A stretch of 64,000 nucleotides of DNA from Pseudopyrenochaeta lycopersici (lineage: Eukaryota > Ascomycota > Dothideomycetes > Pleosporales > Pseudopyrenochaetaceae). The notes beneath the pieces are model-generated. The model ran no database searches. It had not been told where the DNA came from and saw only the letters and a list, made by a program, of their open reading frames with translations. A program made the position numbers and the translations under genes. Within the stretch, counting starts at the first letter, position 1; every line of letters begins with the position of its first letter. Positions 1 to 64,000 of this stretch are shown one piece after another. The DNA lies in the NCBI GenBank assembly GCA_003313425.1, contig NHZP01000025.1:310001-374000 (forward strand), given 5' to 3'.

Positions 1-22
1 GTCACACACTAGATGGGAAGAG

Positions 23-1132
23 GTGACTTGGCTTATCGCGAGCCTCCGGGACACCATCATGAGGCAAGAAGTGAAGATGGAGGAGATTAGAACCAATCAG
101 GTCGCGCTAGAAAAGCAGAACGAAACGCTGCGAGTCCAGAATGCCATACTGGGTACGAAGGTCGAGGAGCTAATAAGCCAGAACAACGTGCAGAATGACC
201 AGAATGCAACATTGCGAGAAGAAATTACCGCTCTTAGAAGTGAGTTGCAAATGCTTAGAGCAAATCGCTCATCATGGGCTGCAGTAGCAGCTCGTGGAAT
301 AACACCAAACAGATCTCCAACGGCGACTCCTAGTCCGACCCAACCATCAGACCAGCAAAAGCTCCCGGGAATCACCCTTGACCTCTCCGGGCTAGTCAAC
401 ACGCAACTTCAGGTTGCCAACGTTAAAGAAATCAGAGACCGAGTGAGGCAAGCCTTCAACAGCCACGCCAATACTAAAGACATTAATTGGATCGGAATTG
501 CGAAAACGGTAACAGACCCATACAAAGTCAGGATATGTTTGAGAACCCACGAGGAAGCCGCCAAAGCTAAGAAGCATGACGAATGGGTCCAGTCCCACTT
601 CCGCGGAGCCCGGATACAGGGTGAACAATGGTACCCGGTCAAAGTAGATAGGGTTAGTAAGAACAGTATCTGTGATGACTCGCGGATAAACTTCCGCGAT
701 GATGCCTGTGCAAAATTAGGCGCCGAGAACGGAGTGTCCATCAAGAAGATACGCTTCGTGGGCCGTCCGAACCCGGACAAACTCCACTGCTCCATCGCCC
801 TCTACCTCAGCAGCAAGCAGGAAGCGGACGAACTCATACACCGCAAGTATCTAGAGGTCGATGGGGAAGTAACATACACCAAAAAGTATGAACAAGTTGC
901 CAAACCCCGACGCTGTTTCAAATGCCAGAAATTTGGCAACCATGAAGCGCGGAGGTGCCCAGCCAGGGAGCCAACATGCGGGTTATGTGCCAGAGCTGGC
1001 CATGTGGAAAGTGACTGCGCCTCCGAAACCCCAAAATGCGCCAACTGCGCCGGCCCACACAAAGCCAGTGATAGAGGCTGCCCTGAATACAAGAGACTGC
1101 TGGATGAAGCGAACCCTCCCCGACATGTCTAG
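23..1132 (+). CDS. LINE ORF1, gag-like nucleic-acid-binding protein
   Basis: 369 aa. The first ~80 residues form a Gln/Glu-rich heptad-like coiled coil, expected for trimerisation of a LINE ORF1 protein. A middle region resembles the RRM-like gag fold. The C-terminal ~60 residues hold three cysteine-rich zinc knuckles, beginning CFKCQKFGNHEARRC, CGLCARAGHVESDC and CANCAGPHKASDRGC. Such proteins coat the element RNA and help form the ribonucleoprotein. The frame is open from base 23 and the first in-frame ATG fits the family, though a start upstream of the window cannot be excluded. Its stop overlaps the likely ORF2 start in ATGTCTAG (1125-1132), suggesting termination-reinitiation. No internal defect is visible. 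Confidence 0.88.
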   Translation: MTWLIASLRDTIMRQEVKMEEIRTNQVALEKQNETLRVQNAILGTKVEELISQNNVQNDQNATLREEITALRSELQMLRANRSSWAAVAARGITPNRSPTATPSPTQPSDQQKLPGITLDLSGLVNTQLQVANVKEIRDRVRQAFNSHANTKDINWIGIAKTVTDPYKVRICLRTHEEAAKAKKHDEWVQSHFRGARIQGEQWYPVKVDRVSKNSICDDSRINFRDDACAKLGAENGVSIKKIRFVGRPNPDKLHCSIALYLSSKQEADELIHRKYLEVDGEVTYTKKYEQVAKPRRCFKCQKFGNHEARRCPAREPTCGLCARAGHVESDCASETPKCANCAGPHKASDRGCPEYKRLLDEANPPRHV

Positions 1133-4100
1133 AAAGTTCAAAGTACTTCAAGCAAACGTAAGGAAAATGAGCGAAGCGCAACACAGCATCATGAACGATC
1201 ACGACCTCGAAGGCTTCAGCCTACTTCTCATTTCAGAACCATACTTGTTCCATAACCAAGACGGAGAATACAAGACGGCCCCTCAATCCCACCCATACTG
1301 GACACCATTCCTTCCAGAGCACTCTGAAGGGAACCCACGACCTAGAGCCATGCTCTGGGTACACAAAAACATCACTGCACGACCGGTATCGACCGGATCC
1401 ACCGATATAGCGGCACTTCTAATCGAGTTGGAGACTGGACCCCTACTCGCTATTTCAGTCTATGTCCCGATTAAATCGGACCCGGAGGACGACGAACTAA
1501 ACAGCAGGCTCAACATAATTCGGACGACGATCGAGACCGTCCGCCGCAATCATGGTAGACGGGTCGAACTGCTAATCGCTGGGGACTTTAACAGGCACGA
1601 CCAGCTCTGGGGTGGTGATGCGGTGGCAACTTCTCCCCGTCAAGGAGAAGGTGAACCCATCATCCAACTCATGTCCGAATTTGATCTTCAATGTCCACTC
1701 CCTAGGGGAACCGAAACATGGCTCTCCTACAGTGGAGAACACAATTCAACAATTGACTTGATCCTCGTGACCCAGGAACTCGCGTCAGAAGTACAGGGGT
1801 GCACGACGGACATGACGGCACATGGTTCTGACCACATGGCCATCTGCACAGAATTCTCCATTGATCTTGTACACAGGAGAGGACCACCAAGGAAGCTCTG
1901 GAAGAAAGCACAATGGGACTTAATAAGGAAAGGAGTCACTGAAGCGCTAAAGCTTCGGCCACAGCCACAAAACCCCAGTGACGTCGACGAATACTGCCAG
2001 TTCATCACTGAATGCGTGGGGCCAACAATCGAGAAACACGTCCCAGTAGCCAGGCCATCACAATATACGAAGAGATGGTGGACGGAAGACTTGACGGAGC
2101 TTAGGAAAAGCTACACCTACTGGCGTAATAGGGCAAGAGCAGCACGGAGAGCGAACATGGTTGACCCACACCTCCAACACATGACAGAAACCTATCGGAA
2201 GAGATACCACGACGCCATCAGAAATCAAAGGAAGACTCACTGGCAGGACTTTGTTGCTGAATCTCGGAACATCTGGGACATAGCCCGTTACTTGGATCCA
2301 TCACATAGCACTGCCTTTGCAAGGATACCATCTCTTAGGACAGACGTTGGGCTCAGCACATCTAACAGTGACATCGCAAGATGTTTACTAGGAGAGTTCT
2401 TCAAACCTCCAGCGGATATCGTGGAGGACCAGGAGGAAGAGGGATCCGGCGAGACCCTGCCAATGGAACCACTGTCGGAAACCGAAGTGCACAGGGCAAT
2501 ATTCGCGTCCAGTCCATACAAGGCACCAGGACCTGACGACTTTCCAGCCATTGTGTGGCAACAACTGTGGCCAGTCCTCAAACACCACATAGTAGCGTTG
2601 TTCAGAGTATCTCTCGAGACCGCGACACTCCCTAGGACATGGAAGATTGCGAAGATTGTGCCTCTGCGGAAGCCAAACAAATCGGACTATACGGTAGCAA
2701 AGGCATACCGACCTATCTCCCTCCTCGCTACCTTGGGGAAGAACCTAGAAGCAGTGGTAGCAGAAAGATTGTCGTTCCTAGCGGAGACGCATCGTCTGCT
2801 TCCGAAGAGCCATTTTGGGGCAAGAAAAGGAAGATCGACAGCTCAAGCCTTGACTATTCTCCAAGAAAGCGTCTTCCAAGCCTGGAGAGACAGAAGAGTT
2901 CTGAGCTTGGTTAGTTTCGATGTAAAGGGCGCCTACAATTGCGTTGATGTTACTGTGCTTGCTAGAAGACTACAGGACAGGAGAATCCCTGGCCGATTAG
3001 TGGACTGGATCGTCAACTTCTGCAGCCAACGAAAAGCGTCAGTGGTAGTGAATGGCGATACTACGGAGATAATGGACCTCCCGCAGGCAGGGCTACCCCA
3101 GGGAGTTGAAAATGTGATTCTTCAAGTGTGTAGATTGACCTATGGGCTTGTGTGTACTTATATACATGTAGACTGTCCCCGTCTACATAGGCAGACAAGC
3201 CACAGACTCCATCGTGGCGTATTTGCCTATAGGCATATACGCCACCTCGTCACGTGCTGTTCAGAAACAACTCAGGGATCCCCGCTATCTCCCATCTTGT
3301 TCCTTTACTTCAATGCGGGCTTGGTCTCATCCAAGATAAACCGCAATAAAGGGGCAATAGCTTTTGTAGACGACTACACTGCTTGGGTCACTGGGGCGTC
3401 AGCAGAGGAAAACACCTCTTTGCTACAAGAAACAGTAGTAGCAAAAGCAGAGCAATGGGCGCGGAAGAGCGGTGCCTCATTTGAAGCTGATAAAACGGCC
3501 TTCATCCACTTCACACGCAGGAACAATGCAACATCAAACCGGCCGATCGTCGTCAATGGAGAAGCAATCCATCCACAATCGGAGGTCAAAATCCTTGGGG
3601 TGGTCTTCGATCAGAAACTTCGGTTTCACCAACATGCGGCCAGAGCCACCAAGAGAGGTGTGAGGGCAGCTCTAGCTCTGAAGCGCATGAAAGGGATGAC
3701 GGTAGGAGCAGCTAGGCAACTGTTCACCGCAACAGTGACACCCACGGTCGACTATGCGTCCCCGATATGGTCTATGAGTCTGACAAGTCGGACCATCAGG
3801 ATGCTAAACCAGATCCAGCGGATTGGAACGCAAGCGATAATAGGAGCCTTTCGTACCGTGGCGCTAACCAGGGCCGAAGTGGAAGCGGATATCGAACAAC
3901 TCGAGACGCGCCTGTGCAGACAGAAATACAACTTCTACGTCAAGTGCCACACCCTCCCGGCAAATCATCCGTGGTGGAAGATACGCAAGGGTATAGACAC
4001 GAAGAACAAGCGCTTTCCTTCACCGCTCCAGCAAGTGGCAGCGAAACTGGAGTCAGTTAATCTTATTGGGCTGGAGAGGATTGATCCGTTCTGCATACCC

Positions 4101-5128
4101 CCGTGGCAACAAGGATTAAAAGCCAACATCCTTAGTAGAGAAGAAGCAAAGAAGTGGGCAGACGAATCTGAAGATTTAAAAATCTTTGTGGATGCCTCAT
4201 TCCGAGGGAACAACGCCGGAGTCGGCGTCTACCATTCGGCCAGAAGACGGGACAATACAGTTGCAGAACACGGTGAGGCTATCAGAGTCGGGCAAAACGA
4301 CGGATACACAGCGAGCCACGTCGAGCTCATAGCAATTCAAGCCGCACTCGAACTCATCTCAGCCATTTGGTCTCCCGACATGATTGCCCGATTCAGAGAC
4401 AGGGCCAGAGATCTCACCTATGTGATAGTAAGCGACAGTCAGACAGCCATTAGAGCAGTGGAGCGACCTTCTCGCCAGAGTGGTCAAGCCGTGATTCGGC
4501 TGATCGTGAACACCGTACTAGACTTAAGAGGACGAGGAGGGCCAGATGTTCGTGTCCAATGGGTTCCCGCACACGCGAAAATCAAAGGAAGTGAGAAAGC
4601 AGATGACCTAGCAAAGAAAGCGACAAGTGAAGACCTGCCGCCGATATCCGGACTCACACTACCGTCGGCGCTGAAAAGGACTCACGCCCTCTTACCAAGG
4701 ACAAAACTGGATAAGCTGGTACCCCTAGACGCAGCACTACCTGGCCGACACACGCGAATCATGTACGACACCTCACATATAAGAAAGCAGCGATACTGTG
4801 CCAACTACGTACTGGAAAGAGTCGGCTCAAGAGTTACCTTGCGAAAATAGGCGCCACGAATTCAGACTTATGCGAGTGTGAAAGACAGACCCCAGAAACT
4901 GTTCGCCACTTCCTCTTCGAATGTTCACGATGGGACGAGCTCCGTCCGGCACTACGGAAAGTCGCAGGTAACAGGTGGGGCGACCTGTGCTTCTTCTTAG
5001 GAGGACGGTCGGAACAACGGCTACCCTCGGGCGAACCACTGGATGGAAAGGCGGAGTCTTGGAAACCTAACCTCAATGTGCTCAACAGGACTGTCGAGTT
5101 TGTTATTGCCATTGGACATCTAGGGTGA
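1125..5128 (+). pseudogene. LINE ORF2: endonuclease / reverse transcriptase / RNase H, damaged
   Basis: Read from ATG 1125 the frame runs to a stop at 4850. In order it shows an EEP endonuclease (AGDFNRHDQLWGGD, GSDHMAI), a reverse transcriptase (YRPISLLATLGKNLEA, HFGARKGRSTAQA, SFDVKGAYN, the FVDDYTAW catalytic Asp pair) and RNase H (IFVDASFRGNNAGVGVY, SHVELIAIQAAL, VSDSQTAI, WVPAHAKIKGSEKADDLA). Two defects are visible. First, the conserved GLPQG/SPLSP motif of the RT is split by 58 extra codons (3105-3278). Second, a one-base loss near 4770-4773 shifts the frame; the other frame then continues to the TGA at 5126-5128 and carries the usual C-terminal zinc-binding block (CECERQTPETVRHFLFEC). 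Without repair this copy should be inactive. Confidence 0.88.
3105..3278 (+). repeat. 174-bp in-frame insert splitting the RT motif, palindromic, flanked by CAGGGA
   Basis: CAGGGA occurs at 3099-3104 and again at 3273-3278, so the insert looks like a 168-bp unit plus a 6-bp target duplication. Its ends begin AGTTG and finish CAACT, weak terminal inverted repeats. Inside is a 32-bp near-perfect palindrome (3214-3245, one mismatched pair) and a second hairpin (ATGTAGAC ... GTCTACAT). It adds exactly 58 codons without a stop. It could be a very short MITE. A GT-AG intron (3105-3275) would also leave the frame open, but the donor GTTGAA is poor and I see no clear branch site. Confidence 0.6.
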
Positions 5129-5434
5129 ACGCGATACTGTAGGACCCTCCAGGCCACAGGTTATATCCTCGCGGACTCGAAGTTGGCCAGCCGGTAATGA
5201 GAAGGTCGACGGTCGGGAAACGGCTCTCGGATACGAAGGACGGTGGGGACAAGAGTAAGGCAGGTCCTGGTCGGTATAACTACAAGGAGTAGAGAGGTCA
5301 GAGTCGAGAGGGACGAAGCTGCTTTGGGCTTGGAATGAAGCGTGGGCGTACCGAGGTCTAAGCGATTAGGTCAGATGGGATAGTCAGCCCATGGGCCTTC
5401 TGGGCACCCTGTGGCGTAAGAATCAATCAATCAG

Positions 5435-5808
5435 TCTTCAAGCATTCTGGTCAATCGCAACGAATCCTTTTATGTGGAGCCTTCGGCTAGATGACAGGTC
5501 ATCATAAATAGCTTATGCGAAAAAGGGCAAGGGGCGGTGGCTGACCGTGGCTGCTTTGACGTTCTCCAATAAGGAGTATACACTCCATTAGAAGAGGCAT
5601 ACCTGCTTGACTGTTAAAAAAAAAGCCTTACGGAGGTCCTCTGTTGGCCAATGAATGTTGTGAACGGGCAGGGTTCCTCGCCGAGCGGGCTTGGGGTGAC
5701 TTGCAGTCGCTGGCACTGGGGGCCCAGCTGCAACAACTTCCGAGGCCGGAAGAAGGAGCGAGTGCAACACCATTTGCAACGTGTTCAGCTTTTTGCGACT
5801 ACTGCGCA
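5435..5808. other. Intergenic, nothing recognised
   Basis: Sequence between the LINE tail and the ligase-like fragment. Short open frames here look like chance and no domain, repeat or RNA gene is recognised. Confidence 0.5.
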
Positions 5809-6114
5809 TTATTCGTGCGCAGGGTGAGCAAAGTCGCGCCCAGACGCAAAGTCGGCACCGTCTCTAGTCCTCCAACTTTGTAATTGCTTTAAACGTGTCT
5901 CATCGAGCCCTTGAGCTTGCTTGATGATTAATTTGAGGCAATTTTCCCGCAGAACGAAGACACGGTCCGCCCTCCGATCTGGAAATAGACATGATAAGAA
6001 GGCAACGGCTCCTTGTCGTTCTCGCGGAATGATTTCATCATGCTTGTTGAACCAGGAAACAACTATTTCGGGGCTGGGACCCAGGGTATTATGCGTTCTT
6101 GATGGGCAGACCAT
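5809..6114 (-). pseudogene. Fragment resembling the N-terminal region of fungal ATP-dependent DNA ligases
   Basis: About 100 residues read SPEIVVSWFNKHDEIIP, AVAFLSCLFPDRRADRVF and ETRLKQLQSWRTRDGADFAS. This pattern resembles the N-terminal segment of DNA ligase IV-like proteins of filamentous fungi, as I recall it: a folded DNA-binding region ahead of the nucleotidyltransferase domain. There is no catalytic lysine motif and no ligase core downstream, and the frame upstream belongs to a different protein, so this is a relic rather than a gene. Identification is from memory of the family pattern and is only moderately sure. Confidence 0.45.
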
Positions 6115-6322
6115 CCCGACACGCTGACGAGCATGGCTCTGGAACGATCACAGTGAGCGGATTTACCCTTCCATAAGATCCGCAAGCACGTGCCACGATC
6201 CGGCCGATGTGGCTGGTATACATCTTGAGAGTACCGTTGTGATATGCAGAGGTTATGGTGTACACGTTGTTGTAAACTGGATCGCCCTGTCCGTATGACT
6301 GCCAAGCTTGCCGTTTGGCCAC
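6089..6322 (-). pseudogene. Remnant of an unnamed conserved fungal protein
   Basis: The segment GDPVYNNVYTITSAYHNGT followed by LKMYTSH resembles a family of uncharacterised Pezizomycotina proteins. Only this block is recognisable; the rest of the protein is missing and the frame dies just before the ligase-like fragment on the same strand. Two unrelated fragments side by side suggest a junk zone built by rearrangement. No function is proposed. Confidence 0.35.
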
Positions 6323-6898
6323 CGCGGTTGATCACATAAACCCTCTCGGCTGATTTTCAAAGGCAGAGAAGTTGCTCGGTGGTATTGAAGCTGAATTTTC
6401 TCGTAGATCGAACTCGCTCATGCTCGAGTGGTCATGCTCAAGGCCACGCAGCAGAAGAGGAACCGTTTGCGAGCTTAATGCAGGTGGAGACAAAATTTGT
6501 GCGGTTGGCGATTGATGTGACGCTCGATTTTTGGGCGTTCCGCTTGTCTGATTTTCTGCCCACGTTATAATCGGCCTGTCGATGCAACGTTTTTCTGACC
6601 GTTTCATATTGTTATATGGAAATTTGCCCGTAGTCTGCATAAAAAGAATCGGTACGCTTGAACATTCTCCTTCCCAAATATTGCGCGCTGGGTCTTCCTT
6701 CTCGTCCAGCATTCGAAAAATTTGTGGCGCACTGAAGGCATTCTGCCTTTTACTGAATCTGCTGTTAGTGGCTTTCTTTTTAAGTAGCTTCGCTAGGCCC
6801 AGTGCGAACGAAAGCAATGGACAACTGGTATTGACAATACACGCACTTAAATAAACATTTCCAAATTTCCCTCTTCCCGGTTGAAAGTGGTCACGTGA
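6323..6898. other. Intergenic, nothing recognised
   Basis: A 161-codon open frame on the minus strand (6332-6817) has low-complexity, unconserved-looking composition and is not supported as a gene. It lies just downstream of the membrane-protein gene. Confidence 0.45.
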
Positions 6899-9157
6899 TC
6901 AGGGACTGGGAATCGGATTGTTATCAATCACCTCCTCTACCTCCCCTGGGCTCCTAGCCCTCTTAACCTCCACTCTTGGACTAGTCTCCCTCGCCCTCCC
7001 ATCCCATGATCGTTGTATATTCTCCGTTTCCATGTCATCCGCCTCCCTTCCCCGAGTCTCACAATTATCCGCCCCACCCCATCGACTCTTCAAACTCTGC
7101 CCCGTCAACGAGAACAGATGCCCAAACTCCCCCAGTGTCGGAACCTCCTTCTCCCTCCCATTCCACGGCCCAATGCCGCGCCCTTCGGCCGCGATCCTCT
7201 GCAACTGAAACGCCCCCATCTCAATCCAATCCAATCGTCTATGCAACCCCTTACCGGTCCTCCGCTGGACACATCCCACGATCTTGGGGAGACTTATGTT
7301 TGTTACAACAAACAGCAGCGACAGCGCAACCGTAAGAAAGAACCCCAGCGCCGAAAAGGACGTATGTGCCTGACTCCTCACCTTAACCTTATCACAAAGC
7401 AACCTATGCTCCTTATCCCCTGGTGGAACAATGTGATTGAGCAAATCGATCCCAGACCCAGTATCGAAGTCTGTGGGCCGGGCATACATCTGCGCCATCA
7501 GCTGCATTCCCGCGAGACTTGTGTTCATCAAGTTTGCAACCTCGATCTGCCATTGCCTGTCGGGCAGCGCGGCCGACACGCCAAACAAGGCGCCCGATGC
7601 CCAGAGGTAGCTGTTCGCGACGAGGTTCTCCTGACCGATGAGGCTGAGCTGGTTGTAGAGGCGCATGATGCGTATCGTCTGCCACATGAAGTTGAATACG
7701 GCTTTCTGGGTCGGATTAAGCGCGGGCGAGTTCTTTGGGTCCAGGATTATGCCCAAAATCCCGGTTAGCGGCGAACAGTACCTCGCGTCGTGGGTACAGA
7801 GTTGATACCGCTCTTGACAGCCGAGGAAGGAGATGGGATTGGTCGACATGCAGAAGGAGCCGAAGAGGGTATCGTTGGCGCAGATATTGGAGTTGAACCA
7901 GGGGTCTTGGATTGCGTTGCGGTAGCGCACGCGGTTTACGAGGGAGATCACCGTGAGGTCGGCGGTTAGGGATTCGAGTTCAGGGATTGGGTCGAATTCA
8001 AGTTCAGTGGAGTTGCTGTTGAAAGTTGAGCTGAGGAAGCTGGAGACTTGGTTAGACGTGTGATATAGGTATATGGAGGACATCCTTCGCACCGGGTGTA
8101 AAGTGCTACTTACGCAATGCCGTATGGTGTCTCCCCCCTTGCGGAAAGCAAGCTGTCCATAGAGAAGGTGAGGTGCGGCTCAAGATTGTCAGGATCGCGG
8201 TGACGTCCAAACTCGTACGCGATAAACTCGGCGAAGGGGCTGCCGGTGAGTTCTAAAGTCTGCTCTTCCGAGACGTTGAACCACCCGTCCGTATACCTCT
8301 CACCAGCTAGAGGCACACAAGTGAGCACTTTTTTAACAGACACCCTGTCTCTAGGCCGTGTATTGATGCCCAAGTGAACGTCGGAATGCACGAAGCCAGT
8401 ATCCAGCTCGAGAGCCATTCCATTACAGATCCTTTCCTGGAACGGGCAGGGGACTAATTTCGATGTCATCTGGATAGTTGGGCGAACCAACATATCACAG
8501 ACAGTGGAGTTTTCCACATAGCCATGGTTGTAGCAGATCTGTGAGTAGCTAGCTGCTCTTCGATATGTGTTCCGTCCCCACAACAAGAGTGCGTTAGCTC
8601 TCTCAAAGGTCTTTTGGTCCGTAAAATTACTGTACTGCGAGATTTCTTCCAGAAATCCGCAGGATTGGGTCGCTACTCGGACCTCATCGTTGCGGACAAG
8701 GACTGTCGGCGTGATAAGAACTGCTATCCAGATGCCGAACATGTGCACGATGGCGATGAAAATCAGAGGGAGAGCACGCCTGTATGTGTCTAGTCGATTC
8801 TTTTCGTGGCCGTACCCGACCTTGAAAAGGTCCAATATTAGCTGGAATTCGCTTTCTATATTCCGTAAGATGAGCTGGAGCTGGTGATACACGTCATCTT
8901 GCGACCGTGGAGACGCGTTGATCTGATGTATCAGATAGCGAACAATTCCCCACGTAGCACCGCCGGCAAATTTTATGCACAAGGTAATGAATGCGACTAA
9001 AATTAGGCCATATCTATTAGGAAGTGTGAAAGTTGAGCCAAGAATGGCTCCCTTGTCTATACAGGTCAGCAGGAATTGTATATAGAGTCACTGGCGCAAA
9101 CTGACTCCAATTAATCCAGAATCCGCAAGTTACTGTCTCGCAGCCCTCTAAAGTCAT
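6899..9157 (-). CDS. Multi-pass membrane protein of a fungal-specific family, three exons, 711 aa
   Basis: Exons 9157-9106, 9056-8114 and 8039-6899 join in frame. Intron 1 (9057-9105) has an unusual GTCAGT donor, a GCTGAC branch and a TATAG acceptor; intron 2 (8040-8113) has GTAAGT, CTAAC and CAG. The protein starts MTLEGCETVTCGFWINW, then GAILGSTFTLPNRYGLILVA leads into a first membrane segment (through FAGGATWGIV). A second lies near ALPLIFIAIVHMFGIWIAVL, and a third near FSALGFFLTVALSLLFVV about 170 residues before the end. The ~400-residue loop between the second and third has many Cys (CQERYQLCTHDARYC) and possible N-glycosylation sites, so it is probably extracytoplasmic. The tail is charged. 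Function unknown; the family is recurrent in Pezizomycotina. A near-identical 5' half lies at 63604-64000, divergent from a HET gene. Confidence 0.8.
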
Positions 9158-9818
9158 CTTCAATAAGGCGTGCTGATCTCGCTGATTGACTAGCACCGCT
9201 CTCCCCTAAGTATATTGTTAAGATACCATGAGCCTCCTAGGTCGTGCCGTACAGATCTAGTTAAGGCAGGTAGCTATCCGGATATCGAATATAGGGTGGG
9301 CAACGCTATGTACGGCCCGGATACGTGCTAGAAATCGCATGAGCGAGAGCTTTGAGGGCTACCTTACTCTACAGGACCTGTATGTGGAACCGAAATTCTC
9401 TGACAGTTCAATTCTGCCCAGGCTAAGAATATGTGAGCAAGGAACCTGGGGTCTTATGAATGATTGAGTAACCTCATTCAGCTTGGGGCTGGTGACCACG
9501 GATTATGCCGCGTCCGACCAATCCGGACCATGGTTTTGGCGAGAGCGTCGCCAGCCGCACGCCATCGGCGGTGGCAATGCCCGCCAGCTGAGCTTTGAGA
9601 AACTCGCCACCCACCTAATTCTTAAATCGGAAGACGATCAGTTACAGGTTATGATGTCTGCACACTATTTTTTACTGTTAGGATCATTTATAGCTGCATG
9701 ACGACCTTGGAAAGACCAAAATAGCAGACATACATGGCAAGGCTATGTGTCGCCAAGTTGGTGGGTTAATTAGGTGGTTTTTGCCTTTGTAGACGTGACG
9801 GTGCTGGCTCCAAAAGTG
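8761..9818 (-). repeat. Left arm of a ~1.06-kb inverted duplication
   Basis: Reads as the reverse complement of 62937-64000 with scattered substitutions and small indels. The arm covers the first two exons of the membrane-protein gene (exon 2 only in part), the whole divergent intergenic region and the first few codons homologous to the HET gene (TTTTTGCCTTTGTAGACGTG at ~9777-9796). Here the HET homology stops at about 9818, so this copy kept only one gene of the pair. The right arm is cut by the window end, so the true repeat may be longer. Confidence 0.9.
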
Positions 9819-9924
9819 CTGATGTTGATCTATCACGTGACCTTGAACGCTACTGAACATGCTTTCTATCAATAACGTATTGCACAAACGACCGCTCCAC
9901 CCGCTTAACATTTACATCTAACTT

Positions 9925-10508
9925 AGCTTTGCTTGTAACACATTCCATATTTGCCGATGTGCTGAGGTCGCACGGCGCATATGAACCCGCTGCGTGAGAG
10001 GTAACGTACGCTCGTCCACGTCGAGGTCGATGGAAATGCGACGGCAACTTTATCACCGGCGAAGGATACAATCTGTCCTTGAAACAACTTAGTCCTTGAT
10101 AGCTGCAATAAAGGGGAGCTTACAAGAATATCTTGACTTGGCGGCAACCAGGGCTGACCAGTCTTGTCTCTAGAGATGATTACGTTGAAGCGGCCATTGC
10201 GATGGGCAAGAAAATAAATATGTTAGCCAACACGGTTAGCTCCTCACGTGCTCTGTTATATAAGCATCCACAGGGTATATAGTTCCCTTGTGTCTCATTT
10301 GATAGGAATCAACCTAGTTCCTCCTGCCTGCTGCCCGCCAACAAAATATGTGTGATATTCTAAGCATAACTTCGTCAACTTTTCGTAGAGGGTTTTAATA
10401 GCTTCTAATAGCTATTGTTTAAAGCTCTTCTTGCTTTGGCGCATGCTGGTAGCTGCGATTGCTGTTGAGAGGCCATCACCGTGCTACCGAAGATTGGGCC
10501 AGTATATT
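9925..10508 (-). repeat. Dispersed non-coding repeat, inverted copy of 19781-20245
   Basis: Long stretches match the reverse complement of 19781-20245, for example GATGGGCAAGAAAATAAATA near 10202 and GATTGGGCCAGTATATTCAA near 10491. This copy holds about 120 extra bases (roughly 10230-10360) that the other lacks. No convincing coding frame, TIR or LTR is seen, so the class is unknown. Confidence 0.75.
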
Positions 10509-10639
10509 CAAACTAGTCATGCAACCAAACCCTGGACCAAATTCGTACCCAGAAGCAGGTTGCATTACGCGTGCAGTGCAGGTTTGGATCTGGGGCTCCT
10601 GTTTTGGAGCCCTTGTAACGGTTCCCAATTTTGAGTGCT

Positions 10640-10745
10640 GGTGACGATGGTGAGCGGTGTCCATAGTGAGTGCTGAGTAGCGGATGCTGAGTGGTGAGCG
10701 TTGACTGGTGGTGCTGAGTGGTGTCAATGGTGAGTGGTGTGCATA
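10640..10745 (+). repeat. Degenerate GAGTGGTG-type tandem repeat
   Basis: A G/T-rich tract built of imperfect units such as GCTGAGTGG, GTGAGTGGTG and GTGAGCGGTG. The core GCTGAGTGG recurs in cleaner form at 11131-11204 and inverted at 20851-20902. Between this tract and 11131 I recognise nothing else. Confidence 0.65.
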
Positions 10746-11130
10746 GTGACGTAACCAGTGCTGTGCCGGACGAATCCTTGGGAGAGGATGTGTACTTGGA
10801 TTTCATCCTCTGACACGCTTCAAACTTATCGACGCAAAGTCAACACGTTACAAAAGACTCTTAATGATCAGAATTTGCTTATTTTGACGATAGCAATCGA
10901 ACGCAGCAGTTGAAATTAAAGAATTTCAATCCAACGCAACGCTTGATCCACTATCTAACTATGCGTCTATTTCTCAAGCGCTGCATCAATCTTCCAAGTG
11001 AACTTGCCCTACCAGCTTACGTTGTTCACAAGCTCGTCGCGCACCCACCAATCATCCACATGCCAGGAGCCACAACACTTGGAACTCGCTTCAGTATACG
11101 GCCGGTGTTAAGTGCTCTGGTGTGTTGTGT

Positions 11131-11204
11131 GCTGAGTGGTCTAGTGCTGAGTGGCCTAGTGCTGAGTGGCCTAGTGCTGAGTGGTCTAGTGTGCTGAGTG
11201 GTCT
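11131..11204 (+). repeat. 15-bp tandem repeat GCTGAGTGGYCTAGT, about five units
   Basis: Units GCTGAGTGGTCTAGT and GCTGAGTGGCCTAGT follow head to tail, with a two-base slip before the last unit. It lies in non-coding DNA. Confidence 0.9.
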
Positions 11205-12260
11205 TGTTGAAGCAAGTGATCATGTTCATTGTTGTTGTTCCTACAAGCGTAGTGCCTCACTCTTATATATATACGCCCACGGCCTCTGTCATATATTGCT
11301 GTTTCAGTCATTCTCTTGGAAATCTATATCCCACTCTTCTTGTATCTTTGTTACATGAGAGTCCCATCTTGCCTGCTATTTCTCCTTAATTTTGAGGAAG
11401 TTAATCTTCGAATCGACACAGGTGGACATATCGATGAAAATCGCTCAGCGTAGAGCACGAGGTCTGGTAAGGCATGAGATACGTGTGTTGACGCCGAAAG
11501 ACCTGTCAGGTCCATAACATGTTTCAGGAATGCTGCAGCCTGATGGTGGGGTGGACCGACAAAGTAAATAAACTAGCCGCTTGATCAATGTCTCTGCAAT
11601 CGTCGGTGGGTCGGTGAACGGCGGTGTTTAGCGTAGCGAAAGAGAGATGGCGATTCGCCAATGTGGAGATGGCTCTAGCACGAGGAGACAGACTTGAGAT
11701 GCGACTCAGGGTTGGGCACGGACTTGTGAATGTCGATGTTGAGGTGGGGTATTGAGAAAGTGCTCTCTGCTATTTTCGTCCCTGCTTTGCCGTCGGACTG
11801 GCCAATCACCACTAAATCTACAGTGCCATGCCAAAGGCACAAAAATTATATTACGAAAAGGTCAGAGCCACATGAGTTGGAATGTGTTTCTATTTCTAGC
11901 TAGAAATAGGACTAATCGGTTAGGTGCCTTTGGTTATCTCTGTGACTCTGTCGGAAGCAAACCACTTGGGATGGACATCAACGCAACGAACCAATGATGC
12001 GTTTGCGGCGTTGGCGTGTCCGCTCGAAAACTAGTACATCCAGGTTCAGCCAGCAAAAACCCAACTTCGGCTCGCAGTCTATAGGCTGTCCAGTCTCATT
12101 GCTCCCTCAACATCGCCGTTACTCAAGCCAGCTGAGCGTGATATGCCTCTCCAACGCCAATACATTCGGATATTTGGCGGGCGATACCGGCACAACAGAA
12201 TATGAGAGGACAAAGAAGTTGCGTAGATGAACATGCCTGCGCATGTTAGATTGTTTCATA
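11205..12260. other. Intergenic, nothing recognised
   Basis: Both strands hold only short frames without recognisable domains. No tRNA-like cloverleaf, TIR pair or long repeat was noticed. Confidence 0.4.
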
Positions 12261-12261
12261 G

Positions 12262-13147
12262 CTAAGAATCTATACATACGAGAAGTATGCTCTGATACGA
12301 TCGGGTACTCATCTTACTGCCATTAAGCAAGTAGGCATAGAAAACCATTGCGCCACAAAGCTGACAGAGAGCTGCAGTCGCATTCGAAGCAATAACTGCA
12401 ACTAGTAGCCTTATGTACTTCGAGTTATGCCCACCTGAGCTCCTGTGCTCGTACAGTCTCCAGCTCGACATTCCTGACGCAAGGACCGACGGCAGGGCAA
12501 GATACATAAAGGAATTATAAGCGGGTGATGTGACTTATTTCCTAAACCATGTAAGAAGAAGGTCCAAAACTCAACTTAGAAAGAGGCCATACCTAACAGA
12601 GTAGATAAACTCGAGTATTGTAAATAATGTAGAAACCACATGCAAGAGTGGAACGATCCAGCAAGGAGCAATCAAGCAGCGTATGATATGGGCAAGCTGA
12701 TTACCGCGTAAGATTAATTGCGAGATGTTTAAATTGAAAGACTTACGTTTATGCCGGAATAGTGTTGAAGAGCACTAAACTGTGTTGCTTCAAGCCAAAC
12801 AACCTGATGACCTATGGCAAGGGAGATTGTGATAGCAGCAGCTGAAACCGCTACTTGACCAGTGTCGAAAAACGCGGCTTTAGCCGAAATTCCTTGAAAG
12901 CGTCTTGGAAATTACATAGCGTCACATCGTAAGTGTGGATGCTAGAAGACAGCTATTGAAAGGTAAGCGATAAGGACACTGAATGGCTTATGCGCGACCT
13001 GTACTTACGATAATGCTTGTTCAAGATGTGGAACCGATAGGTATCGAACACTTCGTAGATGCGCTTGGCGTATTGCGCTACATGCAGGGCATCGTCGATG
13101 TTGTCCTGATGCCAGAAAAGAATCGAGTAACAACTCAGTCGGGTCAT
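12262..13147 (-). pseudogene. Probable multi-exon membrane-protein gene or relic, unrecognised
   Basis: Minus-strand pieces that look like exons: 13147-13009 (DNIDDALHVAQYAKRIYEVF, may extend upstream through an acceptor GGCATCAG), 12892-12747 (AAITISLAIGHQVVW) and 12696-12593 (CWIVPLLHVVSTLFTILEF), with plausible introns 12893-13008 (GTAAGT donor) and 12697-12746 (GTAAGT). The last two exons join in frame and each carries a hydrophobic segment. A further hydrophobic frame follows at 12507-12262 (IRLLVAVIASNATAALCQL), but I could not find a splice that keeps the frame open, so the gene is either broken or wrongly modelled. It resembles a small polytopic membrane protein; no family is named. 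Confidence 0.35.
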
Positions 13148-13488
13148 CCGATATTCGTTTCATTGCTGATCCCGCTGCCTGGGAAGCAGTGGGAAACGCA
13201 GTATAGAAGAATACGTCGCAAAGCCACTTCAACCTCTCAACTGCGCTTCAGCACTCAGCACAATGCCGGTCAAACCCATCGAATCAGTTTAACCCCGAAT
13301 CGAACTTAGGTCGCCTCCAAACCTTTGCATCACCAGCTTCTCATTCGTAGTTTGCGCATCAGCAATAGAAGGCCGCGCGGAATATCTAAATACCTGAGGT
13401 TATCTAATTTAGACCATATGTCGCGCTGTTCCTTGTTTGTTAAAATATAGTTATCTACCTGTATAACCTACTGTTTATATGAAGTATC

Positions 13489-14047
13489 AGTGGTGTCAAG
13501 AATCAATCGATTATTAGGCGATTCGAATCGGAATTAATAATTCCTTAATAACCAATATGAATCAAAGCCTGTGATTCATTCACGTTATTAATAATCCTTA
13601 TGAATCATGCCGATTTAGTACAGGTCGCTTCCAAATGGCTGAAAAGACCTCTGAACACTCTTCAAGAGCGATCACTACGGCGAAACTATAAATGCGAGGG
13701 CTACACAGTGACTTCGACTTGGCGGCGGTGCAATTGAACGAGGAAAGAGTTTGAAGTCATGGGTCAAGAGTAGGGTAGTCAAAGAATGGCTACAGATGCA
13801 GGAGGAAGGGATGCAAGACGCTTAAGAAAGTGGATTACAACGCCTCCAAGCGTGTACGACAGTCTATAATGGGTAACTAAATTGTATAGATTTCCAACCA
13901 CATCACCGAAATCTACTGCTTCTGCTTCACAATTGCTGATTACTAATCCGATTCATAATCGAATTCATAATATGAATACAGGTCTGCTACTAATAATCAA
14001 TAATAATCTAGCCCTCCGATTCAATTCTTTGATTCTTGACACCACTG
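13489..14047. mobile_element. ~560-bp non-autonomous element with CAGTGGTGTCAAGAATC ends (hAT-like MITE)
   Basis: The left end CAGTGGTGTCAAGAATC at 13489 is mirrored as its reverse complement ending at 14047. The interior has no transposase frame and is rich in short AATCGAATTCAT-type palindromic AT motifs near both ends, as in hAT-derived MITEs. I could not find an 8-bp target duplication (flanks TGAAGTAT and ATCTCTCT differ), so the insertion is old or rearranged. Confidence 0.6.
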
Positions 14048-14130
14048 ATCTCTCTAAGTTAAACCTATAAGTTATGTAGGTTTCACGCCACGTGCATAGT
14101 AAGTTAGAAAATGCTCAGACGAGACGCGAC

Positions 14131-14367
14131 TTACAAACCCGAGCGGATTGAGCAGTCTCTTTCTAGGTCACGAGTGCCGCGAACATCGAGTCCATGTCGC
14201 TGCGCATGCATCTTGTCTACCAGGTCTACCTGACATAGTTCGCAGCTGAGACGGTCTCCTTCCTTGATATTCTGCAAGTGCTTCCGTTTGAAGTGTCGGC
14301 TGAGATCGCCCTCGCGACTAAAGAGCTGAAAAGAGTTATGAAATGAAACCCGAAATACAGCTATCAT
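14131..14367 (-). pseudogene. C2H2/FluG-like zinc-finger fragment
   Basis: The translation contains FSREGDLSRHFKRKHLQN followed by CELCQVDLVDKMHAQRHGL: an H-x4-H half finger and then a C-x2-C-x11-H type finger. This resembles the C-terminal finger region of fungal FluG/DUF3435-type proteins or C2H2 factors. Nothing of the N-terminal part is found next to it, so a relic is more likely than a gene. Family assignment is tentative. Confidence 0.3.
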
Positions 14368-14665
14368 AGGCTGTATCTGAGAAACGAAGGGTTCGAATAG
14401 CTAGGTGGAATTGACGAATTGAAGACTCGAAAAGAGAGCTGGAAAAACATGGTCTACCGGGCGGCTAGGAGTTGATCAGGATGCAAACAGGCACCCTCAC
14501 ATTACCAAAACCACCGATAAAGCGCACCTACACCCCCAATTAGTACACTGTCGTTGCGTTTTAAGATGGTTCAGGCCGACTCACTTCGTCCGAGAGGAAT
14601 TGTTCCCCAGCCAACCGTCTCGTTCAATTCGAGTAGCCCCATCCTCGAACTACTGAATATGTCAG

Positions 14666-14998
14666 CTAGCATATACGCTGGCAGGAAAGGACCATATACA
14701 TTGGGCTTCCTTTAGCGACTCTGTAGCAGAGCAAAGTTTGAAATGCGCGGTTTGCATTCTTATTGACGTCGAGAAACATAAATAATTTCCTCCTTACTCC
14801 GTCCTCATCTATGCCTGCCGGTGTATAGACATAGTCCTGATCCCAGTCGAATTTCCTATTGAAGTTCTGTTGCATGAAGGCATTAGCAACAGTTATTGAA
14901 CGGGCGCCTGGTTCGCCTAGTATGTCTTGAGGTTTGAAGCGGAAGCAAAGTCGAATAGCTTCCTCTCGGGGTAGTTGTTGCTGGGTTTGAGCTTCCAT
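14666..14998 (-). CDS. Hypothetical protein, ~110 aa, unrecognised
   Basis: Open frame from ATG 14998 to the stop at 14666. The sequence is mixed and soluble-looking (REEAIRLCFRFKPQDILG, GVRRKLFMFLDVNKNANRAF), with no signal peptide or membrane segment. Amino-acid use is that of a real protein rather than a shadow frame, but no family is recognised and an upstream exon is possible because the frame stays open to 15163 without another ATG. It may be a piece of the same relic as the zinc-finger fragment downstream on this strand. Confidence 0.3.
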   Translation of the reverse strand: MEAQTQQQLPREEAIRLCFRFKPQDILGEPGARSITVANAFMQQNFNRKFDWDQDYVYTPAGIDEDGVRRKLFMFLDVNKNANRAFQTLLCYRVAKGSPMYMVLSCQRIC

Positions 14999-15399
14999 GT
15001 GTGCGGATAAGACAGTTTGAGTGGAGAGTGAAGTCGGGGTTCTACCAGCTGAGCTCGAGACTTGCTTATTAGTCAGCTCAAAGCGACCCCTCCCGCCCGA
15101 ACCATCCCCTCGCCTTCGCCTGTCATCCTCCAACACCCCACAGAACGTCGACCTTTCTTGCAACCCGTGGATTCCGAAAATGTGCGATGACCAGTTTTAC
15201 AGGTTCGAAGGATGCGGCTGCGGTCGAGCGGTGGATATTACCTGGTGCGCTCCTGCTAGAGCCCGAGTTACTATCTTCGTTAGCCCTGCCTGCGCAGGCA
15301 TTCTACTGAAGCGCAACTAGCTTAGGTAGCAGGACACCTAGTTAGGTCGGCTGATGCTCTTCTGAAGCGTATCTACAGCTTCTGGAATTACGCTATAGT

Positions 15400-15484
15400 A
15401 CATTGCCGTACTCTTGACCCTGCGCGTTGATGTCGGCACCTTTGTCGAGCAGCAGCTTCACAATCTGCTCGTAGCCTCTAGCTG
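15400..15484 (-). pseudogene. Single ankyrin-repeat remnant
   Basis: Minus-strand reading gives RGYEQIVKLLLDKGADINAQ followed by GQEYGNVL and a stop. This matches the ankyrin consensus (xIVxLLLxxGADxN) and the GGEYGNAL spacer typical of fungal NACHT-ankyrin proteins. No neighbouring repeat remains. Confidence 0.55.
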
Positions 15485-15684
15485 ATCATTGCTAATATCA
15501 CAGTGAGCAGGAATTGTAGAGCGATATGGTAGATGCAGATTGGAGTTAACTCATGATTAAGTACTATACATTTTTCTAACATCCCTAGAGCGCCGATCTC
15601 CATAGCGACAAGCCGTCCACCCCCTCAATGCGCCAGTTCCTGCCCTCGAACGCATCGCTCATTACCTGAACGCGTACAAACAAT

Positions 15685-16337
15685 TTATTTATTCGATGGG
15701 TTCGGGCTGATAGTATTATCAGGAAACTTACGGAATATGTCGGCGACGTGGTCAATTGGCGCAGCAAGCAGGCCCATGGGTCCTTCGAACAAGGGGTTCT
15801 CACCAGCGCTGGGATGGCTCCTTGATGGAACGAACATCTTAGTCCTGCCAAAATTCTTCGCCAGGCTCTCGGAGACACCCTGGTTATCGGGTGAGCTCAG
15901 AGCTTCTTCGAAGGCGGGCAGGTCGTCGCCCTCTTCCTCCCTGATATGTTGGCTGAGCACCGACCAGAGCTCCTTGAGCTTAGGAATGTAGTCGGAACTC
16001 GCGGCGGTCATGTCCTGGAATTCATTGAGGAGCTCTTTGACCTGCGATGCATTAGGATTGACTGCTACACTAGGAAAACGTTGGGCAGGGTGCGGCTTAC
16101 CCGGTGATGCTCTTTGCGATCGTGCTCTGCTTTCTCATGGCCATCCCTGCCCATGTACTTTTCGAAAGCGGGGTAGATGAGCAGCTCTTCAGCCACCGAG
16201 TGACGAGCTAGCTCCCAGGTAAACTGATTGCCATACTGGGTTATATGGTCAATATCATCCGGGTTGTTGACGACCTCGTCATAGCACTTCTCGAGCTCAC
16301 GGTGGTCCTTGATGATGGCGTCTGAGATGGTCGACAT
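15685..16337 (-). CDS. Hemerythrin-like (HHE cation-binding) domain protein, 197 aa
   Basis: Exon 1 is 16337-16101 and exon 2 is 16041-15685, joined in phase 0 across a 59-nt intron (GTAAGC donor, GCATCGCAG acceptor). The start MSTISDAIIKDHRELE is the usual beginning of the family. Metal-ligand candidates lie in KDHRELE, ARHSVAEELLIYPAFEK, EHDRKEHH and LSQHIREEEGDDLP, the four-helix pattern of a di-iron or oxygen-binding HHE domain. The C-terminal FGRTKMFVPSRSHPSAGE block is common to filamentous-fungal members, which are about this length. Function in fungi is largely unknown; iron, oxygen or nitric-oxide handling is inferred from the fold. The gene looks intact. Confidence 0.88.
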
Positions 16338-17799
16338 GGTTGCAATGCGGGCGCGAATTGAAGCAAATCTATTGTTTGCTGGAAGCGGACTATTTGAGGT
16401 CTGGATACTACTCTGGCGATATGTGACACAAACGTACGGGAAGCGATCAGGGTGAAGAGCGAGGTCCAAAGACAGGACGTACGGCTCTATATGCTGTTGA
16501 GTGGGGATGGGACACAATAACTGCAGTTCTTATTGTAACTGCTGGCATTGCAACAATATATCCTTAATTTCGACGTCACTCTCTCGCAATGCATACCTGT
16601 TGAGTTTCAGCACAGTATGCAGCTGCAGTTTCCAGCGCACATTTATCTGATACTGCGCTAGGGCGTCGCAGCCGCTGATTACTGCCTTTCAATCATTGGT
16701 AGGGAGCTGCGACCGACACTCGGTACGATCTTGATGGTCGACATGGTGGAGTGGCTCCTTGGAACGGCTTACCCTCAAATCGGAATGAATGCTATTGGAC
16801 AATGTCACTTTTGCATCACTACAGAATATCCGCAAGCTGACATTCTTATGCCAGCCACGCTCCACAGTCCAGCTTATTGTTGGATGCACGCGAATGAAAG
16901 GTGGACTGTGGCACAACCCACATCGAGATGCCCTTATCGATAACGTGCTCCACAGACCAGATAGCCAGCAGCGTAATTGAGGCGATAGAGCCACCCACAA
17001 AAGCTATTATTACGAGATTTTCTAGTGTTGCAATTAAATTGCTATATAGAATCCATTGTCGCCTGGACATTATCAGCACCTTGACTGCTAGGCAATATCA
17101 GCTCAATGCTGCTGTCCCTCACTTCCCCGCAACGGCCGCAGTGAGCGTGCAGCTCCTTCCATCAAGGTTCGTTGTTGGGTCTGCACAACCGATCAATCGG
17201 ACATCCCCGTCTGCAGCCAAAGGGAGATAGCCATGGAACGGAACGTCTACACCTTTCGTATTGGCGAACGGTCGCGCAGATGCAACAGTGTAGGCCTATT
17301 GACGAAGCTGCCATCTTTGTTGGACGGTGACGGCATCTTTCTGCTATTGTGAAAGTGGAGAGACAGCGGGGTTCACCGTTTCGGCGGTGCTTAGCAGCGT
17401 ATCAGGACTGGATGAAAGCGGCCATATAAAGTTTCCCGCGGGTGAGTGGCTCGCCGACTGATGGGGGACAGAACGAACGGGGTCTAGTCTCTGGTCTCTG
17501 CTCCCGACGCTGCAACCTTCCGATCATTTGCATCCTCCCACGCGTCTCGATAACACAGACGCCATTCCATGCGCTGCCGCTCTCCCTTGCGTTATCCACC
17601 CAGAGGCATTCTTGCACAGCGACAACCCCAACAGCTCCCGCATCTTCCGACTCTACTTAACGAACGAGCCGCCATGGCAGTGGCAGCATGTCGAGACCGA
17701 GCCGAGAGAAACTCGCGAAGGAGGGTTTGGCTGACGAAATCCACCACCAGCATCTCACTGTGGTTGCTATTAAGGCATTGAGCGTGCGTGGCCTCAGCT
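16338..17799. other. Intergenic between two host genes, nothing recognised
   Basis: The two flanking genes are divergent (hemerythrin-like minus, Reg1-like plus), so both promoters should lie here. Several short frames exist but none shows a domain. Confidence 0.45.
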
Positions 17800-19555
17800 A
17801 TGGCTGAGGTGCTATCGACGCCAGAGGGTGCGCCCTTCCAACACGCCCCGCCAATATCGCGCTCCACCTCGTCGACATCGCTGTCGCTCGACGCCTTCAG
17901 TGTCCCTCGTAGAACTGCATACTTGCTGCAGGACTTGCGTGCACCCTCGCTGAGCTCTTCACATACCTCATCATTGCACTCGACGCCCTCTAGCAGTCTC
18001 TCACTGGACACTAAGTCGGACGAGTCAAGTAGCGAGGACGACAGTCTATCCTTCGCGGAGTACGGCACTGCAGGACGATATAAACGTGCTATCGATTCCT
18101 TTGACTTGGGCCCTACGAGCATAATAGAATCGAGCAACCGGCCATCTTCGCCAGTGCCCTCACCTGCCGAGGGCCTTTCTTTAGATACACCCCTACTGAC
18201 ACCAGATCCACTTCTAATATCAGAGGACGACACGGCAATGCGTAAAGAACCTTCACATAATGTCGACTATTTATCATATGAATGGAGAGAGGAGGATATT
18301 TGGGCCTCATGGCGGTACATCGTGGAGCACCGGAACGTGTATGGCGAGCGCTCCCGGCTCGAAAATGCATCGTGGCGAACCTGGGCGAAAGCCCAATTCA
18401 AGCTAAGGACGATGTCGCCCGATACGCTGAACTGGTGAGTGTCGATCCCCCCTCGCGGTTTCCTACAGGTTTGGTCCAGCTATTCTAACGAGCCACACAG
18501 GCTAAAGGACGTGGACGTCACCTGGTTGTATGGCCCTATGCAGGCATCGAACCGCTTTGGCTCGCAGCAAAACTCCAAGCCAGTCAGCCGATTATCCACA
18601 ACCAATTCTGTTGAGAAGCCAATTCTCAAGAAACGCTGCATCTCGGAAGTAATGCTGCAGAAGCCACTATCGTATTCGTCATTAGTCAAGCAGGCTACAG
18701 AGGCAGTGCAGGCCCAGCAGACGACTGGCGTGACTCTCGAGCGACGGAAGTCTCGACCAATCATTGGCCGAGCGGCAACTGATCTCCCCGTATCCTCAAT
18801 CATGTCAGGAACGAGGAGTCGAGAACCCACTGACTATTTCTTCTCACGAGCCACGTCAGGATTGCACTCCCCGGATCAGGGCGAGAAGAAACACATCCGC
18901 TTTGACGATAAAGTGGAGCAGTGCATCGCCGTCGAGTGCAAAGACGCCGATGATGACGAGAATGATTGCAATCACAACCCTTGGTCCAAGTACCACGACG
19001 ACGATTCCTCGTCTGACGAGATTGCGGTGATGATGAAGCGCTCACGCAGAAAACGGCCATTGTTACGAACAAGCTCGAAAACCAGTACAAGCGGAGACAG
19101 CAAAACCATCGCTAAGCTACCGCCTACAACACTCAAATATAGGACAGATTCACCGGATGTAACAGAACAGCAGCCTTCTCATTCTCTCGGATTCTGGCGT
19201 TCAAGTCGACTATCACCCTCACCTTCACGCGAAACGTTGTGGCCACCGAACCCATTGACAAACTTCTTGCTCCCAAAGGATGATGAAGATGGTGATCAAT
19301 TCGAGCCGTCTAGTGTTTATGGAATCAGGCTACCCAGCACTCCAACGCCATCAAAATTATGCACATCGGCCCAGCACCCCACCTAAGGCATCGGAACCTA
19401 GCGGGCTTCGAATAACAGCATCTGGTATGCTTATGCCATTTGAGGACAACGAGGAAGAAGCTCAGCAACTTGGCATCATAGATCGAGTGGTAGATACGGT
19501 GAACACGGCACGAGATATAGCGTATATGATGTGGAATGTTGGCTGGATGAACTGA
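17800..19555 (+). CDS. Reg1/Hex2-like regulatory subunit of protein phosphatase 1, frameshifted near the end
   Basis: Exon 1 is 17800-18434 and exon 2 starts at 18501; the 66-nt intron has a GTGAGT donor, a TTCTAACG branch and a CACACAG acceptor. A Ser-rich N-terminus is followed by the conserved block EEDIWASWRYIVEHRNVYG and SWRTWAKAQFKL. Further on, KKHIRFDDKVEQCIAVE is the PP1-binding segment known from yeast Reg1, which targets Glc7 to Snf1 and glucose repression. The frame then stops at 19386, but the conserved C-terminus (PKASEPSGLRITASGMLMPF ... DTVNTARDIAYMMWNVGW) lies in the next frame up to 19555. One surplus base in the A-run 19353-19356 explains it. This is a real truncation, an assembly error or frameshifting. 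Intended length is about 562 aa. Confidence 0.82.
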
Positions 19556-19780
19556 AGCATCAATTTTTTAGCGATCGGTGTCGGTTTTTTTATTCAATGT
19601 ACTATTCATAGGGACTTGGTTTCGGTCACTGGGCAAACAAAGTCTGGTTACGGGGTACTGCCTGGGTTTGGTGGTGGTGGTATTCTGAGAATGCTTCCGT
19701 TGATGCTTCGGTTGCATCCAGATTGGTGGGACTTTGGACATAGTACCGTTCCAAGATTGATCATAAATACGTTCAATACT

Positions 19781-20245
19781 GAATATACTGGCCCAATCTT
19801 CGGTAACACAGTGATGGCCTCTCAACAGCAATCGCAGCTACCAGCACGCGCAAAGGCAGGAAGAGCTGCAAACAACTACTACCACAAGCTATCCAAAACC
19901 CTCTAAGTTACCAAAGATTGGCGAAGTTATGCCGAGAATACGGCACATGTATTTATTTTCTTGCCCATCGCAATGGCCGCTTCAACGGATTCATCTCTAG
20001 AGACAAGACAGGTCAGTCCTGGTTGCCGCCAAGTCAAGATATTCTTTGTAAGCCCCCCTTCATTGCAGCTATCAAGGACTAAGTCGTTTCAAGGACAGAT
20101 TGTATCCCTCGCCGGTGATAAAGTCGCCGTTGCATTGCCATCAGCCTCGACGTGGACGAGCTCAGGTTACTATACCTCACACAGCGGGTTCATATGCGCC
20201 ATGCGACCTCAGCAAATCGGCAAATGTGGAATGTATTACAATCAA
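19781..20245 (+). repeat. Dispersed non-coding repeat, inverted copy of 9925-10508
   Basis: Matches the reverse complement of 9925-10508 along nearly its whole length but lacks about 120 internal bases. The 200 bp upstream of it (19560-19780), after the Reg1-like gene, hold nothing recognised. Confidence 0.75.
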
Positions 20246-20344
20246 AGCCATCAAGGCAGGTTAGTGATTGGATAATAAAAACGCGGTGGATGGTACATTG
20301 AAGAACGGCAGCGAAGATATGTAACGTTACCCCAAGAGACACCA

Positions 20345-20575
20345 TTTCGAGCCTCACACGTTTGAAAGACGAGAAAAGGTGATCGTGTTGGGGCGCGTTC
20401 GCAAGCAATACTCAAAATGGTGGAGTATGACGTGTAAGCTTCTAAATTTAGATCCTGTGTGAAGAAAGGCCGCTTTCGACGTTTGTGCAAAGCCCATTTC
20501 GCATTCCGTACTCAGCAGTCCTCATCCTCCATCCTTCATTCCGCTCTTTGCCTCTCTTTAACTACGCTTATCTGG
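20345..20575 (+). repeat. Direct repeat, copy A of a ~240-bp unit
   Basis: Shares long near-identical stretches with 21135-21385 (for example TGTAAGCTTCTAAA followed by TTAGATC, and GTGTGAAGAAAGGCC). Non-coding. Confidence 0.8.
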
Positions 20576-20582
20576 TTGCGCT

Positions 20583-20830
20583 CCCTCCTCCTTCCTCCCC
20601 AGAGCTATTACACCCCTTACTTAGGTGATGATACTATGGTCATGAATTCGATGATTGCAAGTGCACTTGAGTTTTGGAAGCTTCTCATAGAATGTTGTAG
20701 TGGCAAAACGGATCTCATCGACCACATATTCCTCGCAGGTACAACAAGAACATTTTCCGGGCTAGTTTACGCATTAGCTACCCGTTTGTTGCAAGGCGTA
20801 AGGAACTCGCTTACCCCAATAACCTTAAAT
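20583..20830 (+). repeat. Dispersed ~240-bp repeat, copy 1
   Basis: Highly similar, in the same orientation, to 44958-45195: shared blocks include TTACTTAGGTGATGATACTA and GAACATTTTCCGGGCTAGTT. It directly follows repeat copy A, so A and this unit may be one longer element of which other copies kept only part. Confidence 0.85.
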
Positions 20831-20850
20831 TGACCATTGTGCTATGCACC

Positions 20851-20902
20851 ACTGACCACTCAGCGCACTAGGCCACTCAGCACATAGACCACTCAGCACA
20901 CT
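20851..20902 (-). repeat. Inverted GCTGAGTGG tandem units
   Basis: The plus strand reads ACCACTCAGC and GGCCACTCAGC in series, the reverse complement of the 15-bp unit at 11131-11204. It sits at the downstream edge of the dispersed repeat. Confidence 0.75.
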
Positions 20903-21134
20903 ACTCCAGCCCAAAAGAAAAGGAAACCTCCACAAGAGTCAAAATAAGCTCTAAGCGTCTAAACCAGAATGGTTTCACTGGAAGCAGTCAGGCACTACTA
21001 CTTAGACAATTTTTCTGCTTGAACTTGCTCACTACGTATACAGCCAAAGTCTGCATAGTAACACACGTACGGTTTATACTTTTACAGAGGGTCTTGAGTG
21101 TCTACTACGCTTGCCGAGGCTGAGGCTACCTGTT

Positions 21135-21385
21135 CAAGTCTCACACGTGTAAAAGACAAGAAAAAGGGAAACAGAGACCAGAAGTGATCAGTTGTTGCGG
21201 CACATTCGCAAGCGATACTCGAAATGGCGGAGTAAGACATGTAAGCTTCTAAACTTAGATCGGCGTGTGAAGAAAGGCCACTTTCGACGTTGGCGCGGAG
21301 CCCATTTCGCACTCCGCATTCAGCAGTCCTTACCCTCCACCCTTCATTCCACTCTTAGCCTCTCTTTGACTAACTTAGGCCTATG
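21135..21385 (+). repeat. Direct repeat, copy B of a ~240-bp unit
   Basis: Second copy of 20345-20575, about 790 bp downstream. The sequence from here to the hAT end at 21817 has an open frame (21192-21788) that looks like chance reading through the repeat. Confidence 0.8.
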
Positions 21386-21816
21386 TAGTTGCGCCCGCCC
21401 TTTGTCTCCATTTCCTCTCCTTCTGTACTCTGTCGCTTTCCCTGTTATTGCATTGCCTGTGAAGACCTTCGTCCATCATGCGCTCCATACTCATGGTAAG
21501 GAACATACCCTCAACAAGACTGCAGGACTGTTTTCCATCAACGAGGCAGCCAACCAGCTGCAGTGTCCGCCATGTATAGCTCTTGATAGAAAATGCTCCC
21601 CAACACTAGCAGCCAGCATGCCATCTTCTCAGACTCGCAGTCGGCGCTGCTATCGGTACAGCATACGAACAATGGCATTGCAGTTATGCCAAGCGCAACC
21701 GCTGAAGAGTATCACCACAGTTGACCTAACATCCATCGTGGACTGGCTCATGGCTATCGCACACAGTCGCTGCCAGCGTGATTTCTAGCGTGGTCGTCAG
21801 TGGTGGCGTCCATCCC

Positions 21817-24800
21817 CAGTGTGAGGAATGGATGGATCTGAAATGGATGTGCTTGGAAAAGCCATCCAAATCTCGGTTATCCAGATGCGGAATGGATATC
21901 CACATCCATCCATTTCAAGGCGTCTGTCACGGGACTGTCCTGTGATACTTGAGTAACACCACGCCATTGCCTAGCCCTTTTGTACCACGGTAAATTGCCT
22001 ACTTAGGATGGCGCGCAAACGCGCTCTGTCCTAATTAGGATCTATCTTTCTGCATCCTACATCTTTGCCACCTCTACTTCATGCAACACCCTGATCATGA
22101 TATACTAATCCTAGCTACTGCAACATATCTGAATAGAGTATGTCGTACCTCATCATACTGCCTCACACAGAAGCCTTGAGTCTGCTATATCTAACAGATC
22201 CGTAACAGCGTCCGCACACGATTTCACCTCCACCATCACTCAGCCATCGCCTCCACAGCTCCACTATCACATTCAATATCACATTCAATATATGCAGGGG
22301 TTCAGGGGTTATCACATTCCATTGTGCTATCACCATATTTACAAATATCGCTGCGGGCCCATGGATTCTTCCATATTCAACTTTCTAACTGTCCATCATA
22401 TGGGTGGTTCTGTATTATGAAGAAAGTGCAGCAAGCTCATCCTGAGCATCTCTCGATACCGTCGTCACCAACGTCGTCCTCAGCGTCATCGCTAGACGTT
22501 GCTTCTGATACTGCTTCAGATGCCCCAAGTCACCCAAGGGAGCCAACAAATTCGCGTACAGGCGACGCCATTCCGGATAAAGAATCAAAATTCAAGTACG
22601 ATTGTATTGACTGGTCTCAACTTCCTGGCTTCAGCATTCCAATTTCAAGGCGTACAGCCAGACTCAACTCACCTATATGGAAATTTGGCGTACCAACTGA
22701 ACATACCCTGACCGGTGCCCGCTGGTGGCTATGTGTTCGCTGCCACACTTCCGATAAAGTTTCACAAACATGTCACGCTCATCATTACAAGGTTGACAGC
22801 GGAAGCACGAATGTAATCGAACACATCCGCCAGGTTCACGGCAAAACTTGGACCAGAGATAGGGAAATTTTCCCCTTCAGAAGAAGGGGGGTGCCGGTGC
22901 CAGCGGACCTGGATACCAACGAGTCCCGAGAGCAGGAGATCTTAAATGCGCTGGCTTTGGCCTTCGATGAAGCCACCTTCCAAAAGCTTCTCATCCGATG
23001 GATTGTCTATGACAATGTGTCATTTCGGCAGGTTGATAGCGAGCCATTTCACGATCTTCTTGCTTATCTATCGCCTCGTGCAAAGGATGCAATACCCAGC
23101 GGAAAGACTGTCAAAGACTGGATCATGAAAGGCTACAACACTCATAAGGCCAAAATCAAACAGGAGTTGCAGGAATCCATAAGCAAAATCCACATATCCT
23201 TCGACCTTTGGACTTCTGGCAACTGCCTCTCGCTCAACGGCATCGTTGCTCACTTTATCAATGCGGAATTTCAGTCAAAAACGATCCTACTAGCAACTCC
23301 CGAGCAAATTGACTCGCATGCGGATATAGACATTGCAGAGCAAGTTATTTCTGTAATCAAGGACTTTGGCATTCAAGATAAGCTCGGCTATTTCATCCTC
23401 GACAATGCTTCAAATAACGATTCAGCAATGAAAACGATCGGAGGACAATTTGGTTTCGATCCCGACGAACGTCGCCTGCGCTGCGCAGGCCATGTTATCA
23501 ACCTTATTGCCCGCCATCTCTTGTTTGGCTTTGATAAGAACCCCTTTGAATTTGAAGGCTCGGTGCCGGCAAATCTAAAGGAGGAATTGAATCGGTGGAG
23601 GCGAACAGGACCTGTTGGCAAGGCTCATAATCTAATCGTTTGGACATACGCAAGTCCACAAAGACGAAAACGATGGCATCATGCCCAATTTAAATACTTC
23701 AAATCCATTATCGATTCAACCGAGTGGCATACGATCAAAATACGAGAGCTCCATAGAAGCAACGACACCCGCTGGAACAGTATCTACGACGAGATCAAGA
23801 CGCTTCTCAAGCTACGAGCCCCTTTTGAGGACTTCTTAACATCTGAGCACCAACGTATCGGAAAAGAGAAGTCCAAAAGACACTGGACTCAGGATGAAGA
23901 TCATTCCCAGAATACCATTCTGAGAGATATGCTTAATGCAGAAGACTGGGATATCTTGATCCAGTATCAAAAACTTTTAGAGCCTTGTTGGCTTGCAACA
24001 GTGGATCTCCAAGGCCAGCCGGGAGATGGCAAATCCTGTGGGATCAGCAAAGTTCAATTTGATCTTGAATTCATTGTTGAGGAACTTACGGCCGCATACG
24101 ATCGTTACAAACATGCTTCGCCGGCTACGACCGAAGGCCAATGGCATTTCGCTGCGCAGATTAAGCTTGCTCTGGATAAAGCTGAAGAGTACTACGCAAA
24201 ACTCGGCGATTCGCCGGCATATCTTGCAGCAGCTGTGCTGCATCCTGCCTATACCTGGAGAGTTATTGAGTCTCAATGGGCAAACAGGAAGTCGTGGATT
24301 ACGACTGGCAGAAAGGCAGTCAAATCGCTATGGAATTCCACCTATAAGCAACTACCCGTCTCAGATACTATATCACCGGTAAAAAAGGCAACGACACACG
24401 AACCGGACACGCTGGAAACATTTCACAATCGCGCAAAAAGCCTAGCTAAGGCACGAAGTAAAGTCCAGAAAGTAGCCATCCCGGATGAGTTTGAGCGATA
24501 TAGCAACCAAGAGCCAACTGACCTTAGACTTCCGCTTGAATGGTGGCGAACTATTGGCAGTAATGAATACCCGCATCTGGCTCAAATGGCGTTCGATATT
24601 CTCTCGATTCCAGCAATGAGCGATGAGCCAGAGCGTGTATTCAGCCGATTGGGGCTCATGATTACGACCCGACGCAATCATCTTGAACAGCCTACGATAC
24701 AAGCAGCTCAGTGTTTGCATTCTTGGGATAAGGCAAACATTATTACGCTCAAATAAACTAAAATATAACCTATATAGTAGTAAAAAAAATCGGTGACGTT

Positions 24801-24905
24801 ATCTTGCATAAGTGATTTCGGATGTTTCCGGAAATTTTTCCAACATCCATCCAAGCCCCAGTTGGCAAATGGATGCGCTTCCATATCCATCCATTCCTCA
24901 CACTG
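21817..24905 (+). mobile_element. Complete hAT transposon (hAT-1), 3.09 kb
   Basis: The element begins CAGTGTGAGGAATGGATGG and ends with the exact reverse complement, giving perfect 21-bp TIRs. Subterminal ATGGATGG / CCATCCAT motifs recur inside both ends, as in hAT elements. One long transposase gene lies inside. The flanking octamers differ (TCCATCCC left, GTCGTGGT right), so there is no target duplication. The right flank enters directly a second hAT transposase frame. Confidence 0.88.
22417..24756 (+). CDS. hAT transposase, 779 aa, apparently intact
   Basis: Start chosen at the first in-frame ATG, 22417; the frame is open earlier but without ATG. A Ser-rich N-terminus precedes a BED-type zinc finger around residues 105-145 (CVRCHTSD ... 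STNVIEHIRQVH). The catalytic region shows SFDLWTSGN near residue 261 and FILDNASNND near 327, both with the acidic residues expected of hAT enzymes. The C-terminal dimerisation domain carries MAFDILSIPAMSDEPERVFS with the conserved Glu-Arg-x-Phe-Ser. Length is normal. It catalyses cut-and-paste transposition in the nucleus. A mutated relative lies at 26455-28681 on the other strand. Confidence 0.9.
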   Translation: MKKVQQAHPEHLSIPSSPTSSSASSLDVASDTASDAPSHPREPTNSRTGDAIPDKESKFKYDCIDWSQLPGFSIPISRRTARLNSPIWKFGVPTEHTLTGARWWLCVRCHTSDKVSQTCHAHHYKVDSGSTNVIEHIRQVHGKTWTRDREIFPFRRRGVPVPADLDTNESREQEILNALALAFDEATFQKLLIRWIVYDNVSFRQVDSEPFHDLLAYLSPRAKDAIPSGKTVKDWIMKGYNTHKAKIKQELQESISKIHISFDLWTSGNCLSLNGIVAHFINAEFQSKTILLATPEQIDSHADIDIAEQVISVIKDFGIQDKLGYFILDNASNNDSAMKTIGGQFGFDPDERRLRCAGHVINLIARHLLFGFDKNPFEFEGSVPANLKEELNRWRRTGPVGKAHNLIVWTYASPQRRKRWHHAQFKYFKSIIDSTEWHTIKIRELHRSNDTRWNSIYDEIKTLLKLRAPFEDFLTSEHQRIGKEKSKRHWTQDEDHSQNTILRDMLNAEDWDILIQYQKLLEPCWLATVDLQGQPGDGKSCGISKVQFDLEFIVEELTAAYDRYKHASPATTEGQWHFAAQIKLALDKAEEYYAKLGDSPAYLAAAVLHPAYTWRVIESQWANRKSWITTGRKAVKSLWNSTYKQLPVSDTISPVKKATTHEPDTLETFHNRAKSLAKARSKVQKVAIPDEFERYSNQEPTDLRLPLEWWRTIGSNEYPHLAQMAFDILSIPAMSDEPERVFSRLGLMITTRRNHLEQPTIQAAQCLHSWDKANIITLK

Positions 24906-25848
24906 GTCGTGGTACAAAGTCATAAACAACGCCATCAAGAAGAAGGCACAGATCAACCGCTTCTTTACTCAATATGACCACGATCTTGGCGAAAATACGC
25001 TAGATACCTCGGATTGGGTGTTATTGGAGAGAGCCCAGATATTTCTCCAAGTCTTTGACGAAGCCACTCGGGATGCCGAAAGGGACCATGCATCTGTTGC
25101 AGATGTGCTCCAGCTAATGGATGCGATTCTGCAGCACTACGAAGACACAAAGTTGAAACACTCACCAGATGGCCCCGAGCCTGACCCTTGTATGCTACAT
25201 GCCATTGACATGGGCTGGTTTGTTCTTGATAAATACTATGCCTTAACGGACGAAGCACCTGTATATACTGCCGCTCTTCTCCTCGATCCCTCGAGACGAC
25301 TGGCCTACCTCGAAGAGAACTGGCCAACTGAGTGGCACGTCGCTGCAATCGGCAGAGCACAGCAGGTATGGGAGAGGGAGTACAAGGACTTCGTCCTTCC
25401 GGAGGAGGTCTCTATTTCTGCCGCTCCTGCTGTTGTACAGTCCGCGGTGACACCACTTGAGCGGTTAAAGCAACGCACACAGCCGAAAACCACCGTATCC
25501 ACGGATAGAGATACATTCGATGCTTTTATTAGAGAGGATCCAGTTGACCTTCATGGCAGTACAGCACTAGAATGGTGGTGTCAACCGGAGCGAAGACGGC
25601 GATATCCACGACTTCACCGCATGGCTGTGGATATACTTTCGATCCCACCGGAATCCGCAGAGCCAGAGCGTACGTTCTCAGGTGCTCGACGAACCACACG
25701 TTGGGATAGATCGAGACTGACTTGTGATAACATTGAGCTCATTGAATGCATCGGCAACTGGCTGCGCAACCGCCATATTAGGACTGGGGGTGTGGTTTTG
25801 CATGAGGATGCGGTTGATAATATGGATATTGATGGAGCAGTAGTGTAG
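24906..25848 (+). pseudogene. C-terminal half of a second hAT transposase (hAT-2)
   Basis: Coding resumes at the first base after the hAT-1 end, with SWYKVINNAIKKKAQINRFF, the segment that follows the conserved RWN motif in hAT transposases. It continues through EAPVYTAALLLDPSRRL to a dimerisation domain with MAVDILSIPPESAEPERTFS. The sequence differs clearly from hAT-1, so this is another family. The N-terminal half with the zinc finger and first catalytic residues is absent from the left side of hAT-1, so insertion was accompanied by deletion or rearrangement. Confidence 0.85.
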
Positions 25849-25914
25849 AGGTTAATCGATTTAATCGCGATTTGTACGGCGATTTGTCTCCTGTAGCTGG
25901 ACACTAGAAAATGC

Positions 25915-26030
25915 CAAGGATATCAGGATATCAGAAATGATATACTAGTATACTAGTATAAGGATTTCGGTAATACTAGTATATCAGGATAAGCATTTTG
26001 GAACTGATATACTAGTATTACCATGTCTGC
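25915..26030. repeat. AT-rich palindromic tract, possible hAT-2 terminus
   Basis: Multiple GATATACTAGTAT and TACTAGTATATC motifs in both orientations between the hAT-2 stop and the next element. They may be subterminal repeats of hAT-2, but no partner end is present to test this. Confidence 0.45.
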
Positions 26031-26208
26031 GTGCACCTGAGCTTCCATTATCTTTGATATCCGCACTTGCATACAATCTTGACACTAATCCGAGTCATAT
26101 TATTACCGGACACAACAGTCTCTGAAGAAGGCACATTCTTGTTTTGATCAGAGAATCACCTGGTCTGGTTACACAACTCTCAGCTGCAGGAACCAAAGCA
26201 TATGTAAC

Positions 26209-29200
26209 CAGTGTGGCCAATGGATGGAACGGATCGTCGATCCAATCCAACGCCACAAAATCCAGGCGTATCCAGTCCAATCCAAATCCAATCCGGTTCA
26301 ATCTCAGCCATAGTGGTCTGAGCGGCTGATCAATGTGTATTATGGAAATCTCCACATCGCCCATGGGATAATTTCGTTAGAAAATGGTTGGAATGGATTA
26401 ATCTAAAGTATGATAGAGAGATCTTGCTACAAAATATGACGTCTTTTCTCATTCGACCGGCTTTTGCCTTATGTCGATAATACCGGCCTTGTCCCATGAA
26501 TACAGACACTGCGCTGCCTGTGCTGTACTACACTGTAGATGGTTGTGGCGGTCAGTTATCATCATGCCCAATCTACTAAGTATTCTTTCTGGCTCGTTGC
26601 TCATTGCCGGAATACGGAGAATATCGATAGCCATCTGCGCAAGCTGCGGATACTGGGCTTTGCCAGTCGTTGTCCACCAGGCGATTGGCTCGTCACACTC
26701 GATCTGTCCTTGAGTGCAATAGCGGTCATATTCATTCTTTCTCTTCTCACGGTTAGCTGTCTGCGCAGCTTTGATACTTCTCATTCGATACGCTTGAATG
26801 CCCGTAGGCTCATCATCGCGCGGGTTCTTCTTTTGGGGTGAGAGGGTATCTAAAATGGGCTGTTGCTTGTAGCTGTCAAGCTAGAGCCTTTTGACTGCTC
26901 TCTGCCCGTCTTTGATCCACTTCGGCTGCTTGTTCCAGAACGCTTCGAGATAATCCTAGTTTTTCGCAGGATCTAGAACAACGGCGGCGAGGTAGACAGG
27001 CGAGTCTCTAAGCCTCTGGTAATACTATTGAGCTTTGTCGATTGCAAGCTTGATTTGGGCCTTAAAATGCTATTCCCCTTGAATAATCTCTTCTGTAGCA
27101 GATTCATATGAAGCATAAGCAGTGGTCAGCTCTTCGAGAATATACTCGATATCCTGAATGACATTTGTCAGCCCGCCGGATGTACCATCATCTAGTCGAC
27201 CCTGTAGATCTAGCGCCGCCTTATAACATGGCCTGAGCAGTCTTTCATACTCGGAGAGTATGTCCTAGTCCTTTTCCGTTAACCTATCTGTGACGATATC
27301 CTTGCAGATTGCTTCATGCTTAACTGGCAATTTTGTGCCCTTAGCATTGTTCCGTTTGATTAGCTTCTCTTCTAATTCAAGCCAATAATCGAGAGCACTG
27401 CGGAGTTTATTCGCACGACGGAGCATATTGTAGACGCTGTTCCAGCGTGTATTGTTGTCTCGGCAGAGCTCGAAGGTTTTGAGGTCGGCTTTTGCTGCCT
27501 CGTCACCGGAGTCTTCGATGTATTTCTGCTGTGCTACGGTACATTAATAACCGAATTTGTCGGAAGGGCAGTAAACTCACCTGCGATCATCTAGCTCGTC
27601 GTTGAGGGCTTGAATACGTCCAGACAGCCAGGTTGTGAAGTTTGCCGACCGGTCTGTTTTTTCTCCAATGCCTCAAACTCTTTTTGGTGTTTTTTAGCAT
27701 CTGATCCTCCATTTCGAATAAATCTGGGTCCACGCCGAAAAGAAGATGGCGAGCAATGAGATTGATAATATGGCCAGAGCAGCGAAGGCGGCGTTTAATA
27801 GCAGCAAAACCATACGTCTCTGCAAGAGCATCCATTGCCGTATCGTTGTTCGAAGCGTTATCAAGCACAAAGAATCCAATCTTGTTCATGACCTCAAAGT
27901 CGTCGATAACCTTGCTGACCCCATCGGCGATGTTGATACCTGCGTGTGAGCCCAGTTGCTCTGGAGTCTAGAGAAAGATGCATCGAGCCTTAAAGTCCTC
28001 GTTGAGAAAGTGAGCGACAATGCCGTTAAGGGATAACAGGTTTCCGGAGGTCCAGAGATCAAATGCGAAGTGGACTTTACTCGAAGCATCTTTCAACTCC
28101 TTCTTCACTGTCGCTTTATGAAGCTCCAAACCATGAGCTACCCAGGCCGAAATCGTGGTATGGGAAGGCATTGCAGGTTCCGCACGGGAAGAGAGGTATC
28201 TAATGAGGTCACGGAACGCTGCACTATCAACTTGACGAAAGGAGACATTGTCATAGACAATCCAACGAACGAGAAGCCTCTGGAATCGATTCGTATCAAA
28301 TTCGAGCGCTAAATAGTTCATGATTTTCTGTTCTCGAGGAATAGATGCGTCGAGGCTAGCAGCATCCGCCGTAGAGGGAGCGGGCTTGCCTTTCATTGTC
28401 TAGAGCCACCTCTTTGAGGTATCATTGATAACCTCTTTGTTGTCTTTATCCCAAGCTAGATGATGGATATCTCGTAAATGTGTATTCACGGCAGAGGTAC
28501 CATTGTCGGTGTTGTAATGGCCACCTTTCCCAGCCAGATGACATTCCTTACAGAGCCAGAATCTTTTTTTCTTCGTCCCCTGCTCCTCTGTCGGTGCGCC
28601 AAACGCCCAGAACCATCCTCGAATCCTCTTCATTGAACGTGACAAAGGGATTGAATGTCCAGGAAGCAACCTCCATTGCACCCATGACCAATCGTGGTCC
28701 GAATCGGTATAATGGGACTCATTGGCGACGAAAGCTCGGCCATCCTATCCAGAGAAAGGTTAGTATAAGTGCAAGAGAATTATTTCAGGGCCCTACCGCG
28801 GAGAGTGGTGCAGACAGTGCAGAGCATATTGAAGGAGCAGATAGAGCAACCTTCTCCCCCTCAAATGACCGTAAAGCGTCAACCGTACGAGGTAATAGTG
28901 ATGTCATGTGACGCAGTAATAACAGTAGTGATAACTGCTGCGGAGAGCAAAACAAGGACAATAATTTAATGAGGCATGTTAGATCCAGAGCTAATTTTTT
29001 TTGAAAAGGTGCGACACCTTCAACGCCTTGCAACTCAGACTTCGTCACCTTGGGCTCGTTTGATAAGGAAGCAAATAGCTATGATTCCTGTGGCTTATGC
29101 GCGGAGTATCTGTCGCCCCGTACTCAGAATTATCTTCACGATAATGCGAAGAAATTCGCTCGGAATCAGCCATTCCTCTTAGCTAGCGAATATGGCTTAC

Positions 29201-29359
29201 GCATTGGCACTATAATGCCTCGTTCTCTAATCTCCACCACAATGTGGCGGCAGTAATTTCGATTTGGATTCATTGGATTCCTCCATCCAATCCAATCCAA
29301 TCCAAAACGAAGCGGATTGGATGGACAATCCAAATAGCTTCCATCCATTGGCCACACTG
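26209..29359 (-). mobile_element. hAT transposon (hAT-3), 3.15 kb, mutated, with perfect 8-bp TSD
   Basis: TIRs start CAGTGTGGCCAATGGATGG and are perfect over 21 bp. The octamer TATGTAAC is repeated exactly at 26201-26208 and 29360-29367. Subterminal TCCAATCCAATCC motifs lie inside both ends. The single gene runs on the minus strand and is full of nonsense codons, so the element is complete in outline but dead. Confidence 0.93.
26455..28681 (-). pseudogene. hAT-3 transposase, inactivated by TAG nonsense codons
   Basis: Collinear with the hAT-1 transposase: zinc-finger region (LCKECHLAGKGG ... VNTHLRDIHH), RWIVYDNVSFRQVDSAAFRD, AFDLWTSGNLLSLNGIVAHF, FFVLDNASNNDTAM, and the dimerisation domain MAIDILRIPAMSNEPERILS. 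In-frame stops I checked are all TAG. Four of them replace tryptophans present in hAT-1 (complement of CTA at 26881, 26956, 27070 and 27265), i.e. TGG to TAG changes. This matches C-to-T mutation on the opposite strand, as produced by RIP. Confidence 0.88.
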
Positions 29360-29367
29360 TATGTAAC

Positions 29368-30511
29368 AAACTGCAACACCAGAACCCCCAAAAGCTGCCA
29401 CCACCGGAGCCATAGAAAGTGCACTTGATTGGGACTCAGATAGCATCGATCAATAGTTGTGAAGACTGATACTTTCTGGCTCCACATTTATAGGAACAAG
29501 CGACTTATACAACGACTAGATGGAGGCAGGCTGGATAAGTTTGCAGACGCAACCTAGACGTTCGCTGGAATTTAGGCTTAAGGAGTTTGATGGAATACCT
29601 CTGCTTGCAATAAAGATGTCATGTGCCCTCATGGTACCATAGCGGTCGCACATCAGGCTAACTATTGAGTCTGCTTATGCATCTTCGCTACTCATATTGG
29701 GATTTGGATGGAAACCCACCATGGTGGAACACCAACTGTGTGGAATACCATTCCATAGTAATCAGATAAACAAGCATAAGAAAGGGTAGGGAGGCGTTAG
29801 CAGAAAGTAAGCATGATACCGTGGTTTCGCTTGATGTTGGATTTGCACCTATAGCGCTTACGCTTGAGCGTGTTCTCATACTGTCAGCCACAATCAAGGT
29901 GCATCGCCATGTAGTGCCAGTTCATTCTGCTACGTCCCACCAAAATGTTACCAGCTCTCCAACTACGTAACCTCGCGAGCTTGTCGGTGTGATCATCATT
30001 GGAGATCGTGTCGTAAGGTGTTTCGCAGATAAGCCAGGCTGGGTTGCTGGAGACAAGACAAGCCGGTGTAACGATCAATACACTTACATCATGTTGTGCT
30101 TCTTCAGTTTCTGACCTCGGCAGCTCAATCACAAGCATCGACATGTGTGTATGTGTTGAGTAGCACTAATCGTGTAGCAGCGGTTCGCAGCATAGTGGCA
30201 GGAGGTGTGGAGAGAATATTTTAACATAGTAACATTAACGGAGAGCCATCAGATTTCTGCATGATCAGCTCGATCCCCTAGTACAGAACGCACGACCTTC
30301 ACAATTAATTGGTAAGAATTCCGCAACTTGAAGATTTCTATCCTGGCAACTTTCGCCAGCGACATCTATTCTCCGCTCCACTGTTGCGATCGAACTCAAT
30401 TTGCATGCTCAAATGAGGCTGAGTAATAAGCGCAGGCAATTCGCCGAATAAGTGAGTCGCGACCCTCCTGCGAAGCGAACGACATGCTAACGTCTATGCC
30501 GCCGCGCAGAT
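29368..30511. other. Intergenic, nothing recognised
   Basis: Only short frames without domains between the hAT-3 target duplication and the truncated 2EXR gene. The latter's promoter should lie at the right end. Confidence 0.45.
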
Positions 30512-30970
30512 ATGAACGAACAATTTGGTTCTCGTTTCTTCAGCCTGCCCCCCGAACTCAGAAGCCGTGTCTATGTCGAGCTTCTATGCCCCAAGGCGCT
30601 CAGCTTCGCTGACCTCGCCCAATGCTCAAGTAGCTCTATCGCAAGGGACCAGCAAAGAACACTAATGAGGTCTCCGCTATATCCCGCCCTATTATCCACA
30701 TGTCGCAAAATACACGACGAAGCAATCGATTTCCTCTACGCACTGCACATATTCCATGCTCATCCATCATTGTTGACTGCTTTTCCCCACTACAGGCCAC
30801 CGGTGAAAGATATCATTTATCCGGATGGCTTGTCGAGGATCAAACGATGGCAGATCACGATACGCTTAGATATTGATCCGCGCTTCGACCTCAACCAATG
30901 CACCTGTCAGATTCAAGGACTATTCGGCTTGATCTATGATGAATTTTTGATGATGATCATTGTTGATTGA
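30512..30970 (+). pseudogene. 2EXR/DUF7730-like protein cut short by an LTR
   Basis: The first ~130 residues read like a filamentous-fungal F-box-like protein of the 2EXR/DUF7730 type: FFSLPPELRSRVYVELLCP, SPLYPALLSTCRKIHDEAID, IFHAHPSLLTAFPH and LSRIKRWQITIRLDIDPRF. The rest of the usual protein is missing. At 30905 the reading frame runs into sequence starting TGTCAGATTCAAGG, the end of a Copia-type LTR, and the last ~20 codons are LTR sequence. The gene was truncated by retrotransposon insertion. The family's function is unknown; an F-box-like adaptor role is often guessed. Confidence 0.72.
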
Positions 30971-31082
30971 TTGTTCTGTCTATCTTCTGGAAGGGCTGAG
31001 CTTGATTTTAACTCGCCGCTCCTCACGTGTGATTTTCCTCTAGCGTCGCACTAGCGTCGCACTACATTGTGCGCACATCTGA
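30905..31082. repeat. Divergent solo LTR related to the neighbouring Copia
   Basis: Begins TGTCAGATTCAAGGACTATT like the Copia LTR and stays alignable through ATTGTTGATTGATTGTTCTG, then diverges, ending near ACATCTGA. Its length (~178 bp) is close to the 174 bp of the intact LTRs. No internal region or second LTR of this older element is present. Confidence 0.65.
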
Positions 31083-31097
31083 TCCAACCACCACTAG

Positions 31098-31271
31098 TGT
31101 CAGATTCAAGGACTATTTAGCTTTATCTTTGATGAATTTTGATGATGAACGTTGTTGATTGATTGTTCTGTGTTCCCTATTTCTCCTTTTATGGAGAGTG
31201 TGTGTGCCAAGTGGTTACACCCGAGCTTTGTACTACAATACAGTATCGCGTACCCTCGCTTGTATCTGACA
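31098..31271 (-). repeat. Copia 3' LTR
   Basis: 174 bp from TGTCAGATTC to TATCTGACA. By eye it is identical to the other LTR at 36149-36322. It is the 3' LTR because the genes run on the minus strand. Confidence 0.93.
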
Positions 31272-31374
31272 CACCCCCTCAGCTTGGAAACCATTTCAAG
31301 CTGGACAAGAAATACTTCCGTTGTCTTCTAGTGAATCTAGAGGTCGTGTACAAGAAGCATCGATCACCGTCTAG

Positions 31375-34300
31375 CTACGCCTGTTCGATCTCTAGCTTCT
31401 CAATTTGGCTTTGGATCTCTTCAAGGCGTGCTGCTGTTAGATCTCTGCTTCCTGTGCGCTCTACAAGGCCCATTTGGCTTAGAAATCGTGCCCATTTATT
31501 TGCTGGCAGCGCCTTTGTAAAGCCATCAGCTAGCATGTCAGCCGATTGGACATAGATGACCCGAATACTTCTTCTTAACACTTCCTGTCTCAGCCAATGA
31601 TTGTGAATGTCTACATGCCGGAGCTTAGTTTGCAACCGTGAGACCTCTTCATTGATTAGCCGGATGGTTTGAGTGTTATCGCATTGTATCGTGATTGTGT
31701 CCTCAGGCAGATTGATTTGCAATTCCTTGAGTAGTCGTGATATGAATATAGCTTCTTTTGCAACTTGTGATAGCGCAAGAAGCTCAGCTTCTGTTGTCGA
31801 GGTTGTGACTGTATCTTGCTTGCTTGCTTTCCAAGCTATCAAGCCACCAAACAACTTGATTGTATATCCCTGTGAGCTCTTTCTGTCTAGTGTGTTATCG
31901 GCGAAAGAGGCGTCGCTCGCGATTTCAAGTCGACTATCTCCGCCAAGCTCAAGCGCTCGATTTTTGGTACTCTGCAGGTAGAGGAGAACTCTATCAGCTG
32001 CATCATGATGCTCCTGTCCCGGATTCATCAGAAAGCGTGCGAGTCGTGACGTCGCGAATGCAACATCTGGACGAGTAGTCACAGCTGCAAACATTAGGGA
32101 TCCAATCTTTCGCTGGTACTTGTTGATTTCTGAAAGAGTAGCCAGTCCTTCCCGAGGCTTGAGTTCAATGGCCGCCATTGGAGTGTCGTGTCGGATATCC
32201 TTTCTGTCGACTAAACGGCTGATCTTGTCCGCGTATGCTGCTTGTGATAGCTGGATCTTGCGCTGCTCTCGGCTCCTGATGACTTCAACTCCAAGAAACC
32301 ATTGAAGATCATCTCCGCCAGTTATTGAGTACTTGTCTCTAAGATGTTGGATCGCTTGCTGAGCTTCAGTCTCCTTCTGCTTGCTGTATGCAAGAATGAT
32401 ATCGTCGACATAGAAGAATATGATAATTCCATCTTTAATCAAACAGCATGGCTCGTGAGGGACGCTCTGAAAGCCCAGTTTCTGGAGGGTTGATGTGAAT
32501 TCCTTCTGCCAGAGGATTGGTGATATTCGGAGCCCATATAAGGCCTTGTTGACTTGCAGCACTGTCCTAGGCTTCCGATAGCCATGTGGCATTCTCATGT
32601 AGATCTCTCGGTCCATTGCTGCATGAACGAAAGCATTTGTGACGTCGTACTGTCTGAGCTCAAGATCGAAATGAGCAGCGATCGCCATCAGCATTCGAAA
32701 CGACCGGCTCGCGAGAGTAGCTGCATAGGTTTCCTGAGAAGTAATATTTCTCTGTTGGTCTCCTCGGACGACTAATCGCGCCTTACAGCTCTTGAAGCGA
32801 TAGTCCTTGTCGAGCTTGTAGGTATACACCCACATGCAGTCTAAGATCTGTTGACCCTTTGCTTTTACTTCCTTTACGGGCACTTCAGACCATGATTTCA
32901 TCTGCTCATGACTCTTAAGATGCTCTCTCTGGGCTTCCTTCCAGTAGTCTCTGAGTGGATGTTCTTCTATCTGCCTCTGGGTTGACGGCGGCGGTGGAAG
33001 TTGGTTGAGATGAGGCCTTAGACCTTGTGCCAGCATTCGGTTCATTTGAGCTTTATCCACTGGCTTGCCTTCGTACGTTCCAATGTTCCCAGCCTGTGTC
33101 CCAGCCATGAATGCGGCCTTCCATGGGACGGTCTTTGATGAGGCATCTGAGTCCTGAGTGTCTTCCTGATAAGCGCCTGCTAGCAGATGCGCAAGCAGAG
33201 CTACCGGCGGTGGAGTCGCTGGTGGCGTAGGATAGCTGTACCCCGTCTTCCTCCCTTGGCGGTATCCTGGGCTATCATATTCTTGGGTTGGCTCAGTATC
33301 CTGTGTTGTATCATCTTCAAAGAACGTTTCAGTCTCTGGTTGATCGTGGGTAGGTTCTGGAAGCTCAGCGGATCTCACCCATGCAGCTATCTCGTTCAAG
33401 GTGCTGTGCATGAGATTGTCCATAATGTCTTCTGTCTTCCCGTTGAATATCGTGTCTTCGTCGAACACTACGTCTCGAGTGCTGATCACCTTGCCCATCG
33501 TTGGAATCCAGATCCTGTAGATACTGGACGATCGATATCCAACTAGGTATCCAATCCAAGCTCGCGGATCAAGACGTTGGAGTTGTGATTTGCCTCGAAG
33601 AGTGTCATCAGTCAAGGCAAAGGCCTTGCAGCCATATGCTTTTAGGTGTGCCAGGTTCGGTTTTTGAGGTGTTGTGACGATACCGTTTCGGAGAGCTGCA
33701 AATGTGGAGAAGACTTTGTACGGTGACTTCCAATGATTCGAGTAGTTCGGCGTTCGATTGTATAGATACACCGCTGCTCGTGTAATCTCTGGCCACAGCT
33801 CCCACGGCAAGTTTGCGTCTAGCCTCATCGCGCGAGATTTATCTTTGACTACACCCCCTGAGCGTTCAGCACCACCGTTTTGTGCTTGGGTATCTGGAGC
33901 TGAAGGCTCGAGTCGTATTGCTTGCGCGGTACACCATCGTGCTACCTCCGGCTTCGTAGTTGCAATCTCACCATCACATTCGATCACTTTAACAGTAATG
34001 TTGTACTGCTTCTTCAGGAACTGGACAATAATATCTAGTAACCTGATGATTGACTTCCCAAGTCGATTGTCCTTGAAGTAAAAGTCCCATAGGAAACCGG
34101 AGTATCGATCAGTGACGAGCATTTGACTCTTCTCCTTCGTTGAGCTTCCCTCCTCATAAGAATGGAAGTCAATAGCTAGTCTTTCTCCTGGGCCTTCGTG
34201 GTTTGATCGAGGTGTGCGTCGTATTTGCCGCTTAGTTTTGGCTCTTCCGCACGCGTCGCACTTAACTGTTGTAACTCCCTTAATGCGCACCCCCTCAGAT

Positions 34301-34881
34301 TGCTGGACTAGGTGTTCGATAGCTGCCGGCCCTGGATGTCCCATGCGTTTATGCCAGCGCATCGCATCAGCCTTCTGTGGTGCTCGCTTTGATCGAGAAT
34401 TGATTGTTCTTATGTGAAATGCTGCCTGCATCTCGTCTTCTTGCTCGAGTATCCATTGTCCATGTGCTTCTTTTAGGCATGCGATTGTTGAGTCGTCTCG
34501 CCTCTTGAGAGTCGTAGGCTCATTCTTATTGTCCCACCACACGCCCTGTTGTCTAAGCAATCTGAATGAGACTAGATTGCATAGGATCTCTGGACACCAT
34601 GCCACATCGTTCAGCACGAGCCTTGTTGGTCCATATGGCCCTCTTAGGTTGAGCCACACTGTTCCATATCCTTGTATCAAAATCCGTGTGTTCCCAGCCA
34701 GTATGTAATCTGCCGTAACGGGAGGACGCAGGCTTCGAAGTCGAGATCGGTCGTTCGTGACGTGGATCGTCGAGCCCGAGTCTAGGATGAAGGAGTGTCT
34801 TAGTGGGTAGTCTAAATGCTCGGCTTGGAAAGATGCAGCGTTGAACGCAGCACTAATGGTTGTAATCTTCCGACCTTCAAG
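31375..34881 (-). CDS. Copia pol: protease, integrase, reverse transcriptase, RNase H
   Basis: The open frame continues without interruption from just after the gag TGA. In order: aspartic protease (ILDSGSTIHVTNDRS), GAG-pre-integrase zinc motif (HKRMGHPGPAAIEH ... KCDACGRAKT), integrase core (AIDFHSYEEG, VIECDGEI, PDTQAQNGGAERSGG), RT (YDVTNAFVHAAMDREIYMRM, NKALYGLRISPILWQ, IIFFYVDDIILAY) and RNase H (IASDASFADNTLDRKSSQGY, TTSTTEAELLALSQ). Catalytic residues of all domains are visible, so the enzyme set looks functional. There is no ATG at the pol start. Expression must come from read-through of the gag stop or from an unseen event. Confidence 0.92.
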   Translation of the reverse strand, partial: LEGRKITTISAAFNAASFQAEHLDYPLRHSFILDSGSTIHVTNDRSRLRSLRPPVTADYILAGNTRILIQGYGTVWLNLRGPYGPTRLVLNDVAWCPEILCNLVSFRLLRQQGVWWDNKNEPTTLKRRDDSTIACLKEAHGQWILEQEDEMQAAFHIRTINSRSKRAPQKADAMRWHKRMGHPGPAAIEHLVQQSEGVRIKGVTTVKCDACGRAKTKRQIRRTPRSNHEGPGERLAIDFHSYEEGSSTKEKSQMLVTDRYSGFLWDFYFKDNRLGKSIIRLLDIIVQFLKKQYNITVKVIECDGEIATTKPEVARWCTAQAIRLEPSAPDTQAQNGGAERSGGVVKDKSRAMRLDANLPWELWPEITRAAVYLYNRTPNYSNHWKSPYKVFSTFAALRNGIVTTPQKPNLAHLKAYGCKAFALTDDTLRGKSQLQRLDPRAWIGYLVGYRSSSIYRIWIPTMGKVISTRDVVFDEDTIFNGKTEDIMDNLMHSTLNEIAAWVRSAELPEPTHDQPETETFFEDDTTQDTEPTQEYDSPGYRQGRKTGYSYPTPPATPPPVALLAHLLAGAYQEDTQDSDASSKTVPWKAAFMAGTQAGNIGTYEGKPVDKAQMNRMLAQGLRPHLNQLPPPPSTQRQIEEHPLRDYWKEAQREHLKSHEQMKSWSEVPVKEVKAKGQQILDCMWVYTYKLDKDYRFKSCKARLVVRGDQQRNITSQETYAATLASRSFRMLMAIAAHFDLELRQYDVTNAFVHAAMDREIYMRMPHGYRKPRTVLQVNKALYGLRISPILWQKEFTSTLQKLGFQSVPHEPCCLIKDGIIIFFYVDDIILAYSKQKETEAQQAIQHLRDKYSITGGDDLQWFLGVEVIRSREQRKIQLSQAAYADKISRLVDRKDIRHDTPMAAIELKPREGLATLSEINKYQRKIGSLMFAAVTTRPDVAFATSRLARFLMNPGQEHHDAADRVLLYLQSTKNRALELGGDSRLEIASDASFADNTLDRKSSQGYTIKLFGGLIAWKASKQDTVTTSTTEAELLALSQVAKEAIFISRLLKELQINLPEDTITIQCDNTQTIRLINEEVSRLQTKLRHVDIHNHWLRQEVLRRSIRVIYVQSADMLADGFTKALPANKWARFLSQMGLVERTGSRDLTAARLEEIQSQIEKLEIEQA

Positions 34882-36111
34882 TCAGTCAGCAGATATCTCA
34901 GGCGTAGGAGTGTGAGAGTTCTTGGAGCTTGGTGTTTGTGTTCGTTGTCTTTTCAATGCCCTTACTTGTTCCTGTACATCAGGATCGTATTGTAGGCGTA
35001 GCTTTACCAGCTCTGATATTGATTCCCTCGGCTTGAACCAGTCTGGGGCATTGTCATCATCAATATAGAGGCAGTTGGCAAGAAGATGGCGTAGTCCACA
35101 AGCAGGGCATTTTGTGCCTCCAGCTGCCGCTTTATCCCGATTCTGAGACTGCTTGGATATGGTCGAATGACCAGCTGGGCGTTTTTTTGACGAGGACTTC
35201 CTCCTTGACCCCTGTTTAGGTTGGTCAGATGATGCGCTATCGGGCACGAGAGAGGCGTCCCTGTCCGTGTCCTGGGTGGATGCACCACTGCCAGCGAGAT
35301 ATGAAGCTTCACTTGCAACAAAAGCGCCCTTCTGCTGTCTCCCTTTTGGGTAGTATAAGCTCATGTGATCTCGGAAGCGTTTCATCATTTCTTTTCGATT
35401 CATTCCTGGCTCGCGTCTTCCTTGGTCTTGGAATGATGGCACCCAGTTGGGGCTGACCTTGCTGACTGCGTTTAGGAAATCTTGTATTACATGATTGAAT
35501 TTTTGGACTTCTCCAATTTCTTCAGTCTCTGCGATAGTTGCTGCGTGATCGTACTCAGTCAGCCAGCTATCCCAATGTGTTGGTTGTCTCATTGGCTTTA
35601 AGGCTGCAATGTATCGATCCCGAGCGCGCAGTTGTTCTTCTTCATCGTCGATGCCGACAGTACTCTTCAGACTAGCTACCCATTCTCGGATTGAGAGCTT
35701 TGGTCTGCAGCATGTCTTCTTTAGGTGGACAGAGACTGTTGCTCGGATGTAGACCGAGAGCTTGTCTAACCTTGCATCTTCATCCTTATAGTTTGTTGCT
35801 GCGACTTTGTATGAGTCGAGTCGCGTCTTATAATAATCAACGTCGGTTTTAAAAGCGGTTTGTCCGCCATTCGTTAAATCAGATGGGTTCGCTGGAGGTC
35901 GGTCTCCGATCGCCGCTCGTTTCTCATACATTTCGATGTTTGGCTCGGTCGGAGGGGTCGGCTCTGTCTTCGGCACAGCATCGCTCGTAGAGTCGACGAG
36001 GTGCCAAACCCTAAGTGATAGGCATCTGGCCTCTAGCTGCTCGTACCAAGGCTTCCAGTTCATGTAATCTGTCAGGATAATGTCGAAATCGCAGTTTGTT
36101 GCTTGCGCCAT
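34882..36111 (-). CDS. Copia gag, 409 aa
   Basis: Starts MAQATNCDFDIILTDYMNWK, the Trp-rich opening common to Copia gag proteins. It contains a helical capsid-like region and a Ser/Lys-rich linker (SSSKKRPAGHS), and ends with a zinc knuckle CPACGLRHLLANC close to the CCHC pattern but one residue short in spacing. Gag assembles the virus-like particle in the cytoplasm. Gag and pol share one reading frame and are divided by a single TGA (34882-34884) in the context TGACTT. Confidence 0.9.
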   Translation of the reverse strand: MAQATNCDFDIILTDYMNWKPWYEQLEARCLSLRVWHLVDSTSDAVPKTEPTPPTEPNIEMYEKRAAIGDRPPANPSDLTNGGQTAFKTDVDYYKTRLDSYKVAATNYKDEDARLDKLSVYIRATVSVHLKKTCCRPKLSIREWVASLKSTVGIDDEEEQLRARDRYIAALKPMRQPTHWDSWLTEYDHAATIAETEEIGEVQKFNHVIQDFLNAVSKVSPNWVPSFQDQGRREPGMNRKEMMKRFRDHMSLYYPKGRQQKGAFVASEASYLAGSGASTQDTDRDASLVPDSASSDQPKQGSRRKSSSKKRPAGHSTISKQSQNRDKAAAGGTKCPACGLRHLLANCLYIDDDNAPDWFKPRESISELVKLRLQYDPDVQEQVRALKRQRTQTPSSKNSHTPTPEISAD

Positions 36112-36148
36112 TGCTGTAGCGCAAGGTTGAGGCAGTGAGACTCTTAAT

Positions 36149-36322
36149 TGTCAGATTCAAGGACTATTTAGCTTTATCTTTGATGAATTTTGATGATGAA
36201 CGTTGTTGATTGATTGTTCTGTGTTCCCTATTTCTCCTTTTATGGAGAGTGTGTGTGCCAAGTGGTTACACCCGAGCTTTGTACTACAATACAGTATCGC
36301 GTACCCTCGCTTGTATCTGACA
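36149..36322 (-). repeat. Copia 5' LTR
   Basis: 174 bp, by eye the same sequence as 31098-31271. It should hold the promoter for gag-pol, transcribed leftwards. The ~200 bp to its right (36323-36521) are AT-rich and hold nothing recognised. Confidence 0.93.
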
Positions 36323-36530
36323 AGTAGGCGCGCTCTTTAGTATTAGGTACCTTAAGTATAAGATTTTGTTTAGGAGTCTTTAGCCTTTTAAATAAGCTAT
36401 TATATACTTTATTTGAGCGCAATTTTATGTTATTGTGGCCTTGTGAACATTTACTGTCGAGATGAGATGGGTCAGGTTTGGCGGGGTTGATTACCTCAGC
36501 AGAAAATGTCTCACGAATTATTGCGGCACC

Positions 36531-36622
36531 TAGTCTAGTTGCCACTTGCCCTCCGAAGGGGTTAGTGGCCCTGCGCACGCGCCAAGTCGGGACTCTCCTC
36601 TCCGGAGGGTCTAGTAGCCGGT
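36531..36622 (+). repeat. Left terminal inverted repeat with hairpin
   Basis: Pairs with 42187-42277. It contains the perfectly inverted 26-bp block at 36568-36593, flanked by CCCTCCGAAGG and CTCCGGAGGG, which can pair with one another, so the block sits in a potential hairpin loop. The inner edge is GCCGGTCC. Confidence 0.75.
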
Positions 36623-36713
36623 CCGCCAAAAATACGCGTTCATACACGACGCGAAAATCAACACCGCGATGGATCACTAATACACCAAAAATTCACGCGT
36701 TTTCTCTTCTGGA

Positions 36714-38963
36714 ATGGATTCAATGCCCTCAAATTATGATAATTCATTGTCTTTTACTATATTCAGCGATCCTGTCGACCCTTTGACCGTCGAGCCCACC
36801 CCCGCGATCACCCCGCCCTCCCCCCCTGATATACCAAACTCTGGACGGACGTTGGATGATGGTCTACGAGGGCTGGAGGTGATTGTTGGGCATCCTCTAA
36901 GGCCCCAACAACAGGAGGCGCTCACAGAACTATACAACGGAGAGGACGTAGTCTTAGTAGCCTCAACTGGATTTGGGAAGACGCTGGTTATAACGGGGTT
37001 CCATGAGCTTGTAGACCCATCTGCGCAACCAATTACACTAATACTAAGTCCATTAAAGGCTATTGAGAATGATCAGAGTACTACTTTAAACTGTCTCTCT
37101 CCAAAGTATCGTGGTTTTGTGTTAAACGGCGACTCCAATACAGCTTCAAACCGCCATGATATTGCTTGTGGGAAGTACACCCATATATGGCTCTCCCCTG
37201 AGATTGCGCTAGCTGGCCTGGTAGAGGAGAATAGAGATGGGAAAGGGAAGGATAAAAGGGGGAGGCCATCTGGCAACCAAAGTTCTAGGTCTGAGCGCCA
37301 TATAATTGGTCGTATGCGAACCCAGAAGTTTGATAGTGGCTATATTGACCATGGGACATTTACGTCTGTTATTCGGCATCCAGGTTTCCGGAGACGTCTT
37401 CATCTTGTGGCGATAGACGAGCTACATCTCTGCGGGAGTACGAGCTGGGGAGGTTCCTTCCGGCCAGCAATGGGTCAACTTTATAAGCTCCGGGAACAGC
37501 TCGATTGTCATACTCGATTATTTGGCACTACCGCTACTTTACAGCCTGTCCATTGGGAGTCAATTAGGGATCAAGCTGGGTTTAGGAATCCTATTCATGT
37601 GATACGAGCCGACATTTACCGCCGCGACGTTTACCTCAATATCTTCTCGACTGCTGAGCCGCTCAGTGTTATCAAACGCCTTATATATACCGCCCTCAGC
37701 CATGCTGGAGAAATAGATGCCTCTGTCGAGAGCCGTATTCCTAAGATAATTATCTTCCAGCCAGAAATCCGACAATGTGTCTCTCTACGCGACAATATTA
37801 TGCTATGGCTCCAGGTCCGAATTCGCCGTCGAATCCGCCCCTGTACAGTGTCGACCTACCATGGCGAGTTAACGGACACGTCCCGTGTGGCAATAGAGCA
37901 ACAATTCTCTAGTGGAAAGATACGAATACTTTGTGCCACGGTTGCATATGCTATAGGGGTTAACCCAGCTGGGGTTCGATATGTCGTCCAGCGGGGGCAG
38001 TGTAACACTGATGAAGCCCTCCAGAAGCTTGGACGTGCAAATCGTCAGACACACCAAGACGACGCTGTCTTTTTCTGGACTCTAGATGCCTGTGTATACG
38101 GGGAACGGCAGTCCCAGACAAGACAACCCAAGTACCCACGGTTGGCTGTCCGGACTGCTGCGTCTGTTGTTGATGAGGCGCGTCGAGAGGCAAGTCAGAG
38201 ATTGTATGGGTCTGATGGCTCAGATTCGGACATGTCAGTGGTGTCCGCTTATTCGGTTCAATCGTCTCTATCTACTAGTCCCGCGCCTGGCTCGAAGCGG
38301 AAACGGGGGCTTAGGAGGCATCCACCAGACTCCTGCCATTGGCGAGAGATTATGAGGCTGTATGAGAATGATCATAATGTGCCAGCACCCTGCAACAACT
38401 GCTCGCGTTGCGCAGACTCTCCTGTGGTTCTAGAAGATCTACCAGCCGATGAGAGGGTAGAAAACAAGGACGTGGGTATTGCTATAGAAAGAGAGCTTGA
38501 GAAGCTAGCATTTACGCTTGGTAACGAAGTTACATGCTCTATCCTAGTTGCCGCACGTCCTGATCCTACTGAGCGCGTCCTATCCCTGGCCTGGCGGACG
38601 AAGTTCAGCGAAGCATATTATCGGGTGGCCGGCGGTGACCGGATGGGCTGGTCTTGGGATAGGCCATATGGGGATAGAGTAACTGCGCTGGTGCGGCAAG
38701 TAACTGCATTACCGGTCCAGGTAGATTCCAGTCCAGCAACTACAGCACCCAGCGCTTCCTTGCTATCCCCGCTCTCTTCCTCACAGGGTACGCCTATTTC
38801 TAGGACTCCTGGTCCGACTGTACTACAAGATATTACAAGAGCAAACACTACCCGCCCTGACATACGAAAGACTAGCCGCGGGGCGCCTTCGCTATACAAG
38901 GAACGGGGCAGGTCAAACTTCTATCGTAAGAACTTGAAGGATAAAGAGAATAGTAGGAACTAA
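36714..38963 (+). CDS. RecQ-like superfamily II DNA helicase of the transposon, 749 aa
   Basis: Helicase motifs appear in order: RPQQQEAL (motif 0 region), Walker A ASTGFGKT at residues 83-90, AIDELHLC as motif II near 235 (DELH instead of the usual DEAH), FGTTATL (III), ATVAYAIGVN (V) and LGRANRQTH (VI) near 439. Then CHWREIMRLY ... CNNCSRC near 541-565 matches the RecQ zinc-binding motif. A low-complexity C-terminal tail follows. The enzyme should unwind DNA 3' to 5' using ATP, presumably at the transposon ends or during gap repair; that role is inferred from linkage. Motif VI deviates from the SGRAGRDG of cellular RecQ, and the length suits a transposon-borne helicase. No frame defects. 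The start is the ATG 110 bp inside the left repeat. Confidence 0.88.
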   Translation: MDSMPSNYDNSLSFTIFSDPVDPLTVEPTPAITPPSPPDIPNSGRTLDDGLRGLEVIVGHPLRPQQQEALTELYNGEDVVLVASTGFGKTLVITGFHELVDPSAQPITLILSPLKAIENDQSTTLNCLSPKYRGFVLNGDSNTASNRHDIACGKYTHIWLSPEIALAGLVEENRDGKGKDKRGRPSGNQSSRSERHIIGRMRTQKFDSGYIDHGTFTSVIRHPGFRRRLHLVAIDELHLCGSTSWGGSFRPAMGQLYKLREQLDCHTRLFGTTATLQPVHWESIRDQAGFRNPIHVIRADIYRRDVYLNIFSTAEPLSVIKRLIYTALSHAGEIDASVESRIPKIIIFQPEIRQCVSLRDNIMLWLQVRIRRRIRPCTVSTYHGELTDTSRVAIEQQFSSGKIRILCATVAYAIGVNPAGVRYVVQRGQCNTDEALQKLGRANRQTHQDDAVFFWTLDACVYGERQSQTRQPKYPRLAVRTAASVVDEARREASQRLYGSDGSDSDMSVVSAYSVQSSLSTSPAPGSKRKRGLRRHPPDSCHWREIMRLYENDHNVPAPCNNCSRCADSPVVLEDLPADERVENKDVGIAIERELEKLAFTLGNEVTCSILVAARPDPTERVLSLAWRTKFSEAYYRVAGGDRMGWSWDRPYGDRVTALVRQVTALPVQVDSSPATTAPSASLLSPLSSSQGTPISRTPGPTVLQDITRANTTRPDIRKTSRGAPSLYKERGRSNFYRKNLKDKENSRN

Positions 38964-39170
38964 GTATATGTGTGATGGAATAGAGTCGGCTACTGGAAAT
39001 ATTCTAGGCGTGCTAATACGGCAAGTTTTCGCGTGGTGAATTGCTTCACATCACCGGAGATTGCCAAATTTTGGAAGCTTTTGGAAGCAGATTCGACTAA
39101 AATTGCCGCTTTTGATGGCTCTGACGTCAATCCTAGCTGACGCCGAAGGCAGCAGCCAAAAACGGTGCGT

Positions 39171-41774
39171 TTAGAGGCCCATTTCCACCTCGCCGAGTAG
39201 CTCCTCGGTGGGAGTAGGAAGGCAGGCAAGAGCCTCAACTAGCGCCCGATCCACATCATATACATCTGGCCCTGGACAGTCGTATACCTCCAGCACATCA
39301 TTATCCCATATAGGGATATCGTCAACGACCCGTAGGCTATCAGAATCGTACATAAATTTGGCATTAAACGAGCCCAGAGTATGCTCGATTGTGCTAGCCC
39401 CTTTTAACACAGCGTCTCTTGACCATGTGAGTTTGTGGATATCTGGATCAGACCGCGTAGGATCCAGCATTATTGATCGCCGTGATTGGATTGCAACGTA
39501 GTGTATAACCCTGCCGCGGTTAGCACGGACGTGTTTTCCCAGTGAACGTCTACCCCATATAGCCTGTAGTCTTAGTCGTAATGGTCGAAGAAACAGCGCA
39601 TCAATAGCACCATATTCAGACACTGAACGGACAGTAGTAAACGTCGTCTTCCTATTTAACCAGACGTCCTTTACTGATCGGTTGTGGAATTCGTTTGCCA
39701 GATCAATAGCGTAGAAACCATCCGGTCGACCAGTTGGGTTAACCAGGAGACATCCAGCAATAGCTCTTCGACACTCTTCAGATGTAACATACGCAGTATC
39801 AATGAGTTTCTTAACGTAGATAGCTATCCGCGTATACACTGGCTTCCTGGAACCCTCAAACATATATATGAGGAAGCTGAGTACATGTCGCAGGATGCCG
39901 ATGTCACCGTGCTTAATTGCGTATGTTAACATAGTATAATATAATGCGTCCCGTACGAATAGCAGGTTCTCTCGTCGCTCAAGGTCGACTGGCGCAGTTG
40001 GATCGCCACTGTTTTGATGTGTAGTCTGTATTGACTGAGTCGTCTTTGTAATCAGTGACTTCAGTTGGCGGGGCCGCAGAACCCTAATTGCAGTATCCAA
40101 TTCGTCTGGTAATGGTTCAGGAGACAATCCGCTGCCTGGATACGCTATTAATTGCTGAAAAAACTCTGCCATAATCCGTCCCTGGAGCGCATCTGATACG
40201 AACGTACGTGCATGAGCAAAAACCAGGTTCCTAGGACCAACAAACCGACGAGCCATCTTCCCAGACAGGTACCGCAGAGACGAGTGGTTGCACCGCTCGC
40301 CTCCAGCTGGCTCACTGCCCCAGTGATTCTTAATAATGGTCTGTATTACATGCATCTGCATATGGAACAGTCCAGGTATAGGGACTACATGATGTAGTCG
40401 GCTATACGTGTCGGTGTTATCCCCAGCACCATATATGGCCGACCACATACGATTGACGGTCTTAGCGTCGCCACCAACCAGTATAGCTGGGCGGTTCTCG
40501 AAGTATTCAGGAGACAAAGCAAGCTGATTAAGGAATATGTCCTTTAGTATGTCGATATTACCCATTGTGGTATTCTTACTGGTCTGAATAGGAAGAATGG
40601 GAATTGGCACATGGCGAGAGCCGTCCGGAATCGCTATTCGGTCAACCACCGGGTACGAGGCATGCTCCTTGATTGACGGAGTCTTTAGCTGCTCCAAGAC
40701 ATATGTTGGATATACCTCCTCAAGTGCACTGTATACGGTAGAGGTCACAAATCTAGAGAAACACGCATCTCTTTCAGACGCATCCTTTGTTAGATCGTCC
40801 ATACCGACTACATATGGGGTAAAATCAGCTTGGGACAGACCGCCTAATGGCAGGGTAGTACCAGGTAGTAGAAGGGCGGTGGTAATTGAATGCAGCTGAT
40901 TCCTGGAGGTGTCATCCTGCTCACTGACGCCAGTTGTCAGTTCACAATTGTCGTACACCACTGCCCATGGCCCATCTCTGATAAACTGACGTGCCACTTC
41001 CTTAGCAGCATCCCGTAGTCCACCAACACTACGCCATACAGATGAATACGATTCAGTCCAACCCATTGAGTTTGTAATATCAAACACCTGTTTCTTAGTA
41101 CCAGCAGAGAAGAGTAATAGTCCAAGTATTGCGGGAAGGTAGTTGCACTTCCGCTGGTGTCGACTGAAGCATATAATAGATAGGATCGAAATAATCCGAG
41201 AATTGTTCTGATCATAAGGTGTCCTAGATAGATCGTTGGTGCACAGGCGTCGTAATAGACTAACAGTACCTGGAGCCAGACGCTCAACGTCCTCAAATAG
41301 CTCCCTTTCCGTGGAAATCTCTACACTTGATGGTGTTGTAGGAGCAGTCTCCAGCGAATACTCCCCAAAGATATTGACGCTCTGAAGCAACTCGACCTCC
41401 TTTTCTAAGATAGCACCAGATATATCTTCCCCTGTGGATGGCACAATACCCAACCTCAGCCGTCCTAGGATACTTGGGGTCGACTCAACTGCCTTTATAA
41501 AAGATGCCCGACTTTTTGGCTTGCTGCTTGTCCGACCAAGGAGATACACCAGATCAGTTATATTGCCATAGCGCCCACTCCCATCTTGAGTATGCGTTAC
41601 CCCCTTAATCGCTTCCAAGTAAGTGCTCAGCCTTTCCTCCTCTGCTTGATTGGAGGGTGTGCTGGTATGAACGGCAGGACTAGTAACACGGTTTTTTGAT
41701 CCAACAGGCCGACCCCTTTTAGCAGGACCAGAAGGGGTAGAGGTTTGGTCTGCCAGGGAGGATCGGTCTGGCAA
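39171..41774 (-). CDS. Large AT-hook protein, probable DDE-type transposase (DUF6589-like), 867 aa
   Basis: The N-terminus has an AT-hook, KRGRPVGSKN. The body resembles fungal DUF6589-type proteins: VYDNCELTTGVSEQDD near residue 273, LVGGDAKTVNRMW near 430, PIPGLFHMQMHVIQTIIKNH near 460-480. Spaced acidic residues in YDN, GGD and further on fit an RNase H-like DDE fold, but I cannot prove the catalytic triad by eye. The frame is fully open and ends 207 bp from the end of the helicase gene, tail to tail. Being inside a unit with inverted ends and a target duplication, it is the best candidate for the transposase. An upstream extension is possible, but no earlier ATG was chosen. Confidence 0.75.
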   Translation of the reverse strand: MPDRSSLADQTSTPSGPAKRGRPVGSKNRVTSPAVHTSTPSNQAEEERLSTYLEAIKGVTHTQDGSGRYGNITDLVYLLGRTSSKPKSRASFIKAVESTPSILGRLRLGIVPSTGEDISGAILEKEVELLQSVNIFGEYSLETAPTTPSSVEISTERELFEDVERLAPGTVSLLRRLCTNDLSRTPYDQNNSRIISILSIICFSRHQRKCNYLPAILGLLLFSAGTKKQVFDITNSMGWTESYSSVWRSVGGLRDAAKEVARQFIRDGPWAVVYDNCELTTGVSEQDDTSRNQLHSITTALLLPGTTLPLGGLSQADFTPYVVGMDDLTKDASERDACFSRFVTSTVYSALEEVYPTYVLEQLKTPSIKEHASYPVVDRIAIPDGSRHVPIPILPIQTSKNTTMGNIDILKDIFLNQLALSPEYFENRPAILVGGDAKTVNRMWSAIYGAGDNTDTYSRLHHVVPIPGLFHMQMHVIQTIIKNHWGSEPAGGERCNHSSLRYLSGKMARRFVGPRNLVFAHARTFVSDALQGRIMAEFFQQLIAYPGSGLSPEPLPDELDTAIRVLRPRQLKSLITKTTQSIQTTHQNSGDPTAPVDLERRENLLFVRDALYYTMLTYAIKHGDIGILRHVLSFLIYMFEGSRKPVYTRIAIYVKKLIDTAYVTSEECRRAIAGCLLVNPTGRPDGFYAIDLANEFHNRSVKDVWLNRKTTFTTVRSVSEYGAIDALFLRPLRLRLQAIWGRRSLGKHVRANRGRVIHYVAIQSRRSIMLDPTRSDPDIHKLTWSRDAVLKGASTIEHTLGSFNAKFMYDSDSLRVVDDIPIWDNDVLEVYDCPGPDVYDVDRALVEALACLPTPTEELLGEVEMGL

Positions 41775-42186
41775 TGAGGACGACGAAGAGGGGAGCGGGA
41801 TTGAAGACTGAGACGACCAAGGTGATCCAGCTGGCTGACCTGAGGAAACGTTACTACGACCTTCTATATAACTAGGGGCGACTATCCGAACTCTCTACTA
41901 GAAGGGCAGCCGCGCTCAGTACTGCTAGTCGGTTGGGAGAGGGGCGGGGCGTATCGGGCGGGGCATTTGGCCCACGCTCGTGTTCAGATCGCATTTTCCA
42001 CCGGACGGGGTTCAGCCACCACCACAGCAAAATAAAATATCGCAGAGCGCGTATAAGGTACTCTTAGACCCGCTGAGTCGATTGCAGTAAAAAAAAGGGG
42101 GTTTCTATTCTGTGGTTGTTGTGCTATTGCTGGTTGAAGTATGTAGCTACACCAAAAAAACGTGTTCAGATCGCCAAAAATAATGG

Positions 42187-42277
42187 ACCGGCCACCAGAC
42201 GTTCCCCTGAGGGGTCCCGACTTGGCGCGTGCGCAGGGCTATCCCCGAATAGGGAACGTCTGGTAGTTACGAGACTA
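42187..42277 (-). repeat. Right terminal inverted repeat with hairpin
   Basis: Counterpart of 36531-36622. The 26-bp block 42214-42239 is framed by CCAGACGTTCCC and GGGAACGTCTGG, a perfect 12-bp inverted pair, so this end can form a strong stem with the conserved block in its loop. The sequence between here and the gene start (41775-42186) is partly GC-rich; CGTGTTCAGATCGC occurs twice, near 41979 and 42161. Confidence 0.8.
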
Positions 42278-42286
42278 TGCGGCACC

Positions 42287-43210
42287 TGGTGGGCGTGGGG
42301 TGATGATGACGTAAGGGATGATGACGTCAATCACACGGCTTGGTTGGCCGGTTTCCTGCAGAGGAAGCGGTGACTCGTAGAACCATTGGTGAGTCTGGAG
42401 CGATAGGTAACCTGCAGAATTTCGTCACCCCGCCTCTGATCGCAATGGGCAGGATAGCGCTCATTCATCTTCAAGGCGTAACTCCACCTTTCTCCCAGAA
42501 TATCGCTTGCTTATAGCTTACATTCGCAATTAGTCGTTAAGGACAATCACTTCGCGTCTTTCTGGATCGAATGCATCTCCTCACTTGCGCGAGAGGCGTT
42601 AGATTCCCAGGTGTGTAGATGAAGAGAGAGGTTGTATCCAAGGGAGCATGACTACGGGCCGGAGCGGTAAGGCGCCAGGAGTGTTAGGCACCACTCCATG
42701 ATCAGATTAAGTTCTCGGAAGCGATAGGGAATCCAGAACCGGAGCGGGTGCCACTGCGGAAAACCAACCAGGGCTAGCCAGGCACAAGCCATGATTGCAG
42801 GTCGAAACTGCTAATTATCAATACAATCCGAAGGATCTCGAACTATGGTCCTTGCTCACTAGTGTTGTCGTTATGGCAACGCAAGTACGTACCTCGGAGG
42901 GGCTCGTGCACATGTCCAAAATAACTAAAGCTTTGCTCTAAACTCTGGTTCGACTGTGTCGTGATGAGAAATGAGGTGTGGTATGAGGTCACCCTGGATT
43001 GCAGTGACTGTTAGCAACTCTGCGGCAGCGACAACCTATCTTGACACTTCATTCTTCATCACTATACTACGACCATCGTACTTAGGCGATCAGAGCAGCA
43101 CTGCTACCGGCAAGACATCGATTCTCTCCGTTATTTTCGGCTATTTAGGGTAGCACTTCGAGTGCTCTCTCAGCTGCAGTGCCTCGTTCACGACACCAAC
43201 CACAAAATTC
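42287..43210. other. Intergenic, nothing recognised
   Basis: Between the transposon's right target copy and the next host gene. Only short frames without domains. The promoter of the gene at 43211 must lie at the right end. Confidence 0.45.
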
Positions 43211-44764
43211 ATGGCGCTCAACAAAATTCGGCAGCGTATCGCCTATTACGGCGCAGAGAATCTGCTCGCCGCACTGCCAGCCCACGAGTTCATGAATTGG
43301 ATACCTCATCCAGCAGCAACACCGTCGACAGCCCTTGTAATTGGTACTCATGACGGACGCGATATCCTTGCCTTCACAGTGCGCTTTGGCGACAAATCGC
43401 CCGAGGTGCGGTATTGTTTTAAGCCAGTCGGTGACCCGGTTGATTCGTCAACTATACAACCTCTTACGCAGGACGAGGTAGTGAGATTGCCGCTCAATCC
43501 ACCGTTCAAGTACAATGCCGACATTTCTCAACCGGGAACAAGCAATTTCAGTGTCGTCATCCAATGGTATTTTATGGGCCTAATCGAGCACGGTATAGAA
43601 TGCGATTATATTAATTATTGCCCACAATTCCACGAGGCGCTAAAGAAGATTAATGCGGGCCAACATGCTGAGAAGGAATTCGAGGGGTCACGTAAAACAC
43701 CAATGATGACTGAGGACAGCTCGGAGCCTGCAAACCCTCGGAGCGCTTATGGCTTGCGATCGGCTCACTGCGTCAATGTGAGCGAAAAGACGAACATGGC
43801 TGCCGAATCATTGACAACTCAACGGCTGGCTATATCAGGCGAAATCCCATCAGCCGGTGTGAGTGAAGATAAAGGTGCCGATTTGAACAAGCTGCACAAG
43901 TATTTGGATTCATATAATGCGCTATACCTTCTAGGAAACATACCTGACCCAGACGAAGTTCAATTTGTCGACCAGGACTTCCTTCCTGAGGCCCAGCCGA
44001 AGAAACTGTTCGTTGGCCGTCATGCGGAAACACACGACGACATTTATGTATATATGCGACCGTCAGGCGACTTTCACGGAATCAAGTTCTATCTCGAAGA
44101 CACGCACGGGCGCGTCAAAGGAAACATCTCCTCCAAAGATGTTGCTAAACAAAGCATTCTGCATCCCTTCAACAAGACTTTTTCCAAAGCGTCTCAAGGC
44201 ATCGACCAAGTTGGGAAAGCACGGCTCACGATTATGGTAAAATGGTATTTCATCGCTGCTGGTATAGCGAAGAACTGCGTGCTTAGAGAAACGAAAGCTT
44301 ATCCTAGGCGCTTGCGCAGCGCGCTTGAATACGTTGCTAAGCACATGGGGCCTGCTGCTGTGAAAGCGCCGCATGTTGCGCCTGCAAAGCAAACCGAATC
44401 TGGGAACACACCAGCTGTCACATTTAGGACTGTGCCTTGCCCATCACCCACTGCTCACGAGGAGCAACCAGTCAGTATGTCAAACACTGCCGACAGTCAA
44501 TCACCGCATGGAACCAAGCGTAACGTCGAAGACGCGGAATTTGATGATCTTACACGCTTGGTGGCCGAGAATATTGCTCGCACAAAGTCTAAAGATCTGG
44601 ATCTTACGAAGCGCATGAACAATATCGACCAGAAGCGCGAATTGCTGCAGTTGCAGCTTCAAGAGCTGGATGAAGAGTGGAAGATATTGGATGCGCAGAG
44701 GAAGGATGTTAGGACAAGTTTCAAGAGGCGGAGTTTGGCGTTCGGCGGGAAGGGTGATGGATGA
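43211..44764 (+). CDS. Hypothetical protein with two related domains and a C-terminal coiled coil, 517 aa
   Basis: Single open frame with a good start context (TTCATGGCG). The segments at about residues 14-150 and 240-380 look like diverged copies of one domain. Both open with a beta-rich stretch (LVIGTHDGRDILAFTVRFGD; LFVGRHAETHDDIYVYMRPS) and close on a shared signature (FSVVIQWYFMGL ... QFHEALKKI; LTIMVKWYFIAA ... RRLRSALEYV). A polar linker follows. The last ~80 residues are a strong coiled coil (DLTKRMNNIDQKRELLQLQL). I do not recognise the family and propose no function. It is intronless as modelled, with codon use like the neighbouring host genes. Confidence 0.65.
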   Translation: MALNKIRQRIAYYGAENLLAALPAHEFMNWIPHPAATPSTALVIGTHDGRDILAFTVRFGDKSPEVRYCFKPVGDPVDSSTIQPLTQDEVVRLPLNPPFKYNADISQPGTSNFSVVIQWYFMGLIEHGIECDYINYCPQFHEALKKINAGQHAEKEFEGSRKTPMMTEDSSEPANPRSAYGLRSAHCVNVSEKTNMAAESLTTQRLAISGEIPSAGVSEDKGADLNKLHKYLDSYNALYLLGNIPDPDEVQFVDQDFLPEAQPKKLFVGRHAETHDDIYVYMRPSGDFHGIKFYLEDTHGRVKGNISSKDVAKQSILHPFNKTFSKASQGIDQVGKARLTIMVKWYFIAAGIAKNCVLRETKAYPRRLRSALEYVAKHMGPAAVKAPHVAPAKQTESGNTPAVTFRTVPCPSPTAHEEQPVSMSNTADSQSPHGTKRNVEDAEFDDLTRLVAENIARTKSKDLDLTKRMNNIDQKRELLQLQLQELDEEWKILDAQRKDVRTSFKRRSLAFGGKGDG

Positions 44765-44957
44765 CGCAGGGGAAATAGGAATAGCCGTGGATAAAGATAA
44801 GTCAACGATAAGGGAGAGATCTGAACGACAGAAGTTGGAATGATGTAGCAGACATGTCCCTTTATACCTGTCTGCGCGAAAGCTGCCGCGCTGCAAGGCA
44901 AAGACTCGTCGGAAGTTCCGATTCTACCTCTAATATCAAAAGGTATTAGAAACCTCC

Positions 44958-45195
44958 TCCTCCCTCCTCCTTCCTCCAAAGAGCTATTACCCCTCTTACT
45001 TAGGTGATGATACTATGGCCATGAATTCGATGATTGCAAGTGCACTGGGGTTCCGGAAGCTTCTCATAGAATGTAGTTGTAGCAAAACGATTCTCATCGA
45101 CCACACATTTCTCGCAAGTACAACGAGAACATTTTCCGGGCTAGTTTACGCATTAGCTACCTATTTGTTGCAAGGCATAAGGAACTGACCATTTG
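44958..45195 (+). repeat. Dispersed ~240-bp repeat, copy 2
   Basis: Close match in the same orientation to 20583-20830, 24 kb away. Here it lacks the adjoining A/B unit found beside copy 1. Confidence 0.85.
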
Positions 45196-45694
45196 GTGCT
45201 CCGTCTCACTCGTTACTTCTTGGTGAGTAAATGAAGTTGCTATACACCCTCGCTGTCGGTCATGACTTTTTGCGAACGCTTCCGCTGCGGGCTCAGTCGC
45301 TGAAGAGTTGGCAGACAGTGTGACCGATGAGTCTTCATGGAAAGGAGAAAGGCATGTACGCACCAACGTAGCAGGGGATTGCTGCATGGCCTCAGCATCT
45401 GTCGAAGTAATAAGCGATACCTTAGCTCGTTTGACGGTCGGTTGATAATCCTCTGAGATGTAAATCTCTTAGACGCTTCCGTGAAGTCCAGTACCGCGTC
45501 TAGGACGCTGTTCTTGCTTGTCCATCCTTTCACTTGTCCTTGGGGTTTCTGGTGGGGCGCACGGAGCACTGGTGGACTGGTGGGACACGTTATTTGTGGC
45601 TACTTCAGCCCTTCAAGTGACACAAAGACCCCTATCTTATCATTCCCTTAGGCGACACACTGCTTTGTCTCTAAAAAATTCCCCAGCGGTCTGA
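45196..45694. other. Intergenic, no supported gene
   Basis: A minus-strand frame (45240-45569, with FTSQRIINRPSNELRYRLLL) has protein-like composition and might be a gene relic, but no family is recognised. Confidence 0.35.
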
Positions 45695-46297
45695 TTACCA
45701 AAACCAATGCCCGCTTGGCAACCTCTTAACTTCGTCTGTTGTCTTCTCTGTGCGGTGGGTGTTTTGCCCGGTCTCAACATCGTACCTTTCAGTCCAGTGC
45801 TCACAATCTATCCATATCGTCTTCACGCCGATGAGGGGTTTGAGTTCAGACTTCACCGGTACTCCACGAAGAAATAGTGACCTTAAGGACTTTCGATGAG
45901 GAGGAGGAAGCGGACCCCGCGGCCCAACGAAATTTAAAAAATCGTGGCGATTCGCAAACGCCCAAGTGTTGCGTTTGTAAGGTAAAAGAGCAGTCTCCTT
46001 GTAGAGCTGGCGGCACGCGCCGTTGAGTAGCGTCATGCATTTTTCAAAAGGTGGTCGTGGTTGCTCAGATTGTATTTGTGCGTCATATGGGTTGACACCC
46101 TGGCTATAAACGATACATTGGAAATATTTCCTATATGATGTTGTATTGTCCCTCGCTTGGACATGTATTGTTTTGCCGCCGAGCAGATACTCGTAAATCA
46201 TGCAGCGGATCTCGGCTGGTAGCCGTAAGAAGGGGGAGCTTTCTCGGTTCCGATACCATCTAAACCGCGATTGATTCAATACGTTTGCCAGGGGCAA
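45695..46297 (-). CDS. 2EXR-domain protein, 200 aa
   Basis: Compact intact gene. After a short basic N-terminus comes SPFLRLPAEIRCMIYEYLLG, the F-box-like 2EXR/DUF7730 signature, then NGACRQLYKETALLPYKRNT and FANRHDFLNFV, which are also typical, and a short C-terminal part ending in KRLPSGHWFW. Length is normal for the family, which is strongly expanded in Pezizomycotina and of unknown role. Two other genes of this general type in the window (30512 and 49745) are cut by transposons; this is the undamaged one. Confidence 0.8.
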   Translation of the reverse strand: MPLANVLNQSRFRWYRNRESSPFLRLPAEIRCMIYEYLLGGKTIHVQARDNTTSYRKYFQCIVYSQGVNPYDAQIQSEQPRPPFEKCMTLLNGACRQLYKETALLPYKRNTWAFANRHDFLNFVGPRGPLPPPHRKSLRSLFLRGVPVKSELKPLIGVKTIWIDCEHWTERYDVETGQNTHRTEKTTDEVKRLPSGHWFW

Positions 46298-46453
46298 GCG
46301 AACCTCTAGCTCACTTACACTTTAGCATATCTTGAGCGTTTTTGAACTCGATGACAAATGATTCCGTTGCGGTGATACCGTGGTGGCAAAGGCGCTTCCA
46401 TTGCTAATGCTGGGAATTTGACAAGCTTTGGTGGCGAGCGATCAGCAGGAAAC

Positions 46454-47004
46454 TTAGCTGGGAGACTCTTTGCGGGGTATATATGATGGGGCCCCCCCCA
46501 CTTTAAGCACCCCCAGCTCAGGAATATCCGCTAAACCTAAAACTGGTTGCGGCTGAAGGCTATGTTCGTAAATGAATTTGGCCTTTCCAAACGGGAAGTC
46601 TCCCTCTTCAATCGTTGCCCGCATTACCGGCCAAGCCAGGGTAGGGAGAGCATGAGAAGACATAGCGACGATCCTCCCTACGCAGAGTTAGTTATGGTCA
46701 ACTCACGGTAGGACTGATTGAAACTTACGATTACTCCCCATAGATTTTCCGGCACGTGTAGGGAGAGATTGGTCTGACTAGCCACAACTATAATCACGTG
46801 GAATACAAGGAGGATGAACGATATTACCCCTGCCGAGCGGTGGAATCGTCGGAGCTTGCTCAACGAAACAGGGGATAAGAGAGGGGAAGAAGTTTTTTGA
46901 GAGAACAACCTCGTGGGTGCTCGATGACGATGATGGATTACAAGGATTGTTTGCACGGGTTTTCCACGGCAACGTTGCTGCGGGATCTCGGGGACGATGA
47001 TCAC
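46454..47004 (-). pseudogene. Relic resembling a ferric-reductase-like membrane protein
   Basis: The minus strand reads SLSKLRRFHRSAGVISFILL, an HRxxG-type membrane segment like that of ferric reductase transmembrane domains. A plausible intron (GTAAGT donor, CTAACTCTGCGTAG acceptor) links NLWGVI to SSLCLLMLSLPWLGR, again as in the family. Beyond this point the frame is lost and the FAD/NADPH domains are missing. Possibly a truncated duplicate. Confidence 0.4.
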
Positions 47005-47213
47005 ATTCCTTTTTAGAGTATCGTTTCCTTTAGCGTATCGGCGCGTGCAGCAAGAAAATGCGCCAACCCGATAGTACGCGTCTTATCTACCTTATAAGAT
47101 ATACCTTCGTCTCTACAAGGTCTGGGCTAGAGCGGGTCGGCCATTCTACTTGGTAGCGGTGGCGACACTCAATGCTACGCCACTTCAATCCCGTTTCTTT
47201 CAGCACCTAGAAC

Positions 47214-47537
47214 ATGAACAGAGGCAGAGAGGCGCAACACTCGCTGCACAACGACGAGGTACTTGCCGACTTTCACTTCATCCTAGGCCAGGAGCCAGGG
47301 TGCTTTCTTGCAGAGGGAGAGGTGGTGCTGCACGGCACGAACCCGCAGTGGACCAAGTTCGTTCCGTCCGCAAGAAGAGAAGGGTCCTACCCGGTTCGAT
47401 CGTGCATTTGGGCGTCTAGAGAGATATTGGTGACGCAGTTACATACCGACTCGGCAGATAAAACGGCGGTAGTAACGCACATAGGAGGAAACACATACTT
47501 TGGCTCCAAAGGTAGATCGGTTTTATACCGGGTTTGA
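47214..47537 (+). pseudogene. Fragment of a LINE endonuclease domain
   Basis: Reads MNRGREAQHSLHNDEVLADF then FHFILGQEPGCFLAEGEVVL and SCIWASREILVTQL, the start of an EEP-type endonuclease of fungal LINEs (the glutamate in GQEP is the metal ligand). About 107 codons survive; the rest of the endonuclease, the RT and the RNase H are missing. It is not the same subfamily as the LINE at the start of the window. Its end overlaps the 3' end of the CorA-like gene on the other strand. Confidence 0.65.
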
Positions 47538-48994
47538 ATGAACTAGTGGTCTTCCCTTCGCATGCCGTCTCCAGAAGAACCAGATGATGAATACGATGGT
47601 GGTGAGTGGTATTGTAACCGCGAAGTACAACCAGATCCAATGCGAGACGCTGAAGTTGCTGGCATTTGGTGACATGAAGAATGACATACTGAATAAGCCC
47701 TACAGAAACTGTTAATCAAGTGCCCCGAGGGTATAAAGCGGAGTCTTACCGAGACAAAAGTACCAGGCAGGAAAGCCATAGCTATAATCGAAAGCCCTAT
47801 GTTGGTTCTTGCATTCTCTTCGTTGACCCGGCTATCCGCGTGAGCAGCTAGATGGTAGAGCATAGTCTCATACAAGTGTGTTCGACTATTGTAGTTCGAA
47901 GCCCATCGCCGACAAGTATCCGCACCACTGATGAGGTGTTGTAGCGAATCGTCCACACTGTTCGAATTATCGAGCGGCCATGGGTGGTTCAGGTACTTGT
48001 TGTTCTCTTTTATGGCATCGGTATAGGTATTATATGCGCATCGGAGGAAGCGACAGCGCTCTTCGAAGTCGGCGAGATGTTCGGACATTTGGTGTGTTTT
48101 CGAGCAGAGAAGATGCAGCATTTCGGTGGCGTCATTCCCGTCTCTATGTCTTGTGGACATACACTGAGCTGTTGCGCTTTTGTTCTCCTATGATATGATT
48201 AGAGGCGAGGGTTGAATAATCAGATGGTAAATGATGGGCTTCATACATAAGAGAGGAGTTCCTCTCGATAGTTGTTGATTTGTCTTTTCCACTCGTTCAG
48301 GCATTCATCTAGTACTAACGCGGGGATTGCTAGCGGTCTTTCTGTGACCCCCACTTCCTCTACTCTTTTCTTTACGGCTTCTGGAGCCTCGATGATGAGG
48401 TATGTCACCGTGCCCGTCAAGAAGTCAGCCATCAGCGCCACCTGCGGATATTTACCATCGCCCCACTCAGCTCGGAAGAAGATATCTGGAGTCAATCAGC
48501 TGGACTTGGTTGCGCTAGTACAGCTAGGCCATAATGAAGCTTTTGGAAAATATACCTATTCTCTCTACTCTTCCACTCCCTTCGTTGCGCCGCAGGAAAC
48601 AACCGCTCCCGTCCCAAATCTGCTGTTGAAACATTCCCTCTACGAAAGTTATCGGTATTTCGAGTGTCTGCACTAAGTTTTGGAAAGCTTCCGCCGTAAT
48701 GTGCAGTTGATTTGGGCACAAAAGAGTCGACTTAGGAAGAAAGTCTAGGAAAATGACGTGCGTATCCATTCCCGCGCAACCGTTATGGTGGCTGCGATTG
48801 GACAGTAATTCGTGACTGCAAGTCTCCACCCTGCATTTCCATGTCCGCTGTAGATGTTTTGACTCGAAAATATCGATAGAAGTTTCGGAGCTGAAATAGG
48901 ATGGGTTGTCCAATATCTTATTAAATTCTGCAAGCTCTTCGATCTCCGGTCGGCGAAATGGGGTATTAAACCCTTGCTTGATGGATCGAGGCAT
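47523..48994 (-). CDS. CorA-like membrane protein of filamentous fungi, four exons, ~430 aa
   Basis: Exons 48994-48556, 48485-48247, 48187-47750 and 47699-47523 join without a frame break. All three introns (70, 59 and 50 nt) are GT-AG with donors GTATAT, GTATGA and GTAAGA. The soluble N-terminal part includes FFRAEWGDGKYPQVALMADF. Next comes the helical region FLRCAYNTYTDAIKENNKYL and RTHLYETMLYHLAAH. At the end are two membrane helices: IIAMAFLPGTFVS leading into GLFSMSFFMS (in place of the GMN motif of true CorA), then WIWLYFAVTIPLTTIVFIIW. CorA-like fungal proteins of this layout are common and their transport activity is unproven. The gene looks intact. Confidence 0.85.
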
Positions 48995-49744
48995 ATCGAG
49001 ATTGAAGAAAGTTGGAAACTAGACCATGTACTAGGCTGAAGAGACGCCTAGATGTATGAGGAAGAATAGGGAGATCCATACCCAAAGCAGCCTAGCGGAA
49101 GCATGGCGCAGGAACATGGGGCCTTCCGATGCCTTTTCTCGCCTCTTCGAGGCTGAATCGACAGGGCAGCAGGTTGCTCAGCTGCTCAGCCCCGGAGACA
49201 GGAGACGCAGCGATCGGAGCAGGCTTCCAAGGACTCGAATCGACATCCCGACCGTTCAGTCGGTATGGAACAAGGTCGCTCGGGCCGAAACGGCAGTGCA
49301 AAATTTCATTTCTCAACGCGTCTTGTTATGCATTCTCTCCTCTGCCGTGGACTTTGGTCTCAGGCATCCTTCTTGACGTTGTTGTAGCTCTGTTGCGCGG
49401 ATAACGCAAAAAGTAGGGACCAGGATGTCGCTTTCCATAACTGGTTTATATCTCATGCACACTCATGGGTGCTCGGAGCCCAGGAACTTTTGGATTCAAT
49501 CTGTGTTCAAGCGCAGTCGCGAACTTAGGGAGGATTCAGGCATCCATCGGACGCTAGCCGTTCCCAAACTAGTGCGCGTCATAGCGCGAGGTATATCTAT
49601 CTCTTTGAGACTCCATTCCTACCTTCTATCACTACCTAAAAACACCATGACAACATAGAGAGCGACCCATTCCCCTCGCTCTGTGAAGCTACAAAGGCCA
49701 GGGTTGAAAAAACGGGTAAGAGCGATCGCGCCGCTCCATCCAAA
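48995..49744. other. Intergenic, nothing recognised
   Basis: Short frames on both strands (for example 49056-49376) without domains. The promoters of the CorA-like gene (minus) and of the truncated 2EXR gene (plus) should lie here. Confidence 0.4.
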
Positions 49745-50136
49745 ATGATTCTAAAAGACCTTAGGCATGATGCCGGGCACTGGCAAAAACATCGTCAAAC
49801 AGAACAGCACAGTTTGGAATCAAGACAAGACGGCAAAGCCTCGATTGCATCGAAAAGCTGGTCAACCAATTTCACTAAGGCTCTATTCGCCGCCTTTCCA
49901 CGTGAGATCCGAGATCTGATCTACCATCACCTTTGCGGTGATCCAACGGAGACTGTTATCATCGAGAGCGACTGGCTAGAGATCGGAGCTTTCAAGCTGC
50001 CCCATTACATGAACCCCGACATTATGCCACCACAGTTCATTCAAGAGATGGTAGAGTACTGGCACATGTACACGTCGCTCGCCATCTACGATCCGCTGCA
50101 CTTGGATGAGTTTGTGGACGACAGAGTTGCTAACAA
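49745..50136 (+). pseudogene. 2EXR-like protein, 5' part only, cut by a hAT element
   Basis: The frame starts MILKDLRHDAGHWQKHRQTE and contains LFAAFPREIRDLIYHHLCGD, the F-box-like 2EXR signature, then LGAFKLP-like sequence and a helical stretch. After HLDEFVDDRVA (about 50136) the open frame runs into the repetitive GGCCGGCC-rich end of a hAT transposon, and the last ~27 codons to 50215 are transposon sequence. The 3' part of the gene is not found on the far side within the window, so it is lost or moved. Confidence 0.65.
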
Positions 50137-50139
50137 GCC

Positions 50140-51186
50140 GGCCAGGGCCGGCCAAGGTCTTTGGCCTGGTCGGCCTGCTTTCATGCCAACCAACGGCCTG
50201 GTATGGCCGGCCTGAGTAGTAGAAAAGTGTGGCCTGGCCGGCCGGCCTGAGAAAAGCCTGAGAAAAGCCTGAATTTATATTACTAATCTAATTTCCCGAA
50301 CACTGGTTGGTCCATTTCTTCCTCCGACCATTCGTCTTCCTCTGGCCATTCGCAAAGCTCATATATTTTATCGACGGCGTCGCCACCAAGGAGGGAGGAG
50401 GCTTTTAAGTTTTTGGTATCTAGGTAGATCAGCAATATGCCCATATTGAGTGGACTAACTTACCTGCAAAGCCTTTGCCGATCCAGCTCCTAACGCACGT
50501 CAACGCAGCTGTTAGCTGACCGGATAACTTCCTCCGTTTTGGTTCTAACATATCTCCTACTTCCGAAAAGAGGCGCTCACAATCAGCAGAAGCAGCCGGA
50601 ATTGAGAGAATATCAAGGGCCATCCGAGATAGATTCGGGTAGATAGAGAGAGCCAATAAGCAATCGGATTAATTGCATGGGGATGATCTTTTGGAAGGTT
50701 ATCGAGTCTCTTCCACCGTATAAATTCGTCTTCCTCGTCCTCTCCTGGCGTCTTAACGGGCCCAGTATATTGATCGATATCGTCGTCAATCTCAGTGTCG
50801 TATCTTGTGCGTTTTGGCCGTGGTGGAGTCTCTGAACGGTTATCAGATTCACCTTTGTACGACTGCCAGAGAGCTTGAGACTGCGCGTTGTTATAGCTAA
50901 GCCAGTGAGGGGTATCCCTCCAAGAGTTGTCGCAATAGAATTTGTACTGGGGATGGAGGATTGTGGCCGTGTAATAAGTAGGAGAGTCGTCGAGCTTGAC
51001 GTAATACTTGCGAAGCTTCTTCCAAGCAGCGCGAACGTTGTAAAGCTCATGATCTTCGGGAGCGTCCGCTTCATTATAGTCAACATCTTTTAAGAAGTCA
51101 AACTGGCTCTCGTACTTGCGGAGGAGATATTCAAAAGTTGGAATAACCTCGTAAAGAGCACCGAAACATCCCCAAGTTTTTGACAT
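50140..51186 (-). pseudogene. C-terminal half of a hAT transposase (hAT-4) with its terminal repeats
   Basis: The minus strand encodes a typical hAT distal region: LRKYYVKLDDSPTYYTATIL, LHPQYKFYCDNSW, then, after a frameshift near 50650, MALDILSIPAASADCERLFS of the dimerisation domain. Downstream, 50140-50250 is dense in GGCCGGCC and AGGCCGGCC motifs in both orientations, as expected for hAT subterminal repeats. The N-terminal half and the other end are missing. Family differs from hAT-1/2/3. Confidence 0.8.
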
Positions 51187-51373
51187 AATTTTGGATCAAT
51201 ACTTGCTGCACCAACAAGGTAAACAAAATTGAGTCTTTCGCAGGCGATCAACTCCATGTTCCGCCGGTACCGCGACGCCACTCGATGCTACGTCTAATTA
51301 TCTGTCAAAACGTAAAGGACAAGCGAGCGGGCCACCTCAACAGCTTTTTGCAACGCGTCAACTTCTATCAATT

Positions 51374-51810
51374 ATGGCTCCACCAATTCAACCTCAACCA
51401 GCTTCTCGTGAGGCTAATACAAACCTCGCAATCTTAGCTCTTAATTCAGACTAAATTTAGACTAAAAGAGTTGCTGCACAGACGTTCGAAGTCTCTCGAA
51501 CCGCACTTCAGCGCCGACGCGCTGGCGTACCTACCTAACGCGATTGCCAGCCCAACTCGAAGAAACTTACTAAGCTAGAAGAAGATGTGGTTGTTAGACA
51601 TATACTAGACTTGGATCGACGTAGATTTCCGCCAACGCTACTAGCTGTACGTGTTATAGCTGATAAGCTGCTACCAGCGCGTGGTGGAGGTCATGTTGGG
51701 CAGAAGTAGCCATCTAACTTTGTCAAGCGTACAGACAGTCTTAAGACACAGTTTAGTTAACCTTACAATAGACAGAGAGCTCTATGCGAGGATTTAAGAG
51801 TAAGATAAAG
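51374..51810 (+). pseudogene. N-terminal remnant of a pogo/Fot1-like transposase
   Basis: Despite several stops, one frame reads AAQTFEVSRTALQRRRAGVP, CQPNSKKLTKLEEDVVVRHI, LDLDRRRFPPTLLAVRVIAD, PSNFVKRTDSLKTQF and YNRQRALCEDL. This is the HTH-psq plus CENP-B-type DNA-binding region of fungal pogo-like elements (Tc1/mariner). The in-frame stops are TAA or TAG where Gln, Trp or Arg codons are expected, again RIP-like. The DDE catalytic part is absent. Confidence 0.75.
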
Positions 51811-51848
51811 TAGTCGCAAATCGTTACGCGAATCTCTGATCGGAACTT

Positions 51849-52292
51849 TTGCTGAGAACGAAAGTCCGGTCTGCTATGTACGTGATCAAACTGTTGTCAG
51901 CATGCAGATCGTCTATCGCTGGCATGTGGAAAGGCGAAGGCAGCGATGCTCTCGACTGGACAGGTTTCCATGCGTATGTCATACAATGTGTCTTGAAATA
52001 TCCCTACACTTATGGTAATAATGTTCCTAGGTTTTGGTATACCGGAATACCAGTAGACGATGATAAGGGTGGATGTGTGCAACTTGAGATTATCAAGTCG
52101 GCGGTGCGTAGACATGCTAGCAAGTTTTTCAATGCATCTGTCAAAGACATCGAGTGTAGTCATTCGAGCGATGTGAGGGGTAACGACAGGCTCACACTCG
52201 TACTGCGATGTGTTTGGAACATCTCTGATAGCGTGTCGGATGCGAATAATATGGACAGAGCGGCCACAGTCGTACCTTTGATATCACAGTAG
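51849..52292 (+). CDS. Hypothetical ORF, 147 aa, unrecognised
   Basis: Open frame with protein-like composition (FHAYVIQCVLKYPYTYGNNV, GGCVQLEIIKSAVRRHASKF) but no known domain, signal peptide or membrane helix. It follows a dead pogo remnant and may be part of a degraded element or the 3' exon of a lost gene. Confidence 0.3.
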   Translation: MLRTKVRSAMYVIKLLSACRSSIAGMWKGEGSDALDWTGFHAYVIQCVLKYPYTYGNNVPRFWYTGIPVDDDKGGCVQLEIIKSAVRRHASKFFNASVKDIECSHSSDVRGNDRLTLVLRCVWNISDSVSDANNMDRAATVVPLISQ

Positions 52293-52678
52293 TGAGCTCT
52301 TCGAAGGCTGGACTAACGTAATGGCGCTCACCTGCTCACCAACGTGCCATCTTTGCCGAACACATGCTATTTTGGGATGAGGGCAGGCGCGGAAGCGGAA
52401 GCGGGAAGCGGGAGATCAAGATCTAGGAACAGGATCCCTGTGGAAATTTATCAATCATTAAACGCACTCTGAGGCTCGGCTATGTCGTAGGAGCGGATTG
52501 AGACTTCGAAAAGGACCCCATCTCCCATCCTATCGTTCGAGTACAGTATAGTTCTCCCTATTTTCGTTGGATCCCGATGAGCAGCCTGTCAAGCAACCCA
52601 AGACCCAACTTTAATTACATTGATCATTTGAACCACAATACCTCCATGCGATAGCAACACTATAGAGCGAAGCTTGTA

Positions 52679-53305
52679 ATGAAATATACGTCACACTATA
52701 TGCGTCCTGCACAGAAGCATTGTAACGAGAACTCATCTACGGCTCCCGCAACCAACAGTCTTGTCGAACTGCAAACTACAACCCCAGAACGAGTAATCAT
52801 ACCCGATGCAGATGAACTGGCTACTCGTACTACCACAATTGCCCGACAGCTCCTAGATAGCCAGTCACAGCATCAAAATCAACTAATAGGCTCGTCTGCT
52901 GAGTGGTGTTTAGGATGCGGTGAGACATGGAAGCGTCCTCTACCGAAGCTGGAGGCAGGCCGCCGAGATTTGCCCGCAAGAGATGGAAATGAGTTCGGGA
53001 GACTGAGTATGGACCTCATCAACCAGCTGCGACAGCACACTAAGAAAGCGGATGCTGCGTATGAGCGGTGGAAGTGGCTGCACAGTCATTGTGTCCCACC
53101 GCCAAACATCCTCCCACCCAGTCCAGCCCCTACGGAACCACGAGACAGCTTCTACGGAAAGAGTGTAGATAGTGCCTCAAGGAATGGTAGATGTTCAGAG
53201 AGCGTGCCCATAAAGCACAAATCTAAGAATTTGCATGAGGATGGAGAGCAATCGGTATTAAAGCTACGAACGATCATTCCCTACAGCCTAAAAAAAGCTA
53301 AATAG
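52679..53305 (+). CDS. Hypothetical protein, 208 aa, unrecognised
   Basis: ATG at 52679, open to 53305. Thr/Pro-rich and hydrophilic, with a short helical block (LSMDLINQLRQHTKKADAAY), one CLGC pair and a Pro-rich linker (NILPPSPAPTEP). No family is recognised. It is better than a chance frame because it has no overlapping competitor and a moderate composition, but expression is unproven. Confidence 0.4.
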   Translation: MKYTSHYMRPAQKHCNENSSTAPATNSLVELQTTTPERVIIPDADELATRTTTIARQLLDSQSQHQNQLIGSSAEWCLGCGETWKRPLPKLEAGRRDLPARDGNEFGRLSMDLINQLRQHTKKADAAYERWKWLHSHCVPPPNILPPSPAPTEPRDSFYGKSVDSASRNGRCSESVPIKHKSKNLHEDGEQSVLKLRTIIPYSLKKAK

Positions 53306-54177
53306 CTCGATGGAGTCGGTCTTTTATTATCCCATTTGATCCGTATCCTTCAGAACTTCGCCCGCGACATCTGGTTTCGCTTCACCGATAATTGTATCCT
53401 AAAAAATAGTGCTAATCTCATTTATTCTTATTTTATCGAGTTTCTGTCCAGTTCATGTATTAGATGGAGTACACATCTAGCCGTATCACACAGCGCAGCA
53501 CATTTCCATAGATCTTTCCCCCCCATTCTATGCATTCGTTCAGAGTCGCGATCCCATTTCGGTGTTCCGATACCAAACTTTAATTTTGCCTTGACAAATG
53601 AACTCTAAATTAGACCAACAGTGAGACGGCCAAACCTTTATTGATGTATAATTGTGCTCATGCGCTTGTTTCGATGCTGAAAGAGTTCATCATCCGGCGA
53701 GGCAGGGAGAAAAGCAGCCTGAAACTCGCGAACTCATGTTTTAAAACGAGCAACTTCAAAATCACGATCTGGTCATTGTATGTCGCAAGGATCTCCCAGT
53801 CACTGACTGTTGTTGCTACTTCTACCTGAGCAGAAGATATGCTCGACTCCGAAGAATGCACGCTCTAGCCGAATAGGCCGCCTCTTGCATTGAACCCTAA
53901 GAGCAAAGGACGTACATCACGCCATCACGTTCGGACGTGTTCGAGCCTGCCAATCGCGCAACCTCTTCTTACAAACGAAGCTCGCGATGGGCGTCTGATG
54001 CTGTTTGAGGTTGTAATAGTGGTCGCCTTTGCACTGTGGTTGTTTTTGCACTTACAAGGATGCGCATGCACGCACAATCTGGAAATGCTGGAATGTGTTG
54101 CAAAGGTTGGCAACAGTGGGTAACATTTTGACGATAGATCCTTAGACGAAGTAACTGCAGTACCGAGTCCTCTCACG
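53306..54177. other. Intergenic, nothing recognised
   Basis: Short frames only. Moderately AT-rich at the left end. Confidence 0.4.
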
Positions 54178-54260
54178 CTTTGCGATTGATATCCTATCTA
54201 TCCCAGCAGCAGTAGCTGATTGCGAGAGGACCTTCAGCGAGCTCGGAGATCTCTTTTAGA
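54178..54260 (+). pseudogene. hAT dimerisation-domain scrap
   Basis: Reads FAIDILSIPAAVADCERTFS and ELGDLF before a TAG. This is the hAT C-terminal motif and is closest to hAT-4 (SADCERLFSEVGDML). About 200 bp downstream, 54450-54510 has CCATGGAG / CTCCATGG palindromes that may be the element's end. Confidence 0.7.
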
Positions 54261-54360
54261 GTTCGACGATTACGCATGCAGCCTGGTCTTATGAGCGCCT
54301 GTTGCTTTATCGTCGGGGTAGCAGTGGACGTCTTGAGCGGGGTTGCTTAAGTTACCTCAT

Positions 54361-55347
54361 CGTGCATGAATTATTGCCACACTAGTGGCGCTTCCAGGTG
54401 GTGCTTCTCAACAGATTCTTGATTAATAAAAAGCTTAGCAATCAATCGAATATCCATGGATCTCCATGGTGATCTCCATTTTGATTCATAATCTCCATGG
54501 AGGTTATGTTTTGAGATGAAGACTTCCATAGAATCAATGGCATTCTCTGTGCATGATACCCTATATGCATCACGTGAGCGATGGCGGAGACGACAACAGA
54601 GCCTAACTTACAATATATGTGGAGTTGTTGCAAACCGACTACGCCCCGGTTTATGATGGAGAACCGACAGAACAGGTGGAGGCCAACTGTGCAAATGGGC
54701 TAAACTGTTCAATTAAGATGCTGAGCACATGACGCTTATATTTAGGGTTCCTTGTCTGTTGACGCCCGCGAAGAACTGTGGCGCAGCTGCGTTTGGGGCT
54801 TGGGTATGCGCGGCTGGAAGTGGCGTGCGCCTTGCGAATCACGGTGAAAAACGTTTGGAGGCTTGCTGCACAAAACGTCCGTTGCCACTTCAGGCCAACG
54901 ACCTTTCTTCACAGTGTTATGCGTTATTAAGCCCAGGCAATGGATAGAATGCCAAGCCCAATTATGAAATCCTTCAAGTCAAGGGCGTATTTAGAGCCTG
55001 TCGCGGTGCACGAACTGTGTATTCCGGTCGTTCGCTGCAGTGGATAGTGTACCTGTGACAGATTGCCGTTGTAGGGCCGCTTCCGAGCGTCCGCCGAGTT
55101 CTAGAGGGAATATGGCAGAGCATGTGGTCGACTCACAAGCATAGACGTGTTATCCCCGCGAGTGGCTTAAAAGGTTCCATGCGAGTGCTAGAGCTAGGTC
55201 CACCCGCCGATTTGAGTCTGCTGACGCTGCCGGAATTCAAACTGTAGCGGTGCTTGGTGATGTCGCGTATTTAAAACAGATATTAATATCAATGAAAGGA
55301 AGACTGCAGCAGATGCGCACACTGAACAATCCCACTCCTCTCATACC
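54361..55347. other. Intergenic, palindromic CCATGGA tract then nothing recognised
   Basis: Apart from the possible hAT terminus at 54450-54510 no structure is seen. The promoter of the arrestin-like gene should lie at the right end. Confidence 0.4.
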
Positions 55348-56664
55348 ATGGGGCAACGATTGCATGCAACTCTGCACTTTAGTAACGCCTTCCACGAGCA
55401 CGATGACGAAATCCCGATATTCTTAAAAAGCAGAGGCGTCAGAGGCTTCGTGCGTGTTCAGGGAGACTCTCGTCCGCAATTCGACTTAATAAAGCTCGTC
55501 CTGGAAGGTAAGATCTAGAAGAGTGCATTCCTATATCATTGTCCGCGAGGCTGATGGCAAGTAGGAACGTTAATGAATGCTATTACGAATCACTCCTTCA
55601 AATCCCGCATTCCGTTGGATTTAACCATCAGAGAGAATGCAAGTAGAATCGTCTACATGTTTCATTTTCCCACTAATGAACTCCAGGTACTCAGGGTCAC
55701 AGATGTCCTAGATTTTGCCAGTGGGGCACCCGACACTCTTGCCAGAGATTCCTGGATCTTTCCTGTCAACTTTCAATTCAGAGAAACTCTAGGAAGGGAC
55801 ATCTCCCAAGACTCTGGGTTACAGCCACTCCACGACAGCCTCCCATCTTCGGTCGCTGTAACATCTTACAGCAACATGGATCACGACCAAGCTTACCTGA
55901 TAGGAGGGTCACACATAAGATACGTCGTAAAAGCCTGGATTCTCTGTGGTCGATTCGTTCATGGGACAGTTGCAAGGGATATCTAGATCTATGGCTGTGT
56001 GGATTCGTTACCGCCACCCGTCTGTTTGGAGGATTTCCCCGGGGAATATCTATGTAGACAAGAGAAGCGCTTGGTCAAACCCCTACCCTTTGCAACTTGC
56101 CAGATATCTATAAGCATCTCAGAACCTCCCCCTGTTGAGGTTAGACAGGATGAAGGCGATATCGTGGCCGGCTTCTTCATGCAAATCGTGCTGCAAAATC
56201 GACGTAGCAAGCCACTCGTGCCGCCCGCTCCCCTCCATCTTCGCATCACTTGGGCACTCAAAACCCATACATTTGTCTCGGTTCTCAAGCGGGACATGGT
56301 TCCTAGGACTCAAGAAGCCTTGCTTTCTCCATATTTGAAAGAAATACTGGGCGTTGGCAGGTTTTTGAATCGCAAATTAAGGCTTCCATATTGGCAGATA
56401 CATCCCACGGAACCGGCCACTTGGACGCAAGAGACGACACTATGGTTGCCTGTAATAGAACGCTCCTGCCCTCCTCCCACATTCTTTACACCATACATCA
56501 TGAGAAGATACAGTATATCTATGCATTTAGAGATTTCCAGCGAAAACCAAGGGAAAGCAAGTTTCGACCTTAGTGTTCCGGTTCAGATAGTCTATTTTGA
56601 GCCTTGTGTTATGGAAGCAAGGCCAAGTCAGTTGACATACCATGCCCCTGCATACGTGGAGTGA
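55348..56664 (+). pseudogene. Arrestin-like protein gene with one in-frame stop
   Basis: Exon 1 (55348-55507) and exon 2 (from 55565) join across a 57-nt intron (GTAAGA donor, CAAGTAG acceptor). Exon 1 opens MGQRLHATLHFSNAFHEHDD and has GFVRVQGDSRPQFDLIKLVL, an arrestin N-domain strand pattern. Exon 2 has YVVKAWILCGRFVHGTVARD, then LPPPVCLEDFPGEYLCRQEK, the classic fungal arrestin-like linker, and ends PVQIVYFEPCVM. A TAG (55984-55986) interrupts the otherwise continuous frame just before IYGCVDSLPPP; a CAG-to-TAG change would explain it. A small intron removing it would need a poor donor. Expected length is ~419 aa. Arrestin-like proteins in fungi act as ubiquitin-ligase adaptors in endocytosis and signalling. 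Confidence 0.72.
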
Positions 56665-57468
56665 CCATATTTCAGGTGGAATAACCCATTGACCAATTAG
56701 TTCTCTCCTCCATGTATATTAGCCTCACTCTAGGTCATAACACAATGCACATGATCTTCCATCACATTCACTACTGCTTACAACACATCTCTCATCATTC
56801 AAGCGCCACAAGAGGATGACGCTATTTTGTACAAATGGGGCTTGAACAATGACGGTGAGCGAAGTAGATCGCACTGGCTCATATTAACTACTCCGCGAAA
56901 TTAAGATGTGGCGGATAGAAGGAGGGGAATGTTTGATGACGTAGGTGCTTGGCGGCGAGCGTGAGAAGTAGCAAAACTCTGATTCAGCTGGTAGCCCTCC
57001 AACCAATCAATATCGCACATCTGCTGCGCCACAAATCTCCAAATCAGAGCGCCAGCCTTTCGCATATTATGGTGTCTGCTCCGATATTACATAAGGGTCA
57101 TCGTTTAGATGCGCCAGCGGGTGAATGTAGATAGTGATCTCATGGTCAACGGCAGGCTCTGTGGAATCTGGGCAAGGGAGCGTGGCTTCTTGTAGTTCTT
57201 GTATCAGCTGAAGATCACGCCGTGGAAGAGTTGCTATTTTTATCCTCAGCTTCTGTGCGGGGTCACACTTTATAATTTGTCATTCGATCCCACTGGTTCA
57301 TGTCCACCGAACTTGGTTCCATTGCTATTAGTACATCAACAGTTTTTAGTACAGTGAATATCACAGAGCCTCAGCGTCCCCAGTACTTGGGCGCAGGCGT
57401 TAGCTCAGACAGAACATGAATCACGCATGGCGGTAAAAACATGCTCTGGGTGCCATCAGAGTATCGGC
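56665..57468. other. Intergenic, nothing secure
   Basis: A minus-strand frame near 57070-57240 (KIATLPRRDLQLIQELQEAT) has protein-like composition but no recognised family. Confidence 0.35.
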
Positions 57469-57665
57469 TTTGAATGGGAGATTGACGTTCTCGGTCGCAC
57501 GGTATCGCATCAGCTCAAATTCACCGTCTAGCGGAACAAAAGATATGATCCTATCTGCGTCGAATTTACCAAGCTTGACGCATTGATGGAATTGGCAGTC
57601 TTCGAGAGTGACGCTGCCCGCTGCTGCTCTTGTTGCTTTTGCGCCTGCCTTATTCCCTGACGGCT
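57469..57665 (-). pseudogene. Fragment of AP-2 clathrin adaptor mu subunit
   Basis: The minus strand reads KATRAAAGSVTLEDCQFHQC, then VKLGKFDADRIISF and FELMRYRATENVNLPFK. This is the very conserved mu-homology-domain segment of AP-2 mu (Apm4-type), where LEDCQFHQCVKLGKF is diagnostic. Homology starts near 57665 and ends abruptly after NLPFK at 57469. The intact gene must be elsewhere; this is a ~65-codon duplicate scrap without the longin domain or the rest of the mu domain. Confidence 0.75.
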
Positions 57666-58441
57666 GTTGCAGATGGTCTTCGCCGAATTAGCTGATCATC
57701 TTGGTAGTAGCAAATGAAGACATAGCCCGCTGTGGCTGGGTTTAGTAGCCTAACCAATTCGAGATAACATTTGCCCTGCAGATCAAGTCAAGCTCCGAGA
57801 TGCTCTCGCCTCGATGTTCCGCTACCCTACAGAGCTTGGCAAGAGCTTTGCCGTATCCGCTCTAGATCCGAGTACAGCGCCCGTCGTTGTGGCACTAATG
57901 TGCCGTAACAACGACTGAGAGTTGTGCCTCTCAGCTTTGGGCAACGGTGCCCTGCTGCTGTTTCTGCCCACTTCGTTCAGTGCAACAGTGCGCGCCGCGG
58001 AGTTTCTCATAGTAATCCACGCTTTCCATGATACTTTCCTAAGTTGGCAGCCGAGGGATTGGGATGGAGCGATTTGGAGGAACACAGGCTGCATCAGACT
58101 GCACTTCAGCTTCCAGCAATGGCTCAACGACTCGCAGAGCCGGCTGCAGTGGATCAATGGTTCGAAGTATCCCTCCTGTGAGACATCAATGCGCAACTCT
58201 GCTTCCGATAGAGCGCCATCTTCTGTAATGCTTCGACCCAATCCGCACTCGCACGTTGATGAAAGCAAGTCAAGACATGCGGTGTGCGGTGTAGAGCCCC
58301 CTGGCGAAGCACCTGCACCTTGCTCGCACCTTTGGCCATCCTGTTCGACGGTCTGGATGGTCCTGAGTTAGTTGGGCAGGCACTAGCATCATTATATGGG
58401 CGCGTCTTTGAATGCTCCACGCGTGAGTATACATGTTCGAT
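57666..58441. other. Intergenic, no supported gene
   Basis: Opposing frames of ~148 codons exist (57822-58268 minus, 57922-58371 plus), but each is the shadow of the other and neither shows a domain. Confidence 0.4.
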
Positions 58442-59094
58442 CTATTCGCCGGCCATCAAATGTATGAGCACATAATGTGAGGGCCCCGTGATGAGGACAC
58501 AGTAGAATTCTTCATATGGGCCTAATGTCAGATCTACACAGTAATTGACTTTGATCCAATCTGTATCCTGGCGGCGGTATTCCTTGTACTCCTTTCGTTT
58601 AAATAAAAAGTCGTTGAAGGCACAATCGCCACCATCCACCTCGTCGTCCTTGGTGACATCAACAAGGGGGTGAATTGCCAGCGTAGAAGCTCTCTCCCCG
58701 AAATTTCTAAATATAAACTGTTCAGGTATCTTCCTCTTACGGTGCGGCAGTCGCAAGCGTTGTACTGGAGGATCCAGATTAACAAGAATATAGGGCGAAG
58801 GTCTTCAAATTCAGTGATTGGACCGCCGATCCCACGAATATCCTGTGCCTTTAGCGTCCTGATCTTTTTCCTTGGATCCTTCCAGTAGCAGTACTTGGTT
58901 TGTAGTCCTTGTTTATCTTTAGAGAACAAGTAACGGAAATCATTGCCAAGGAGCTCAGGCACATCGAATCTGCCTACTGTGAGAGCCAGCTGCTCTAGCT
59001 GGGTCTCTTTTAGGCCAGAGTAAGTTCCACGTAAGCTTGAACGAAGGAGATCGCCCTTATATTGAAGGTCAGCAACAGGGTCGAAAGGCAGGAA
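58442..59094 (-). pseudogene. Relic of an unrecognised fungal protein, frameshifted
   Basis: The minus strand reads from about 59094 (FDPVADLQYKGDLLRSSLRG, LLGNDFRYLFSKDKQGLQTK, DIRGIGGPITEFEDLRPIFL) to a frame break near 58735-58760, then continues in another frame (RNFGERASTLAIHPLVDVTK, DWIKVNYCVDLTLGPYEEFY) to a stop at 58442. Composition and the long clean stretches show real former coding sequence. The beginning is missing behind a TAG or an intron acceptor. No domain is recognised and no function is proposed. Confidence 0.5.
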
Positions 59095-59479
59095 GCACTA
59101 AGCGAGGTTGTGCTAAACTCTTCTTAGGACCACTCCAGGTCAGCCCCAACCAAGAACGATATTTGCGTACCCAGCGCTAGCACTCTCAAACCACTGTTCT
59201 GTACTGAAGACGGCGTTCCACACTTTGTCGAACGCTGTGCATGGTATCTGGTATAAAGTCAGTAAGATTTGATTTTTTACTTGGATCGCAGCCGTGCCGC
59301 GTGGGTCAGATTGACCGTCACATTAAAGTGAGATAGACATGACGCACTGGCAGCCCTGACCAGGGCTAGTTGAAGCGCCAAAGTGGAGTGCGGATATGCA
59401 ACGTACCTATGGCTTATTTGCAAACGTGCTGGTATCCAAATGTTGAAGACGCTGATGTTGATCGCAGTAACGAATACAG

Positions 59480-59875
59480 TCATTGTCTATGACAGCTTCG
59501 GTATCGGCCATAGTGAAGGTATCGTTCCTAACTCCACCAAGGCAATGGCCTCTATAGCCGCCAAATTTCTGGCGGCCATCGACGTTAGCGTAGCTGACGT
59601 TATCGGCTTCTCCAGGGTGGTGGTGTCGCACAAGCCCTGGGCTCGGACTACCCTAAGCTGGTACACAAGCTGATCCTGGCCGGCACACAGTCCGCCATCG
59701 AGGAGGGGGTAGTCCTACCTCCGTGGGAGGTGCTCTAGAGCGCCGGTGCGAACAATGACGAACCTCCAACGAAGGAGGACATGTTGTACCTCTTCTTCTA
59801 CCCGTCGGAGTCTAGTCGGGCCCTTGGGAATAAACTGCTAGGCATTCCTCCTTCCAAGCCAATCGTTGTGTTTAA
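59480..59875 (+). pseudogene. Broken alpha/beta hydrolase
   Basis: Reads TVIVYDSFGIGHSEGIVPNS and AAKFLAAIDVSVADVIGFS, the canonical approach to the nucleophile elbow (GFSxG). A one-base loss at about 59613 then shifts the frame; the next frame continues GVAQALGSDYPKLVHKLILA, GTQSAIEEGVVLPP and, after a TAG near 59736, EDMLYLFFYPSESSRALGNK. The family includes small epoxide-hydrolase- and haloperoxidase-like enzymes. N- and C-terminal parts are missing. Confidence 0.7.
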
Positions 59876-60552
59876 GTGTGTCGGAGTATGGTGGCTGCCC
59901 GATGTGCTCGGTCTTATACAGGCAAAATGACGCAATGCGTGTACGATGTTTTGGCAGGCCTGACAAAGGCCGCTGCCCGCAAGGAATGAATGGAGCGGAT
60001 GCTGCCAGTTATATGCGATGAATATCTTACAGGAGCTTGGGAGCATTTCAAAAGCTGTAAGAAAAAGAGGCCGAAGGGAGGTTGGTAAGCTCCACGCATG
60101 CAATTGCCAGGCGACAATGGGAAAAGTATTGCAAAAGTAACCAAGCAAATACCCAAACTGCCCCCCATGACACTTGCGGGTTTATCCTTCAGCAACCTAT
60201 GAATTATATGTTTGGGAAAGGAATGCGTCGAGTGGAACGTAGCACACTAAAGCTATAGGATGTCATTCGTTTTCAACTGTCCTCAGAGCAGGGCTCTTTG
60301 CAGCTGTTCTTCTTGGCACGATCGCAGCTGCGCCTAAGCTTACACGTTTCATTGAATGTAAGGCACACTAACTAAATGCCAAGTTTAAATTGAACCCTAC
60401 ACTGAGGATGTAGGGAGTTGCTAGCGGAATCTAATAATACCACTGTGTTTCATCTGTCATTTATCGTACACTCTCCCCTAAGTACTAATTGAACCAAGCA
60501 TATTTTGCTACTTTATTAAGGTTAGCTATTTGCATACGGAACAGCGTCTATA
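59876..60552. other. Intergenic, possible further coding scrap
   Basis: The plus strand near 59990-60085 reads RMLPVICDEYLTGAWEHFKS and CKKKRPKGGW, which looks like former coding sequence of an unrecognised protein. Nothing else is supported. Confidence 0.3.
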
Positions 60553-62883
60553 CTAACCTTTCCCGAGTGGCTGTGTTTCCCATAATCCGCGCTCTGACTG
60601 TTTCAATAGTCCAAGTCTACACAGCCTTGGAGACCAAACACCCGATGGGTATGGCTCCAGCTTCTGAGCTTTGAAACACTCTGATAAGCTTTCCCCATGA
60701 TGCAAGTCAAAACTTTTGAGCTTTTCACGAGCTCTTTCTAACAACTCGACTCTAGGACACTGGCCGGAAAATTTTACAACCCAGAAGTTTCTTCTCGGCT
60801 TACCTTGGAGGACAGAATTTTCGCCATATTCGTACTCTAACTCACTTAGAGGGGTAAATGCGAGTGTGTGCTTCGCTGCGTCGAAGGTGAAGAGACTCAC
60901 AAGATCATCACCACCCATGCGACATCGGCCAACTGCGAGAGGCAACCCTTTGGAAATAATGTCGCAGATGTATAAAATCACTGGATTGCCCCAGGGGTGA
61001 CTAGGCATCAGAATAGGTGGAGGAGTGCTGGAACCAGGGAGACTTTCAAAATAAAGTAACAACGGCTGACCAAGCTGTCGTCCATTGGGATCCAGTCTTG
61101 CTCCATCTTCGGCCCAGCTCGGCCATGGTGCCTGCTCGCGGTACCACTTCTCAAAGCCATCGAGAAGTTCCCCTATTTCGTCAGGATGGGAGAGTGGACG
61201 CGGTAATGACAATACCAGTAGTAACTCTAGCAGATCTCTCCGGTTGAGCTTGAGTAGTTGACCAACAAGGGTTTGTCCAAGTTTGTGACCGATGGCATCG
61301 AGCGCTCTATCTTTAAGATCTATTCGTCGAGCATACTCTATCAGCCGAGATATCTCCTCCTTGCAATCCGCGAAGCCATGGAAAGGAGCGATGTTCCAGA
61401 GAATGCCTCGTACCAGCAACATCTCGTCCATGACCAAGCACGGATCCCCACATTTTCGATGGTCTGCCAACATCAACTCGCCAGGTAAGGGTAGACTTTC
61501 CAGGTTGTTCTTTTGCGGTCCAGTCCCTGCGGAAAGCCAGCGTGGCAAGCCGGATACCTGTGTCACTTTAGTAGGCATGCCAGCTTTGTCTTTCCAAGGA
61601 TCAGGATTCCAGAAGAGAACGCTCAGATCGCCATTGTAGAGGGCAATGGCTATAACGCAGGCACTAAAACTCAGGCCGCTTTTGACCACAGCGTCAGTAT
61701 TGAGGCAGTACGGGTATTGTGCCAAATTCCCTAAGATAGCAAGCCTATCAGAGACCTTCAGGTTCCGCTTCCCGAGGAGGATTTTATAAGCGGCAGCCAT
61801 TTTCATGCGTAGTGGTTTGTACAGGCGAGTCTGCCTATTTTGCAGATTAGAATGTCTCACCCAAAAGGGGATGTTCACTGACTGCAGCCCATTACAATGT
61901 TTGTGAATCCTTTTTATCTCTTCATCCTCAGCGTCAGCTAGTGTAAACGTGCGGTGACTGATACCCGATGCGTAAGCGGCCAAAGATTGATCCAGCCAAA
62001 TGCTGAAGAATCTGGTGCTCATGTTCGACAAGTCCATTACATCTCCGTACCCCAGCTCCCATTGCCGAAAAGCCTTTTGTTGCCGAGGGCTTAAATCGGT
62101 GCTATGATGGACCTCAATCGTTCGTCGCCATTCACCTCCGAATATATCAAGATCATCTTCCCAACCGATAGAGTATGTCAGTCTCTCTGGCCTCGTATTC
62201 GTCCACTCTTGTGTTGTCCAGGCACGCGTGAACCACCTATCGGCCAAGATTCTGTCTCGCAGGTCTTCACATTCGCCATAACGAAGAAGATTGGGGAGGG
62301 CTCGAATATCATCAACAGATCGCACGTGGCAATCTAGTAGGACCAGAGTATGGGCGGCCCTCTGATAAACCACGTGCATAGATTGAATCGCCTTTTGCTT
62401 GTCGGATTCATTACCTTGGTCGATACACTCCTGGTCGATCCAGATCATAGAAATGCCTCTCGATGATGCAAAATGCATGGCTCGCCAGAGAACTCCGGTA
62501 TTTGCGCGTACAATACGTATATTAGGGTGTCCTTCCTGGTCCATCCCGGGAACGCGAACTCGTAGAGGTGGCTCGGAGTGGAAACCGTGACGGCCGGTCC
62601 AACAATACGAAACTGCGATATATCTTGTGTCTAGCGAAGACTGACCGCTGACAAGGTCTAAATCATACTTTCTGTCATTGTTGTTTGATCCGATGGCCAC
62701 TATAAATCGGAGCTTGTTGGCCCAGGGAAGAAATTCGGATTCCTCAAACATCAGATTCTGTGCCCGTCCAATGTGCTTGGCAACATCTCCATTCGCGACC
62801 CGGTTGAGAAGCATGGCGGAGTCATCTGTCAAATCTGGTGGTAAACCATCGTTAGAACCCTCGTATTCGCGAAGCGCAGACAT
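60553..62883 (-). CDS. HET-domain protein, 776 aa
   Basis: The first in-frame ATG is 62883 (MSALREYEGSNDGLPPDLTD); the frame is open 27 codons further up (VDVTGLTPEPYWWAENHRHP) without ATG, so a spliced upstream exon is possible (acceptor CCTTTGTAG). The HET domain shows its three usual blocks: RYIAVSYCW near residue 90, SMIWIDQECIDQGNESDKQK with VVYQRAAHTLVLL near 147-180, and DRWFTRAWTTQEW near 215. A long C-terminal region of unknown fold follows (IAALYNGDLSVLFWNPDP). HET proteins trigger heterokaryon incompatibility or other programmed cell death in filamentous ascomycetes. The gene is intact and divergent from the membrane-protein gene to its right. Confidence 0.87.
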   Translation of the reverse strand: MSALREYEGSNDGLPPDLTDDSAMLLNRVANGDVAKHIGRAQNLMFEESEFLPWANKLRFIVAIGSNNNDRKYDLDLVSGQSSLDTRYIAVSYCWTGRHGFHSEPPLRVRVPGMDQEGHPNIRIVRANTGVLWRAMHFASSRGISMIWIDQECIDQGNESDKQKAIQSMHVVYQRAAHTLVLLDCHVRSVDDIRALPNLLRYGECEDLRDRILADRWFTRAWTTQEWTNTRPERLTYSIGWEDDLDIFGGEWRRTIEVHHSTDLSPRQQKAFRQWELGYGDVMDLSNMSTRFFSIWLDQSLAAYASGISHRTFTLADAEDEEIKRIHKHCNGLQSVNIPFWVRHSNLQNRQTRLYKPLRMKMAAAYKILLGKRNLKVSDRLAILGNLAQYPYCLNTDAVVKSGLSFSACVIAIALYNGDLSVLFWNPDPWKDKAGMPTKVTQVSGLPRWLSAGTGPQKNNLESLPLPGELMLADHRKCGDPCLVMDEMLLVRGILWNIAPFHGFADCKEEISRLIEYARRIDLKDRALDAIGHKLGQTLVGQLLKLNRRDLLELLLVLSLPRPLSHPDEIGELLDGFEKWYREQAPWPSWAEDGARLDPNGRQLGQPLLLYFESLPGSSTPPPILMPSHPWGNPVILYICDIISKGLPLAVGRCRMGGDDLVSLFTFDAAKHTLAFTPLSELEYEYGENSVLQGKPRRNFWVVKFSGQCPRVELLERAREKLKSFDLHHGESLSECFKAQKLEPYPSGVWSPRLCRLGLLKQSERGLWETQPLGKG

Positions 62884-63603
62884 GACTTCTGGATGGCGGT
62901 GGTTTTCCGCCCACCAGTATGGTTCTGGAGTCAGCCCCGTCACATCTACAAAGGCAAAAACCACCTAATTAACCCACCGAATTGGAGCGACGCACAGCCT
63001 TGCCAAGTATGTCTGCTATTTTGGTCCTGCCAAGGTCGTCATGCAGCTACAAATGATCCTAACAGTAAAAAATAGTTTCAACGTCCCTTCGGTTGTAGTG
63101 CAGACATCACAACCCGCAACTGATCGTCTTCCGATTAAGAATTAGGTGGGTAGCTAGTTTCACAAAGCTCAGCTGGCGGGCATTGCCACCGCCGATGGCT
63201 TGCGGCTGGCGACGTTCTCGCCAAAAACCATGGTCCGGATTGGTCGGGAGCGGCATAATCCGTTGGTCACCAGCCCCAAGCTGAATGAGATTGCTCAATT
63301 ATTCATAGGGATCCAGGCTCCTTGCTCAATTATTCTTATCAGGGCAGAATTAAACTGTCAAAGAATTTCGGTTCCACATACAGGTTCTGTAGAGCAAGGT
63401 AGCCTTCAAAGCTCTCGCTCATGCGATTTCTAGCACGTATCCGGGCCGTACATAGCGTTGCCCACCCTATATTCGATATCCGGACAGCTACTTGCCTTAC
63501 CTAGATCTTTACGGCACGACCTACGAGGCTCGTGGTATCTCAACAATATACTTATGGGGGAGCGGTGTCAGCCAATCAGCGAGGTCAGCACACCTTACTG
63601 AAG
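62884..63603. promoter_or_regulatory. Shared divergent intergenic region between HET and membrane-protein genes
   Basis: About 720 bp separate the two starts, and most of it is conserved in the inverted copy at 9158-9818. Both promoters must lie here. No specific operator was identified; conservation could simply reflect the duplication. Confidence 0.4.
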
Positions 63604-64000
63604 ATGACTTTAGAAGGTTGCGAGACAGTAACTTGCGGATTCTGGATTAATTGGAGTCAGTTTGCGCAAGTGACTCTATGTACAATTTCTGCTGACCTGT
63701 ATAGGCAAGGGAGCCATTCTTGGCTCGACTTTCACACTTCCGAATAGATATGGCCTAATTTTAGTCGCATTCATTACCTTGTGCATAAAATTTGCCGGTG
63801 GAGCTATGTGGGGAATTGTTCGCTATCTGATACATCAGATTAACGCGTCTCCACGGTCACAAGATGACGTGTATCACCAGCTCCAGCTTGTCTTACGGAA
63901 TGTAGAAAGCGAATTCCAGCTAATATTGGACCTTTTCAAGGTTGGGTACGGCCACAAAAAGAATCGATTAGACACATACAAACGCGCTCTCCCTCTGATT
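62937..64000 (+). repeat. Right arm of the ~1.06-kb inverted duplication
   Basis: Reverse complement of 8761-9818. The match reaches the last base of the window (AATCAGAGGG at 8761 pairs with the end), so the right copy continues beyond it. On its left the homology enters the first codons of the HET gene frame. Confidence 0.9.
63604..64000 (+). CDS. Second copy of the multi-pass membrane protein, 5' part (runs off the window)
   Basis: Exon 1 is 63604-63655 (MTLEGCETVTCGFWINW); a 49-nt intron (63656-63704, GTCAGT donor, GCTGACC branch, TATAG acceptor) is placed exactly as in the copy at 9157. Exon 2 continues with GAILGSTFTLPNRYGLILVA, FAGGAMWGIVRYLIHQINAS and FKVGYGHKKNRLDTYKRALP to the end. 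Residue changes relative to the left copy are few and mostly conservative (T to M, E to K, R to K), and there is no stop in this part. Same unknown family as the gene at 6899-9157. Confidence 0.8.

Follow-up and report, generated by a model that had tools for sequence, protein, structure and literature searches.

Introduction

AcademH DNA transposons are reportedly the subject of Kojima 2020 (Mob DNA 11:15). Among other groups, Kolobok elements have the target site duplication (TSD) TTAA, Helitrons lack a TSD, and Dada and other site-selective DNA transposons have a single insertion site within sequences that occur repeatedly. AcademH and AcademX are placed in the same superfamily in the available excerpts of Kojima 2023 (PMC10045372), where their TSDs are given as 9 or 10 bp and 3 or 4 bp, respectively. 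The helicase of AcademH and the nuclease of AcademX seem, in the same excerpts, to be related to this difference in TSD length. The available part of a 2024 screen (PMC10799480) includes DEAD and Helicase_C in its set of helicase domains belonging to AcademH, KolobokH or Helitron elements, without mention of DUF6589. AcademH elements are given there as having few copies in three fungal phyla, Basidiomycota, Ascomycota and Mucoromycota. Four other papers (PMC8290104, PMC9323773, PMC12210899, PMC9970103), as far as their excerpts extend, mostly cite Kojima 2020.

The transposon described here lies in a window of 64,000 nucleotides (the whole stretch of DNA analysed) on contig C25 of a 62.7-Mb genome in 188 contigs. 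It belongs to family A, one of three families (A, B and C) in this genome that each carry a helicase gene and a DUF6589 gene in convergent orientation.

Boundaries and Target Site of the Window Element

The transposon occupies positions 36531..42277 (5747 bp, TAGTCT...AGACTA). The boundaries at 36531 and 42277, proposed in a first-pass annotation of the sequence, were checked on other copies in the genome, whose matches stop exactly at element bases 1 and 5747. The same annotation had pointed to a 9-bp direct repeat, to inverted TAGTCT ends and to a 26-bp block inverted within each end, and all three are present. The repeat, TGCGGCACC, is perfect between its left (36522..36530) and right (42278..42286) copies. 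The strict terminal inverted repeat is 6 bp (TAGTCT/AGACTA), and these ends are shared by the window element and other family-A and family-B copies. The subterminal block at 36568..36593 on the forward strand has a perfect inverted copy (100%) at 42214..42239 on the reverse strand, and the two blocks are candidate binding sites for the transposase. The right block is enclosed by a palindrome (42194..42264) with 13-bp arms at 42194-42206 and 42252-42264. Terminal hairpins as a strong feature common to both ends were rejected, the z-score for DNA folding being -2.14 at the right end vs -0.50 at the left.

The insertion falls within a dispersed repeat, termed X, and leaves 5 bp of it beyond the element. 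The final stretch of X before the insertion spans 36323..36530, and its closing TGGTG occupies 42287-42291, directly after the right TSD. Twelve copies of X outside the window were listed when 40 of 409 candidates were scored, and the flanks of all 12 were read. Each of these 12 element-free copies has TGCGGCACC once at the junction, so that the empty site sought for the first-pass proposal, reading the target a single time, was found in every listed copy. The next 5 bp are TGGTG in 10 of the 12, with TAGTG and TGGTA occurring once each; beyond them lies unrelated DNA. The empty sites and the TGGTG beyond the right TSD together define the target as ...TGCGGCACC followed by TGGTG near the end of X, with 9 bp duplicated. 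Because the same termini occur elsewhere and the target is single in 12/12 listed empty sites, the ends are not due to chance; the boundaries and the 9-bp duplication of the window element are real. It is vanishingly improbable that a helicase simply lies by an unrelated gene between fortuitous 9-bp repeats. Nothing was found in favour of such a pairing, and the copies with exact ends, the 12 listed empty sites and the recurrence of the gene pair in three families speak against it.

The surroundings contain further repeats. A copia-type retrotransposon on the reverse strand (31098..36322) adjoins repeat X, and its two LTR stretches (31098-31271 and 36149-36322) match each other perfectly along 174 bp. 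The remainder of X was sought beyond the far side of this copia element and was not found there; a nesting of the copia element within X was dropped, as copies of X match the window at 36322-36534 only. The right flank of the transposon (42287-42540) is 98% identical to C25:203991-204244, which, judged by this match, may be an empty site of repeat X itself. Separately, in four sites (the window, L015, L025 and L043), short inverted repeats with arms of 3-6 bp lie against one side of the target. Their arms of 4, 6, 3 and 5 bp are matched by 5.2%, 0.5%, 19% and 1.6% of window positions, respectively, percentages that stand before doubling for two edges. The pattern was spotted post hoc and is a weak observation.

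The Helicase and DUF6589 Genes

The two long open reading frames of the element are convergent. The helicase gene (36714..38963, forward strand; 749 aa, ATG start) encodes a RecQ-like superfamily II protein with Pfam matches to DEAD (1.9e-13) and Helicase_C (1.5e-9). RecQ models were its best scorers; the match to the RecQ family model TIGR00614 (E 6.5e-27, 94 bits) is under the cut-off of 219.8. The closest PDB chains were WRN, RecQ and RECQ1, in line with the RecQ-like helicase named in the first-pass annotation. The motifs then named (DELH, GRANRQ and the cysteine motif CNNCSRC) can be read in the translation, but the Pfam RecQ zinc-binding model gave no match at E up to 1.

The second gene (39171..41774, reverse strand) probably encodes the transposase. 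The listed protein has 867 aa and matches DUF6589 over residues 327-713 (E 8.4e-57); with E allowed up to 1, no other Pfam family is matched. Two long intact convergent genes had been proposed. Both frames are indeed open and convergent, but the 867-aa frame begins at TTG as listed and has no in-frame ATG: the open stretch runs through 907 codons, reaching about 41894, without an ATG before a stop. For this reason the gene likely has a 5' exon and an intron upstream; 17 GT-AG joins from an ATG at 41994 keep the frame.

The YDN and GGD motifs noticed in the first reading are likewise readable in the translation. In an alignment of six proteins (four from family B, forming two closely related pairs, plus one each from families A and C), D275 (YDN/WDN), D436 (GGD/YGD) and E695 (NEF) are invariant in all six. 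These residues form a candidate catalytic triad and make a DDE-type transposase the most likely identity of the DUF6589 protein, a reading drawn from the aligned sequences. An AlphaFold2 model of the 867-aa protein from its single sequence (mean pLDDT 36.4, pTM 0.25) was too poor for its fold to be read, and a PDB search with the six-sequence DUF6589 alignment returned no credible relative. Two caspase fragments in that search (E 0.63 and 0.71) were taken as chance, as was an NCBIfam match of the transposase to diglucosylglycerate octanoyltransferase (E 0.062, far below cut-off). Relatives were confirmed for none of 35 pattern matches in viral contigs and none of 38 in bacterial and archaeal genome contigs.

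Codon positions were compared between and within families. Between families A and B, third positions differ by 0.59-0.62 in both genes, vs 0.33 at first and 0.22-0.23 at second positions. Third positions thus differ about 1.8 times as much as first and 2.6-2.8 times as much as second positions, a pattern that selection on both proteins would be expected to leave. No third-position excess is seen among the family-A helicases (0.023/0.017/0.012 and 0.007/0.004/0.004), and recent selection on the family-A helicase would not be supported by these within-family codon positions.

Classification of the Window Element

Judged against the published description of AcademH, the window element is very probably a complete AcademH-type DNA transposon. 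The AcademH features that it carries are a superfamily II helicase, which is also present in families B and C, a 9-bp TSD and defined inverted ends (6 bp only). The first-pass proposal of a complete helicase-bearing transposon of this type agrees with the helicase and DUF6589 genes, the real ends and the 9-bp TSD. The same annotation had ascribed shorter duplications to AcademH and had taken 9 bp as the possible mark of a distinct lineage. That ascription does not stand, since the available excerpts of PMC10045372 assign 9 or 10 bp to AcademH itself and 3 or 4 bp to AcademX. The 9-bp duplication therefore argues for AcademH and not for a new lineage. A lineage outside AcademH, marked by this duplication and the TAGTCT ends, is accordingly improbable, even though both marks are present as described and family C, with its TTACCTCAG ends and 8-bp duplications, shows that lineages in this genome differ.

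Could the element instead belong to another helicase-bearing or large fungal group, such as KolobokH, the KDZ/Zisupton type or Helitron? The 9-bp TSD and inverted ends are unlike those of Helitron, which has no TSD, and of Kolobok with its TTAA, and the 867-aa protein has no Pfam match besides DUF6589 at E up to 1. Membership of such a group is very unlikely, although KolobokH and Helitron carry helicases too (PMC10799480, available part). With the AcademH-type assignment preferred, it is a sound observation that the window element is unusually complete and otherwise ordinary for a transposon of this type.

Family A Copies and Their Condition

Further copies, which the first-pass annotation had suggested seeking with their flanks aligned, were found in the genome (40 of 55 candidates scored). 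The ends agree among family-A copies and the flanks differ. The copy L009 (C56:191841-200566) is about 99% identical to the window element and is broken by a 3-kb insertion; L010 (C28:445876-454970) carries two insertions; and L011, in C78, is the right part of a family-A element. No target duplication was found at L009 (flanks ..GGACTAG and GCATCTCG..), and at L010 the pair is imperfect and 8 bp long (ACCGTAAT / GCCATAAT). L009 and L010 are the two other family-A copies that retain both ends, so that the window copy is the one that provides a perfect TSD for family A. It is plausible that rearrangement or mutation lies behind the missing and imperfect TSDs.

Differences from the window copy are C>T or G>A in 121/143 cases for L010, 129/140 for L011 and 16/46 for L009; the changes in L010 and L011 would fit repeat-induced point mutation (RIP) and would suggest that the host is a filamentous ascomycete. 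The helicase of L010 has five in-frame stops. In L009 a frame change near residue 620 breaks the transposase in two, and the helicase is interrupted near its end. Among the matches listed, no family-A copy besides that in the window keeps both frames open, and the family-A matches other than these are partial. The window copy is also free of the RIP-like changes seen in L010 and L011. On the basis of its open frames and apparently undamaged sequence, the window element is possibly active.

Sister Families B and C

The genome contains 26 matches to DUF6589, 25 of them above cut-off. Family-B transposases are 57.5-59.1% identical in amino acids to the window protein near full length and 49-62% in partial matches. 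Perfect 9-bp duplications flank family-B elements in C72 (CCTGAGATG) and C112 (CGCCAGAGC), and 9-bp duplications with one mismatch are found in C79 and C64. The ends in C64 lie 11 kb apart and are taken as one interrupted family-B insertion.

Family C (C43, C55, C5) has TTACCTCAG...CTGAGGTAA ends and duplications of 8 bp, outside the 9 or 10 bp given for AcademH. Its transposase is about 26% identical to the window protein and its helicase 24-25% identical to the window helicase. The DUF6589 gene of family C is in two pieces, convergent with the helicase in C43, and this split suggests an intron. Elements of 6.2 kb were seen at L069, L043, L070 and L045, and the flanks in C43 and C5 are alike with the element in opposite orientation. 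Site selectivity is not claimed for family C from these two opposite-orientation loci: among the flanks read (11 of 16 end matches), five further ends and L044 lie in other sequences, and the two loci are explained no less simply by a single locus that was duplicated and in which the element was inverted. Eight further right-end matches of the form AACGTCTGGCGGTTA(G/A)GAGACTA (C13, C15, C69, C91, C106, C132, C135, C187) suggest, by their shared terminus, another related family.

A Copia LTR as the Probable Preferred Landing Site of Family B

Family-B ends were counted at up to one mismatch, which retained 16 of 29 pattern matches on the left and 9 of 15 on the right; reversed-pattern controls gave one match each. 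The start region of one LTR type or its variant is adjoined by 22 of these 25 ends and by 18 of the 21 insertions, four of the 21 having both ends. The loci behind this observation are L015-L025, L028, L072-L076, L082 and L083, and the three insertions away from the LTR site are at C20:839278, C72:88870 and C31:584049. The LTR at the junctions is of the type TGTCGCAGGCCAAGG..TCATCTCAGG or of the variant TGTCGCAGGCCGGGC..GCTCTAGCG, the junction following the second sequence in each case.

Loci with a common outer flank were collapsed, leaving 14 distinct family-B insertions. Two loci in C70 with those in C105 and C160 became one, as did two in C36. The insertion in C80 was kept apart, since it lies in the outer of two nested LTRs, despite sharing its outer flank with the C70 group. 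The variant LTR, with its low script scores, and the C70 group, with a script position of 81 and two LTR starts in its flank, were read by eye. The junction is at the same place in 11 of the 14 distinct insertions (eight at LTR bases 19-27 and three, by eye, at the matching place in the variant LTR) and is shifted by 1 or 2 bp in the other three. Overall, the junctions at this site lie 16-28 bp inside the LTR. Read by orientation, the 14 insertions divide 7 vs 7.

Nineteen weaker end matches, corresponding to 16 places, were excluded from these counts; C57, C105 and C113 appear in both lists. Five of the excluded ends are those of family A. Ends in C3 and C51 also lie at such an LTR start, those in C63, C58 and C57/C105/C113 lie elsewhere, and the flank in C1 was left out. 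The right ends in C25 (twice) and C115 are interrupted by an LTR, after which LTR-like sequence follows. At L013, L014 and L089, a CCAGA-flanked copia-type LTR was seen 3 bp inside a family-B right end, followed by LTR-like sequence.

In C56 the flank codes for ADGFTKPLSAEKHSHFVKQLGLVDI, beyond which come a G-rich tract and then the LTR. We take ADGFTKPLSAEKHSHFVKQLGLVDI to resemble the end of copia polyproteins, and the target LTR is assigned on sequence grounds to a copia-type element. This LTR is common, with at least 44 matches when 40 of the 122 candidates were scored; 122 LTR copies of about 185 bp would make up 0.04% of the genome, as a lower bound. The spread of one family-B insertion by retrotransposition was considered and rejected, as it is unable to explain both orientations and two LTR variants. 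It is likely that machinery of the AcademH type can be site-selective, with family B inserting mostly at one 9-bp site of a copia LTR in both orientations. No mention of such an LTR-site preference was met in the available portions of the AcademH literature, a scope that leaves Kojima 2020 outside; the preference is not claimed to be unreported.

Discussion

What is seen directly comprises the boundaries, the TSD, the empty sites, the genes of the element and their pairing in all three families. A cut-and-paste route may be proposed. The DUF6589 transposase would recognise the 26-bp subterminal block at each end and cut at TAGTCT/AGACTA. The excised element would be joined to its target with a 9-bp stagger, and host repair would yield the 9-bp duplication. 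The RecQ-like helicase probably opens or remodels the DNA ends or the joined intermediate.

The window copy, with its open frames, exact ends and empty site, offers a clean start for testing DUF6589 as the AcademH transposase. It is also suited to probing the role of the helicase, which is tied to the long TSD by suggestion only in the excerpts of PMC10045372. The site choice of family B is nevertheless a more interesting lead than the window element. If it holds, a helicase-transposase DNA transposon uses a retrotransposon LTR as a standing landing pad. Families A and B, with transposases about 58% identical, form a natural contrast in target choice: no repeated target appeared in the few family-A sites read, whereas family B is mostly at the fixed LTR site. 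Exchanging domains between the two could show which parts set the target.

How does the window element compare with known systems? KolobokH differs in its TTAA TSD, in place of which the window has TGCGGCACC, and resembles the window element in bearing a helicase (PMC10799480, available part). With AcademH, for which fungal hosts are reported, the window element shares a helicase gene beside the probable transposase gene and a 9-bp TSD, and no difference was established in this comparison by description. AcademX differs in having a TSD of 3 or 4 bp and a nuclease, where the window element has 9 bp and a helicase. Family B resembles the Dada type in landing at a single site of a repeated sequence, and differs from it in that its target is a copia LTR and theirs is an RNA gene.
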